Below the pieces are notes generated by a model. That model saw only the letters and a program-made list of their open reading frames with translations. It was not told where the DNA came from and searched no databases. This document shows positions 1-44,498 of a stretch of 44,498 nt of DNA, one piece after another (position 1 is the first letter of the stretch; every line of letters begins with the position of its first letter). Origin of the DNA: an uncultured Lachnospiraceae bacterium (GTDB lineage: Bacteria; Bacillota; Clostridia; Lachnospirales; Lachnospiraceae); the NCBI GenBank assembly GCA_949502235.1, contig CATBDC010000032.1, forward strand, positions 1 through 44,498, written 5' to 3'. A program made the translations under genes and the position numbers.

Positions 1-133
1 GACGGATAAATAAGTTCACTTTTCCTTTCATATCCAATAATTCTTTTATAAACAAGGATTTATCAACATAGTAATATCCGGATTGTATCATATCCTCAAA
101 ATTTTCAATCCCAACAGGTAACGCCTTCTTCAT
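1..133 (-). CDS. AAA-ATPase-like / PD-(D/E)XK family protein, N-terminal part (cut by window edge)
   Basis: Only the first 44 codons are inside the window. The product begins MKKALPVGIENFEDM and continues with YYYVDKSLFIKELLD and VNLFIR. It aligns residue for residue with the start of the full-length protein encoded at 1446-3173 ([15 protein letters not shown] ... [15 protein letters not shown] ... VNLFTR). A GAGGAGG ribosome site lies directly before the ATG at 133. It starts 11 bases after the stop of the DUF1186/SEC-C gene and is probably its operon partner. The rest of the gene, including P-loop and nuclease domain, lies outside the window. Confidence 0.8.
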   Translation of the reverse strand, partial: MKKALPVGIENFEDMIQSGYYYVDKSLFIKELLDMKGKVNLFIR

Positions 134-144
134 CACTGCCTCCT

Positions 145-1449
145 CTATCTGTCATTTTCAGAAATAAACCTGGCAACCTCCTCATATTTTTCGATATCCT
201 GATTCTCCTGCAAAAGCCTGCATAATTCATCCGTCCATGCCTTACAGTCGTAATGGATGCTGTATTTCTCATCATATTCGGCAAAACTCTTAATCTGTTC
301 CTTCTCCATTCTTGCCGCACATTTTTGATATGCAAGGTACAAATACTCTCTTATCCTCTTCTCTTCCGCCATTTTATCCCTTGTCCAGATAAGGCCCGAA
401 CGGCTCATCAAAGCGAGATATAGAATTTTGTCTATTTCTATGCTGTCCGTATCAAAATAATCCTCCATATATATTCTGCCCTCAACCCTTTCCTGTCCTG
501 TATACGGGTAGGATTTCAGCCATTTACTGCGTTCCCCCGGTGTTTCAATCAAATCCATTACATCTGCGGGCTTATTCAGGCAGCAGAATTTGTATTTCTT
601 GCCGCTTCCACAGGGGCATGGGTCGTTTCTGCCGATTTTTACCTTTTTGGCCGGCTTATTCCTTTCCCTTTCCATCTCGTGAAAGATTTGATCAAATTTC
701 TTTTCATACGACGCCTCATTTTCTGGTTTTTCTGTAAACATCGCCCAATTCCTCAGGGCACTAGCCGCATTAAAGGAAGGCTGGCAAATATTTCTCTCGT
801 CCTCCCGGTATTCAAACATCGCGTCCACATAGGAATCATAAAGCCCGCATGTCATTTCGTCTAAAAGATTATTTGCAAACATATATCTGATTTCCGAAAG
901 CATATCAAAAAAATGGCACTTACATATCATCTGTCCTGCTTCATCATAAAGATAATTATAAGCCCTTCCGGAATATACTATCTGTTTTAAAAACTCCTTC
1001 CACCCGCTTTCCTGCAGAACTCCATCCAGATACAGCTGTCCCATGACACGCAGCATAGCCGCTATGACATATTCATCCACATCTGCATTTTGGATTGTTT
1101 CTTTTACCAGTTCCATATTGCCGTTATAGGTACTGTAAAGTATATTATGCAGATCCGAAGTAATACAATCCCCAATCAGATAATCCACTTCATCTCCTGG
1201 CAGAGAGACAAGCTCCACGAGCTTCGGGAAGATCTCTTCGTCCCAAAATTCCCCCAACAGATAGATTGCATAGAAATGACACTGATAGTCTTCCTCCAGC
1301 TCTGTCCTCTTGCCAAGTGCATATTCCACAGCCTTCTGCAGATAAGGAACCGCCTCCTCTTTATTCTCTGTAATGACCCGGAACGCTTCCTCCGGAAAAA
1401 TATTGCTTAAATGTGTAATTTCCTCTATTGCCTTTTGTAATTGATTCAT
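145..1449 (-). CDS. DUF1186 domain protein with SEC-C zinc-binding motif
   Basis: This 434-residue protein has an all-helical N-terminal half (about residues 1-250). Phrases such as [22 protein letters not shown], followed by a DEVDYLIGD-type segment, are typical of the DUF1186 family. A SEC-C motif ([16 protein letters not shown], about residues 272-292) carries four cysteines (C278, C280, C289, C290) expected to bind zinc, as in the SecA C-terminus and many stand-alone proteins. The tail of about 140 residues is unassigned. The ATG overlaps the stop of the upstream AAA-ATPase-like gene (ATGA, 1446-1449), so translation is probably coupled. The biochemical role is unknown. Confidence 0.8.
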
Positions 1450-3173
1450 AGTTTTATCCTCTCCGTATTTAAGCTTTGTCCATTACCAAACCGGATCTCA
1501 CAGTCCTTCCGGAAAAATGATATCCCATAACAGTCAATCCTCTTATATCCTTCTGTACGCAGTTCTTCCATATATTTTTTATCATATATCTGCCTAAGAG
1601 CCTTTTCTGCATCATCTTCCAAAGCATCAATATTATCTGACACCTTGACTTCCAATATAAATGCTCTGCCCCGCAGGGACGGACTTCTCACCATAATATC
1701 AGAGCGTCCGTTCCCCGATTCACGGTTGGACTTCACAAGGTAATTCTCGCTCTGGCTTAATATCCCCGTCAGAAAACCATGATAGAAGTTTTCCGCACTG
1801 TCATAGAAGCTGATGGTACGGAAAAGCTGCCCGTTTAATATATCAGTCATCTTTTGGGCATTTCCATCTTCCATTGCAAGGTATAAATCATGGAAATCTT
1901 CTTTCTTTATAGCGGCTTTCAGCCAATTCATAATCGTATTCTGATAAATTGTTTTTACTTCTATATTAGGTATACGCACCCGCAAAAAGATAGAGGATTC
2001 CTGAAAATACTCGCTCTCTTTCGTCAAATACCCTGTAAAATAAAGGAAGTTCCACAAATTTTCCCCATCGCTATACATATCCCCGTAGGTAACCTCTTCG
2101 TGAACTTGAATGTCCAACGTTCCACCGCCCAAAAGCATTTCAATATGCCCTTTCGTTTCCCGATCAGCCCTGTTAATTAAGTCCTTAATAATGTCATTTG
2201 AACTGGTATTAATCCAGTAGGGATGCGGAAATGCATTCACATCTGAATATAAATCATATAAAAACTTAATCACACTCCAGGGATTGTAAACTTCCGTGTC
2301 CCCAAACAAGTATCCGTCATACCATTCTTTCATTGTCGGGAAACGTCTTTCCACTTCATAATAAGACATCATCTGGATCACTTCTTTTTCTGTAAAGCCA
2401 AAATGTTCGCTGTATTTCTTGTCAAGCACAGAAATAATATTTAAATGATTCAAACCGGTAAATATACTCTCCTTCGAAATCCTAAGACAACCGGTTATGA
2501 CAGCAAACTGCAGATAGTTATTCGTCTTCAGCGCGGACTCAAACAGCGAACGGATGAAATCCACCATTTCCTCATAAAACCCCCGGAAATAGGCAGTCTC
2601 AAGCGGCACATCATATTCGTCAATTAGAATGACGGTATTCCTGCCTGTGATTTTATACATACATCTGCTAAATAATTTTAATGAACCCCTGACCTGGTTT
2701 TCATCCGCTTCTTCATCTGCAATTCGCATATACTGTTCATATTCTTTTTGGGTAAGCTTGTCTTTTCCTGTTTCAATCATGCTTCTATGTCTATCAAATT
2801 CAGATGCTATTTCAACCTGCATTGTATAATAAGCATTTTCAAAATTTTCCTGTTTGGCTGATTTTAATGTCAGATTAATCACAGGGTATATTCCCATCTG
2901 TCCCGTATATTCTTCTCCTGCATCTGTAATCATCATTCCCCGGAAGAGCTCTTTATTCTGCTCATTTTTTACTTTATCTCCGGTATCCTCAAAAAAATAT
3001 CGGAGCATGCTTAAATTCAATGTTTTTCCAAAACGTCTGGGTCTGGTGAACAGATTCACCTCCCCCTTTAAATCCAATAGTTCCTTGATAAGCATAGTCT
3101 TATCGATATAGTGATAATGCTCTTTTACAATCTTCTCAAAGTTATCTACACCCACCGGCAATGGTTTCTTCAT
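1446..3173 (-). CDS. AAA-ATPase-like protein with C-terminal PD-(D/E)XK nuclease-like domain
   Basis: The 575-residue product belongs to the AAA-ATPase_like plus PD-(D/E)XK family that is expanded in gut Clostridia and Bacteroidetes. The N-terminus holds the family opening ([22 protein letters not shown]) and a P-loop variant RPRRFGKT near residue 45. A Walker-B-like [12 protein letters not shown] and the family motif [17 protein letters not shown] follow. The C-terminus has a nuclease-type core (RSDIMV then FILEVKV). The ATG at 3173 is chosen because GGAGG stands just upstream and it matches the paralogue at 1-133. The longer frame to 3239 has no such support. The cellular role of the family is not established; mobile-element or defence roles are only suspected. 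Confidence 0.8.
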
Positions 3174-3331
3174 TGTCTTCCCTCCAACATAATAGAATTT
3201 AAAATTCTTTACTTCTGTCCTCCCAAAATCGAACCTCACAATCCTTCCGATCTGTTTCCCATATTATACCCTATCTCCCTCTGTTTCACAATTAGTTTCC
3301 ATTGAACATAAACAAAGCCACCTCTAAGAAT

Positions 3332-3358
3332 GTTACTGTTCACTCCGTTCACAGTAAC
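3332..3358. repeat. GTTACTGT...ACAGTAAC hairpin repeat, copy 1
   Basis: Perfect 8-base arms (3332-3339 and 3351-3358) enclose an 11-base loop. Across the loop there is also a direct repeat, GTTCAC-TCC-GTTCAC. Twenty-two bases of this element recur exactly at 27580-27601, and related hairpins with GTTACT arms occur at 7182-7219 and 16626-16660. Confidence 0.7.
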
Positions 3359-3432
3359 CCAGAAACACCTCCCATATTCCAATAAACTGACTGACATTTT
3401 ACAGGATATTCCCGGCTTTTTCACTAACAAAC

Positions 3433-3478
3433 AGAGGATTATCCACACTGCCTATACGGCTTCTGCAGATAATCCTCT
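3433..3478 (-). terminator. probable terminator-like hairpin after the symporter gene
   Basis: A perfect 11-base inverted repeat (AGAGGATTATC at 3433-3443, GATAATCCTCT at 3468-3478) has an inner GCC/GGC stem in the loop. It lies 55 bases past the symporter stop on the minus strand. The following minus-strand bases (GTTTGTTAG) are only moderately T-rich, so it may be a weak terminator or an mRNA-end stabiliser. Confidence 0.5.
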
Positions 3479-3532
3479 AAAAACATTCCCCTGCTTGTAA
3501 CAGATTATTTTTATTATTTATGACTTTACTTT

Positions 3533-4948
3533 TTACTCTTTTTCATCGCTGTGTGCGTAAACTGCCTCAACCGGAACCTTAGCTCCGTTCTGTGTCAGCG
3601 CACTTACAACAAAGATTGCAATGAAAGCCAATGGTACGGATACGATTGCACTCTTAACTCCGCCAGGGGATTTCAGGATAACGTCCCACAGGATTGTCAT
3701 AACTGCACCTGTAACGATACCTGCAATTCCGCCCGCCTTTGTAGCCTTCTTATAGAACAGGGCACAAATCAAAGCCGGAGTAATGGTCGCGCCATACATG
3801 GTGTATGCATACATCTGTACAGACAGAATATCCGGGAAGTAGAAGCCCAGCACGAATGCAAGAACCGCTATAATTACGATGGAAATACGAAGTACATTTA
3901 ACTTCTGCTTATCATCCGCATCCTTCTTAATATATAAGCCCCAGATGTCGTAGGTTAAGTTAGAGGCTGTAGAAAGCAGATAGGAGTCTCCCGTTGTAAC
4001 AACAAAGCTCATACATGCCGCCATTACAATTCCTCCGATAACCGGCGGCAGGAACTGTACGGATAACTGGAACAGTATAGTATCAGGCGCATCATTTGTC
4101 GGGAAAGCAAAAATTGCACATGTAACAAGACCGATAATCAACGCACATACAACAACCTCCGCCGCTACGAGACCAACATTGGATTTCCGTGCAGTCTTAC
4201 TGTCCTTTGCGGAGCTGAATCTCTGAATCATATTCTGGTCTCCAAGAACCAGAAACAATGTCGGAAGAACATATCCTGCCGCCTGTGTAAGAGTTAGTGT
4301 ACCAAGCAGGGAATTCTTTCCTTCCGGCAGATTAGACAAAAGGCTTCCAAATCCGCCGAATTCTCCGCTGACACAGATAATACCGGCCAGAAAGCCTCCT
4401 ACTATCAAGAATGCAGAAAGTGCATCTGTGTAAGCAACACTGACCATTCCTCCGATAAGAGCAAGCAGCACCATGAAAATCGCACACAAAATTGTCGCTA
4501 TCTCAAAGGACATACCAGTTGTAATGGAAACAATATTTCCGGCAGCCTTGAACTGGGAAGCTGTTGTCCCGATAAATGCAAGGACGATACAGATTGTTGC
4601 AAGCGCACGTGCCGCAGAGCCGTAACGCAGCTCAAAAAGCTCCGGAATCGTATAGGTTGTGCTCTTTCTTACCGCACCTGCTATAAAATACAGAAGAATC
4701 ATACCAAGCGGAGCGCCTGAAAATGCCAGTATACCAAAAATAGGTCCATTGCTATAAATTAAGCCTGCGGTTCCCGTAACACCACCGCCGCCGCACCAGG
4801 TAGCAAGAAGCGTACCAATTAAGACTATCATCGGAAGGCTTCTGCCTGCAACTGCAAAATCATCTGAGCTTTTTACTTTCTTCCTGCTCAAATACAGACT
4901 AATGCCTACCATAAAAATAAGATAAACTAAAACAAAACCAAATATCAT
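3533..4948 (-). CDS. sodium:solute symporter family transporter
   Basis: This is a 471-residue polytopic membrane protein of the SSS family, with about 13 hydrophobic segments. It opens with GFVLVYLIFMVGISLYLSR followed by the family signature DDFAVAGRSLP. Glycine-rich TM2 (TLLATWCGGGGVTGTAGLIY) and the central VLGDQNMIQRFSSAKDSKTAR are also SSS hallmarks. The start at 4948 is preferred because AGGAGG precedes it at the right distance; the upstream in-frame ATG lies in the pepT end. It follows pepT by 13 bases and is probably co-transcribed. The substrate cannot be read from sequence; a peptide product or amino acid is a guess from context. Confidence 0.85.
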   Translation of the reverse strand: MIFGFVLVYLIFMVGISLYLSRKKVKSSDDFAVAGRSLPMIVLIGTLLATWCGGGGVTGTAGLIYSNGPIFGILAFSGAPLGMILLYFIAGAVRKSTTYTIPELFELRYGSAARALATICIVLAFIGTTASQFKAAGNIVSITTGMSFEIATILCAIFMVLLALIGGMVSVAYTDALSAFLIVGGFLAGIICVSGEFGGFGSLLSNLPEGKNSLLGTLTLTQAAGYVLPTLFLVLGDQNMIQRFSSAKDSKTARKSNVGLVAAEVVVCALIIGLVTCAIFAFPTNDAPDTILFQLSVQFLPPVIGGIVMAACMSFVVTTGDSYLLSTASNLTYDIWGLYIKKDADDKQKLNVLRISIVIIAVLAFVLGFYFPDILSVQMYAYTMYGATITPALICALFYKKATKAGGIAGIVTGAVMTILWDVILKSPGGVKSAIVSVPLAFIAIFVVSALTQNGAKVPVEAVYAHSDEKE

Positions 4949-4961
4949 ATTCTCATTCCTC

Positions 4962-6206
4962 CTATGCATTCTCTGCAAATATCTTCAGCAGCCTGATAAG
5001 AATCTCTACATTCTTCTCCATAGCCTGGATAGATGCATACTCAAAACGTCCATGGGCATTCTCGTATCCCGCCGTAATATTCGGGCATGGAAGCCCTTTT
5101 TGTGAAAGCCATGAGCCGTCTGTTCCGCCTCTCATTGCGATTTCAAAAGGCTCTACACCGCAGTCCCTCATCGCCTGCCGTGCGTAATCTATCATGTAAG
5201 GTACTTTCTTTACGGCCTCTCTCATGCTGAAATACTGATTTACCCATGTAAGCGTTACTGTTCCTTCTCCGTATGTTTCATTCAACTGATCCACACATTT
5301 TTCTATATATGTTTTTCTGTTCTCGAAAAGGTCTCTCTCATGGTCCCTTACAAGACAGCGGACAAAAGTTTTTTCCACGGTTCCTTCAAAAACAAACGGA
5401 TGATAATATCCTTCCCGTCCGCGGGTATTCTGCGGCCTTTCAAATGCGGGAAGCATAGACATGAATTCTCCTCCGATTTCCACAGCATTTTTCATGATTT
5501 TATAAGCCGTGCCCGGATGCACACTCAGCCCCTTTATAACAAGCTGCGCTTCTTCTCCGTTAAATGTCTCATAGCACATGCCGCCCAGAGCATCTCCATC
5601 TAAGGTATAAGCAATATCTGCTCCAAAACGCTCGATATCAAAGTTCTCTGTACCACGGCCAACCTCTTCATCCGGAGTGAAACCAACCTGAATCGGTCCA
5701 TGCGGCACTTCCGGATGCTTACAGAAATATTCAGCCATTGTCATGATGGCGGCAACTGCAGCTTTGTCATCACCTCCAAGCAATGTAGTTCCGTCTGTAA
5801 ACACCAAATCCTGTCCTATGTACTTATTGAGATTCGGATATTCTTCATTTTTCATAATGATATCCTTTTCTGCGTTAAGCAGAATATCTCCGCCCTGGTA
5901 GTTTTTCAGTATCCACGGCTTTACATCTGTGCCGCTTGCGTCCGGCGTAGTATCCATGTGCGCAATAAATCCGACTGACTTACCGGCATTCTCCGGAAGA
6001 TTGGACGGAATTGTACCGTAAACACAACATTCGTCACTCATGGTCACATTCTGAACGCCCAGGGAAATGAGCTCGTCCCGCAGTATTACGCCCAAATCCT
6101 TCTGCTTCATTGTACTCGGCGCTGTATCCGAGCCGGCCTGAGACTGGGTATCCACGCGCACATAACGCAAGAAACGGTCCCGGACCTGTTCATAAAATTC
6201 TGTCAT
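4962..6206 (-). CDS. pepT: peptidase T (tripeptide aminopeptidase, M20B)
   Basis: The 414-residue product is a cytosolic zinc aminopeptidase that removes N-terminal residues from tripeptides. Metal and catalytic motifs are all present: AHMDTTPDASG (H83, D85), LLGGDDKAAVAAIM, FTPDEEVGRGTENFD with the EE pair, YTLDGDALGG, and NAHGRFEY near the C-terminus. The length matches the family. The start at 6206 is set by AAGGAGG just upstream; the longer frame to 6278 would run through the promoter region. It heads a two-gene unit with the symporter, downstream of two palindromic operator copies and a TetR gene. Confidence 0.93.
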   Translation of the reverse strand: MTEFYEQVRDRFLRYVRVDTQSQAGSDTAPSTMKQKDLGVILRDELISLGVQNVTMSDECCVYGTIPSNLPENAGKSVGFIAHMDTTPDASGTDVKPWILKNYQGGDILLNAEKDIIMKNEEYPNLNKYIGQDLVFTDGTTLLGGDDKAAVAAIMTMAEYFCKHPEVPHGPIQVGFTPDEEVGRGTENFDIERFGADIAYTLDGDALGGMCYETFNGEEAQLVIKGLSVHPGTAYKIMKNAVEIGGEFMSMLPAFERPQNTRGREGYYHPFVFEGTVEKTFVRCLVRDHERDLFENRKTYIEKCVDQLNETYGEGTVTLTWVNQYFSMREAVKKVPYMIDYARQAMRDCGVEPFEIAMRGGTDGSWLSQKGLPCPNITAGYENAHGRFEYASIQAMEKNVEILIRLLKIFAENA

Positions 6207-6314
6207 ATTTTTCCTCCTTTTACTCCACATTTCTTTTGTGCAGTATAAAATATATTTGAAAAACCAATGGTTTTCCATTCACTTTTACGAATTAATCATT
6301 ACAAATTACTAGTC

Positions 6315-6390
6315 TGTCAAAAAGTAACGATAATTTAATCGCGATTAATTTTGTCCAAAAAATAATGATAATTTAATCGCGATTAATTTT
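6315..6390 (-). promoter_or_regulatory. pepT promoter region with two direct copies of palindromic operator TTAATCGCGATTAA
   Basis: Two perfect 14-base palindromes (6335-6348 and 6373-6386) sit in 24-base identical repeats (6329-6352, 6367-6390), 38 bases centre to centre. On the minus strand they are followed by TTGACA (6315-6320), then an ATTAAT hexamer 18 bases on, a possible sigma-A promoter for pepT. The neighbouring TetR protein is the obvious candidate to bind. Whether the sites repress or activate is not visible, because both lie upstream of this promoter. Confidence 0.6.
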
Positions 6391-6424
6391 AGCCAAAAAA
6401 ATAATGGAAATACTATTCTCCGCA

Positions 6425-7072
6425 TTATTTTATACGATATACCTCCAATGTCCGATCCAAACATTGAAAAAATTCCTTTTTTAGCTGAATTATCTTATCA
6501 TTGTCTTCACCGACTCTTATCCTGTCTCTTAAAAAACTGGCATATAGGCTGTTCAGCGTACGCCCAATAACCTTACTGTCTTCTTTTGCAAAACAGCCCG
6601 CCTCAATACAACGGCTTAGTATCAAATTGTCATGATAGCTGCTGAAGCCGGGAGACGTAATCGTTTCCATAATATCCGGATCCAGATTCTCAGCCTTTTC
6701 CGGGAACAGCCTGTAATAGCCTCTTGCTATATCTCCAAGCCTGTCCCTGTATTTTCCATACAACAATTTCTCATAAATCAGCGGTGTCTCAAAGGATAGC
6801 TCTACCATACGATCCCACGCCTGCCTATAGCCTGTTATGGCATCAGGTGCCGACTCACAGCATCTGGAAACCTCTGCAACATACTGACTGCAATACTCCA
6901 TCGAAGCATAAGCAATCAGTTCCTCCAAATCGTTGAAATAATAATAAATATTGGCGCTGTTGCAATGCATATCCCTTCCCAGTCTGCGGATAGTTAATGC
7001 CAAAAGACCTTCCTCTGAAATAATTCGTATTGCTTCTTTCACAAAATTTGCCGGCGATATATCTTCCCGCAT
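6425..7072 (-). CDS. TetR/AcrR family transcriptional regulator
   Basis: This 215-residue DNA-binding regulator has an N-terminal TetR helix-turn-helix (AIRIISEEGLLALTIRRLG, then CNSANIYYYFNDLEELIAYA). The remaining ~150 residues form the helical ligand/dimer domain. The ATG at 7072 is chosen because AAAGGA precedes it; an in-frame TTG at 7087 is the alternative. It lies directly upstream of pepT in the same direction, with two copies of a palindromic operator in between, so control of pepT and the symporter is likely. The ligand is unknown. Confidence 0.88.
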   Translation of the reverse strand: MREDISPANFVKEAIRIISEEGLLALTIRRLGRDMHCNSANIYYYFNDLEELIAYASMEYCSQYVAEVSRCCESAPDAITGYRQAWDRMVELSFETPLIYEKLLYGKYRDRLGDIARGYYRLFPEKAENLDPDIMETITSPGFSSYHDNLILSRCIEAGCFAKEDSKVIGRTLNSLYASFLRDRIRVGEDNDKIIQLKKEFFQCLDRTLEVYRIK

Positions 7073-7181
7073 GGTGATTCCTTTCAACTATATTATATTT
7101 TTCAACATTTGTGTTAATTATAATAGCAATTGACTGAAAAGTCAAGTTTTTGGTAAAAATCTAAAAAATCTGGCAGATCCT

Positions 7182-7219
7182 GGGTTACTGTTCCCACCCT
7201 ACGGGTGCTCCAGTAACCC
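7182..7219. repeat. GTTACTG hairpin repeat, copy 2 (two nested stems)
   Basis: Outer arms GGGTTACTG (7182-7190) and CAGTAACCC (7211-7219) are perfect. An inner stem CACCC-TAC-GGGTG (7195-7207) lies inside. It stands 14 bases past the stop of the P-loop kinase gene and belongs by its arms to the same hairpin class as 3332-3358. A T-run follows on the minus strand only after ~14 bases, so a terminator role is uncertain. Confidence 0.6.
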
Positions 7220-7232
7220 TGTCGGCAATGGT

Positions 7233-7790
7233 TTATTCATCATTACTCTCTATTTTATCAGAAATTATCATCATCAGCTCTTCTGACACTTGTTCTATTG
7301 ATTTGTTATCTATAAAGTATTTCCACTGAATTTTCTTAAATGCCCTTTTCATGCACATAATATCTTCATGTATCTCTTTCATATAATAATCTTTATGTTC
7401 TTCTTTATATTCATCATCCCTATATATGTTATCATTTTCGTCTGAAAAAACCAGCCTTTCAAAGATATGCTCTTCCGTATCCTGTAATTCCACTGCAATT
7501 ACCCCTTCCTGTTGTAGAAGATAATTAAAATTTCTTGCGTAATAAATGGGACTCACTGCTATTACCATATCGTCCCCGTTATCATTAACTATCTTTTTTA
7601 AAATTTTACCCTTTATGACACATCGTTCATAAAGCCATGGATTCTCATTCATAAATTGTTCTAATGTAATATGAAAATGCTTCTTTATCTGGTCATCCAA
7701 ATCAAAAAAAGAATAACCCAGCTTCTCTGCCAGTTTTTTACCAGTCTCCGTCTTCCCTACATTCGATATTCCAAAAATTAAAATAATCAT
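7233..7790 (-). CDS. shikimate-kinase-like P-loop kinase
   Basis: The 185-residue protein starts at once with a P-loop, MIILIFGISNVGKTETG, followed by KLAEKLGYSFFDLDDQI. That layout matches shikimate/gluconate-kinase-type small-molecule kinases. The rest is rich in charged residues and lacks the usual shikimate-binding arginine motifs I would look for, so the substrate is unknown. It overlaps the small upstream gene by ATGA (7787-7790), indicating coupling. Housekeeping AroK is unlikely. Confidence 0.65.
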   Translation of the reverse strand: MIILIFGISNVGKTETGKKLAEKLGYSFFDLDDQIKKHFHITLEQFMNENPWLYERCVIKGKILKKIVNDNGDDMVIAVSPIYYARNFNYLLQQEGVIAVELQDTEEHIFERLVFSDENDNIYRDDEYKEEHKDYYMKEIHEDIMCMKRAFKKIQWKYFIDNKSIEQVSEELMMIISDKIESNDE

Positions 7791-7981
7791 TCTACTTCCT
7801 TTCCGGCAATTACCGAGTACTGTAGAAATTCGTACAAAAGCATGGTTCCTTCCATAATCTCCTCCGGTAGGAGCGCTCGGGCCACCTGCTTTAATTCACT
7901 GTCCGGATTCTCAAGCCTCCGCAGCATGGCGTAATCCCCATTTATCTGCTCGACCACATATTTACACGATACAAGTTCCAT
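7787..7981 (-). CDS. small conserved-looking protein (DUF3006-like?)
   Basis: The product has 64 residues and no signal or membrane segment. The pattern VVEQINGDYAMLRRL ... ARALLPEEIMEGTMLLYEF recalls small beta-rich DUF3006-type proteins, which carry a similar LPEEI-x-EG phrase, but I do not recognise it firmly. Its stop overlaps the start of the P-loop kinase (ATGA), which supports real translation. A GGGG stretch upstream of the ATG could serve as ribosome site. Confidence 0.55.
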   Translation of the reverse strand: MELVSCKYVVEQINGDYAMLRRLENPDSELKQVARALLPEEIMEGTMLLYEFLQYSVIAGKEVE

Positions 7982-8094
7982 TTTTACATCCCCGTCCTTC
8001 TATATCCCGCTATTTATATGTTTCAAGTATATCTGTCTACACATATAAAAGCAAGCGTTATTGTTCACGGGACAGGAATGTAAAAATTTCACTA

Positions 8095-8124
8095 TTGATT
8101 TCATCCTTTTTATTCTGTTACAAT
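8095..8124 (+). promoter_or_regulatory. putative sigma-A promoter for the LysR gene
   Basis: TTGATT (8095-8100) and TACAAT (8119-8124) are 18 bases apart. They lie about 100 bases upstream of the LysR start, leaving a long AT-rich leader. Confidence 0.45.
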
Positions 8125-8163
8125 GTTTTAGTATAAATTTAAATTTGAAAAGTATTTATATTT

Positions 8164-8218
8164 AGGAGGAACTAGTAATTACATAATACAAGGATTTTAC
8201 TCCTGCACCGTGTAATTA
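8164..8218 (+). other. structured 5' leader of the LysR gene
   Basis: The leader contains an AGGAGGA (8164-8170) that is not followed by any start codon, and a matching ACTCCT (8199-8204). An 8-base inverted repeat, TAATTACA (8176-8183) and TGTAATTA (8211-8218), overlaps this pairing, so the two pairings cannot both form as simple nested stems. No small open frame follows the AGGAGG. It may be an RNA switch or chance. Confidence 0.35.
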
Positions 8219-8232
8219 TTTACTTGAAAAAA

Positions 8233-9141
8233 ATGAATTTTTCACAATTACAATCATTTATTACCGTTGTACAACTTCACAGCTTCTCGAAAGCAGCAGA
8301 GCGGCTTCATTTTTCACAGTCGACTATCACTTCACACATTAATGAATTAGAAAAAGAATTAGGCCAGCAGCTACTGGTCAGAAGTACCCGAAATTTTCAG
8401 CTTACAAAGGCTGGAATTCGCTGTTACAGCTTTGCCGTTGCGGTTGTATCCCGCAAAAATGCTTTGCTTTGTGAGTTTAATAAAAATTCTCAAATACCTA
8501 AAATTCTGCGCATTGTAGCATCATCACTGCCTTTACATTCATACCTGCCAAAAGTATTAACAGAATATAACTCCATTCATCCTAACATATTTTTAAAAAT
8601 CGTCCCCAGCGACAGCTATACGATTGCAGAGAGTATGAAAGAACACCAGGTTCACATTGCATTTTGCGGATACGAAACAAAAAACAAAAATTATATCTAT
8701 TCTCCTATTGCAAAAGATCAGTTGGTTGTTATAACTCCTGACAATGCACAATATCAAACTCTGGAGCAAAAAAACCCATTTCCGGAAGAACTTCTCCTTT
8801 CACAGCCAATGATATGCCGTGCACCAATATCTGGGACACGCCTTGAATTCGAAAAATATTTAACTGACCGGGGAATCTATACGAAGCCAAATGTTATTTG
8901 CGAAATGCCTGATGCATTTTCCATTATTAATTCTGTAAGTGAAGGACTTGGAATAGCAGTGTTATCATCCTTTGAAGTCCGGCAGATTACTGAAAAAAAG
9001 AAATTGCTCTGCTTTTCACTGGAAAATTTACCTTGTCGTTCCTTATATATTGTCAAACAAAAACATGACAAGCTTTTATCTTATGAACGGGAATTTTACG
9101 ATTATGTTTTAGAACAGGCAAAATATCCTGATAAAAAATAG
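8233..9141 (+). CDS. LysR family transcriptional regulator
   Basis: The product is 302 residues from the ATG. The winged HTH is clear (MNFSQLQSFITVVQ, SFSKAAERLHFSQSTITSHI, LEKELGQQLLVRS), followed by a periplasmic-binding-like effector domain. A TTG three codons earlier (8224) is the alternative start; neither has a good ribosome site. It lies 127 bases upstream of, and in the same direction as, the ABC importer and nitrogenase-like genes, which it probably controls. The effector could be the imported compound. Overall style recalls CysL-like regulators, but no specific ortholog is claimed. Confidence 0.88.
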   Translation: MNFSQLQSFITVVQLHSFSKAAERLHFSQSTITSHINELEKELGQQLLVRSTRNFQLTKAGIRCYSFAVAVVSRKNALLCEFNKNSQIPKILRIVASSLPLHSYLPKVLTEYNSIHPNIFLKIVPSDSYTIAESMKEHQVHIAFCGYETKNKNYIYSPIAKDQLVVITPDNAQYQTLEQKNPFPEELLLSQPMICRAPISGTRLEFEKYLTDRGIYTKPNVICEMPDAFSIINSVSEGLGIAVLSSFEVRQITEKKKLLCFSLENLPCRSLYIVKQKHDKLLSYEREFYDYVLEQAKYPDKK

Positions 9142-9197
9142 GATTTTTCCATTAATCCGTCCATTTATCGAAAAAGAAATGATATCCTCCTGTTTCG

Positions 9198-9226
9198 TTG
9201 ACCATGCTTATCTTTTATGTTAGGTT
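9198..9226 (+). promoter_or_regulatory. possible promoter of the importer/nitrogenase-like operon
   Basis: TTGACC (9198-9203) is 17 bases from TAGGTT (9221-9226), which has an extended TG one base upstream. The -10 is poor, as would suit a promoter needing an activator such as the adjacent LysR protein. The start codon is at 9269. Confidence 0.35.
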
Positions 9227-9268
9227 AAAAAGAAGCCTAGGTACAATAAGAAAAGGAGAATCTATACA

Positions 9269-10138
9269 ATGAAAACAAAGTCTATTTTGATTTCCGGTTT
9301 ACTAATCTTTACACTTTTACTGTCAGCCTGCGGCTCAAAAGAGAAAGCTTCAGAAAATGATAAAAAGGACACAGAAAGCACTGCAGAAAATGCAGGAGAT
9401 ACTGCACAGGATGCTTCCGAAGAAACGATTACTTTAAAAATCGGTACCCATGGCAGCTTTAGTCCATATGCATTTATAGATGAAAACTCAGATGCACCCC
9501 AGGGCTACGAAATAGACCTTATGAATGAAATAGCAAAAAGAAAAAATTTAGATGTTACCTTAGAGGTCGCCGAATGGAACGGTGTGTTTGGAATGCTGGA
9601 CGCCGGCCAGTTAGATACCATTGCCTGCGTAGTAAGCCCTACGGAAGAACGCAAAGAAAAATATGATTTTTCGGAGCCTTATATAAAAATGGATATTGGA
9701 ATCGGCGTACAAAAAGGGCAGGCCTCTTCCATTACAAAATTAGAAGATCTGGCTGGAAAGAAAATCGGTGTAAATGCAGGCGGACAGGCTATGAAAAAAC
9801 TGGAATCTCTTCAGGATACTGTTCAGTTTGAAATTGTTGCCTACGACAGTCCTACCAGTATGGAATATGATTTGTCCCTCGGAAGACTAGATGGTATTTA
9901 TGAGTCAATTGTTGCTATTCTGCAGGCGGCAGATCGTGGTGACTGCGATATTGAACCGGCAGAAATGGAGCCTCTTGTTACATCATTATGTGCTTATCCG
10001 TTTGTTAAAGATAATGAACGTAACAAAGAGGTCATTGAAAGAATTAATGAGGCGCTGGCTGAAATGCGTGAGGATGGTACACTTATGGAGCTTTCAATGA
10101 AATGGTTTAATATTGATCAAGTAACCATTGATGAATAG
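9269..10138 (+). CDS. ABC importer solute-binding lipoprotein, polar amino-acid type (SBP_bac_3)
   Basis: This 289-residue lipoprotein has a signal peptide ending in the lipobox LLSAC (C21) and a charged linker rich in E, K and D. The family-3 binding domain follows (FSPYAFIDEN ... GYEIDLMNEIAKRKNL ... SPTEERKEKYDFSEPYI). The arginine that usually grips the alpha-carboxylate is present (R128). The aspartate that usually grips the alpha-amino group appears replaced by S213 in GRLDGIYES, with E212 beside it. The ligand is therefore probably a carboxylated, amino-acid-like molecule but not a standard alpha-amino acid. AAAGGAG precedes the ATG. It is the first gene of the importer operon. Confidence 0.9.
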   Translation: MKTKSILISGLLIFTLLLSACGSKEKASENDKKDTESTAENAGDTAQDASEETITLKIGTHGSFSPYAFIDENSDAPQGYEIDLMNEIAKRKNLDVTLEVAEWNGVFGMLDAGQLDTIACVVSPTEERKEKYDFSEPYIKMDIGIGVQKGQASSITKLEDLAGKKIGVNAGGQAMKKLESLQDTVQFEIVAYDSPTSMEYDLSLGRLDGIYESIVAILQAADRGDCDIEPAEMEPLVTSLCAYPFVKDNERNKEVIERINEALAEMREDGTLMELSMKWFNIDQVTIDE

Positions 10139-10153
10139 AGATAAGCGGTTCGG

Positions 10154-10188
10154 AAGATGACTCCACCCTGAAGGATGCGAGTCATCTT
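10154..10188 (+). terminator. intercistronic hairpin after the solute-binding protein gene
   Basis: A perfect 10-base stem (AAGATGACTC at 10154-10163, GAGTCATCTT at 10179-10188) lies 15 bases after the stop. It is followed by AATTTATATA rather than a long T-run. This is typical of a partial terminator or 3' stabiliser that keeps binding-protein mRNA in excess over the downstream permease genes. Confidence 0.55.
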
Positions 10189-10268
10189 AATTTATATACC
10201 ATCGGGCATTCCATAACACATTCCCTTCGTGGGGGGACTTTCTAATAAGGTATGAGGAGAAAAATGAA

Positions 10269-11108
10269 ATGTACGCTGATTTATTAAGACAGCTCGAGTT
10301 GTCTCTGCATCTGAATAAAAAACCGGTCGGGATACATTTTTTCTTAATTCCAGAAGAGTATGACGATGCTGCCGTCCCTTCTTCAGACAGTAAAATGAGT
10401 ATTTGTTCCTATATTAATCAGGCGGCCGAAAAAAAAATCCGCCGAAAGGTCAGCTGGGAGCATGTAAGCTGCACTGGGGGATTATCTGCATTAGGACTAA
10501 AAAAGCCGGGGAATTTTGTAAAATCTGGAAAACAGTTTTTTCTGATGAGGCTGTATGAAAGTATGGCGGTGGCCAGAAAGGTAATCTCTCAGCTTGGTTT
10601 TATGGAAATGCAGATCTATGGCTTTGAAATCGGTCCGTTAGAACAGCTTAACAGTGCGGATGTTGTAATCATACTTGGGAATGCATGGCAGATGATGCGT
10701 ATGGTCCAGGGATATACCTTTCACTATGGGGTGCCGGAAAACCTGGGAACAGCAGGCAATCAAGGGGTATGTGCTGATCTGGCGGCAAGGCCCTTCCAGA
10801 AAAATGATTTTAATTTTTCCATGCTTTGTCCAGGCGCCAGAATCCATATGAAATCATCTGAAAACGAAATGGGGTGCGGAATGCCCATACACCAGTTTAA
10901 GACAATTGCAGCCTCTGTCGTAGCCACTACATCCCTGGCCATGACCAGACAGGAAAAGCTGGAATTACTTAAGAGAATGAATTCTCCCTCGGATTTAGAC
11001 TGCAAAATAGAGCTGGATAAAATGTACGGTACCTATCATAAAAATTCTCCTTATCCCCATGAATTATATGACAGACAGGAAAAAGTAACAGAAAGGGACT
11101 TTCTATGA
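10269..11108 (+). CDS. DUF169 family protein, cysteine-rich
   Basis: The 279-residue cytosolic protein matches DUF169: an N-terminal LELSLHLNKKPVGIHFF segment, EHVSCTGGLSALGL, DVVIILGNAWQMMRMVQGYTFHYG, and GVCADLAARPF ... LCPGARI ... MGCGMP. Family function is unknown. Six cysteines stand out: C46, C68, C168, C187, C203 and one in SDLDCKIEL. Several are in conserved-looking positions and could hold a metal or Fe-S cluster. GAGGAG stands 9 bases before the ATG. The stop overlaps the permease start (ATGA, 11105-11108), tying it to the importer. It sits between binding protein and permease, so a role in handling the substrate is inferred. Confidence 0.85.
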   Translation: MYADLLRQLELSLHLNKKPVGIHFFLIPEEYDDAAVPSSDSKMSICSYINQAAEKKIRRKVSWEHVSCTGGLSALGLKKPGNFVKSGKQFFLMRLYESMAVARKVISQLGFMEMQIYGFEIGPLEQLNSADVVIILGNAWQMMRMVQGYTFHYGVPENLGTAGNQGVCADLAARPFQKNDFNFSMLCPGARIHMKSSENEMGCGMPIHQFKTIAASVVATTSLAMTRQEKLELLKRMNSPSDLDCKIELDKMYGTYHKNSPYPHELYDRQEKVTERDFL

Positions 11109-11806
11109 GATTTGATTTCAGATATGTTATAAAAGTATTCCCCAATATTTTAAGCTATTTGCCTGTAACACTCGGAATTGCTTTCTTGTCAGGAGCTATT
11201 GCCATGCTGTTATCAGTTGCGCTCCTGGCGCTTCGGAAAATACACTGTCGGGCGCTGCAGGCCGCCCTTAATTTTTATTTGGATTTTTTCCGGGGAACTC
11301 CTGTAGTAGTCCAGCTTTTTTTCCTGTATTACGGTCTGGCACAGCTTTTTCCCGTGTTTAAAAATCTAAACGGTCTTACTGCTGCAATCATCGGCCTGAG
11401 CCTGAATGCCTCCTCCTATATGTCTGAAAGTATGCGCGGAGCCGTCCAATCTGTTCATCCAAGGCAGGTAGAAGCAGGGCTGGCCTGCGGGCTTACACAG
11501 ACGCAGGTCATGTGGCATATTGTTTTTCCACAGGCGGCAAGGATAGCTGTTCCAACTCTTACCAACGATTTTATCGGACTTATAAAAAGCTCGGCCGTAG
11601 CTTTCGTACTGGGCGTCCGGGACGTAATGGCCCAGACGAAAATGCTTGGCGGAAGCTCCTATCGTTTTTTTGAGTGTTACTTCGTGGCAATTATTATATA
11701 TTTTATTTTAACAAAGCTTATCCATACATTCCAGTTATGGCTTGAAAAGAAATTAGATGTAAGAACAAGAAACGGAGGAAAAAAATGCTCCAGATCAGTC
11801 AGTTGA
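11105..11806 (+). CDS. ABC importer permease, polar amino-acid type
   Basis: This is a 233-residue inner-membrane permease of the HisM/GlnP type. It has about five membrane segments, the family phrase [21 protein letters not shown] and the EAA loop [22 protein letters not shown]. It is translationally coupled to DUF169 upstream, and its end overlaps the ATPase gene by 22 bases. A single permease gene implies a homodimeric channel. Confidence 0.92.
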
Positions 11807-12531
11807 AAAAATCCTTTGACTCGCTGCAGGTGTTAAACGGTATTGACCTGCATGTAAAAAAAGGAGAGGTCGTCTCTGTTATCGGCCCCTCCGGAACAGG
11901 AAAATCCACCCTTTTACGCTGTATCAATTATTTAGAGCAGCCCACATCCGGAAGCATTACGATAGACGGACTGTGTATATCTCCTGAAACAAAATCCAGG
12001 AAAAGGCTCTATGAAATACGCAGAAAAAGTTCCATGATCTTTCAGGACCACTCTCTTTTTGAGAATAAGACTGTATTAGAGAATATTACCCTGCCACTGA
12101 TTTCTGCATACGGATATTCAAAATCCGACGCAGAAGTAAAGGCTATGGATATCTTACAGGCAATTGGACTTGCAGACAAATATAATCAATACCCCTACGC
12201 TCTCTCGGGCGGACAGCAGCAGCGGGCAGGTATCGGCCGGGCGCTCGCCATTGAGCCAAAAGTGATGCTGTTTGACGAGCCCACCTCCGCTCTGGACCCT
12301 TCCCTTATTAACGAGGTTCTTGAACTTATCCGTTCACTGGCTGAAAAACATATGACAATGCTGATTGTCACTCATGAAATGAGCTTCGCCCGTCATGTCT
12401 CCGACCGCGTTATCTTTATGAATCATGGCATCATTCTGGAAGAAGGAACGCCGGACCAGATTTTTACAAGTCCCAGATGCCATGAAACCAAATCTTTTAT
12501 TAAAAGTACAATACAAAGAGTGAATTTTTAA
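11785..12531 (+). CDS. ABC importer ATP-binding protein, polar amino-acid type
   Basis: The 248-residue ATPase powers the importer. Walker A is GPSGTGKST, the Q-loop is FQDHSLF, the signature is [15 protein letters not shown], Walker B is [13 protein letters not shown], and the H-loop is IVTHEM. It resembles GlnQ/TcyC-type subunits. A GGAGG site precedes the ATG inside the permease end. It is followed after 64 bases, with no terminator, by the NifH-like gene. Confidence 0.95.
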
Positions 12532-12595
12532 AATCTACTATAACAGGCAGTTTACAATGTAGGATGGAATCAAACATACAGAATTGGAGAAAACA

Positions 12596-13333
12596 ATGAA
12601 ACGATATGCAATATATGGAAAGGGCGGTATAGGAAAATCCACAATAACATGCGCTCTTTCCGCAGCCCTTGCACGGAAGGGCTTTACGGTGCTTCAAATT
12701 GGATGCGATCCAAAGGCAGATTCAACCGCCTCGCTGCTTGGCGGACAGTCTCTTATTCCTATTACAGAATATCTCCGTCAGCATGACGAGACACCCTCCC
12801 TTAGAGACATTATTGTTCAGGGATACGGCGGCGTATATTGTGCTGAATCCGGCGGTCCCACTCCGGGAATCGGCTGCGCCGGCAGAGGAATATTAATGGC
12901 CTTTCATTTGCTGGATGAGCTGGAGGCAATCGAAAAAATTCAGCCGGATTATGTATTATATGATGTTCTGGGAGATGTTGTATGCGGCGGCTTTGCCGCC
13001 CCAATCCGCGACAGCTATGCGGATGAAGTAATAATAGTTACATCTGGTGAAAAAATGTCCTTATTTGCCGCAGGTAATATTTTTCAGGCTGTGGAAAATT
13101 TTAAAGATCAAAATTACGCTCAGGTACGCGGAGTAATTCTTAATAAAAGGAATGTCCCCGGCGAGGAAAATCTTGTTCAGGAATTTCTGGATACCACCGG
13201 GCTTCCCCTGCTGGGGGTCATTCCAAGAGATAATGCAATTCCCTTTTACGAAAATAAAAATCAAACGGTAATAGAAGGAGATGCCGGACTTCCTATATCA
13301 CAAAAAATAATAAGCATTGCGGAAAAACTATGA
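12596..13333 (+). CDS. NifH-like nitrogenase-superfamily iron protein (ATP-dependent reductase)
   Basis: This 245-residue protein should form a homodimer that binds one [4Fe-4S] cluster and passes electrons, with ATP hydrolysis, to the component 1 partner. It shows the deviant P-loop GKGGIGKS (8-15), the switch segment GCDPKADST, cluster cysteine C94 in PGIGCAGRG, and cluster cysteine C130 in [16 protein letters not shown]. The arginine corresponding to the nitrogenase ADP-ribosylation site (GRG) is kept. It is shorter than nitrogenase NifH and seems to lack the C-terminal tail. The start at 12596 follows GGAG by six bases; the TTG at 12584 would contain that site. It overlaps the next gene by ATGA. 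Confidence 0.92.
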
Positions 13334-14694
13334 AAAATTACTATACTCTTACTATCACACAGGCTGAAGAACTGCTGTTAAAAAAGCAGCCTATTCCTGG
13401 AAATTTATATGAAAATGTTGAACGAAAGGTTCTGTTATATCCCCACGACGGAGACGGAGGCGCCATTCCTACAACAACTCCCCTTTGTATTCCCCATCTG
13501 GTTTCTCTGATGATTTCTCCAATGGGATGCGGAATACATCTTACAGAGACTGGAAGAGGGTGTATACACAATGCGGGAAGGGCATGGCTTTTACGTCTGA
13601 CGGAAAAGGAAATTGTCCTTGGCATGCAGGAAAAACGGATAACACAGGCTGTAAAAGAAATTCTGGAAAATTCGTCTGTAGGCATTGACAGCATATTATT
13701 ATGCGCCACCTGTATGGACGCGTTATTATCCACGAATCTTTCTGCAATCGCCGGACATATAGAACAGCTTTACCATATCAGAACCGAAGCCGAATTCATG
13801 GGGCCTTTTTTGAATACTTCGCCAAAACAGGCTGAATTCCGGATGATGTCTGCTGTTTACAGGCTGCTTCGGCCTCTGAAAAACTGTGAGAAGGCTCAGA
13901 CGGTTAACATAATAGGTAGTTTAGACAAACCGGCATGCATTACCGAACTATACCATTTACTTCATCCTCTTGGAATTGAAAAAATATTTTGTATAAGTGA
14001 TTTTCCCTCCATAAAAGACGCGGATATCATGACCCGGTCGAAAGCAAACATCGTATTAAGTAAAAGCGCGTTAAAAGCCGCGCGGCAGATGGAAAAGAGA
14101 TGGAATATTCCCGGAATCTATATGGCTCCCTCCTGTGATATAGAGCTTATTGCCTCGAATTACAACCGTTTATCTCAGGTATTGGAAAAAGAAGTTGATG
14201 ACAATCGTTTACAGGAAGATGTACGCCGTCAAATAAAATGGATACGCCCTTACTTAAAAAAATATCGTTGCGCAGTAGGCGGAAAAAATAATATCCCCTG
14301 CTTTACGGCTGCATGCAGCTTAATAAAGCTGGGCTGTGACGTCCGAATTATCTTTGCCCATAACATTACACAGGATGATTTAAAAGAAATCACATGGCTG
14401 AAAAATAGAAATCCAAATATAAAAATATACTTCGACAGCCATCCGTCTATGTATGATTACAAAGCGGCGGCCAATGAATTTAATCTGTCTTTTGGCGTAC
14501 CGGATCCCTTCCTTTACCGCACGGAAGGAATCCTTGACGCGCCTCTGCTTGATTTCTCCGGTACTTATTCGGATGTGTTAAGCTTTTTAGAAAGCCTTAA
14601 AGATGCAGTCAGCAGACCCGCCGGCACAGACGGCAAAATATTTCCTGCATATAAAAAATGCTGGCATTCTCTTATAAACGAAGGAGGAAAATGA
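13330..14694 (+). CDS. NifD-like nitrogenase-superfamily component 1 subunit
   Basis: The 454-residue protein is a component 1 oxidoreductase subunit. Reading it against NifD by eye, C53 (PLCIPH), C67 ([13 protein letters not shown]) and C128 (ATCMDALL) fall where the three P-cluster cysteines are. [19 protein letters not shown] matches the NifD EKDIVFGG helix. The NifD FeMo-cofactor ligands appear lost: Cys275 aligns with S244 ([19 protein letters not shown]) and His442 with S414 (FSGTYSDV). It is therefore not a dinitrogen reductase. It overlaps the NifH-like gene (ATGA at 13330) and the NifK-like gene. Its specific substrate is unknown. Confidence 0.85.
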
Positions 14695-14696
14695 CA

Positions 14697-15875
14697 ATGA
14701 AAGGACTGTACCGCAGCTTTCCGGCATTTGCGCCGGACTACACGGGTGTATCTTCATTTCTCTTTGCTGAAAATGCATTAACTATATTCCTGGACCCCCA
14801 TGGCTGTAACGGACAGTCATTATACTATATGGATCCCCGGTTTGAAGACTTTGGAAAAATGCCTAAAAGCTTTTCCTGTGGAATCCGGGAAAAAGACGCC
14901 GTTTTCGGCCTGGACACTCTCGTAGAAAAGAAAACTGTAAAACTGCTTGAGTATGTAAGCGGCGATTATATTGTATTACTTGGCACCCCTGTTCCCGCGA
15001 TGCTTGGCGTAGATTTTAAAGCTCTTTCTGAAAAAATCCAGCGTCTCACAAATATTCCCGCTTTTGGAATACCCACTACAGGACTTTGCTTTTATGATGA
15101 CGGACAGAAGCTGCTTTTAAACTGCATTTTAGACTGGGCGGAATCTACAGGAAATAATTTTGAGTCTGAAAGAGCCGATGTACATATCATTGGAGCAACG
15201 CCTCTGGACGGATGGGATTATACATCAATCAATGATTATCTCTCCCTTCTGAGAGACTGCGGCATCACAAATATATCCTGTTGGGGACAGGGAGGCCTCC
15301 TGCAAAAGGCCAAAGGAGTAAAGAATTCCAAACTAAATATTGCCGTTTCGGCCCCCGGGCTGTATATTGCCCAGAGACTGGAACAGTCATATGGCACCCC
15401 ATACATCATAGGGTTTCCAATTGGAACGCAGATGGAGACATATTATAAAAGCTTAATAAAAACAAAAATAAATGCGCAGACTCCTCCTTCTAATCCGGAA
15501 AGCGCCTATGTAAACAAGGATATCGGCCGCGTTCTGATTCTGGGAGATCCCATAAACAGCTGCATGCTCCGCAGCTGCCTTCAGCTGCAGTTTGGCATAC
15601 CAAAGGTGGATATTGGCTTCTGCTTTTTCCCTCCTTCCATCTGTATGCAGACAGATGATTTTATTTTTACAGAAGAATATGAACTGAATCAGGCGGTATC
15701 CAAAAGACCGGCATATGATTTTGTAATTGGGGATCCTTTATTTCAGAGCTCCATTTCAGGTAAGAAATATATAGATTACCCTAATATTGCTGTTTCAGGG
15801 CGGCTTTATGCACGGGAAATGGAGCGTACTTTCGGAAAATGGGGAGACGTTTTTATTGAAAAGCATATCCTATAG
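14697..15875 (+). CDS. NifK-like nitrogenase-superfamily component 1 partner subunit
   Basis: The product is 392 residues from ATG 14697, which stands 9 bases after AAGGAGG. ATG 14691, overlapping the upstream stop, is the alternative. C37 (DPHGCNGQ) and C61 (KSFSCGIREKDAVFG) are 24 residues apart and match NifK P-cluster C70 and C95. The third NifK cysteine position reads GTPVPAML, with proline P98 instead. With the NifD-like partner this makes five of six P-cluster cysteines. It lies at the end of the operon and converges with the DUF4230 gene, with no hairpin terminator visible in the 6-base gap. Confidence 0.82.
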   Translation: MKGLYRSFPAFAPDYTGVSSFLFAENALTIFLDPHGCNGQSLYYMDPRFEDFGKMPKSFSCGIREKDAVFGLDTLVEKKTVKLLEYVSGDYIVLLGTPVPAMLGVDFKALSEKIQRLTNIPAFGIPTTGLCFYDDGQKLLLNCILDWAESTGNNFESERADVHIIGATPLDGWDYTSINDYLSLLRDCGITNISCWGQGGLLQKAKGVKNSKLNIAVSAPGLYIAQRLEQSYGTPYIIGFPIGTQMETYYKSLIKTKINAQTPPSNPESAYVNKDIGRVLILGDPINSCMLRSCLQLQFGIPKVDIGFCFFPPSICMQTDDFIFTEEYELNQAVSKRPAYDFVIGDPLFQSSISGKKYIDYPNIAVSGRLYAREMERTFGKWGDVFIEKHIL

Positions 15876-15881
15876 GCAGAA

Positions 15882-16559
15882 TTACGGGGCTGGCGGACTA
15901 TCTGTCAAAGTATACCTTATCTCCACTCCCTCCCCATACACAGCCTGGAAATGTGATATCAGCAGATACTTAATAGTCTCATCTGACTTCTTTAAAATAT
16001 CGCTTTTTAATATTTTCGTCTCCTCCTGCTTCGCGGCCTCTATCAGGAGGCCGTTATAATCCTCCGGCCTTACGGGATTAAAGATATTGTTTTTTTCATC
16101 AAAAATTTCCAGGGATTCTTGAATCGTGTAGTTGTCTAATATCCGGGAATGGGGAACAAATAGATTTACCGCTGTCACCCTTCCATCGGAATCTGCATTT
16201 TCTATGAATTTTACATCATCCCCATTAATTCCAATATTTATTCTTCCATCTATCGTTGCGACAAAATTATTTTCCGTTAAGGGGATGTCTACTCCCATAA
16301 AGCTGTTTCTGTCCGAATACTTCAGTACGGATGTATAGGTAAATTCATACGCCGCATATCTTGAAATCTGCTTTATTTCTTCTTTCACTGCATCTGTCTC
16401 AATCTTCTTTCGTTCAAGCTCTGCCAGTTTATCTTCCAGCTCTTTCATTTCCTCTTGCCTTCGGCTTCTGTCTCTTACTAACGAAATGCAGAAAAACAGC
16501 ATTCCGGTAAAAATGATCCCCGTCACAATCCAAAAGAAGCTTATACGAAATTTTTTCAT
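15882..16559 (-). CDS. DUF4230 domain membrane-anchored protein
   Basis: The 225-residue protein has one N-terminal membrane segment (about residues 8-28) and a charged coiled-coil stretch (about 30-65). A DUF4230-type domain follows (AYEFTYTSVLKYSD, GVDIPLTENNFVATIDGRINIGI). The family function is unknown, and most of the protein should face outside the membrane. It is convergent with the nitrogenase-like operon. A terminator for the upstream YitT gene separates the two minus-strand genes. Confidence 0.75.
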   Translation of the reverse strand: MKKFRISFFWIVTGIIFTGMLFFCISLVRDRSRRQEEMKELEDKLAELERKKIETDAVKEEIKQISRYAAYEFTYTSVLKYSDRNSFMGVDIPLTENNFVATIDGRINIGINGDDVKFIENADSDGRVTAVNLFVPHSRILDNYTIQESLEIFDEKNNIFNPVRPEDYNGLLIEAAKQEETKILKSDILKKSDETIKYLLISHFQAVYGEGVEIRYTLTDSPPAP

Positions 16560-16575
16560 AATCTATTTTCTAAAA

Positions 16576-16613
16576 ATCCCTGCAATTATTAATGATACAA
16601 TGTATGCAGGGAT
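16576..16613 (-). terminator. rho-independent terminator of the yitT-like gene
   Basis: On the minus strand, a 9-base stem ATCCCTGCA / TGCAGGGAT (arms 16605-16613 and 16576-16584) is followed by TTTTTAGAAAA. It ends transcription coming from the YitT-family gene. Confidence 0.65.
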
Positions 16614-16625
16614 AATAAGCCATAT

Positions 16626-16693
16626 GTTACTATTCGAGACCGAAGGCCGCTCATAGTAACCTTCGCAAATCCATGAAAATTCGCTTCGCGAAT
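16626..16693. repeat. GTTACT hairpin repeat, copy 3, with adjacent ATTCGC hairpin
   Basis: Arms GTTACTAT (16626-16633) and ATAGTAAC (16653-16660) are perfect and resemble those of the copies at 3332 and 7182. A second small hairpin, ATTCGC-TTC-GCGAAT (16679-16693), lies next to it, 10 bases from the YitT stop. Confidence 0.5.
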
Positions 16694-16703
16694 AGGATAT
16701 ACT

Positions 16704-17573
16704 TTATTGATATTTTTTATTCAGTGAAAATCCCCGTCCCTTTACCTCGCTTACCCGGCTCACTACCATAAAGCTTTCCGGATCAATGCCTCTGATGATA
16801 CGCTCCACCTTCGGAAGCTCCCGGTTAGAAATAACGCTGAAAATCATCTGTGTCCGGTTGTGGAGATAACCGCTCTCACCCTCTAGCATAGTCACGCCCC
16901 GATCCAGCTCCTTTAGGATTGCGTCACGGATTTCCCCGGACTTCCGGCTTATGATCCTGACCTCGGTTCTTGTAGTGCCCATTAGCAACATTTTATCCAA
17001 TACAATTGTATAAATCATAACCAGCACAATTCCGTATAAAATATTCTCTGCCTTCCGAAACACTGCCTGAGACAGCAGAATACATACGTCAAAGGCATAC
17101 ATGCTGATAGAAACGGGAATTCTAAAAAATCGTTTAAGCACCAGAGGCGGAATATCCATCCCTCCTGTAGACGCTCCTGAACGGATAACAATTCCAAGTG
17201 CAATACCAATCCCCAGTCCGGAAAATATCGTACACAAAAGAACATCGTCTGTAAGCGTGACCCCTTTAAGAGTCCTGTCAAACAGCTCCAAAGCCACAGG
17301 GTACAGAAAAGTACTGGCAAGTGTCGTTGATGCAAAGGCTTTTCCTAAAACCTTATATCCAAGAAGCAGCATAATAACATTAAAAATAAGAACAAATCCT
17401 GAGATCGGAATCCCCGTCAAATAATTAACTGTAAGGGCCATACCTGTAGTCCCTCCGGTTACAAGCCCTGCAGGCAGCAGAAACAGCCTCACTGTAAGCG
17501 CATACAGAAAATTTCCTGCAACAACTGCAATTAAAGATATTACTGTCTGATAGCTATTTTTCTTCTTCTCCAT
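16704..17573 (-). CDS. YitT family membrane protein (DUF161 + DUF2179)
   Basis: This 289-residue protein has five or six membrane segments in the first ~200 residues, with the YitT signature LPAGLVTGGTTGMALTVNY and VIRSGASTGGMDIPPL. A cytosolic DUF2179 domain follows (TEVRIISRKSGEIRDAIL ... GVTMLEGESGY). Family role is unsettled. The ATG at 17573 follows AGGAAGGG. A TTG at 17639 would extend into the terminator of the upstream gene and is rejected. Confidence 0.9.
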   Translation of the reverse strand: MEKKKNSYQTVISLIAVVAGNFLYALTVRLFLLPAGLVTGGTTGMALTVNYLTGIPISGFVLIFNVIMLLLGYKVLGKAFASTTLASTFLYPVALELFDRTLKGVTLTDDVLLCTIFSGLGIGIALGIVIRSGASTGGMDIPPLVLKRFFRIPVSISMYAFDVCILLSQAVFRKAENILYGIVLVMIYTIVLDKMLLMGTTRTEVRIISRKSGEIRDAILKELDRGVTMLEGESGYLHNRTQMIFSVISNRELPKVERIIRGIDPESFMVVSRVSEVKGRGFSLNKKYQ

Positions 17574-17603
17574 AAATAAATCCCTTCCTATCAAGATTAA
17601 AGT

Positions 17604-17645
17604 AAAAAAACCACGTTTGTCAGGAATTTTCCCTAACAAACGTGG
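17604..17645 (-). terminator. rho-independent terminator of the trigger-factor-like gene
   Basis: On the minus strand, a perfect 10-base stem CCACGTTTGT / ACAAACGTGG (arms 17636-17645 and 17611-17620) is followed by seven T (17604-17610). It lies 70 bases past the stop of the lipoprotein gene. Confidence 0.9.
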
Positions 17646-17715
17646 ATCAAGGCTTTGCCTAATACAGTTATATTATACAGAACAAAAACCGCTCTGGTCA
17701 AGCTCTTTTTACCCT

Positions 17716-18768
17716 TTATGATGCCTTCTGGATACAGTGCTCTGCCAGCCATTCCACTACAATATTGTTTAGAGCAATATCTTTTAAATCCTCCTCGTCA
17801 ACATCCTCCTTTATATCATCCACATCCTCATAGCCATCATATGTTTCAACCATCTTTTTTAACTGCTTTTCGTACATTTCATCTGTCATATCGATCTTTT
17901 CTTTTTCAGCAATCGCTTTTATAACTATATCCTGCTTTAGGTATTCTTTCACATCTTTTTCTACCTGCTTTTCATATTCCTCCACTATAAAACCGTTCTG
18001 TTGTAGATAATCTTCATATTCCATATCCAGATATTCAGCAATCATCTTAGACTGCTCTATTGTGTCATTGCACAGCTTTTCAACCTCATCCTCCGGATAT
18101 TCTGACACCTCGGAATTCTCAAGCACCTTCTGGATCACCTGGGAGTTCAGCTGGCTCTGATAATTGGCCTTTCCTTCCTTTTCAAGCTGTTTTTTTATCT
18201 CTGCCTTATATTCCTTAACATTTTTTGATTTCTCTGAAACAGACTTCACAAAGTCATCTGTAAGCTCCGGTACGGTTGACTGGCTGATACTATTTACCGT
18301 AATCGTAAACACCACATCCTTGCCTGCATAATCCGCATTGCCGTAATCCTCCGGGAAGCTTCCGTTCCAGTCAAAGGTTTCCCCGATATTATGTCCGATA
18401 ATACTGTCCTCAAATCCTGCAATAAATGAACCGGATCCAATGGCAAGGTCATACCCCTTAGACGAACCGCCTTCAAACACCTCTCCGTCAATCTTCCCCA
18501 CGAAATCAATATTTGCTGTATCTCCTGTTTGCACAGCACGATCCGTAACCGCAGAAGTCTCTGTGTTTGACTCTAATATCGCCTGGATACGGGCATCCAC
18601 TGCTTCGTCCGTAACCTCCTCCGGCTTTGCTACAGCGTCAACCTCAATTTCCTTATACTGGGTTATCTTTAAATTATCTGTCTCAAGTCCCTTGCTTGCC
18701 TCGCATCCCGCAAGAATTACGGAGGATGCCAGCGCCCCGGCAAATATCATTACTAATCTTTTTTTCAT
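17716..18768 (-). CDS. trigger-factor-like FKBP-type peptidyl-prolyl isomerase lipoprotein
   Basis: The 350-residue product has a signal peptide ending in lipobox VILAGC, so it should be anchored outside the membrane. An FKBP-type domain follows (GDTANIDFVGKIDGEVFEGG ... GSGSFIAGFEDSIIGHNIGE). A trigger-factor C-terminal helical domain comes next (ELTDDFVKSVSEKS ... EYPEDEVEKLCND). It lacks the ribosome-binding N-terminal domain of cytosolic Tig. The ATG at 18768 follows GAGGTG. It may help fold secreted proteins, as PrsA does in bacilli; that role is inferred. Confidence 0.85.
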   Translation of the reverse strand: MKKRLVMIFAGALASSVILAGCEASKGLETDNLKITQYKEIEVDAVAKPEEVTDEAVDARIQAILESNTETSAVTDRAVQTGDTANIDFVGKIDGEVFEGGSSKGYDLAIGSGSFIAGFEDSIIGHNIGETFDWNGSFPEDYGNADYAGKDVVFTITVNSISQSTVPELTDDFVKSVSEKSKNVKEYKAEIKKQLEKEGKANYQSQLNSQVIQKVLENSEVSEYPEDEVEKLCNDTIEQSKMIAEYLDMEYEDYLQQNGFIVEEYEKQVEKDVKEYLKQDIVIKAIAEKEKIDMTDEMYEKQLKKMVETYDGYEDVDDIKEDVDEEDLKDIALNNIVVEWLAEHCIQKAS

Positions 18769-18879
18769 ACTACACCTCATTCATCTAATACTTTATCGCT
18801 ATTACTTACAGCACGACTATTATGTTATATCACATTTCAAAAAATATTGAAATACTTTTTAAATATATTCACACATATT

Positions 18880-20364
18880 TCACAGCACCGGCGAAAACAG
18901 CCGGCAGAACTGTTCCTTTATGCGGACAGGCAGCTCCCTGCCTTCATATTCCTTTTTTGAGATCAGCCTGCTCTTAGTGATATCCCTTTCAAAGGCACGG
19001 ACAAGCTTTTCTGTGGTCGCGGCGCTGTAGATAACAGCGTTTACCTCAAAGTTCAGGCTGAAGCTTCTGATATCCATATTGGCAGTTCCTATGCAGCTCA
19101 CAAGCTGATCCACACAGACACATTTCGTATGCAGAAACCCGTTTAAGTACGTATAGCATCTGGCGCCTGCCTGTATAAGCTCTCCCATGTATGAATATGT
19201 GGCCCAGTATACAAAGGGATGATCCGGCTTACACGGAATCATGATTCTTACATCAATACCAGATTTGGCCGCAATAATCAGAGCATCCCTGATATCGTCA
19301 TCCGGGATAAAATACGGGGTCTGAATATAAATATTTTTTCTCGCCATATGGATCATCCGCAGATAATTATCCCGAATCAGCGGACTGCCCGAATCCGGCC
19401 CGCTAGATATAATCTGCACAAGATCCCTTCCGTCCCGTTTGTAATCCGGGATCTGAAAGAGCCTGTCATTAAGAAACAGATTCTCCCCCGCCGCATAATT
19501 CCAGTCCAGAACAAACCTTACTGCAAGAGATGTCACTGCAGAGCCTTCGATACAGATATGTGTATCTCTCCAGTAGCCGAACCTTTCATCTCTTCCCAGA
19601 TATTCTCTGCCTACATTAAAGCCCCCGATAAATCCAAGCCTTCCGTCAATCACCACAATTTTCCGGTGATTCCGGTAATTAACACGAAGCTGGAGCTTTC
19701 CAAAAACTGCGGGGAAAAACTCTGCTGTCTGTATTCCGGCTGCCCTAAGACGCTCCCAGTCCGCCTTTTTCATCCCCCGCCGCCCCCTGCAGCCTATACT
19801 GTCAAAAAGTATTCTTACCTCAACCCCCTGGCCTGCCTTACGTATGAGAGCCTCCTCTATCTCATCCCACAGCTCATCGCCCCGGATAATATAATACTGC
19901 ATATGAATATAATTTTCCGCCTGTTTGATCTCCGCAAGAAGCGCCCTAAACTTCTCCTCTCCGTCCGTGTAAATACGGATATCATTATTATCTGTAAGAA
20001 CTGCCTCACCTTCATTCAGGTCATACAAGATAAGATGCTTAAACCGTTCAAGCTCCGGATCCCCAAGCCTTAGACGCTTCCGGTAAATAGATTCCTCCTG
20101 CCTTCTGACAGCATATTTAATCTCCCCTTCTATTTCCTTCATCTTAAACATCCGCTCCTTGCGGAAATTCTGCCCCAGAACCAGATAAAGCACAAATCCA
20201 AGGACAGGTATAAAATAAAGCAGAAGAAGCCACGCCCATACAGTCGTAGGGTTCCTCCTCTGAAAAAATATAATTAAAATGGAAAACACAATATTAATAA
20301 ACCACAGATGCTCTATAATCCATCTGTAAATATCACTGATATTCCCTGAAAAAAAACGCGGCAT
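18880..20364 (-). CDS. cls: cardiolipin synthase (phospholipase D family)
   Basis: This 494-residue membrane enzyme joins two phosphatidylglycerols into cardiolipin. Two N-terminal membrane segments (about 15-35 and 42-62) are followed by two HKD catalytic motifs: NHRKIVVIDGRLGFIGGFN near residue 230 and FLHTKCVCVDQLVSCIGTAN near 410. The length matches bacterial Cls. AAAGGAGG precedes the ATG. It is divergent from the small membrane protein gene at 20482. Confidence 0.93.
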   Translation of the reverse strand: MPRFFSGNISDIYRWIIEHLWFINIVFSILIIFFQRRNPTTVWAWLLLLYFIPVLGFVLYLVLGQNFRKERMFKMKEIEGEIKYAVRRQEESIYRKRLRLGDPELERFKHLILYDLNEGEAVLTDNNDIRIYTDGEEKFRALLAEIKQAENYIHMQYYIIRGDELWDEIEEALIRKAGQGVEVRILFDSIGCRGRRGMKKADWERLRAAGIQTAEFFPAVFGKLQLRVNYRNHRKIVVIDGRLGFIGGFNVGREYLGRDERFGYWRDTHICIEGSAVTSLAVRFVLDWNYAAGENLFLNDRLFQIPDYKRDGRDLVQIISSGPDSGSPLIRDNYLRMIHMARKNIYIQTPYFIPDDDIRDALIIAAKSGIDVRIMIPCKPDHPFVYWATYSYMGELIQAGARCYTYLNGFLHTKCVCVDQLVSCIGTANMDIRSFSLNFEVNAVIYSAATTEKLVRAFERDITKSRLISKKEYEGRELPVRIKEQFCRLFSPVL

Positions 20365-20481
20365 ATGATTCCTCCTTTAACATTTTTTATCCTTAAAAGT
20401 ACCGCCAAATCACTTGCACTTCCCTGTAAACAATGTTACAATTATCTTTACGCAAATGATATAGAAGTAGGAGGTTTCCCC

Positions 20482-20934
20482 GTGAGTACATTATCCATTG
20501 TTTTACTTGTAATACTAATTGTTTTAGTTATTGCATGTGTCGTATTATATTTTCTAGGCAAAAAAGCCGAAAAGAAACAGGCCGAACAGCAGGCACAGCT
20601 GGATGCCGTGGCACAGACCATGTCCATGCTGATCATTGACAAGGGACGGCTTAAGCTTAAGGATGCAGGCCTGCCCCAGGTTGTAATAGATAACACGCCA
20701 AAGTATCTCCGCCGTTCCAAGGTTCCGGTTGTAAAAGCCAAGGTCGGCCCGAAGGTAATGACTTTAATGTGTGATGCTGAAGTTTACCCTCTTATTCCGG
20801 TTAAAAAGGAAGTAAAGGCAACTGTAAGCGGCATTTACATTACAGCAGTCCGGGGTCTTCGCGGTCCTTTAGATATCCCTAAAAAGAAGCAGGGCTTCTT
20901 TGCAAGGCTCCGTAATAAAGCAAAAGGTCAATAA
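20482..20934 (+). CDS. small single-pass membrane protein, function unknown
   Basis: The 150-residue product begins at a GTG placed 8 bases after AGGAGG (VSTLSIVLLVILIVLV). One membrane segment (about 4-27) is followed by a KKAEKKQAEQQAQ coiled stretch and a beta-rich cytosolic domain (QTMSMLIIDKGRLKLKDAG ... VPVVKAKVGPKVMTLMCD). A basic tail (KKKQGFFARLRNKAKGQ) ends it. I do not recognise a named family. The longer frame to 20365 is rejected because of the ribosome site. A strong terminator follows. Confidence 0.75.
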   Translation: MSTLSIVLLVILIVLVIACVVLYFLGKKAEKKQAEQQAQLDAVAQTMSMLIIDKGRLKLKDAGLPQVVIDNTPKYLRRSKVPVVKAKVGPKVMTLMCDAEVYPLIPVKKEVKATVSGIYITAVRGLRGPLDIPKKKQGFFARLRNKAKGQ

Positions 20935-20943
20935 AATAAAAGA

Positions 20944-20986
20944 GGACATTCACAGCTTTTATCCTTCGTGAATGTCCCTTTTTTCT
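20944..20986. terminator. bidirectional rho-independent terminator
   Basis: A perfect 10-base stem, GGACATTCAC / GTGAATGTCC (20944-20953, 20968-20977), is followed on the plus strand by CTTTTTTCT. On the minus strand CTCTTTTATTTTATT follows. It serves both the small membrane protein gene and the convergent sirtuin gene. Confidence 0.9.
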
Positions 20987-20999
20987 ATACTATAATTTT

Positions 21000-21734
21000 T
21001 TATACTGTAATCTGTTCCATGATTTCTCCGATAGGCGCCGCTATGGTAAGCTCTGCTCCCACCTCTCTTGCGGTCGCGCTTTTGTTGATAACCACAAGAT
21101 GCCTTCCACAGAAATAATCAATAAAGCCGGCCGCAGGATACACCACAAGAGAGGTCCCTCCTATAATCAGTGTGTCTGCTTCGCTGATGGCACGAATACT
21201 TTTCTGGATAATATCCGAATCCAGACTTTCCTCATACAATACCACGTCCGGCTTAATTCTTCCCCCACAGGTGCACTTTGGAACTCCTCCTGCATTTTTT
21301 ACATAAAAGGCATCATAGAATTTCCCGCACTCCTCACAATAATTTCTTAAAATACTTCCGTGAAGCTCATATACTGTCCTGCTCCCTGCCGCCTGATGAA
21401 GGCCGTCTATGTTCTGGGTAATTACAGCTTTAAGCTTCCCCGCCGCCTCAAGCTCTGCAAGCTTTTTATGCGCGGCGTTAGGCTTTGCATCGAGAAACAT
21501 CATCTTATCCTTGTAAAATTCATAAAAGCCTTCCGTATTTCTTACGAAAAAGCTGTGGCTTACAATCTGCTCAGGCGAATACTTATATTTCTGCTGATAC
21601 AGGCCGTCCGCACTCCTGAAATCAGGAATATTGCTTTCTGTAGACACGCCTGCGCCTCCGAAAAATACAATCTGCCTGCTATCGTCAATAATCTCCTGAA
21701 GCTTCCTTACTTCTGCCTCATATTTTCCTGCCAT
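21000..21734 (-). CDS. Sir2 family NAD-dependent protein deacylase
   Basis: The 244-residue sirtuin removes acyl groups from protein lysines using NAD. It shows FFGGAGVSTESNIPDFRS, TQNIDGLHQAAGS, catalytic histidine in ELHGS, zinc cysteines in CEECGKF and KCTCGG, and GGTSLVVYPAAGFID. Its start overlaps the end of the FabT-like gene by 17 bases, so the two are co-expressed from the promoter at 22239-22268. A link to acetyl-CoA/fatty acid metabolism is plausible from position only. Confidence 0.93.
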   Translation of the reverse strand: MAGKYEAEVRKLQEIIDDSRQIVFFGGAGVSTESNIPDFRSADGLYQQKYKYSPEQIVSHSFFVRNTEGFYEFYKDKMMFLDAKPNAAHKKLAELEAAGKLKAVITQNIDGLHQAAGSRTVYELHGSILRNYCEECGKFYDAFYVKNAGGVPKCTCGGRIKPDVVLYEESLDSDIIQKSIRAISEADTLIIGGTSLVVYPAAGFIDYFCGRHLVVINKSATAREVGAELTIAAPIGEIMEQITV

Positions 21735-22194
21735 GAGCCGTTCCCCCTTCTATATTGTTATAGCCTTTGAAAAACTCTGTTACGGCATCCAGCATCTTCA
21801 TAAGCACCGGAAGCTCCGATTTGTCAAGCTTTTTCATAATAGCCTCAATCATCTGCCGGTGGTAATCCTCATGATGCTTATAGGCCGCCACGCCTCTGTC
21901 CGTAAGCTTTACAAGCACCACCCGCCGGTCTTTTTCACCTCTTCTGCGCTCCACATATTTTTTATTCACCAGATTATTCATGGCAATCGTAAGAGTTCCT
22001 ACTGTAATGTTCAGCTTCTTCGCGATTGAAGACATGTTACTGCCGTCCCCAAGCCCCACCGCCTCAATTACGTGCATATCATTATTTGTAATATCCTCGA
22101 ATTCCTTCGTAATAATTGCCTCACCCTCAAGCTTCCATATCTCATTCACCAGGCTTACCAAGACATGGTTAATCGCCTTATATTCATCCCCCAT
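21718..22194 (-). CDS. fabT: MarR family regulator, FabT-like
   Basis: The 158-residue protein resembles streptococcal FabT: NNDMHVIEAVGLGDGSNMSSIAKKLNI, TVGTLTIAMNNLVNKKYVERRRGEKDRRVVLVKL, with the long recognition wing and the RHH-like helical tail. FabT represses fatty acid synthesis when bound to acyl-ACP. It lies just after the accDA gene and the operators at the fabH promoter have the FabT consensus form, so assignment as the operon regulator is strong though inferred. Its own promoter (TTGATT-18-TATAAT) lets it be made independently. Confidence 0.82.
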   Translation of the reverse strand: MGDEYKAINHVLVSLVNEIWKLEGEAIITKEFEDITNNDMHVIEAVGLGDGSNMSSIAKKLNITVGTLTIAMNNLVNKKYVERRRGEKDRRVVLVKLTDRGVAAYKHHEDYHRQMIEAIMKKLDKSELPVLMKMLDAVTEFFKGYNNIEGGTAHGRKI

Positions 22195-22238
22195 GCTTTT
22201 ATTTTTGTCCTTTCCACACGCTGTTTTTGTCTATATCC

Positions 22239-22268
22239 ATTATACTCTTTACCATGCTTTAGAATCAA
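22239..22268 (-). promoter_or_regulatory. promoter of the fabT-sirtuin pair
   Basis: On the minus strand TTGATT (22263-22268) is 18 bases before a perfect TATAAT (22239-22244). The FabT-like start codon is ~45 bases downstream. No FabT-type box is seen here. Confidence 0.65.
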
Positions 22269-22275
22269 TCCTTTT

Positions 22276-24006
22276 TTACATCTTTCGGAAACGCATATAT
22301 CGGTGTTCTGTTAGCTGCTCCCCTGTCATGCTCTGATATTTCCCAAGAAAACTTTCTATTTCTCTTTTTACAGAAAAAATAACCGGCTCCATTGTTTCAC
22401 GCGTATAGGGGACGGGCTCTGGAAATACTCTTTCTACAATATTCATTTCCTTCAAATGCTCTGCCGTAAGCTTCATAACCCCGGCGGCCTCCTTTGCCCT
22501 TTTACTGTCCTTCCACAGAATACTCGCAAAGCCTTCCGGCGAAAGAATAGAATAAACAGAGTTTTCCAGCATCCACACCTCATCTGCCACGGCAAACGCC
22601 AGAGCTCCCCCGCTTCCTCCTTCACCAATAATCATTGACAGAATAGGCACTCTTAATTCCGACATTTCATATAAATTCCTTGCGATTGCTTCCCCCTGTC
22701 CCCGTTCTTCTGCCTCCAGGCCGCAAAAAGCACCGGGGGTGTCCACAAAACAAATAACCGGCCGGCCGAATTTTTCCGCCTGCTTCATAAGCCTTAATGC
22801 TTTCCGGTATCCCTCCGGGGAGGGCATACCGAAGTTCCGCATAATATTTTCCTTTGTATCTCTTCCCTTTGCCTGCGCGATTACCGTTACCGGAACTCCC
22901 CCAAACCGGGCAATTCCGCCGATAACTGCCTTATCATCGGCAAACAGGCGGTCCCCGCAGCATTCTGTAAAATCAGTAAATAAGGTTTCGATATAGTCAC
23001 TGCCTGACGGACGGTCCTCCCTTCTCGAAAGCTTCACCCGCTCCCATGGGTCTGTACCGCTTTTAAGGCTGGCATACCTGCAGGCCTCTGCACTGCTGTC
23101 CCCGCCTTCAGGTTCCTCCGCGCTAATTTCCAAAATATTTTCTGCTGTGTTCTCATGCAGCCTTAGAATCCGCGAGAGGGTTTCCTTCATTTCAGGCCTT
23201 GTTATAATCCCATCAATAAATCCATGTTCCAGAAGAAACTCTGAGCGTTGGAAACCTGCGGGAAGCTTTTGCCTGATAGTCTGCTCGATCACCCGCGGAC
23301 CGGCAAACCCAATCAGCGCCTTTGGCTCTGCAAGTATGATATCCCCGAGCATAGCAAAGCTTGCGGTTACTCCTCCTGTGGTGGGGTCGGTCAGCACGCT
23401 GATATAGAGCAGTCCTGCCTCGCTGTGGCGCTTTAAGGCCGCCGCGGTTTTAGCCATCTGCATAAGAGACACAATCCCCTCCTGCATCCTTGCCCCTCCG
23501 GAGCATGCAAAAAGAATGACCGGCAGACCTTCTTTTGTGGCACGTTCCACTGCACGCGTAATCTTCTCGCCTACAGCTTCCCCCATGCTCGCCATAAGAA
23601 AGCGCCCGTCACATACACCTACTGCGGCTTCGCTTCCGTTTATGGAAATTTTTCCGGTAACAACAGCCTCTGTAAGGCCTGTTTTTTCCTTAAGGCCTGC
23701 CTTCTTCTCTTCATACCCTTTATATCCCAGAGGATTTCCCCCTCTAAGCTCCTTATCCCACTCCTCAAAAGTTCCTTCGTCTGCCAGCATCTCTATGCGC
23801 CTGTAAGCATGGACACGGAAATATCCGCCGCATCTGGGACAGGTATAAAAATCTCTTCTCACATCCTCTGCTATGATGGCGCTTCCACATTTATTACATT
23901 TCCTTAAGAGCCCTTCCGGCACCACTGGGCCTGTGCGCCCCAGTGTAATATAGCCCTTTTCTCCGGAAGTAACCTTTGTTTTCTTGAACATATTATCAAG
24001 CTTCAT
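22276..24006 (-). CDS. accDA: fused acetyl-CoA carboxylase carboxyltransferase (AccD-AccA)
   Basis: This 576-residue fusion carries the beta subunit (about 1-285) and then the alpha subunit (about 312-576). The beta part has a zinc ribbon (C37, C40, C56, C59) and [19 protein letters not shown], which forms the oxyanion site. The alpha part has [34 protein letters not shown] and [18 protein letters not shown]. It moves CO2 from biotin to acetyl-CoA to give malonyl-CoA. The alpha N-terminal helical extension is mostly missing. It follows accC by 15 bases and is the last gene of the fab/acc operon. Confidence 0.92.
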
Positions 24007-24021
24007 AACTGCACCTCTGTA

Positions 24022-25368
24022 CTATACCCCTCTTTTAAGCCTTTCGATAAACTCTATATCAATATCCCCGGCAACATAATCCGGATGATTTAAAATGGCA
24101 TACTGATAATCCACATTTGTGTCAATGCCTTCAATAATCACCTCTCCCAGGGCGCTTCTCATTTTTCTTACGGCCTCCTTCCGGTTTTTTGCCCACACAC
24201 TAAGCTTTGCCACCATAGAGTCATAGTAAGGCGTGATGGTATAGCCGCTGTAAATGGCAGAATCGATCCGGATTCCTTTGCCGCCCGGAAGGTGCATGCC
24301 TCTTACCGTACCCGGCGAAGGCCGGAAGCCTTTTTCCGGATTCTCCGCATTAATCCGGCACTCAATAGAATGTCCGCTTATCTGCACATCCTCCTGCTTA
24401 TAGGAAAGTCTTTCTCCGGAGGCGATCCGTATCTGAGCCTTAATTAAATCAATGCCCGTCACCCACTCCGTAACAGGATGCTCCACCTGAATCCGGGTAT
24501 TCATTTCCATAAAATAGAAATTTTCATTTTTTTCCAGCAGAAATTCTATGGTTCCCGCATTTGTGTAACGAGCCGCCTTTGCCGCCTTTACCGCCGCCTC
24601 TCCCATTTTTCCGCGGAGCTTTTCAGAAAGAGCCAGAGACGGGGACTCCTCTATCATTTTCTGATGATTTCTCTGAATGGAACAGTCCCTCTCCCCTAAA
24701 TGAATCACATTCCCAAAATGGTCCGCCAGAATCTGAAATTCAATGTGACGGGGATGCTGTATAAAATGCTCAATATACATAGTATTATCCCCGAACGCCA
24801 TCTCCGCTTCCTTCTGGGCTGTCTGAAAGCCTGCCTCAAAATCCTCCGGTGAATATACCACACGCATACCCTTGCCGCCCCCGCCGAGCGCCGCCTTTAT
24901 AATAACCGGATACCCTGTTTCAGAAGCCGCCTTTTCCCCGCCGCGGACTGTGTATACCGGCTCCCTGCTACCCGGGATAATAGGAACTCCTGCCGCTTCC
25001 ATAGTATTTCTCGCCTCCTGCTTGTTGCCGAGGCTTTCAATCACCCTTGCAGACGGGCCGATAAAGGTGATGCTGCACTGCTCACACAAAGCCGCAAATT
25101 TACTGTTTTCTGATAAAAACCCGAAGCCGGGGTGAATGGCGTCAGCGCCGCTTACAATAGTAGCGCTGATAATCCGCTCCATGCAAAGATAGCTTTCCTT
25201 AGACGGCGCAGGGCCGATACAGACCGCTTCATCCGCAAGCTTTGCGTGAAGGGCTTCCCTGTCAGCCTCAGAATAGACGGCAACTGTCTCGATTCCCATC
25301 TCCCGGCATGCACGGATAATACGCACTGCTATCTCGCCGCGGTTGGCAACTAATATTTTTTTAATCAT
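24022..25368 (-). CDS. accC: acetyl-CoA carboxylase, biotin carboxylase subunit
   Basis: The 448-residue ATP-grasp enzyme carboxylates the biotin on AccB. Motifs are IKKILVANRGEIAVRIIRAC, the GGGGKGMRVV ATP loop, HIEFQILAD, ERDCSIQRNHQKMIEESPS and EMNTRIQVEHPVTE. The ATG at 25368 gives the standard family N-terminus. A GTG at 25377 overlapping the fabZ stop is possible. It lies in the operon between fabZ and accDA. Confidence 0.96.
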   Translation of the reverse strand: MIKKILVANRGEIAVRIIRACREMGIETVAVYSEADREALHAKLADEAVCIGPAPSKESYLCMERIISATIVSGADAIHPGFGFLSENSKFAALCEQCSITFIGPSARVIESLGNKQEARNTMEAAGVPIIPGSREPVYTVRGGEKAASETGYPVIIKAALGGGGKGMRVVYSPEDFEAGFQTAQKEAEMAFGDNTMYIEHFIQHPRHIEFQILADHFGNVIHLGERDCSIQRNHQKMIEESPSLALSEKLRGKMGEAAVKAAKAARYTNAGTIEFLLEKNENFYFMEMNTRIQVEHPVTEWVTGIDLIKAQIRIASGERLSYKQEDVQISGHSIECRINAENPEKGFRPSPGTVRGMHLPGGKGIRIDSAIYSGYTITPYYDSMVAKLSVWAKNRKEAVRKMRSALGEVIIEGIDTNVDYQYAILNHPDYVAGDIDIEFIERLKRGV

Positions 25369-25373
25369 CACGG

Positions 25374-25814
25374 TCACCTGTCCTGTTTCTGTACGATAAA
25401 AGTAAGCTCTGCGCTTACTACTGTTTTTCCTTCCACGCTTGCTGTGGCCTCGCCGACTCCCACAGGCCCTTTCTGCTTAATAATTTTTGTTTCCAGCCGC
25501 ACCTTATCCCCCGGCACAATCTTTCCTCTAAATTTACATTTATTAATACCGCCAAAAAAGGCTATTTTCCCTTTATTTTCCTCCAGGCTCAATATAGCCA
25601 CCGCCCCGGCCTGGGCCAGCGCTTCTACAGTAAGAGCCCCCGGCATAACCGGCTCTTCTGGAAAATGCCCCGCAAAAAACTCCTCCCGATAGGACACGCA
25701 CTTATAACCCACCGCATATTTTCCCGGCTCGTAGTCCTCTATATAATCAAGAAGAAGAAAGGGATGCCGGTGCGGGATAATTTCCTGAATCTGGCTGACT
25801 GTTAAATGCTTCAC
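25374..25814 (-). CDS. fabZ: 3-hydroxyacyl-ACP dehydratase FabZ
   Basis: The 146-residue hotdog-fold dehydratase removes water from 3-hydroxyacyl-ACP. It shows IIPHRHPFLLLDYI, the catalytic AGHFPEEPVMPGALTVEALAQ (His and Glu), and FFGGINKCKFRGKIVPGD. The start is a GTG at 25814, six bases after GGAGG. The longer ATG frame to 25904 would overlap accB and is rejected. It is the only dehydratase in the operon. Confidence 0.93.
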   Translation of the reverse strand: MKHLTVSQIQEIIPHRHPFLLLDYIEDYEPGKYAVGYKCVSYREEFFAGHFPEEPVMPGALTVEALAQAGAVAILSLEENKGKIAFFGGINKCKFRGKIVPGDKVRLETKIIKQKGPVGVGEATASVEGKTVVSAELTFIVQKQDR

Positions 25815-25857
25815 TGTAATCCTCCTTTTCCTGAACCCCCGTATGAAAAGAATATCC

Positions 25858-26292
25858 CTAACAAATTCTGAACAGAGGCTGTCCATATTCCACCGGCTGC
25901 CCATTCTTTACAAAGATCTCTGCTACCGTTCCGCTGTATTCGCTTTCTATCTCATTCATCAGCTTCATTGCCTCTATGATTGCAAGGGTCTGGCCTTTTT
26001 TTACTGCATCGCCGACAGAGACGAAAGCTTCTGCGTCCTCGGCAGGCGCACAGTAATAAGTGCCCACGAGAGGTGAGGCTATGATATTACCTTCTGCGTT
26101 TTCTGCAGAAATATTTTCCTGCTCCGGGATAAAAGCTTCTGAAACAGAGTTTTCTTTTTTTACGCCCCCAGGCAGGGATTTTTCGCCGCCCTTTTTCATA
26201 CTGAGATTAACTCCCGCCGCCTCATATTTAAACCCGGTCAGGTTTGACGCGGATACTGTATCAATTAACTTGATAAGATTCTCAAATTCCAT
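25858..26292 (-). CDS. accB: biotin carboxyl carrier protein of acetyl-CoA carboxylase
   Basis: The 144-residue protein has an N-terminal helical part (MEFENLIKLIDTV), a variable linker, and a C-terminal biotinyl domain. The target lysine K110 is in AIIEAMKLMNEIES, preceded by the thumb region YYCAPAEDAEAFVSVGD. It carries CO2 between AccC and AccDA and lies between fabF and fabZ in the operon. Confidence 0.95.
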   Translation of the reverse strand: MEFENLIKLIDTVSASNLTGFKYEAAGVNLSMKKGGEKSLPGGVKKENSVSEAFIPEQENISAENAEGNIIASPLVGTYYCAPAEDAEAFVSVGDAVKKGQTLAIIEAMKLMNEIESEYSGTVAEIFVKNGQPVEYGQPLFRIC

Positions 26293-26309
26293 AATTTATA
26301 TCCTTTCCT

Positions 26310-27548
26310 TTATTCCTCATAGCTTTTCAGCAGAAGTACTGCATTATGTCCTCCAAAGCCTAAAGAATTGGTCAGCACATACCGAAGCTTCTTCTCTACA
26401 GGCGCGCCCACCGCATAGTTTAAATCACATTCCGGATCCGTCTCCTTTGTTCCAACTGTCTGATGTATAAATCCATCCTGAATACTCTTTGCGCACACAA
26501 CAAATTCGATGCCGCCTGCTGCCCCTAAAAGATGTCCGGTCATGGATTTTGTGGAGTTAACGACTACCTTCTTTGCTGCTTCCCCAAGAGCTGCCTTTAT
26601 TGCCCTTGTCTCAAACAGATCATTATAATGTGTTCCTGTTCCATGGGCGTTGATATAATCTACCTGGGAGGGGCTGATGCCGCCCTCTTCAATTGCAAGA
26701 GTCATTGCTTTTGCCGCGCCCTCCCCGTCCTCTGCCGGGGAGGTAATGTGGTAAGCATCTGCCGTAGCTCCATATCCCATAAGCTCTCCATAAATTTTCG
26801 CACCCCTGTTCCTTGCGTGCTCTAATTCCTCCAGCAGCGCCACCCCTGCGCCTTCTCCAAGTACGAATCCATTTCTGTCCTTATCAAACGGAATGGATGC
26901 CCGAAGCGGATCCCCTGAGACAGAAAGGGCAGTAAGAGCCGTAAAGCCTGCCACTCCTGTAGGGCAGATACAGCTTTCTGCTCCTCCTGCAAGCATAATA
27001 TCCGCATCGCCGTACTGAATGGCCCGGAAGGCATCGCCGATACAGTGGCTTCCTGACGCGCATGCCGTCACCACATTGGTGCATTTCCCTTTAAATCCAA
27101 GCTGAATGGAAATGTTTCCTGCCGCCATATTGGAAATCATAAGGGGCACCATCAGCGGATTTACCTTATTCGGCCCTTTTGTATTAATGCGTTCGTTTTC
27201 CCGCTCTACCTCCTTAAGGCTTCCGATGCCTGATCCTACAATGACTCCGGCTCTGAACGGATCCTCTTTTTTGATGTCAAGTCCGGCATCCTCGTATGCC
27301 TCAAGGGCCGCTGCCACAGCGTACTGCGCAAAAGGCTCCATGCGTCTTGCCGCCTTTGCATCCATCCGCTCCTTTGGGTTAAAATCCTTTACCTCTGCCG
27401 CCAGCTTTACTTTATATTCTGAAGTATCAAACTTCGTAATCTCACTGATTCCAACCTTTCCTTTTCGGATACTATTCCAAAATTCCGGTACCGTGTTTCC
27501 TACCGGAGTTACGGCCCCCAGGCCTGTTACTACAACTCTTCTCTTCAT
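26310..27548 (-). CDS. fabF: 3-oxoacyl-ACP synthase II FabF
   Basis: The 412-residue condensing enzyme elongates acyl-ACP with malonyl-ACP. The catalytic triad is Cys163 in TACASGSHCIG, His in INAHGTGTHYND, and His in MTGHLLGAAGG. The ATG at 27548 is preceded by AAGGAGGG; the longer frame to 27599 runs through a hairpin repeat and is rejected. It is separated from fabG by 59 bases holding that repeat. Confidence 0.96.
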   Translation of the reverse strand: MKRRVVVTGLGAVTPVGNTVPEFWNSIRKGKVGISEITKFDTSEYKVKLAAEVKDFNPKERMDAKAARRMEPFAQYAVAAALEAYEDAGLDIKKEDPFRAGVIVGSGIGSLKEVERENERINTKGPNKVNPLMVPLMISNMAAGNISIQLGFKGKCTNVVTACASGSHCIGDAFRAIQYGDADIMLAGGAESCICPTGVAGFTALTALSVSGDPLRASIPFDKDRNGFVLGEGAGVALLEELEHARNRGAKIYGELMGYGATADAYHITSPAEDGEGAAKAMTLAIEEGGISPSQVDYINAHGTGTHYNDLFETRAIKAALGEAAKKVVVNSTKSMTGHLLGAAGGIEFVVCAKSIQDGFIHQTVGTKETDPECDLNYAVGAPVEKKLRYVLTNSLGFGGHNAVLLLKSYEE

Positions 27549-27579
27549 AGCTCCCTCCTTGGGTATTGTCCGCCCTGCC

Positions 27580-27601
27580 TTACTGTTCACTCCGTTCACA
27601 G
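27580..27601. repeat. hairpin repeat copy 4, inside the fab operon
   Basis: These 22 bases are identical to positions 3333-3354 of the hairpin at 3332-3358. Here the right arm is degenerate (ACAGCAGC instead of ACAGTAAC). It sits between the fabG stop and the fabF ribosome site. Confidence 0.6.
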
Positions 27602-27607
27602 CAGCCC

Positions 27608-28348
27608 TTACATAACCATGCCGCCGTCCACATGAAGAACCTGGCCGGTAATATAGCCGGCTTCCTCCGATGCGAGAAATGCCGCGGCCGCCGCAACATC
27701 CTCCGGCTTTCCAAATGCTCCGAGAGGAATCTGCGCTGCTGCCATCTCCCTTATCTTATCTGAAAGTCCTGCGGTCATTTCTGTATCAATGAATCCCGGT
27801 GCAATGGCATTTACCGTAATTCCTCTTGAGGCAAGCTCCTTTGCTGCCGTCTTTGTAAGCCCGATAAGCCCTGCCTTTGCTGCCGCATAATTAGCCTGAC
27901 CGGCATTTCCCGCAATGCCGGAAACGGAAGAAATATTGATAATCCGTCCGCTTTTCTGTCTTAGCATCTGGCGGGACGCAAAACGAATGGTATGGAAAGC
28001 ACCCTTTAAATTCGTGCTAATTACGCTGTCAAAATCCTCCTCCGACATCTTCATAAGAAGTCCGTCCCTTGTAATCCCTGCATTATTTACAAGAATATCC
28101 AGGCATCCGTATTCCTTAATTATTGCCTGCATAGCAGTCTCACAGGCCCCATAATCCGACACGTCCCACTGATAAAGAGCCGCCGCGCCTCCTGCCGCTT
28201 CAATTTCCCTTTTTACCTTTTCTGCCCTGTCCTTAGAGCCGTTAAAATTAATGATTACTGCTGCTCCCTCTGCTGCAAATCTTTTAGCAATCTCACTGCC
28301 AATTCCTCTGGATGCACCTGTAACCAGAGCTGCCTTTCCCTTTAACAT
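27608..28348 (-). CDS. fabG: 3-oxoacyl-ACP reductase FabG
   Basis: This 246-residue short-chain dehydrogenase reduces 3-oxoacyl-ACP with NADPH. It shows VTGASRGIGSEIAKRFA, VNNAGITRDGLLMKM, the catalytic Ser in INISSVSGIAGNAGQ, YAAAKAG (Tyr, Lys), and a C-terminal YITGQVLHVDGGMVM. It follows fabD by 25 bases. Confidence 0.96.
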   Translation of the reverse strand: MLKGKAALVTGASRGIGSEIAKRFAAEGAAVIINFNGSKDRAEKVKREIEAAGGAAALYQWDVSDYGACETAMQAIIKEYGCLDILVNNAGITRDGLLMKMSEEDFDSVISTNLKGAFHTIRFASRQMLRQKSGRIINISSVSGIAGNAGQANYAAAKAGLIGLTKTAAKELASRGITVNAIAPGFIDTEMTAGLSDKIREMAAAQIPLGAFGKPEDVAAAAAFLASEEAGYITGQVLHVDGGMVM

Positions 28349-28373
28349 AATTCACCCCTCCGTTCACAAACAG

Positions 28374-29279
28374 CTACACCTTTTCTACATCTTCCCATAC
28401 GGAAACATTATAAACCTTTACATTTCTGTTAATTTTTCTCATAAATCCTGCCAGAGTTTTTCCAGGCCCTATTTCTATAAATGTGTCTGTACCGTCCTCA
28501 ATCATCCGCTCCATGCTCTGAAGCCATTTCACCGGAGAGCTTACCTGACGCGTAAGAAGCTCCTTTGTTCTTCCAATATCCGTTACCGGCTCTGCAAGGA
28601 CATTCGTCACATACGGAATCTTAAGGGGGAAAAACTCTATTTTTTCAAGCTCCTTTAAAAGCTCCTTTCCTGCCGGGACAAGAAGAGGGGAGTGGAACGG
28701 CCCGCTTACATTTAACATCACCGTCCGCTTAGCCCCCTCACCCTTTAATACCTCTGCCGCCTCTTTTACAGAAGCTCTCTTTCCGGTAATGACGATCTGC
28801 CCCGGGCAGTTATAATTGGCAATGGATACTCCCTCCATACCCGTAAGAAGCGTCTCTATCTGCTCTGTCCCCATGCCTATAACCGCGCACATGGCGCCTT
28901 CGCCTGCCGGAACGGTGTTTTGCATCAGGATACCTCTCTTTCTTACAAGGCGGACTGCATCCAGCTCTGTCATACCGCCTGCCGCCGCAATAGCCGCATA
29001 TTCTCCCAGACTTAAGCCTGCGGTAACATCCGGCGTAATTCCCCGCTCCCGCAGCACTCTTGTCATGGCAAGACAGGTAGTCACAAGGGCCGCCTGTGTG
29101 TACTCTGTCAGATCAAGAAGCTCGTTTTCCTCAAAGCAGAGTGCCTTCATATCAAGCCCAAGCACTCTGCCCGCCTCATCATACAGTTCCTGCGCTGCCT
29201 TGCTGTTACGGTAAAAATCCTCACCCATGCCGGCCTGCTGCGCTCCCTGCCCCGGATATATAAATGCCAGCTTACTCAT
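28374..29279 (-). CDS. fabD: malonyl-CoA:ACP transacylase FabD
   Basis: The 301-residue enzyme loads malonyl groups onto ACP. It shows YPGQGAQQAGMG, the nucleophile S90 in AGLSLGEYAAIAAAG, and the catalytic His in VSGPFHSPLLVPAGK. Its start overlaps the fabK stop by eight bases. Confidence 0.96.
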   Translation of the reverse strand: MSKLAFIYPGQGAQQAGMGEDFYRNSKAAQELYDEAGRVLGLDMKALCFEENELLDLTEYTQAALVTTCLAMTRVLRERGITPDVTAGLSLGEYAAIAAAGGMTELDAVRLVRKRGILMQNTVPAGEGAMCAVIGMGTEQIETLLTGMEGVSIANYNCPGQIVITGKRASVKEAAEVLKGEGAKRTVMLNVSGPFHSPLLVPAGKELLKELEKIEFFPLKIPYVTNVLAEPVTDIGRTKELLTRQVSSPVKWLQSMERMIEDGTDTFIEIGPGKTLAGFMRKINRNVKVYNVSVWEDVEKV

Positions 29280-30210
29280 CTGCCATCCGTCCTTCCAAAA
29301 GATCTTTTGTCTCCTTCATAAGCTTTTCAATCAATGCCCTGCAGGACATCCTTTCCTTTACCAGGCCCGCAATCTGACCAGCCATAACACTTCCAGTCTT
29401 TACATCGCCGTCCACTACAGCCCTTCGCAGGCCTCCCAGGGTAAGCTGCTCCAGCTCTTCAAAACCGGCTCCTTTATTTTCCAGCTCCAGATACTGCTTT
29501 GTCATATCATTTCTAAGAGCACGCACCGGATGGCCGGTTGTCCTTCCTGTTACCCGTGAGTCTATATCTTTTGCCTTAAGAATTCTTTCCTTATAGTTTT
29601 CATGTACCTGGCATTCATCGGTCACAACAAAATGCGTGCCCATCTGGACCCCCTCGGCTCCCAGCATAAATGCTGCCGCAATTCCTCTTCCGTCCCCGAT
29701 TCCGCCTGCTGCGATCACCGGAATCTCCACCGCGTCCGCAGCCTGAGGCACTAAGGTCATTGTAGTGCTTTCGCCAATATGGCCTCCGGCCTCACAGCCC
29801 TCTGCCACAACCGCGTCTGCGCCGCACTTTTCCATACGCTTTGCAAGGGCTACAGAAGCTATTACGGGAATCACCCGGATGCCTGCTTCCTTCCACATTT
29901 TCATATATTTTTCCGGGCTTCCGGCTCCGGTAGTTACCACCTTTACCTTCTCTTCTACAATTACCTTTGCTACATCATCCGCATAAGGGCTCATGAGCAT
30001 AATGTTCACGCCGAACGGTTTGTCTGTCAGCTTCCTTACTTCTCTTATCTGTCCCCTTACCCATTCTGCCGGGGCGCTGGCTGCTCCGATAAGACCTAAG
30101 CCTCCGGCTTCTGAAACAGCCGATGCGAGATGGTATTCCGCCACCCAGGCCATACCTCCCTGAATAATAGGATACTTAATCCCTAATAAACTGCTTATTC
30201 TCGTTTTCAT
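29272..30210 (-). CDS. fabK: FMN-dependent enoyl-ACP reductase II FabK
   Basis: The 312-residue TIM-barrel flavoprotein carries out the last, NAD(P)H-dependent step of each elongation round. It shows GIKYPIIQGGMAWVAEYHLA, the FMN-site VAEGCEAGGHIGESTTMTLV, and AAGGIGDGRGIAAAFMLGAEG. FabK replaces FabI, as is usual in many Firmicutes, and predicts triclosan tolerance. The ATG at 30210 follows GGGGG; a GTG two codons earlier is possible. Confidence 0.95.
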   Translation of the reverse strand: MKTRISSLLGIKYPIIQGGMAWVAEYHLASAVSEAGGLGLIGAASAPAEWVRGQIREVRKLTDKPFGVNIMLMSPYADDVAKVIVEEKVKVVTTGAGSPEKYMKMWKEAGIRVIPVIASVALAKRMEKCGADAVVAEGCEAGGHIGESTTMTLVPQAADAVEIPVIAAGGIGDGRGIAAAFMLGAEGVQMGTHFVVTDECQVHENYKERILKAKDIDSRVTGRTTGHPVRALRNDMTKQYLELENKGAGFEELEQLTLGGLRRAVVDGDVKTGSVMAGQIAGLVKERMSCRALIEKLMKETKDLLEGRMADE

Positions 30211-30219
30211 ACACACCCC

Positions 30220-30444
30220 CTATTTGTGTGCCTCAATAAATTCTATAACATCTCCAACTGTTGACATGTTTTCCAGATCCTCACCTGGAATTTCAATGCC
30301 GAATTCCTCCTCCAGCGCCATAACAAGCTCGAAAAGATCTAAGGAATCAATTCCTAAATCATCCTTGAAGGAAGAGCTTTCTGTTACTCCCTCTGTGCTG
30401 ATGTCAAGATTGTCTGCGATTAAGGTTTTTAATTTTTCTAACAT
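30220..30444 (-). CDS. acpP: acyl carrier protein
   Basis: This 74-residue acidic protein carries the growing acyl chain. The phosphopantetheine serine is S34 in LGIDSLDLFELVMALEE. It lies between fabH and fabK, so it is the fatty-acid-synthesis ACP. Confidence 0.95.
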   Translation of the reverse strand: MLEKLKTLIADNLDISTEGVTESSSFKDDLGIDSLDLFELVMALEEEFGIEIPGEDLENMSTVGDVIEFIEAHK

Positions 30445-30476
30445 TGGTTTAATCTCCTTTTACTTTTAATAATTGC

Positions 30477-31466
30477 TTACTCCGGAAGACGCAGAATAGA
30501 AGCTGCCCATGTAAGCCCGGCTCCAAAGCCTGCAAGCAGAAGCCTCTGGCCCGGCTTTAATCTGCCGGCCCGGTTTAATTCGTCCAAAAGTATTGGTATG
30601 CTTGCAGATGAGGTGTTGCCGTACTCCTGCAGATTCATGGGGAATTTTTCTATGGGCTCCTCCAGACGTTTTGCTACAGCCTCTACGATCCGGCGGTTTG
30701 CCTGATGCAGAATATATAAATCTATATCCTCTTTTCCCAGGCTGTTAAGCTCTAATACCTCGCCGATAACCTCCGGCACTTTTTTTACCGCAAATTTAAA
30801 TACGGCCTGACCGTCCATCTGTATGAAGTATTCGTTTTCCTCTGCAGAAATATAAGAATCCTTTTTTGTAATTCCGTTTACTTCGTATCTGCTGCGGCAG
30901 GTAAGGGCATCCCCTTTTGCTCCATCGGAATGAACCGCCGGAAGATAGCTCACACCTTCCTGTGCCTTAAGGACCGCCGCCCCGGCTCCATCACCAAATA
31001 AAATACAGGTTCCCCGGTCGCCCCAGTTGGTAATAGCAGACAAGCTTTCGCTTCCAATAACAAGCGCAGTCTTATAGATGCCCCATGACAGATAGGCTTC
31101 TGCCGTATTATAAGCAAGCACAAATCCGCTGCAGGCAGTGCCGCCAAGATCCAGGCAGACTGCGTTCACCGCCCCCAGGTTCTTCTGAACCTCGCAGGCC
31201 GTACAGGGCAGCAGGACATTTGAGGAAATGGTAGCGACAAGTATCAGATCAATTTCCTCTGCATCCATACCGGCATTTTCAAGGGCCCTTTTTCCTGCCT
31301 CTGACGCCATGGAAACCGTGGTTTCCTCTTTTATAATGTGCCTCCTTATAATTCCGGTACGCTCACGTATCCATTCATCGCTGGTATCCACAAGCTTTGC
31401 TATATCATTGTTGTCCATTGTGAAGCGGGGTATGTAAGAGCCTGTTCCGCATATACTTCCAGTCAT
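30477..31466 (-). CDS. fabH: 3-oxoacyl-ACP synthase III FabH
   Basis: The 329-residue enzyme starts fatty acid synthesis by condensing acyl-CoA with malonyl-ACP. C112 in GTACSGFVLAYN, His in YILHQANRRIVEAVAKRL and Asn in EYGNTSSASIP form the triad. It is the first gene of the fab/acc operon, behind a promoter flanked by two FabT-type boxes. AGGAG precedes the ATG. Confidence 0.96.
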   Translation of the reverse strand: MTGSICGTGSYIPRFTMDNNDIAKLVDTSDEWIRERTGIIRRHIIKEETTVSMASEAGKRALENAGMDAEEIDLILVATISSNVLLPCTACEVQKNLGAVNAVCLDLGGTACSGFVLAYNTAEAYLSWGIYKTALVIGSESLSAITNWGDRGTCILFGDGAGAAVLKAQEGVSYLPAVHSDGAKGDALTCRSRYEVNGITKKDSYISAEENEYFIQMDGQAVFKFAVKKVPEVIGEVLELNSLGKEDIDLYILHQANRRIVEAVAKRLEEPIEKFPMNLQEYGNTSSASIPILLDELNRAGRLKPGQRLLLAGFGAGLTWAASILRLPE

Positions 31467-31501
31467 TTTTTGTCTCCTGAATGTCTAGTTTTTATTTTTA
31501 T

Positions 31502-31559
31502 TTTGACTTTCAAAGTATATAGCAGAATAGTTTGTTTGTCAAGTATTTTGATTATCAAA
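31502..31559 (-). promoter_or_regulatory. fab operon promoter flanked by two FabT-type operators
   Basis: On the minus strand a near-consensus promoter, TTGACA (31537-31542), 17-base spacer, TATACT (31514-31519), drives fabH. Box 1, TTTGATTATCAAA (31547-31559), lies just upstream of the -35. Box 2, TTTGACTTTCAAA (31502-31514), begins at the -10. Both match the TTTGA-N3-TCAAA form known for streptococcal FabT. Their centres are 45 bases apart. The second would block RNA polymerase directly. Confidence 0.85.
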
Positions 31560-31582
31560 TTTTTAGAAATATAAAGAAATAT

Positions 31583-31619
31583 AAAAAGACCATATTACAG
31601 GTAACCCCATAATATGATC
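31583..31619 (-). terminator. rho-independent terminator of the GH127 operon
   Basis: On the minus strand the stem GATCATATTA / TAATATGGTC (31610-31619 and 31588-31597, one G-T pair) is followed by TTTTTATATTT. It lies 20 bases past the GH127 stop and before the fab promoter. Confidence 0.75.
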
Positions 31620-31639
31620 CCATACCCAAGGTACAATAA

Positions 31640-33574
31640 TTAATATACCAGTTCCTTCATCCACACAGACATCTCTCCCATACCCCTGTTATTCCAATAC
31701 GCATATGGAATTGCCTTCAGGGTAACATCCGACAGGCTTAAGGGATGTTCCGCGTACAGTTCTCCTTTTGACCATGCAGCTTCCCCGATTCTCTTTCCTT
31801 TAAAGGTCAGCTCTGTAATTCCACCAAAAAGCTCTGAATCACTCTCTTCTATTTTCTGCTTTGTATCTACATACAGTTCAGAAAGATTCTTTCCATTATC
31901 AATTTCCTCCAGACAATATACAAGAGGCCCTTTTGTAACCGCCGCCTTTCCGCAGTCTGCTCTTACATTGGGATTAGCGCGGATGAATCTGGCCGGCGCC
32001 TCAAAGGAAATAATAAAGCTTGCATTTTCTTTTAGCATAATAACCGCATATCCCTTTTCTTCCTTATAGCTTACTATACTGCCCTCGGACTGTATTTTAT
32101 AATTTCTTGCATATTCGGGTATTCTTACGGCCAGTTTTATTCCTTTCTCTAATGCTCCGTTAACTGTTATGTAAATCTCATTCTCAAACGGGAATCTCGT
32201 TTCCATGGAAATCTGAACCTTCTCATTTCCCAGCTCCACCTCTGCCTGATTAGAAATAAACAGATTCACGTATAGCTCACTGCCGCCTGCCGAGTATATA
32301 TATTGTCCCATAGATGCCAGCGTCCTGGCAATATTAGGAGGACAGCACGCAACGCCAAACCATTTCTGGCGGACTGGTTTCACATGTTCTTTTGATGTCC
32401 TTTCCATGCAGTTTTCCGGCCACACCTCCAATGGATTGACATAGAAGAAGCTCTTTCCATCCAGTGCTATGCCTGCGAGCACCGTATTGTACAAGGCACG
32501 CTCCATCGTATCTATATAAGAAGCATCCCTCGTAATATTAGCCATACGTATTCCAAACATGGCAAGTCCGATAGATGCACAGGATTCCGAATAATTACAA
32601 TCATTGGGCAAATCATAATCTGTAGTAAAACGCTCCAGAATACCAGATGCACCGATACCTCCGGTAATATACATCTGCTTTTTCACAATGTTATTCCAAA
32701 TCCTGACACAGGCATCCATCAGCTCCTGATCCTGATATTCGTATGCAAGCTCTGCCATAGCAGAATACATATATACCGCCCGGACTGCATGGCCCTCTGC
32801 TGCTTCCTGCTCTCTCACCGGCCGGTCTGACTGGGAGTAGGCGGGCTGATATTCCGCCAGCTCCGGAAAGATATTCCGATATTCGGGTGTCTTTATCTCT
32901 TTTAGAAAATAATTCTCACCCCTGCCTCTCGCATCAATAAAATACTTTGCCAGATCCAGATATTTTTTCTCTTTTGTCACATAATATAGCTTAATCAGCC
33001 CTATTTCTACCTCCTGATGTCCTGGATATCCATGAATCTTTCCTTCCCCAAAACCAAAGGTATCACAGAGCAGATCCGCCAGCTTCTGTACAACATTCAG
33101 AAATTTCCGCTTACCGGTTCCCTGATAATAAGCAACAGCTGCCTCCATCATATGACCGGCCGTGTAAAGCTCATGTCCTTCACAAAGATTTTTCCATTTA
33201 CGGTCAGGCTCTTTAATAATAAAATACGTGTCCAGATAACCATCCTCCTGCTGCGCCTGAGCAATCAGATCAATTACTTCATCTGCTGTTCTCTCAAGCT
33301 CCCCGTTTTCATCCGCTGCCAGGGAAAATCCAACCGCTTCCAGCCATTTCGCTATATCTGTATCCTGAAAAACCGCACCATAAAATTCTCCGTCCTTTTT
33401 TCCCGCCGCAATTGCGAAATTATCCAGACAGTGGGACGGCTCTGCGTCTGGAATAAGATCATTCATAGCATTCCACTGGTAAGGTATAATCGACTCTCTG
33501 ACCAAATCCACATGCTTTGACCAAAATGCATCTTTTATTTTTATTCTTTTCAAATCTACCGAATGTAGTCTCAT
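31640..33574 (-). CDS. glycoside hydrolase family 127 beta-L-arabinofuranosidase
   Basis: The 644-residue protein without signal peptide belongs to GH127 (DUF1680). The family cuts beta-L-arabinofuranosides, such as those from plant hydroxyproline-rich glycoproteins. The zinc/nucleophile set known from bifidobacterial HypBA1 is present: E330 and C332 (NYSESCAS) and C410-C411 (GVACCPPN). Other family phrases are HELYTAGHMMEAAVAYY and the TGGIGAS loop. It is the last gene of the operon after two sugar permeases, which fits cytosolic cleavage of an imported oligosaccharide. Some GH127-like enzymes have other specificities. Confidence 0.88.
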   Translation of the reverse strand: MRLHSVDLKRIKIKDAFWSKHVDLVRESIIPYQWNAMNDLIPDAEPSHCLDNFAIAAGKKDGEFYGAVFQDTDIAKWLEAVGFSLAADENGELERTADEVIDLIAQAQQEDGYLDTYFIIKEPDRKWKNLCEGHELYTAGHMMEAAVAYYQGTGKRKFLNVVQKLADLLCDTFGFGEGKIHGYPGHQEVEIGLIKLYYVTKEKKYLDLAKYFIDARGRGENYFLKEIKTPEYRNIFPELAEYQPAYSQSDRPVREQEAAEGHAVRAVYMYSAMAELAYEYQDQELMDACVRIWNNIVKKQMYITGGIGASGILERFTTDYDLPNDCNYSESCASIGLAMFGIRMANITRDASYIDTMERALYNTVLAGIALDGKSFFYVNPLEVWPENCMERTSKEHVKPVRQKWFGVACCPPNIARTLASMGQYIYSAGGSELYVNLFISNQAEVELGNEKVQISMETRFPFENEIYITVNGALEKGIKLAVRIPEYARNYKIQSEGSIVSYKEEKGYAVIMLKENASFIISFEAPARFIRANPNVRADCGKAAVTKGPLVYCLEEIDNGKNLSELYVDTKQKIEESDSELFGGITELTFKGKRIGEAAWSKGELYAEHPLSLSDVTLKAIPYAYWNNRGMGEMSVWMKELVY

Positions 33575-33601
33575 TTATATTCTTCCTCACCTTCCATCGT
33601 C

Positions 33602-34432
33602 CTACGCCTTAACAGCGCCGTTTGTCAATCCGCTGACAATATATTTCTGCATGAATATGAAGATTAGTACAACCGGCAGGATGGCAATAATACCAAATGC
33701 CATTGTCGCATTCCATAAGGTCTGGTATTGCTGTACATAATTGTAGATACTGGATGTAATCGGGCGTTTGTTCGGATCCGTAATAAATGTAATCCCATAA
33801 ATCAAGTCACCCCATGCATACACAAAGGAGAACACTGCTGCTACCACAATTCCCGGCTTTGCAATCGGCAGCATAACCTTTGTAAATGAGGTGATACTGT
33901 TACAGCCGTCTATCTTTGCTGCCTCATCCAGCTCTTTCGGAATTGACAGAAAATAGGTTCTCAGTATAATAATACTAAAAGGAATTCCAAGCGTTGCGTC
34001 TGCCAGTACCGGCGCCACATAAGAATTCAAAAGTCCCATTCCCGAAAACATAATATAAAGGGATGTAAGTATCAGGGTAGAGGGAAGCATCTGTGTCATC
34101 AGGAAATACAGAATCAGTATCTTTCTGCCGCTGAACTTAAACCTGGCAAGCCCGTAGGCTGCCGGAATAGACAGTATTGTAGATATAATCGTAGCGCCGC
34201 TGGCAATAATCAGGCTATTTTTAAATCCCCTAAGCGTATCACTGGAAGCTGACAGCTGGTCTGCAAAAGCATCAAATGTCAAATTCTTCGGCCACAGCGG
34301 AGTGGGAATCTGAAAGATCTCAACCTGTGTCTTTAGCGCCGTAACAACCATCCAATACAGTGGGAAGATAAAAATAACAAATATAATCGCTCCAATGATA
34401 AAAAATTTCCAATTTCCCTTTTCATTCTTCAT
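33602..34432 (-). CDS. sugar ABC transporter permease (CUT1, MalG-like)
   Basis: This 276-residue permease has six membrane segments and the EAA loop ELDEAAKIDGCNSITSFTKVMLPIAKPG. It pairs with the MalF-like permease encoded one base upstream. No ATPase gene is present in the locus; a shared MsiK-type ATPase elsewhere is usual for such loci. Confidence 0.92.
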   Translation of the reverse strand: MKNEKGNWKFFIIGAIIFVIFIFPLYWMVVTALKTQVEIFQIPTPLWPKNLTFDAFADQLSASSDTLRGFKNSLIIASGATIISTILSIPAAYGLARFKFSGRKILILYFLMTQMLPSTLILTSLYIMFSGMGLLNSYVAPVLADATLGIPFSIIILRTYFLSIPKELDEAAKIDGCNSITSFTKVMLPIAKPGIVVAAVFSFVYAWGDLIYGITFITDPNKRPITSSIYNYVQQYQTLWNATMAFGIIAILPVVLIFIFMQKYIVSGLTNGAVKA

Positions 34433-34433
34433 T

Positions 34434-35339
34434 TTACATCACCTCTTCTTCATCATTGATCAGCTTAATATAGAAAATGCCTACTACGAACAGGATTAGG
34501 AACAGGATATTGGCCGCCGCGGCACCTTTACTGAACTGAAACTGTTCAAAGGAAAGCTTATATGCATATGTAGATACCAATTCCGTAGAATTAATCGGTC
34601 CGCCCTTTGTCATAACCCATACGAGATCAAACACTTTAAATGTATATACAAATCCCAGAGTCAGCACAGACATGATGGCAGGACGTATCATAGGAATAGT
34701 TATTTTAAAAAGAGTTTGGAACTTATTTGCCCCATCAAGCTTTGAGCTTTCATAGATTTCTTCCGGTATGGTTGTAAGACCCGTAATCAGCAGCATCATA
34801 TTAAATGGAATTCCGATCCATATATTTGCAACAATAATCGCCGCCATTGCAAGCTTCGGATCCAGGAGCCATTCAAGCGGAGCGTGGGTCAGATGCAACG
34901 ACATAAACAGCTGATTAATAATCCCTCCCTTACTTGCAAACATAAACTTAAACAAAAGGCCTGCAACAGTAACAGGAAGCAGCCAGGAAATCGTGGTAAC
35001 CCCCCGGAAGAAAGAGCTCCCTTTAAACTTTTTACTAAACAAAAGAGCCAGCCCAAATCCAATAAAAAATTGAAAAAAGATTGATATAACAGTAAAAATC
35101 AATGTATTGATGATTGCGGTTGACAATATGGCTTCCTCTCCGGCAAATAGCTCTGTATAATTCGAAAATCCAACAAAGGACTGCTTTGCCGTATCTGAAA
35201 AAGTATAAACATCCACATTCTTAAAGCTAAGGATAAAGTTTTGTATCATCGGATAGCCAACAAATATCAGCATATAGACAGCCGCTGGAAGGGCAAACAG
35301 CAATCCTGCCCGCAGACTTATATGGTTTCTTCTTTTCAT
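34434..35339 (-). CDS. sugar ABC transporter permease (CUT1, MalF-like)
   Basis: The 301-residue permease has six membrane segments and the EAA loop EIYESSKLDGANKFQTLFKITIPMIRP. It lies after the solute-binding protein gene, with an intercistronic hairpin between, and directly before the MalG-like gene. Confidence 0.92.
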   Translation of the reverse strand: MKRRNHISLRAGLLFALPAAVYMLIFVGYPMIQNFILSFKNVDVYTFSDTAKQSFVGFSNYTELFAGEEAILSTAIINTLIFTVISIFFQFFIGFGLALLFSKKFKGSSFFRGVTTISWLLPVTVAGLLFKFMFASKGGIINQLFMSLHLTHAPLEWLLDPKLAMAAIIVANIWIGIPFNMMLLITGLTTIPEEIYESSKLDGANKFQTLFKITIPMIRPAIMSVLTLGFVYTFKVFDLVWVMTKGGPINSTELVSTYAYKLSFEQFQFSKGAAAANILFLILFVVGIFYIKLINDEEEVM

Positions 35340-35397
35340 CTCATTCCATCCTTTCTAAAACTATTAGACGGGATATGTTAGCATCCCTGCTTTTATG

Positions 35398-35426
35398 AAA
35401 AGGGACAGGGTCTGCCTGTCCCTTTT
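35398..35426 (-). terminator. intercistronic hairpin between binding protein and permease genes
   Basis: A 12-base perfect stem (AAAAGGGACAGG / CCTGTCCCTTTT) with a 5-base loop lies 6 bases past the binding-protein stop. Only four T's at the stem foot follow on the minus strand, so partial read-through into the permeases is expected. Confidence 0.65.
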
Positions 35427-35432
35427 TGTCTG

Positions 35433-36701
35433 CTATTTTTCTGCTGCCTTTACCTTATCAACTGCTGCCTGCGTATCCTCTGCCGCCTTCTCAGGAGTCT
35501 TTGCGGAAGTCATTACCTCCTGGAAGCCGGTCTGAATCGCATCTGAGTATGCCGGCCAGGAAGCGCTCGGTCCTCTCGGAATGGATGTGTCAAGCTGCTG
35601 GATAAAAGCTTTCTGAATCGGGTCATCTGTCCAGTATGAGTCCTGCGCCGCCTCTGTCTTTGGAGGGAAAGAACCGTACTGTTTCATGCACTCTACCATT
35701 ACGTCTGTCTGGTCATAATATTCCATAAAGGCAATTGCTCCGTCCATGTTATCCTGCTTTACCGCACCCATGTTCTCGCCGCCGAGAATGGATGTTGCCT
35801 GACCGGAGTCTGCGTCCTTTTTTGGAAGAACAGTTACGCCATAATTCAGATCTGGCGCGTCCTTTTCAATCCCGGGAATCTGCCATGGGCCATTCTACTA
35901 CATAGCCAGATTACCTGCGACAAAGTTGTTGTTTACATCCGACTGCGTCCAGTTTACACACTCCTTAGACCATGACCCCTCTGCCACCATTTCCTGCATC
36001 AGCTTGTAAGCGTCTGTTCCGTCTCCGATGTTCTGATAATCCCCGCCTGCCGTATACAGCCACTGCAGGCACTGGAATGTACCCTCATCTGTTCCTGTAG
36101 CCGCATTTCCAAAGCCTGTAACACCATCCTTGGTCAATGCCTTTGCCATTTCGCGGAAATCCTCCCACGTTGTATTTTCATCTGGGTATTCTATCTTTGC
36201 CGCGTCAAGCAAATCCTTATTATAAAACAGTGCCGTACAGTTTGTTGCAAATGGAATTCCATAATGCTTCCCGTCTGCCATAGTAGAGGACATTGGTCCT
36301 TCCATATACTCATCCCAGTTAATATTTGCATCAGACACATCTCCGAACAAATCCATCTCTATAAAGGATGCCATACCACATCCATCCAGGATTACCAGAT
36401 CCGGAAGCTCGCCGGATGCCATACCAAGGGTCAGCTGTTTCTCATAATCAGCGAACGGCACATACACATGAGATGCCTCATACTTATCCTGAGATTCATT
36501 AAATCCGTCAATCATTTCCTGCATCATATTCTTCTGTGCATCTGTCTCAAAATAGTCCCAGATTACAACGGATTCCTTCCCGCCATCGGCTGATTCCTGT
36601 TTGTCTGATGAACCTTTTGAATCATTTCCGCCGCTGCACCCTGTGAGCAGACCAGCCGCCATTGTCATGCATAAAAGCATACCTACAATTTTTCTTTTCA
36701 T
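35433..36701 (-). pseudogene. sugar-binding lipoprotein gene interrupted by two tandem in-frame TAG codons
   Basis: The frame encodes a family-1 solute-binding lipoprotein: signal peptide with lipobox LLTGC, then VIWDYFETDAQKNMM ... LPDLVILDG ... YGIPFATNCTALFYNKDLLD. After NFVAGNLAM come two consecutive TAG codons (35895-35900). The same frame then continues NGPWQIPGIEKDAPDLNYGV ... ILGGENMGAVKQDNMDGAIA to a normal end. The intact paralogue at 36808-38049 reads AIMENGPW at the same place. Without read-through only a 267-residue fragment is made. Explanations are a real inactivating mutation, a sequencing error, or stop read-through; the first two are more likely. Confidence 0.8.
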
Positions 36702-36790
36702 GATTTTCCTACCTTTCTTAAATCGCTTTTGTTTTATTTGTTAAATAAAGTATAGGAAAATACAATTCTGCTTTGTACTCTAAAAATTTA

Positions 36791-36829
36791 AACAGGGTGG
36801 AAATTCTTTAACTGAATTTCCACCCTGTT
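36791..36829 (-). terminator. terminator hairpin overlapping the end of the second binding-protein gene
   Basis: A perfect 16-base inverted repeat (36791-36806 and 36814-36829) has the TAA stop codon of the 36808-38049 gene in its 7-base loop. The right arm encodes the last residues. On the minus strand it is followed by TTTAAATTTTT. It separates the kinase/regulator operon from the transporter/GH127 operon. Confidence 0.8.
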
Positions 36830-38049
36830 TTTTTCATTTCCTGAATTTCTTCACATACCTCCTCCGGGGTGCTCTCCCCGGTAATAATGCGATATACTCC
36901 GTCAGACAGGTTCCTTGATAATTCTGACCAGTTATCACAGCTTGTTCTGGATATACATTCCTCCATCTGTGACAGGATTACACGATACTGGGGATTTACA
37001 CGCAGAGAAAGCTCTGCCACATCCTGTCTCGGCGGAAGGGAATTTGCCATCAGGTTTGCATTCAGCATATTCGCCGTCTGGCTGTAGTATTTCAGGAAAG
37101 CAATGCTCCCCTCCACATTTTTTCCCTTAATCACAGCAAGATCCTCTCCTCCAAGCAGCCCCATATTCTGCTCCCCTGCCGGAAAGGCCGCCACGCCATA
37201 ATTAACGCCAGATTCATCCAAAGCCGGGAAAACCCACGGCCCATTTTCCATGATGGCACACTTTCCCTCTATAAATATCCTTGCCACATCATTCTGTGAC
37301 CAGTTCACACAATCCCTGGACATCCAACCGTTTTCCGTCATATTACGTATAAACCGGAGAGCCTTTAATGTTCCCTCCCCTCCGGCCTGCTCCAGGCTGT
37401 CTCCTGCTGACAGCATGAACGCTCCGAACTGGAACACTCCCTGCTCCCCGTCAATTGCTGACATGGCAAAACCATACCTTTCTGGAGCCGAAAGCTGCTC
37501 TGCTGCTTTTTGAAGCTCTTCCCAGGTTTGGGGTACCGCAATTCCTTTCTCTTCTAATATGTCTTTATTGTAAATAAGTGCCACATTGTTACAGCAAAAT
37601 GGCAGGCCGTAATACCGGTCTTTATAGGCCACGGACTCTTTCGCCGCCAAAAAATACTCCTCCCACCCTTCCAGTTCTGACACCGCTTCTGTCAGATCCT
37701 CCAGCTTATCCATCTCTATATAAGACGGCATATCCGGGTTATCCAGAATTATCATATCTGGAAGCTGATTTTGTGTAATGGCGATTGCCAGTCTTTTATT
37801 AAACTCTGTAACCGGGCCATGGTATTCCCATGTTAAATGATATTTCTCCTGTGATTCATTGAGACCGCTGACAAGTTCATCCATGGAGGCCTTCTGCATT
37901 TTAGTTTCATAATATGTCCAAAGAATGATCTCCTCTTTTCCTTCCGTTTCCTTAGCGCTGTCTTCATTGTTTACAGACGCGCATCCCTGCTGGCAGAGGA
38001 AAGCAGTAAAAAGAACACAGATTATTATTTTTCTGACATGCCTTTTCAT
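36808..38049 (-). CDS. extracellular solute-binding lipoprotein (family 1), co-operonic with two-component system
   Basis: The 413-residue lipoprotein has a lipobox CQQGC (C23). The CUT1-type sugar-binding fold shows IILWTYYETKMQKASM, LPDMIILDNPDMPSY, YYGLPFCCNNVALIYNKDIL and AIMENGPWVFPAL. It is clearly a paralogue of the interrupted protein encoded next to it. It follows the YesN-like regulator by nine bases with its own AGGAGGA site and is cut off from the permeases by a terminator. It may therefore be a sensing partner of the kinase, or a substitute binding protein for the permeases. Confidence 0.9.
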   Translation of the reverse strand: MKRHVRKIIICVLFTAFLCQQGCASVNNEDSAKETEGKEEIILWTYYETKMQKASMDELVSGLNESQEKYHLTWEYHGPVTEFNKRLAIAITQNQLPDMIILDNPDMPSYIEMDKLEDLTEAVSELEGWEEYFLAAKESVAYKDRYYGLPFCCNNVALIYNKDILEEKGIAVPQTWEELQKAAEQLSAPERYGFAMSAIDGEQGVFQFGAFMLSAGDSLEQAGGEGTLKALRFIRNMTENGWMSRDCVNWSQNDVARIFIEGKCAIMENGPWVFPALDESGVNYGVAAFPAGEQNMGLLGGEDLAVIKGKNVEGSIAFLKYYSQTANMLNANLMANSLPPRQDVAELSLRVNPQYRVILSQMEECISRTSCDNWSELSRNLSDGVYRIITGESTPEEVCEEIQEMKKTGWKFS

Positions 38050-38058
38050 AATCTCCTC

Positions 38059-39582
38059 CTATTTCATCTGCCTGTATTCCCCGGGGGAGACCCCGATCTC
38101 TTCTTTAAATACCCTTTGGAAATACTTCGGGTCGCTGTATCCCACCGCACCTGCAATTTCATACACCTTCATATCCGTACCCTTAAGAAGCCTTTTTGCA
38201 TGGCTGATACGGAATTGTTTTAAAAAGACAGAGAAATTAATTCCCATTTCCCTGTTAAAAAGAGTGCTTAAGTATTCTGGCGTAATATCCAGAACAGACG
38301 CCACCTCTTCCTGGGTAAGCCCTTCCTGATAATGCTCCCTGATATAATTAATTGCGCGCTTTATTACATAGTTACTGATGTCTTCACGCTTTGTATGAAC
38401 GCCCGCAGCTGCCTGTATTACATCCTGGTAGGCGCATGCAAGCTCATGCCATGTAACGGCATTTTCAATATTACGGAGAAGATTTTTGCTTCTTAAGTGC
38501 TGATAACGGGAACTGTCGATCTCCTGGAGAGTATCTCCAATCAAATAGTAATTCTTAATGAAAGCCTTCCGAATCTCGCCGCTCTCAAAATGCCCCTTTT
38601 TCATATATGTAAGAAAGTCCTCTCCTCCCCGTTTAAGCTTCTCACTATCATCCTGACAGACGGCGCCGCGTATCTGATTATAAATGTGAGAAGGAGCCGT
38701 ATAAGGCTGCGGGCAGTATGTCCCGGCCTGTCCTGCGTCTAACCAGCCTTCCGGCTCCAGAACCAGGGCATATGCAAGCAGACTATTAAGCTCTCTATAG
38801 ACATTCCGGATCTGCTCTGGATTTTTGAACTGCTTTTTCATCCAGATAGCTTTTTCCTTCCGATTACGGTACTGCAGGATAAATCGGTTATAAACAGACT
38901 TTTCCAAATCCGCTATCCGTTTTGTATCCTTTTCCCCATATCCCAGCAGGTATCCCTTCTGCTGATTTTCTATATAGAAATAATAAATTTTCAATTCATA
39001 AAATTTCTTTCGAAGCTCTTCAATACAATGCTCCATCTCATCCCTGTAGGATGGTTCCGCAGAACCGATATAGCCTACAAAAAGCTCATACTCTCCCTCA
39101 TCAGGAAATCCGCAGATATCTTTCAGTATTCTGAGATTCTTATCCGTTTCCTTTTCCTCTCCTGTGAGCAGATTCTTAAGATGGAGCCCCGGCGTTCCAT
39201 TTGTCATCTGCTCCGTCTGAATCTTCTTCTCCACCTTATCCAGCATATTCTTTATATCGTCTATATCCAAAGGTTTCAAAAGGTACTCATCTACGCCATA
39301 CCGGATTGCTTTCTGGGCATATTCAAATTCCGAATACCCGCTTAAGATCACAACATGCAGAGGGAGCTTCTGTTCATAAAGGCGTTTCGCCATCTCCAGA
39401 CCATCCATATTCGGCATCCGTATATCTGTAATAACCAAATCCGGCTTAAATCTTAAAATCATTTCCAGGCCTTCCCTGCCATCTACTGCTTCTCCCAGAA
39501 CAACATGGCCTGTCTGGGATTCGATCAGCCTTGCAATTCCTTCTCTGATTTTCACCTCGTCTTCAACAACTACAATTCTCAT
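38059..39582 (-). CDS. YesN-like response regulator with AraC-type DNA-binding domain
   Basis: The 507-residue regulator has a receiver domain (MRIVVVEDEVKIREGI; phospho-Asp D53 in VITDIRMPNMDG; LSGYSEFEYAQKAI; LLKPLD), a long middle region, and a C-terminal AraC pair of helix-turn-helices (YIREHYQEGLTQEEVASVL ... VGYSDPKYFQRVFKEEIG). The ATG at 39582 follows GAGGAG. The upstream kinase gene overlaps it by 20 bases. It probably activates the binding protein, permease and GH127 genes. Confidence 0.92.
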   Translation of the reverse strand: MRIVVVEDEVKIREGIARLIESQTGHVVLGEAVDGREGLEMILRFKPDLVITDIRMPNMDGLEMAKRLYEQKLPLHVVILSGYSEFEYAQKAIRYGVDEYLLKPLDIDDIKNMLDKVEKKIQTEQMTNGTPGLHLKNLLTGEEKETDKNLRILKDICGFPDEGEYELFVGYIGSAEPSYRDEMEHCIEELRKKFYELKIYYFYIENQQKGYLLGYGEKDTKRIADLEKSVYNRFILQYRNRKEKAIWMKKQFKNPEQIRNVYRELNSLLAYALVLEPEGWLDAGQAGTYCPQPYTAPSHIYNQIRGAVCQDDSEKLKRGGEDFLTYMKKGHFESGEIRKAFIKNYYLIGDTLQEIDSSRYQHLRSKNLLRNIENAVTWHELACAYQDVIQAAAGVHTKREDISNYVIKRAINYIREHYQEGLTQEEVASVLDITPEYLSTLFNREMGINFSVFLKQFRISHAKRLLKGTDMKVYEIAGAVGYSDPKYFQRVFKEEIGVSPGEYRQMK

Positions 39583-41395
39583 CTGACTGTCTCTCCTCAA
39601 CTGGAATTTTAAGTGTGATTACAGTTCCGACTTCCGGGATGCTGCTTACATTCCAGGATGCACTGCTCCCATAGTACATACGCATTCTGGAAAAAGCATT
39701 TTGAAGCCCGATATGAGTTTCCTTGTCCTGTAATACAGTTTCCGTATTATTAAACCTTTCGGCAATCTCCCTGGGGATCCCTTTCCCATTATCTTCAATA
39801 ATGATATCCAGCCACTTTCCCTGCTCTGAAAGCATCACATCCACACGCAGAATTCCCCCATGCTCTATTCCTTTAAATCCATGTACAATCGCATTTTCCA
39901 CAAAGGGCTGAAGCAGAAGCTTATAAATCCGTATTCTTTTGGTCTCAGGCTGTACATGTATCTCGCACATAAACGCATCGTTAAACCTCATACGCTGAAG
40001 GCTCACATATTTTTCCAGCCAGTCCGCCATCTCCGCTACCGTTGCCATTTTATTGCTTTTATCAACACTATAACGCAGAATAACTCCCAGATTTCTCACC
40101 ATACGGCTTATCTCATACTCTTCCTTTTCAATCGCCATCCAATTGATGGAATCCAGTGTATTATACAGAAAATGAGGATTAATCTGAGCTTCCAGCGCGC
40201 GTATCTCTGCATCCTTCTGCTTGACTGTTACAGTCTTTACCTCTTCTATAAGCCCCTGTACCTTTCCCGTCATAGCATTAAAATTATCTGCGATCTGCCC
40301 CATCTCATCTCTGTTCTCTACATTTACCTGGACATTCAGATTCCCACGCTGAACTTCAGTAATTCCTGTCATAATACTCCGTGTAGACTTTCCTATCATT
40401 GTCACAGTATAGCGTATCAAAAAGAGTGACAGCATAAGCAGCAATATGCCTATAACAATTGTCAGGTACTGTATATGCCTGACATCACGCAAAATATAAT
40501 CCTCATCATAAGCATTATAAAAATACCACCCCAGATTTTCATTCTTATACTGGTTAACAGCAATTTTCTTTCCTTCTAATACACCTGTTTTCTCCACAAA
40601 TTCCTTTACAGTGCGGCCTTCTGCAAGAGCAATTCCTGCATAGAAGGGCTCCGGGTAAGTCAGAATCCGGCCTTCCTCATCCGCAATAAAATTAAACGTA
40701 TATGCATCTGTTTCCTCCTGCCCCGCAGAACACACCGAGTTTAATACCGTTTCATTGACACTCATAATAACTGTACCGATTGTACCCTTACGGATATCCT
40801 TAAAATCATACATCTGCTTGGAAATGTGAAAAATCCTCTCTTCCTCCTCTTCCCGGACAATACGCTCTGTAGGTGATATGACCATGTTAGAAGCCCCCTC
40901 CTGAGCCAGCTCATAGGGTTTCATCTTCTTTTTATCCTCATACATTTCCCATAGATTATCCACCGCAGACGCCATCCCAAAATCGTATGTAATGTCTTCT
41001 CCGTTCTCTAATACAATACTAATACATTCAACCCCGCCAGCTGACATGCCATACTGCTGTATTTTCCCGCAAATTTTTCTGTATGCACGTGCCCGTGCTT
41101 CGGGGGAGGCATTTTGACAGCTGTTAATCTCTTTAATAATTTCATTGTCGGAATAAATCTGATAAACGAGATTCGTATAAATCTCTATCGTTAAATCCGT
41201 TCTTTCTGAAATCTGCACAAGCTGGCTGACCATAAGCTCATCCACCTTTTCTCTCATGTTGTTAGAGATTACATAAAGCATCAATATCTGCACTACAAGC
41301 AGCGGGATAACAGACGTGACAATAAATGTATACATGATTTTTCTGCCTAAGCTCTGGTTGCCAAACCAATGCAAAAATCCTTTTCCTGCTTTCAT
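39563..41395 (-). CDS. YesM-like sensor histidine kinase
   Basis: The 610-residue membrane kinase has an N-terminal membrane segment, an extracytoplasmic sensor region (about 45-300), a second membrane segment, a HAMP linker, a His_kinase domain (ALEAQINPHFLYNTLDSINW, phospho-His near residue 400), and an ATPase domain (IIEDNGKGIP). The start is uncertain. ATG 41395 has GAGGTGGAAG upstream. ATG 41443 would add 16 residues that repeat MKAGKG, from a 48-base duplication at the 5' end. Confidence 0.9.
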   Translation of the reverse strand: MKAGKGFLHWFGNQSLGRKIMYTFIVTSVIPLLVVQILMLYVISNNMREKVDELMVSQLVQISERTDLTIEIYTNLVYQIYSDNEIIKEINSCQNASPEARARAYRKICGKIQQYGMSAGGVECISIVLENGEDITYDFGMASAVDNLWEMYEDKKKMKPYELAQEGASNMVISPTERIVREEEEERIFHISKQMYDFKDIRKGTIGTVIMSVNETVLNSVCSAGQEETDAYTFNFIADEEGRILTYPEPFYAGIALAEGRTVKEFVEKTGVLEGKKIAVNQYKNENLGWYFYNAYDEDYILRDVRHIQYLTIVIGILLLMLSLFLIRYTVTMIGKSTRSIMTGITEVQRGNLNVQVNVENRDEMGQIADNFNAMTGKVQGLIEEVKTVTVKQKDAEIRALEAQINPHFLYNTLDSINWMAIEKEEYEISRMVRNLGVILRYSVDKSNKMATVAEMADWLEKYVSLQRMRFNDAFMCEIHVQPETKRIRIYKLLLQPFVENAIVHGFKGIEHGGILRVDVMLSEQGKWLDIIIEDNGKGIPREIAERFNNTETVLQDKETHIGLQNAFSRMRMYYGSSASWNVSSIPEVGTVITLKIPVEERQSDENCSC

Positions 41396-41645
41396 GCGTT
41401 CATCTTCCACCTCGCTTTTAACCTTTCCTTTTCCCGCTTTCATGCGCTTAGGAATCCCTTTTCCTGTATATGGTCTTCTCTCGCAAACACGGAAGCATAT
41501 CTTTCAAGCCCGAATCTTCTTACAAATAAATCACATTTACACAAAAACAGGAAGTATGGATTCACCCTTTCTCCGTGTAAGAATAGTCTTTATAAAACAG
41601 TAACCTATAATGCTCTATTTCATGTTTAATAAAATATCCTCCTCC

Positions 41646-42887
41646 CTACATCATAACCGCTTCTATATCCTCCACCGTCCTCGGAATATCCTTTGACAGA
41701 TTTCTGCATCCGTCCTCTGTAATCAGGCAGTTATCCTCAAGTCTGAAGCCGATCCCCCACTCTTCATGGTAAATTCCCACATCCACACAGAAAACCATCC
41801 CCGGCTGAAGGACTGCTCCTTTTGCCGCTACTACGTCATGCACGTCAAATCCCACATGGTGGGCTCCGCCATGCCACATATAGGTGCCAATATCCTCAAA
41901 GGAGCTTAAGACTCCCGCTTCCTTAAGCTGTTCAAAGTTATATCTCCGGATTTGTGCATCCACCTCACCCATGGGAATACCTGGGCGAAGCGTGTGAAAC
42001 ATATGCTCCGAGGTGCGGTATGCACATTCAAACAGAAGCTTCTGCTTGGCAGAATATTTCCCATTACATGGCCAGCCTCTTGAAACATCTGTAAGCTCAT
42101 GATCCCAGCGGACGCCTACATCATTAAGAACCATATCGCCGTCCCGGGCCTGTCCTGTGTAGCTGTCATAGTGGATGCAGAAATTGTTTTTTCCCGCACT
42201 GATAATTGACGGAAATCCTGCCTCCAGTACTCCGTTTTGTGCCAGGGCATAATCATATTCTGCTTTATACTGGTACTCATACATGCCCGGTTTCGAGCGG
42301 CGCATCATGGCAAGAATCCCTTCTCTTGTGATTCTCTGCGCCTGCTCCATTGCCTCTATCTCGCAGGGCTTCTTAATAAGACGCAGCTTTTTCATAATAG
42401 GAAGAGAGCTTTCTATCTGAATGTCAGGATAGTCTGCTTTCAGCATCTGACACATATCCTGTACGGCAGAACTGACAACATAGACTCCCTCTGTATCCAT
42501 GTCCAAATATATCCTTTTTACCCTTCCTGATGATAAAATCTTCTTTAATTCCTTTTCAAAAATCTCTGTACTGGAAAAATCCACAGCCCCTGAAACTGCG
42601 GCCGCTTCCTCTTCTTTTATCCTTCTTCCTGACCATCTTTCCTCATGGGCATCCGGCGGGAGCAGAAAAATGGTCTCCCCGGCCTCCCCGTCTCTTTTTT
42701 CCATCATAAGTATGGTTTCTTTCTGCTCTATTCCAGTAAGATAGACAAAATTCCGGTCGGCAAAAAAGCTGTAATTTTCATCACTTGTTCTTCTTACCGG
42801 GCTCCCACTGAAAAAGAGGGCGAGGCTTTCATTCCCCAGAGTGTTCATAAAGGCTTTTCTGTTTTCTTTGTAAAACTGTGAATCCAT
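41646..42887 (-). CDS. M24B Xaa-Pro aminopeptidase (PepP-like)
   Basis: The 413-residue enzyme removes N-terminal residues before proline. The N-terminal domain (FYKENRKAFMNTLG ... FFADRNFVYLTGIEQKETIL) is followed by the pita-bread fold with metal ligands in LNDVGVRWDHELTDVSRGWP, HGGAHHVGFDVHD, and YHEEWGIGFRLEDNCLIT. ATG 42887 is 9 bases after AAGGAG. The longer frame to 43100 would run into the divergent pdaA gene and is rejected. Confidence 0.92.
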   Translation of the reverse strand: MDSQFYKENRKAFMNTLGNESLALFFSGSPVRRTSDENYSFFADRNFVYLTGIEQKETILMMEKRDGEAGETIFLLPPDAHEERWSGRRIKEEEAAAVSGAVDFSSTEIFEKELKKILSSGRVKRIYLDMDTEGVYVVSSAVQDMCQMLKADYPDIQIESSLPIMKKLRLIKKPCEIEAMEQAQRITREGILAMMRRSKPGMYEYQYKAEYDYALAQNGVLEAGFPSIISAGKNNFCIHYDSYTGQARDGDMVLNDVGVRWDHELTDVSRGWPCNGKYSAKQKLLFECAYRTSEHMFHTLRPGIPMGEVDAQIRRYNFEQLKEAGVLSSFEDIGTYMWHGGAHHVGFDVHDVVAAKGAVLQPGMVFCVDVGIYHEEWGIGFRLEDNCLITEDGCRNLSKDIPRTVEDIEAVMM

Positions 42888-42940
42888 TTTTAGTATCTCC
42901 TTGTCTCTATATTGCATTATTATACACATTAACTCCACAG

Positions 42941-42948
42941 CATACAAT
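42941..42948 (+). promoter_or_regulatory. possible sporulation sigma-E/G type -10 for pdaA
   Basis: CATACAAT matches the sigma-E -10 form. An ATA-containing TTATACA lies about 14 bases upstream. It is 100 bases before the pdaA start, in the divergent gap. Short motif, so weak support. Confidence 0.25.
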
Positions 42949-43047
42949 ACATACCTCATTTCCTTAAAAGAAAATGTCAACTGCATCTCTTTTTCCATAT
43001 TCCCCCACATATATTTAATTAACACCTTTATTATCGGAGCCATTCTT

Positions 43048-43851
43048 ATGCTTAATACAAAACGCAGAGAAATCTTATCCACTGCTCTTATCCTTATCAT
43101 GGCCTTCCTTCTGGGGCAGGGCGCAGCCCGCGTAGAAGAACACTTTTCCCAGGAGGCTTTACCTGCCGCTGCAGAAGGAAACTGGGGCTTAAGCTTTCAG
43201 GAGGACGGAGAGCCTCCTGTAGCCAACGCCACCTACGAGGAGCTGGGACAGTATAACGCTTATTATGCAGAAAATACGGATAAAAAAGTTTTATATCTCA
43301 CCTTTGATGCCGGCTACGAAAACGGAAACACGCCCGCAATCCTTAAAGCATTAAAAAAACATAACGTATCCGCCACATTCTTTGTCGTGGGAACCTATCT
43401 GGACGAAAACGGAGATTTAATCAGACAGATGGTTTCCGAAGGCCATACGGTGGGCAACCATACATGGCATCATAAAGACATGTCCCAGATTTCTACTGTC
43501 GAAACCTTTTCAGAAGAAATGGAGTATGTAGAGCAGAAATATGAAGAGATCACCGGAAAGCCCATGATGAAATACTACCGCCCTCCCCAGGGAAAATATA
43601 ACGAAGCCAATCTCAAAATGGCGCAGGACATGGGATATAAGACCTTCTTCTGGAGCCTTGCCTACGTAGACTGGTATCAGGACGACCAGCCGTCCCATGA
43701 AGAAGCATTTGAAAAGCTGCTTGGAAGAGTCCATCCGGGAGCAATCGTCCTGCTGCACAGCACCTCCTCTACAAATGCGGAGATTCTTGACGAACTGCTC
43801 ACGAAATGGGAGGAGATGGGGTATACTTTTAAAACGCTTGATAAATTATAG
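43048..43851 (+). CDS. pdaA: polysaccharide deacetylase, PdaA-like (muramic-delta-lactam de-N-acetylase)
   Basis: The 267-residue protein has an N-terminal membrane anchor (about 9-25). Its NodB domain closely follows Bacillus PdaA: YLTFDAGYENGNTPAILKAL, SATFFVVGTYL, VGNHTWHHKDM (zinc histidines), YYRPPQGKYNEANL, FWSLAYVDWYQDDQ, HPGAIVLLHSTSSTNAEIL. PdaA makes spore-cortex muramic-delta-lactam, so the organism probably sporulates. The ATG at 43048 is 8 bases after GGAG; upstream in-frame starts lie in the promoter region. Confidence 0.9.
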   Translation: MLNTKRREILSTALILIMAFLLGQGAARVEEHFSQEALPAAAEGNWGLSFQEDGEPPVANATYEELGQYNAYYAENTDKKVLYLTFDAGYENGNTPAILKALKKHNVSATFFVVGTYLDENGDLIRQMVSEGHTVGNHTWHHKDMSQISTVETFSEEMEYVEQKYEEITGKPMMKYYRPPQGKYNEANLKMAQDMGYKTFFWSLAYVDWYQDDQPSHEEAFEKLLGRVHPGAIVLLHSTSSTNAEILDELLTKWEEMGYTFKTLDKL

Positions 43852-43901
43852 ACACGCTGCTCTCTGGAAGTCCTGTGTTTTCAGAGAAGTTTGAGAATGA
43901 A

Positions 43902-43952
43902 AAACACCTCTGGCACAAGTCTGCTGACTTATGATAGAGGTGTTTCTCTTTT
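43902..43952 (+). terminator. rho-independent terminator of pdaA
   Basis: Arms AAACACCTCT (43902-43911) and AGAGGTGTTT (43936-43945) pair perfectly, with an inner AAGTC/GACTT stem. CTCTTTTC follows. It lies 50 bases past the pdaA stop. Confidence 0.85.
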
Positions 43953-44107
43953 CACCATGTAATATGATTTGTAAAACTTACTTTTTTACTCCCTGTTTCA
44001 ATTTTACCAATTTCGTAGCAATCATGATATTTTTTGATAAGCTCTTCTACACGTTTTGCGTGCTGCCCTTCTACAACAACAACCATGCCGACACCACAGT
44101 TAGATGT
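43952..44107 (-). pseudogene. C-terminal remnant resembling PurM (AIR synthetase)
   Basis: A 51-codon open stretch ending in TGA reads TSNCGVGMVVVVEGQHAKRV, then EELIKKYHDCYEIGKIETGS and KKVSFTNHITW. This resembles the last ~50 residues of PurM-type proteins, which read T-F-N-x-G-x-G-M-V-x-V-V followed by YVIGEI. No upstream part is present: the stretch joins directly, in another frame, to the SAP-domain gene at about 44107. Probably the relic of a deletion or recombination. Confidence 0.5.
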
Positions 44108-44271
44108 CCCGTTTCAAGAAAGTATGCAATTCTGTCTGTTATTTCTATTTTTCCGCCTGAAACAGGAATACCGTTTTCTCTGCAAAAATTTACTAATTCC
44201 TCTTTCAAATAATAAAAATCACGAAATGTTTTGCTGTCTAAATTCCTATCTAAAACAGGTCTGTCATTCAT
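44071..44271 (-). pseudogene. truncated SAP-domain (DUF6434-like) protein
   Basis: AAAGGAG precedes ATG 44271. The first ~57 residues (MNDRPVLDRNLDSKTFRDFY, YLKEELVNFCRENGIPVSGG, KIEITDRIAYFLETG) look like the N-terminal SAP domain of a protein usually two to three times longer. The frame then runs into sequence that makes sense only in the PurM-like frame and stops after HLTVVSAWLLL. The gene is therefore 3'-truncated. Confidence 0.6.
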
Positions 44272-44310
44272 ATATGCTCCTTTTTTGCTACATATCAAGT
44301 GAAAATCAAA

Positions 44311-44498
44311 TTATCTTTTAACATAATTTTGATATGGCTTATCATTAAGTGAACCTTTACAGCCTAATTTTTTAGCAAATACTTTCATAAACAATTTATT
44401 TAATGGACTTACTACATTGTTAAGAAAGATTTCTTTTTTAGAGAAATATTCTGGTTTAGCAAAGTCATTTACCACTTCTTTATTAAAATAATTGTTTT
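44311..44498 (-). CDS. unknown protein, C-terminal part (cut by window edge)
   Basis: An open minus-strand frame enters from the right edge and ends with TAA at 44311. Its 62 residues include FAKPEYFSKKEIFLNNVVSP, LNKLFMKVFAKKLGCKG and SLNDKPYQNYVKR. The sequence is strongly AT-rich and looks coding, but I do not recognise the family. It lies 39 bases upstream of the SAP-domain gene. Confidence 0.5.
   Translation of the reverse strand, partial: NNYFNKEVVNDFAKPEYFSKKEIFLNNVVSPLNKLFMKVFAKKLGCKGSLNDKPYQNYVKR

Follow-up and report, generated by a model that had tools for sequence, protein, structure and literature searches.

The window, a stretch of 44,498 nucleotides from an uncultured Lachnospiraceae bacterium, carries eight contiguous open reading frames on the + strand at 8233..15875, all with Pfam domains above their cut-offs, which bears out the eight-gene, same-strand set of the original prediction. 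The block opens with a LysR-type regulator (8233..9141; HTH_1 and LysR_substrate), followed by the solute-binding lipoprotein of a PAAT-type importer (9269..10138; SBP_bac_3, PF00497, 113.5 bits, cut-off 26.4), a DUF169 protein (10269..11108; PF02596, 163.7 bits, gathering cut-off 27), a PAAT-type permease (11105..11806; BPD_transp_1, 79 bits), and the importer ATPase (11785..12531; ABC_tran, PF00005, 119.2 bits, cut-off 25). The last three genes encode a NifH-like ATP-dependent electron donor, H (12596..13333; Fer4_NifH, 270 bits), and the NifD-like and NifK-like subunits D (13330..14694; Oxidored_nitro, 99 bits) and K (14691..15875; Oxidored_nitro, 54 bits), together referred to as HDK. Overlaps join DUF169 to permease (11105-11108), permease to ATPase (22 nt, 11785-11806), and H to D (13330-13333), all as predicted; the supposed near-overlap of D and K is a true 4-nt overlap (ATGA, 14691-14694). 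The ATPase and H genes are separated by 64 nt, and the 130-nt gap between the binding-protein and DUF169 genes holds a hairpin with a 10-bp stem and a 15-nt loop (10154..10188, +, read by eye), whose stem can also form in the copy of the block found in Dorea sp. 5-2, with two G-U pairs. The preferred starts of LysR (ATG 8233) and H (ATG 12596) match that copy.

The combination of an SBP_bac_3 binding protein, a HEQRo-type permease (TIGR01726, HEQRo_perm_3TM, 73.6 bits, cut-off 42.2), and an ATPase identifies a PAAT importer, a class of the 3.A.1.3 type. The importer proteins score highest with cystine-transport models, though under cut-off: the best NCBIfam model of the ATPase is TcyN (281 bits, cut-off 406) and that of the binding protein is a cystine binding protein, which was not assigned to cystine because its 138 bits lie below the cut-off of 312. 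PAAT binding proteins use an acidic residue to bind the amino group, and in the window protein this acid is, by an ambiguous alignment, either displaced or substituted, which counts against the import scheme proposed below. Outright loss of this acid was considered and dropped, since an acidic residue lies one position away. The LysR protein reaches 249 bits with the model of a selenium-associated LysR (NF040786, equivalog cut-off 250), and a further LysR of the host, encoded next to selA and selB, scores 140 bits against the window's; a direct selenium role of the window LysR is conceivable.

In DUF169, four cysteines (C46, C68, C168, and C187) are kept in 8/8 sequences of an alignment that leaves out one copy (L136). 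No solved structural relative was found at an E value of ≤1, and a structure predicted from a two-sequence alignment has a mean pLDDT of 34. In the seven other DUF169 loci examined, the neighbors are uptake genes of the PAAT, MetNIQ, Opp, or ECF type, and the stretches gave no match to H, D, or K, so that the earlier idea of a special partnership between DUF169 and the reductase is not supported. DUF169 is a companion of uptake systems in general, and its occurrence with many importers makes its presence uninformative on the reductase.

A second copy in Dorea and the distribution of the block

The same eight genes occur in the same order at a different genomic site in Dorea sp. 5-2, with 75 to 92% identity per gene (82% for LysR and 86 to 89% for the binding protein), and a chance arrangement is rejected because of this identical order. 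In a congener of the host (G397), the genes that flank the block are present in order at the window's site and the block itself is absent, hence the eight genes are probably mobilized together, by horizontal transfer. These two are the only orthologous loci known. Searches of 6 genomes from the genus, 397 from the family, and 398 from the phylum each gave one orthologous D, that of the window's own genome (the family and phylum genomes being samples of larger groups), and no D search score was seen between 160 and 1030 bits. The expectation that the importer genes travel with HDK thus held in the sole orthologous locus found. More distant D-like matches are present, the host included, in 52/397 sampled family genomes (E ≤ 1e-8) and 17/398 sampled phylum genomes (E ≤ 1e-12); family context was read for 40 loci from the 52 genomes, leaving out two matches over 1e-8 and weaker ones.

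H, D, and K among nitrogenase-like enzymes

HDK fall under every curated NCBIfam cut-off among the models reached (NifH/CfbC/BchL/BchX and NifD/E/BchN/B). H scores 278.9 bits with nifH (cut-off 394.35), 277.3 with CfbC (402), 191.4 with BchL (345.15), and 185.8 with BchX (331.2). D reaches 66.9 bits with nifE, its best model (505.1), 30.4 with BchB (490.35), and 24.2 and 21.4 with two BchN models (324 and 419.95), and K reaches 31.5 bits with nifD (653.55). Among the models listed for D and K at E ≤ 0.01, none is for CfbD. A profile of K proteins from the wider group described below matches NifE (E = 1.4e-28), BchB (2xdq_B; 4.8e-21), and MarD (1.1e-15).

Trees place D and K outside the Nif and Mar-type references and inside a superclade of Bacillota nitrogenase-like enzymes (NFLs), in which they form a separate, deep branch. 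MarD (9fmg) joins the remaining references with 100/100 support in the second D tree and window D stays apart, as it does in the D/K tree. The claim that HDK lie outside known clades therefore stands for Nif and Mar-type enzymes, the trees having taken in no CfbD, Bch, or Isr sequences. The D/K tree contained 15/30 reference loci, with 56/57 D and 57/58 K rows inside the superclade sets plus the window's, and one wrongly included non-nitrogenase frame (R_L031_2877_4103, branch 3.2); the second D tree contained 12 references (11 plus MarD) and 30 chosen from the 57 D rows. The length filter was 380 to 520 aa for D, 320 to 480 aa for K, and 200 to 330 aa for H, with fused D-K frames and cut genes excluded, and L122, a long branch with D and K outside the superclade sets, was left out of the cysteine counts.

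The P-loop, C94, and C130 of H are identical in 68/68 aligned H proteins. In the superclade, C67 and C128 of D are invariant (57/57 rows), as are C39 and D16 of K (58/58 rows). In alignments, D has neither a Cys at the NifD Cys275 position nor a His at His442, the FeMo-co ligands, and neither a Cys at Cys270 nor a His at His429, the Mar cluster ligands. The absence of NifB and NifE/N noted for the window extends to the whole assembly (95.66% complete), in which the best NifB match has 37.7 bits (cut-off 343.65) and this D/K pair accounts for all PF00148 proteins. No radical SAM domain was found by Pfam in the eight operon proteins. The retention of three cluster Cys and the K Asp, together with the absence of the cofactor Cys and His and of NifB, is a sequence pattern pointing to a [4Fe-4S]-type reductase, in which K D16 is perhaps a fourth cluster ligand. 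Its equation with the BchB Asp of DPOR was dropped, since the match to 3aet_B, which aligns profile position 31 with chain position 28, would put that Asp nearer K C39. The structure of D predicted from a two-sequence alignment has a mean pLDDT of 34.

No described function for the superclade was found in the literature searched. The view of an importer-linked nitrogenase-like reductase without described function is supported by the trees, the missed cut-offs, and the importer in the Dorea locus. Outside subscription journals, the search returned nothing on an NFL with DUF169 or on clusters with Hyp/Hyd genes of the kind seen here; in PMC9431491, all the searched terms occur but in separate contexts. 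Apart from the Dorea copy, D and K of the relatives compared are ~17 to 32% identical to the window's. HypF/D/E genes lie beside HDK in 30/57 superclade loci and FecBCD-type importers in 20/57, and the stretches contain HydE or HydF in 12/57 and a TM1266-like protein in 22/57. Among the 56 loci L068 to L123, a PAAT importer was found only in L069 and DUF169 in none. L069, the nearest row by path to window D after the Dorea copy, has D and K ~24 to 31% identical to the window's, and its HDK and PAAT importer genes are joined by those of an M20 amidohydrolase, scoring 249.5 bits against a cut-off of 153.75, and of a C-S lyase of the PatB family, at 403 bits against 340.

Proposed function and alternative explanations

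The block may be a LysR-controlled, horizontally moved import-and-reduce operon. By homology, its PAAT-type ABC importer would take up an amino-acid-like, probably carboxylated compound, which DUF169 might receive, sense, or prepare. H, with one [4Fe-4S] cluster and ATP, is predicted from homology and conserved residues to give low-potential electrons to DK, which would hold a [4Fe-4S]-type cluster via D C67, D C128, K C39, and perhaps K D16, and probably neither FeMo-co nor a Mar-type [Fe8S9C] cluster. We tentatively favor, as the last and least certain step, reductive cleavage of an imported organosulfur amino-acid derivative, probably at its C-S bond, after which the freed sulfur could be assimilated. 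The Dorea copy, the gap in the congener, the tight gene coupling, the invariant D/K residues, and the gene set of L069 are consistent with this scheme.

Reductive cleavage of a sulfur compound, one of the options in the original prediction, is plausible from one distant relative, L069. The sulfur reading also draws on the scores of the importer with cystine models, though below cut-off, and on the precedent of C-S cleavage by the NFLs Isr and Mar (PMC11423573 and PMC12552129). Against it, its support comes mainly from that single distant locus, the window operon has no sulfur enzyme, and most relatives are tied to HypFDE or FecBCD rather than sulfur genes. It is possible, if on balance somewhat doubtful, that the block defines a new functional class of NFLs, a transferable, [4Fe-4S]-only two-component C-S reductase with its own PAAT importer and DUF169, on a branch of a large superclade in which every member is paired with a delivery system of its own kind.

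Unlikely, yet to be taken seriously, is that HDK reduce an imported sulfur-free amino-acid-like compound as a source of N or C, with a C=C, N-O, or C-N bond as a conceivable target. PAAT importers mostly carry amino acids, and one relative (L071) has a BMP-type, nucleoside-type importer with a PfkB kinase and a PsuG-like protein. DPOR catalyzes the reduction of a C=C bond. A DK that holds [4Fe-4S]-type clusters and no complex cofactor corresponds to the arrangement of DPOR (PMC11423573). However, L069, the only PAAT-linked relative besides the orthologues, has a C-S lyase.

The frequent HypF/D/E, FecBCD, HydE or HydF, and TM1266-like neighbors in the superclade would suit an HDK acting on a metal center or cofactor fragment, with a precursor or chelate brought in by the PAAT system. 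This we consider rather improbable, since Hyp, Hyd, and Fec genes are all missing from the operon, the host itself encodes HydG and HydE, and the window D/K branch off deeply on their own. Independent functions of an importer-DUF169 unit and HDK that are neighbors by chance seem very unlikely. In a genome of the same genus (G399), the same YitT gene does adjoin another PAAT-DUF169 importer that lacks HDK, and the 64-nt gap falls exactly between ATPase and H; but that importer is only 32 to 55% identical to the window's, all eight genes recur in order at the unrelated Dorea site, L069 also has a PAAT importer beside HDK, and importer genes are common beside HDK across the superclade. Finally, that HDK are simply a MarHDK, an IsrHDK, or a nitrogenase at an atypical location is scarcely credible despite the same three-subunit architecture and an H score of 279 bits with the NifH model, as Nif and Mar membership was rejected on model scores (every curated cut-off missed), PDB matches of window D (MarD absent at E ≤ 1), trees, missing ligands, and lack of NifB, and the operon has no radical SAM gene and a Cys pattern unlike that given for Isr.

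Comparison with known systems

Few NFLs have known jobs, and every one of these has led to a pathway, those of chlorophyll and F430 and the use of methylthio-alkanes and isethionate. With the importer packed beside the enzyme, the ligand of its small binding lipoprotein could reveal what a branch common in Bacillota acts on. Among the closest known systems is IsrBHDK, the isethionate reductase of Rhodobacter capsulatus, which depends on an SsuCAB importer in the same 26-kb locus (PMC11423573). It is thus wrong that no NFL other than those fixing N2 comes with an importer, though SsuCAB is not of the PAAT type. Both are three-subunit NFLs with an ABC importer in the locus, Isr acts on a small organosulfur substrate, and it too is proposed to lack FeMo-co, whereas Isr needs the radical SAM protein IsrB, which has no counterpart in the window operon, and its conserved Cys at P-cluster positions number one in D and three in K, where the window operon has two and one; DUF169 goes unmentioned in PMC11423573 (0 occurrences). 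The C-S cleavage proposed here would be the same kind of chemistry as that of the methylthio-alkane reductase MarBHDK, but MarDK holds P- and [Fe8S9C]-clusters via Cys270 and His429 (PMC12552129), and the window protein has neither residue. Window D also lies in another clade than Mar.

CfbCD, like DPOR, pairs an ATP-driven H component with a DK-type component bearing simple [4Fe-4S] clusters, and neither of these biosynthetic enzymes is known to have a dedicated amino-acid-type importer. H and D of the window fall far short of the Bch and CfbC cut-offs. According to PMC11423573, DPOR (BchLNB) shares the ATP-driven H and the simple clusters, which are held by three BchN Cys and one BchB Asp, compared with two D Cys, one K Cys, and possibly a K Asp in the window. 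The Bacillota superclade (L068 to L123) has the same D and K clades and the same four invariant residues, and differs in its importers and in having no DUF169. The yxe/ytm-type operons of Bacillus subtilis serve the uptake and breakdown of S-substituted cysteines, with a PAAT importer and an M20 amidohydrolase as in L069. The window operon has no amidohydrolase, and where an O2-dependent monooxygenase performs the cleavage in B. subtilis, it would use a reductive enzyme.

Content and probable mobility of the eight-gene operon

All eight genes of the original prediction (LysR, polar-amino-acid-type [PAAT] binding lipoprotein, DUF169 protein, permease, ATPase, and NifH-, NifD- and NifK-like proteins, here H, D and K) were recovered with their couplings at 8233-15875 (forward strand) in the window sequence and by Pfam domains. 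H is a clear NifH-family protein in Pfam; the Oxidored_nitro domain is recognized in both D (99 bits) and K (54 bits), which are divergent. Cystine-type NCBIfam models give the best match of the binding protein (138 bits; cut-off, 312), permease (151; cut-off, 300) and ATPase (281; cut-off, 406); because these scores are far under the cut-offs, "polar-amino-acid type" is the right naming level. The assembly contains no further D or K match beyond the operon pair and no NifB, the top match reaching 37.7 bits versus a cut-off of 343.65. A hairpin found by eye between the binding-protein and DUF169 genes (10154-10188) can also form in L007, the orthologous locus of Dorea sp. 5-2, and is perhaps a read-through or mRNA-stability element; the stretch 5' of the binding-protein gene likewise appears, by eye, common to both loci. 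A LysR encoded elsewhere in the host (L143, G000:C38) matches that of the operon with 140 bits. Its locus also holds selD (a match with one in-frame TGA), selA and selB along with one cysteine-desulfurase-like and one YedE-like gene, names other than selD being assigned by reading.

A scan of named genomes for close D relatives returned a single locus, L007, in which all eight genes are present in identical order with 75 to 92% identity to those of the window. Its flanks differ from those of the window, with a formate/nitrite-family channel gene 142 nt 3' of K. D occurs in one of six genomes of the host's genus, the window's own. The relative G397 has, in order and 79 to 95% identical, homologues of the window's right-border genes (15882-16559, YitT, trigger factor, cardiolipin synthase and a further three). 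None of the eight genes occurs in the 18 kb read there, and D is missing from its genome. In G399, the spot adjoining YitT is occupied by another PAAT-DUF169 importer without H, D and K, 32 to 55% identical to that of the window, and the site by YitT and trigger factor (8224-15875 in the window, compared with L140 and L150-L153) contains other genes in G306, G398 and G400. By these comparisons, the eight genes are probably mobile as one block, and the site beside YitT is variable.

Position of D and K and the partners of their relatives

Profile searches with D, run at E<=1e-8 for the family and E<=1e-12 for the phylum, found matches in 52 of the 397 genomes from the host's family and in 17 of the 398 from its phylum. 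The best match besides the window's own scored 160 bits versus 1030, indicating that the window and Dorea D proteins form a separate branch. In a FastTree phylogeny of 150 D and K rows, window D joins 56 of 57 D rows (support 99) and window K joins 57 of 58 K rows (support 100); both are separate from the references of Nif and Mar type, among which MarD (9fmg) is placed. IQ-TREE analysis of 43 D rows grouped the 12 references at 100/100 and placed the window pair with poor support (56/27) and a long-branch warning. D and K thus lie outside the clades of the Nif and Mar-type sequences that served as references in these trees. Scores of the operon proteins with CfbC and Bch NCBIfam models are far under the cut-offs. 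The K profile of this Bacillota superclade matched NifE (E 1.4e-28), then BchB (2xdq_B; E 4.8e-21) and then MarD (E 1.1e-15), and the better match to BchB than to MarD counts against a clean separation from DPOR.

We read 57 superclade loci: 40 came from the 52 family genomes with a match, 16 were taken from the phylum search, and the last is L007. The stretches reached about 20 kb, and contig ends truncated some of them. At least two of HypF, HypD and HypE occur in 30 loci and FecCD with a Fec binding protein or ATPase in 20; no locus has both sets, and 7 have neither: L007 with its PAAT importer and DUF169, L069, L071, L073 and L075 (HypF as the sole Hyp gene of the stretch), L088 and L109. 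In Hyp-linked loci (L068, L070-L087, L089-L093, L095, L101, L102, L112-L117 and L154), H-D-K adjoins HypF-HypD-HypE; a further HDK set and a gene for a TM1266-like protein are often present too, and HydE or HydF sometimes. The 20 Fec-linked loci (L094, L096-L100, L103-L108, L110, L111 and L118-L123) have H, D and K next to an importer of FecBCD type, and some of them (L103, L104 and L123) also carry TM1266-like, HydE or HydF genes. PAAT genes were found in 2/57 loci (L007 and L069) and DUF169 in L007 only (1/57). In L069 (456-8397 of its stretch, G262), one same-strand run encodes a PAAT importer, an M20 amidohydrolase, D, K, a PatB-family C-S lyase and H, the sulfur enzymes scoring above their cut-offs. 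Another same-strand run (L071, 2902-12499, G191) combines K-D-H, an ABC importer of BMP type, a PfkB kinase and a PsuG-like protein (Indigoidine_A), and L088 and L109 have nearby ABC genes named sugar-type by reading. Importer linkage is thus frequent in the superclade, but the cargo differs.

Five genomes out of a set of 98 relatives carry DUF169, with 8 places in all, the window's (10269-11108) included. All seven other loci (L136-L142) adjoin uptake genes and have no H, D or K match; the transporter classes, assigned partly by reading, are PAAT (L137 and L140), MetNIQ-type (L141 and L142), Opp-type (L139) and ECF-type (L136 and L138). Judging from these neighborhoods, DUF169 is an importer partner and not a reductase-specific subunit. 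Four cysteines are identical in all eight aligned sequences, window and L007 included, and the protein is perhaps an Fe-S or metal protein; no solved structure matched it at E<=1. Our literature search found no paper that brings together a nitrogenase-like enzyme and DUF169, and the consulted parts of the Isr, Mar and mlp-cluster papers (PMC11423573, PMC12552129 and PMC10418091) do not mention DUF169.

Hyp-linked genomes and HydG

HydE and HydG were compared across a selection of 80 genomes. Of these, 32 count as Hyp-type (those of the 30 loci with Hyp sets plus L073 and L075, cut or otherwise incomplete loci with HypF only within the stretch) and 20 as Fec-type; 5 are others, the host among them, and 23 gave no superclade match at E<=1e-8 in the family or genus search. 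A HydE match above the cut-off is present in 64 of the 80 and a HydG match in 25. Every Hyp-type genome has HydE (32/32) and none has HydG over the cut-off (0/32), weaker radical SAM matches reaching 204 bits versus 312. Among the other HydE-positive genomes, HydG is found in 25/32 (Fisher p 1.7e-11 versus Hyp-type, not corrected for kinship). The seven exceptions comprise four with a Fec-type nitrogenase-like enzyme (G048, G117, G734 and G453), G191, which also has a complete Hyp-type set (L154), G312 with H and a long D frame (L088), and G011, 86% complete and with no match to such an enzyme. Since HydG is missing in all Hyp-type HydE-positive genomes, the distribution of HydE and HydG genes suggests that HypDEF and the nitrogenase-like enzyme may replace HydG in H-cluster assembly. 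Missing hydG in acetogens has been discussed in a paper in whose available text "nitrogenase" occurs once, in a reference title (PMC9431212). This pattern is possibly a larger finding than the operon itself.

Cluster type, substrate and known systems

Across superclade rows (L122 left out), D C67 and C128 are invariant in 57/57 and K C39 and D16 in 58/58. The two D cysteines align with NifD Cys88 and Cys154; there is no Cys at the position aligned with Cys275 (Mar Cys270) and no His at that of His442 (Mar His429). In H, the P-loop, C94 and C130 are identical in 68/68. The residue pattern and the missing NifB fit a DK that would hold only a [4Fe-4S]-type cluster.

The operon can be read, from its genes and their neighbors, as a nitrogenase-like branch without described function in an import-and-reduce setting, and this part of the original interpretation is supported. 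As first choice of substrate reaction we tentatively favor cleavage at a C-S bond in an amino-acid-like organosulfur compound, mainly because one locus, L069, holds sulfur enzymes. On importers, the original interpretation is corrected by IsrBHDK, a nitrogenase-like enzyme that, in the consulted part of its description, works with an importer of its own, SsuCAB (not of PAAT type), on an organosulfur substrate (PMC11423573). Mar-like (group IV-A) genes lie in or near mlp methyltransferase clusters according to the available part of a preprint (PMC10418091). MarHDK cleaves C-S bonds by means of P- and [Fe8S9C]-clusters, according to the part consulted (PMC12552129). DPOR cluster ligands are given as 3-Cys-1-Asp in the available text of the Isr paper (PMC11423573). 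That text argues for the Isr cluster in the same style as we do here, but from a Cys pattern that differs from the operon's (PMC11423573).
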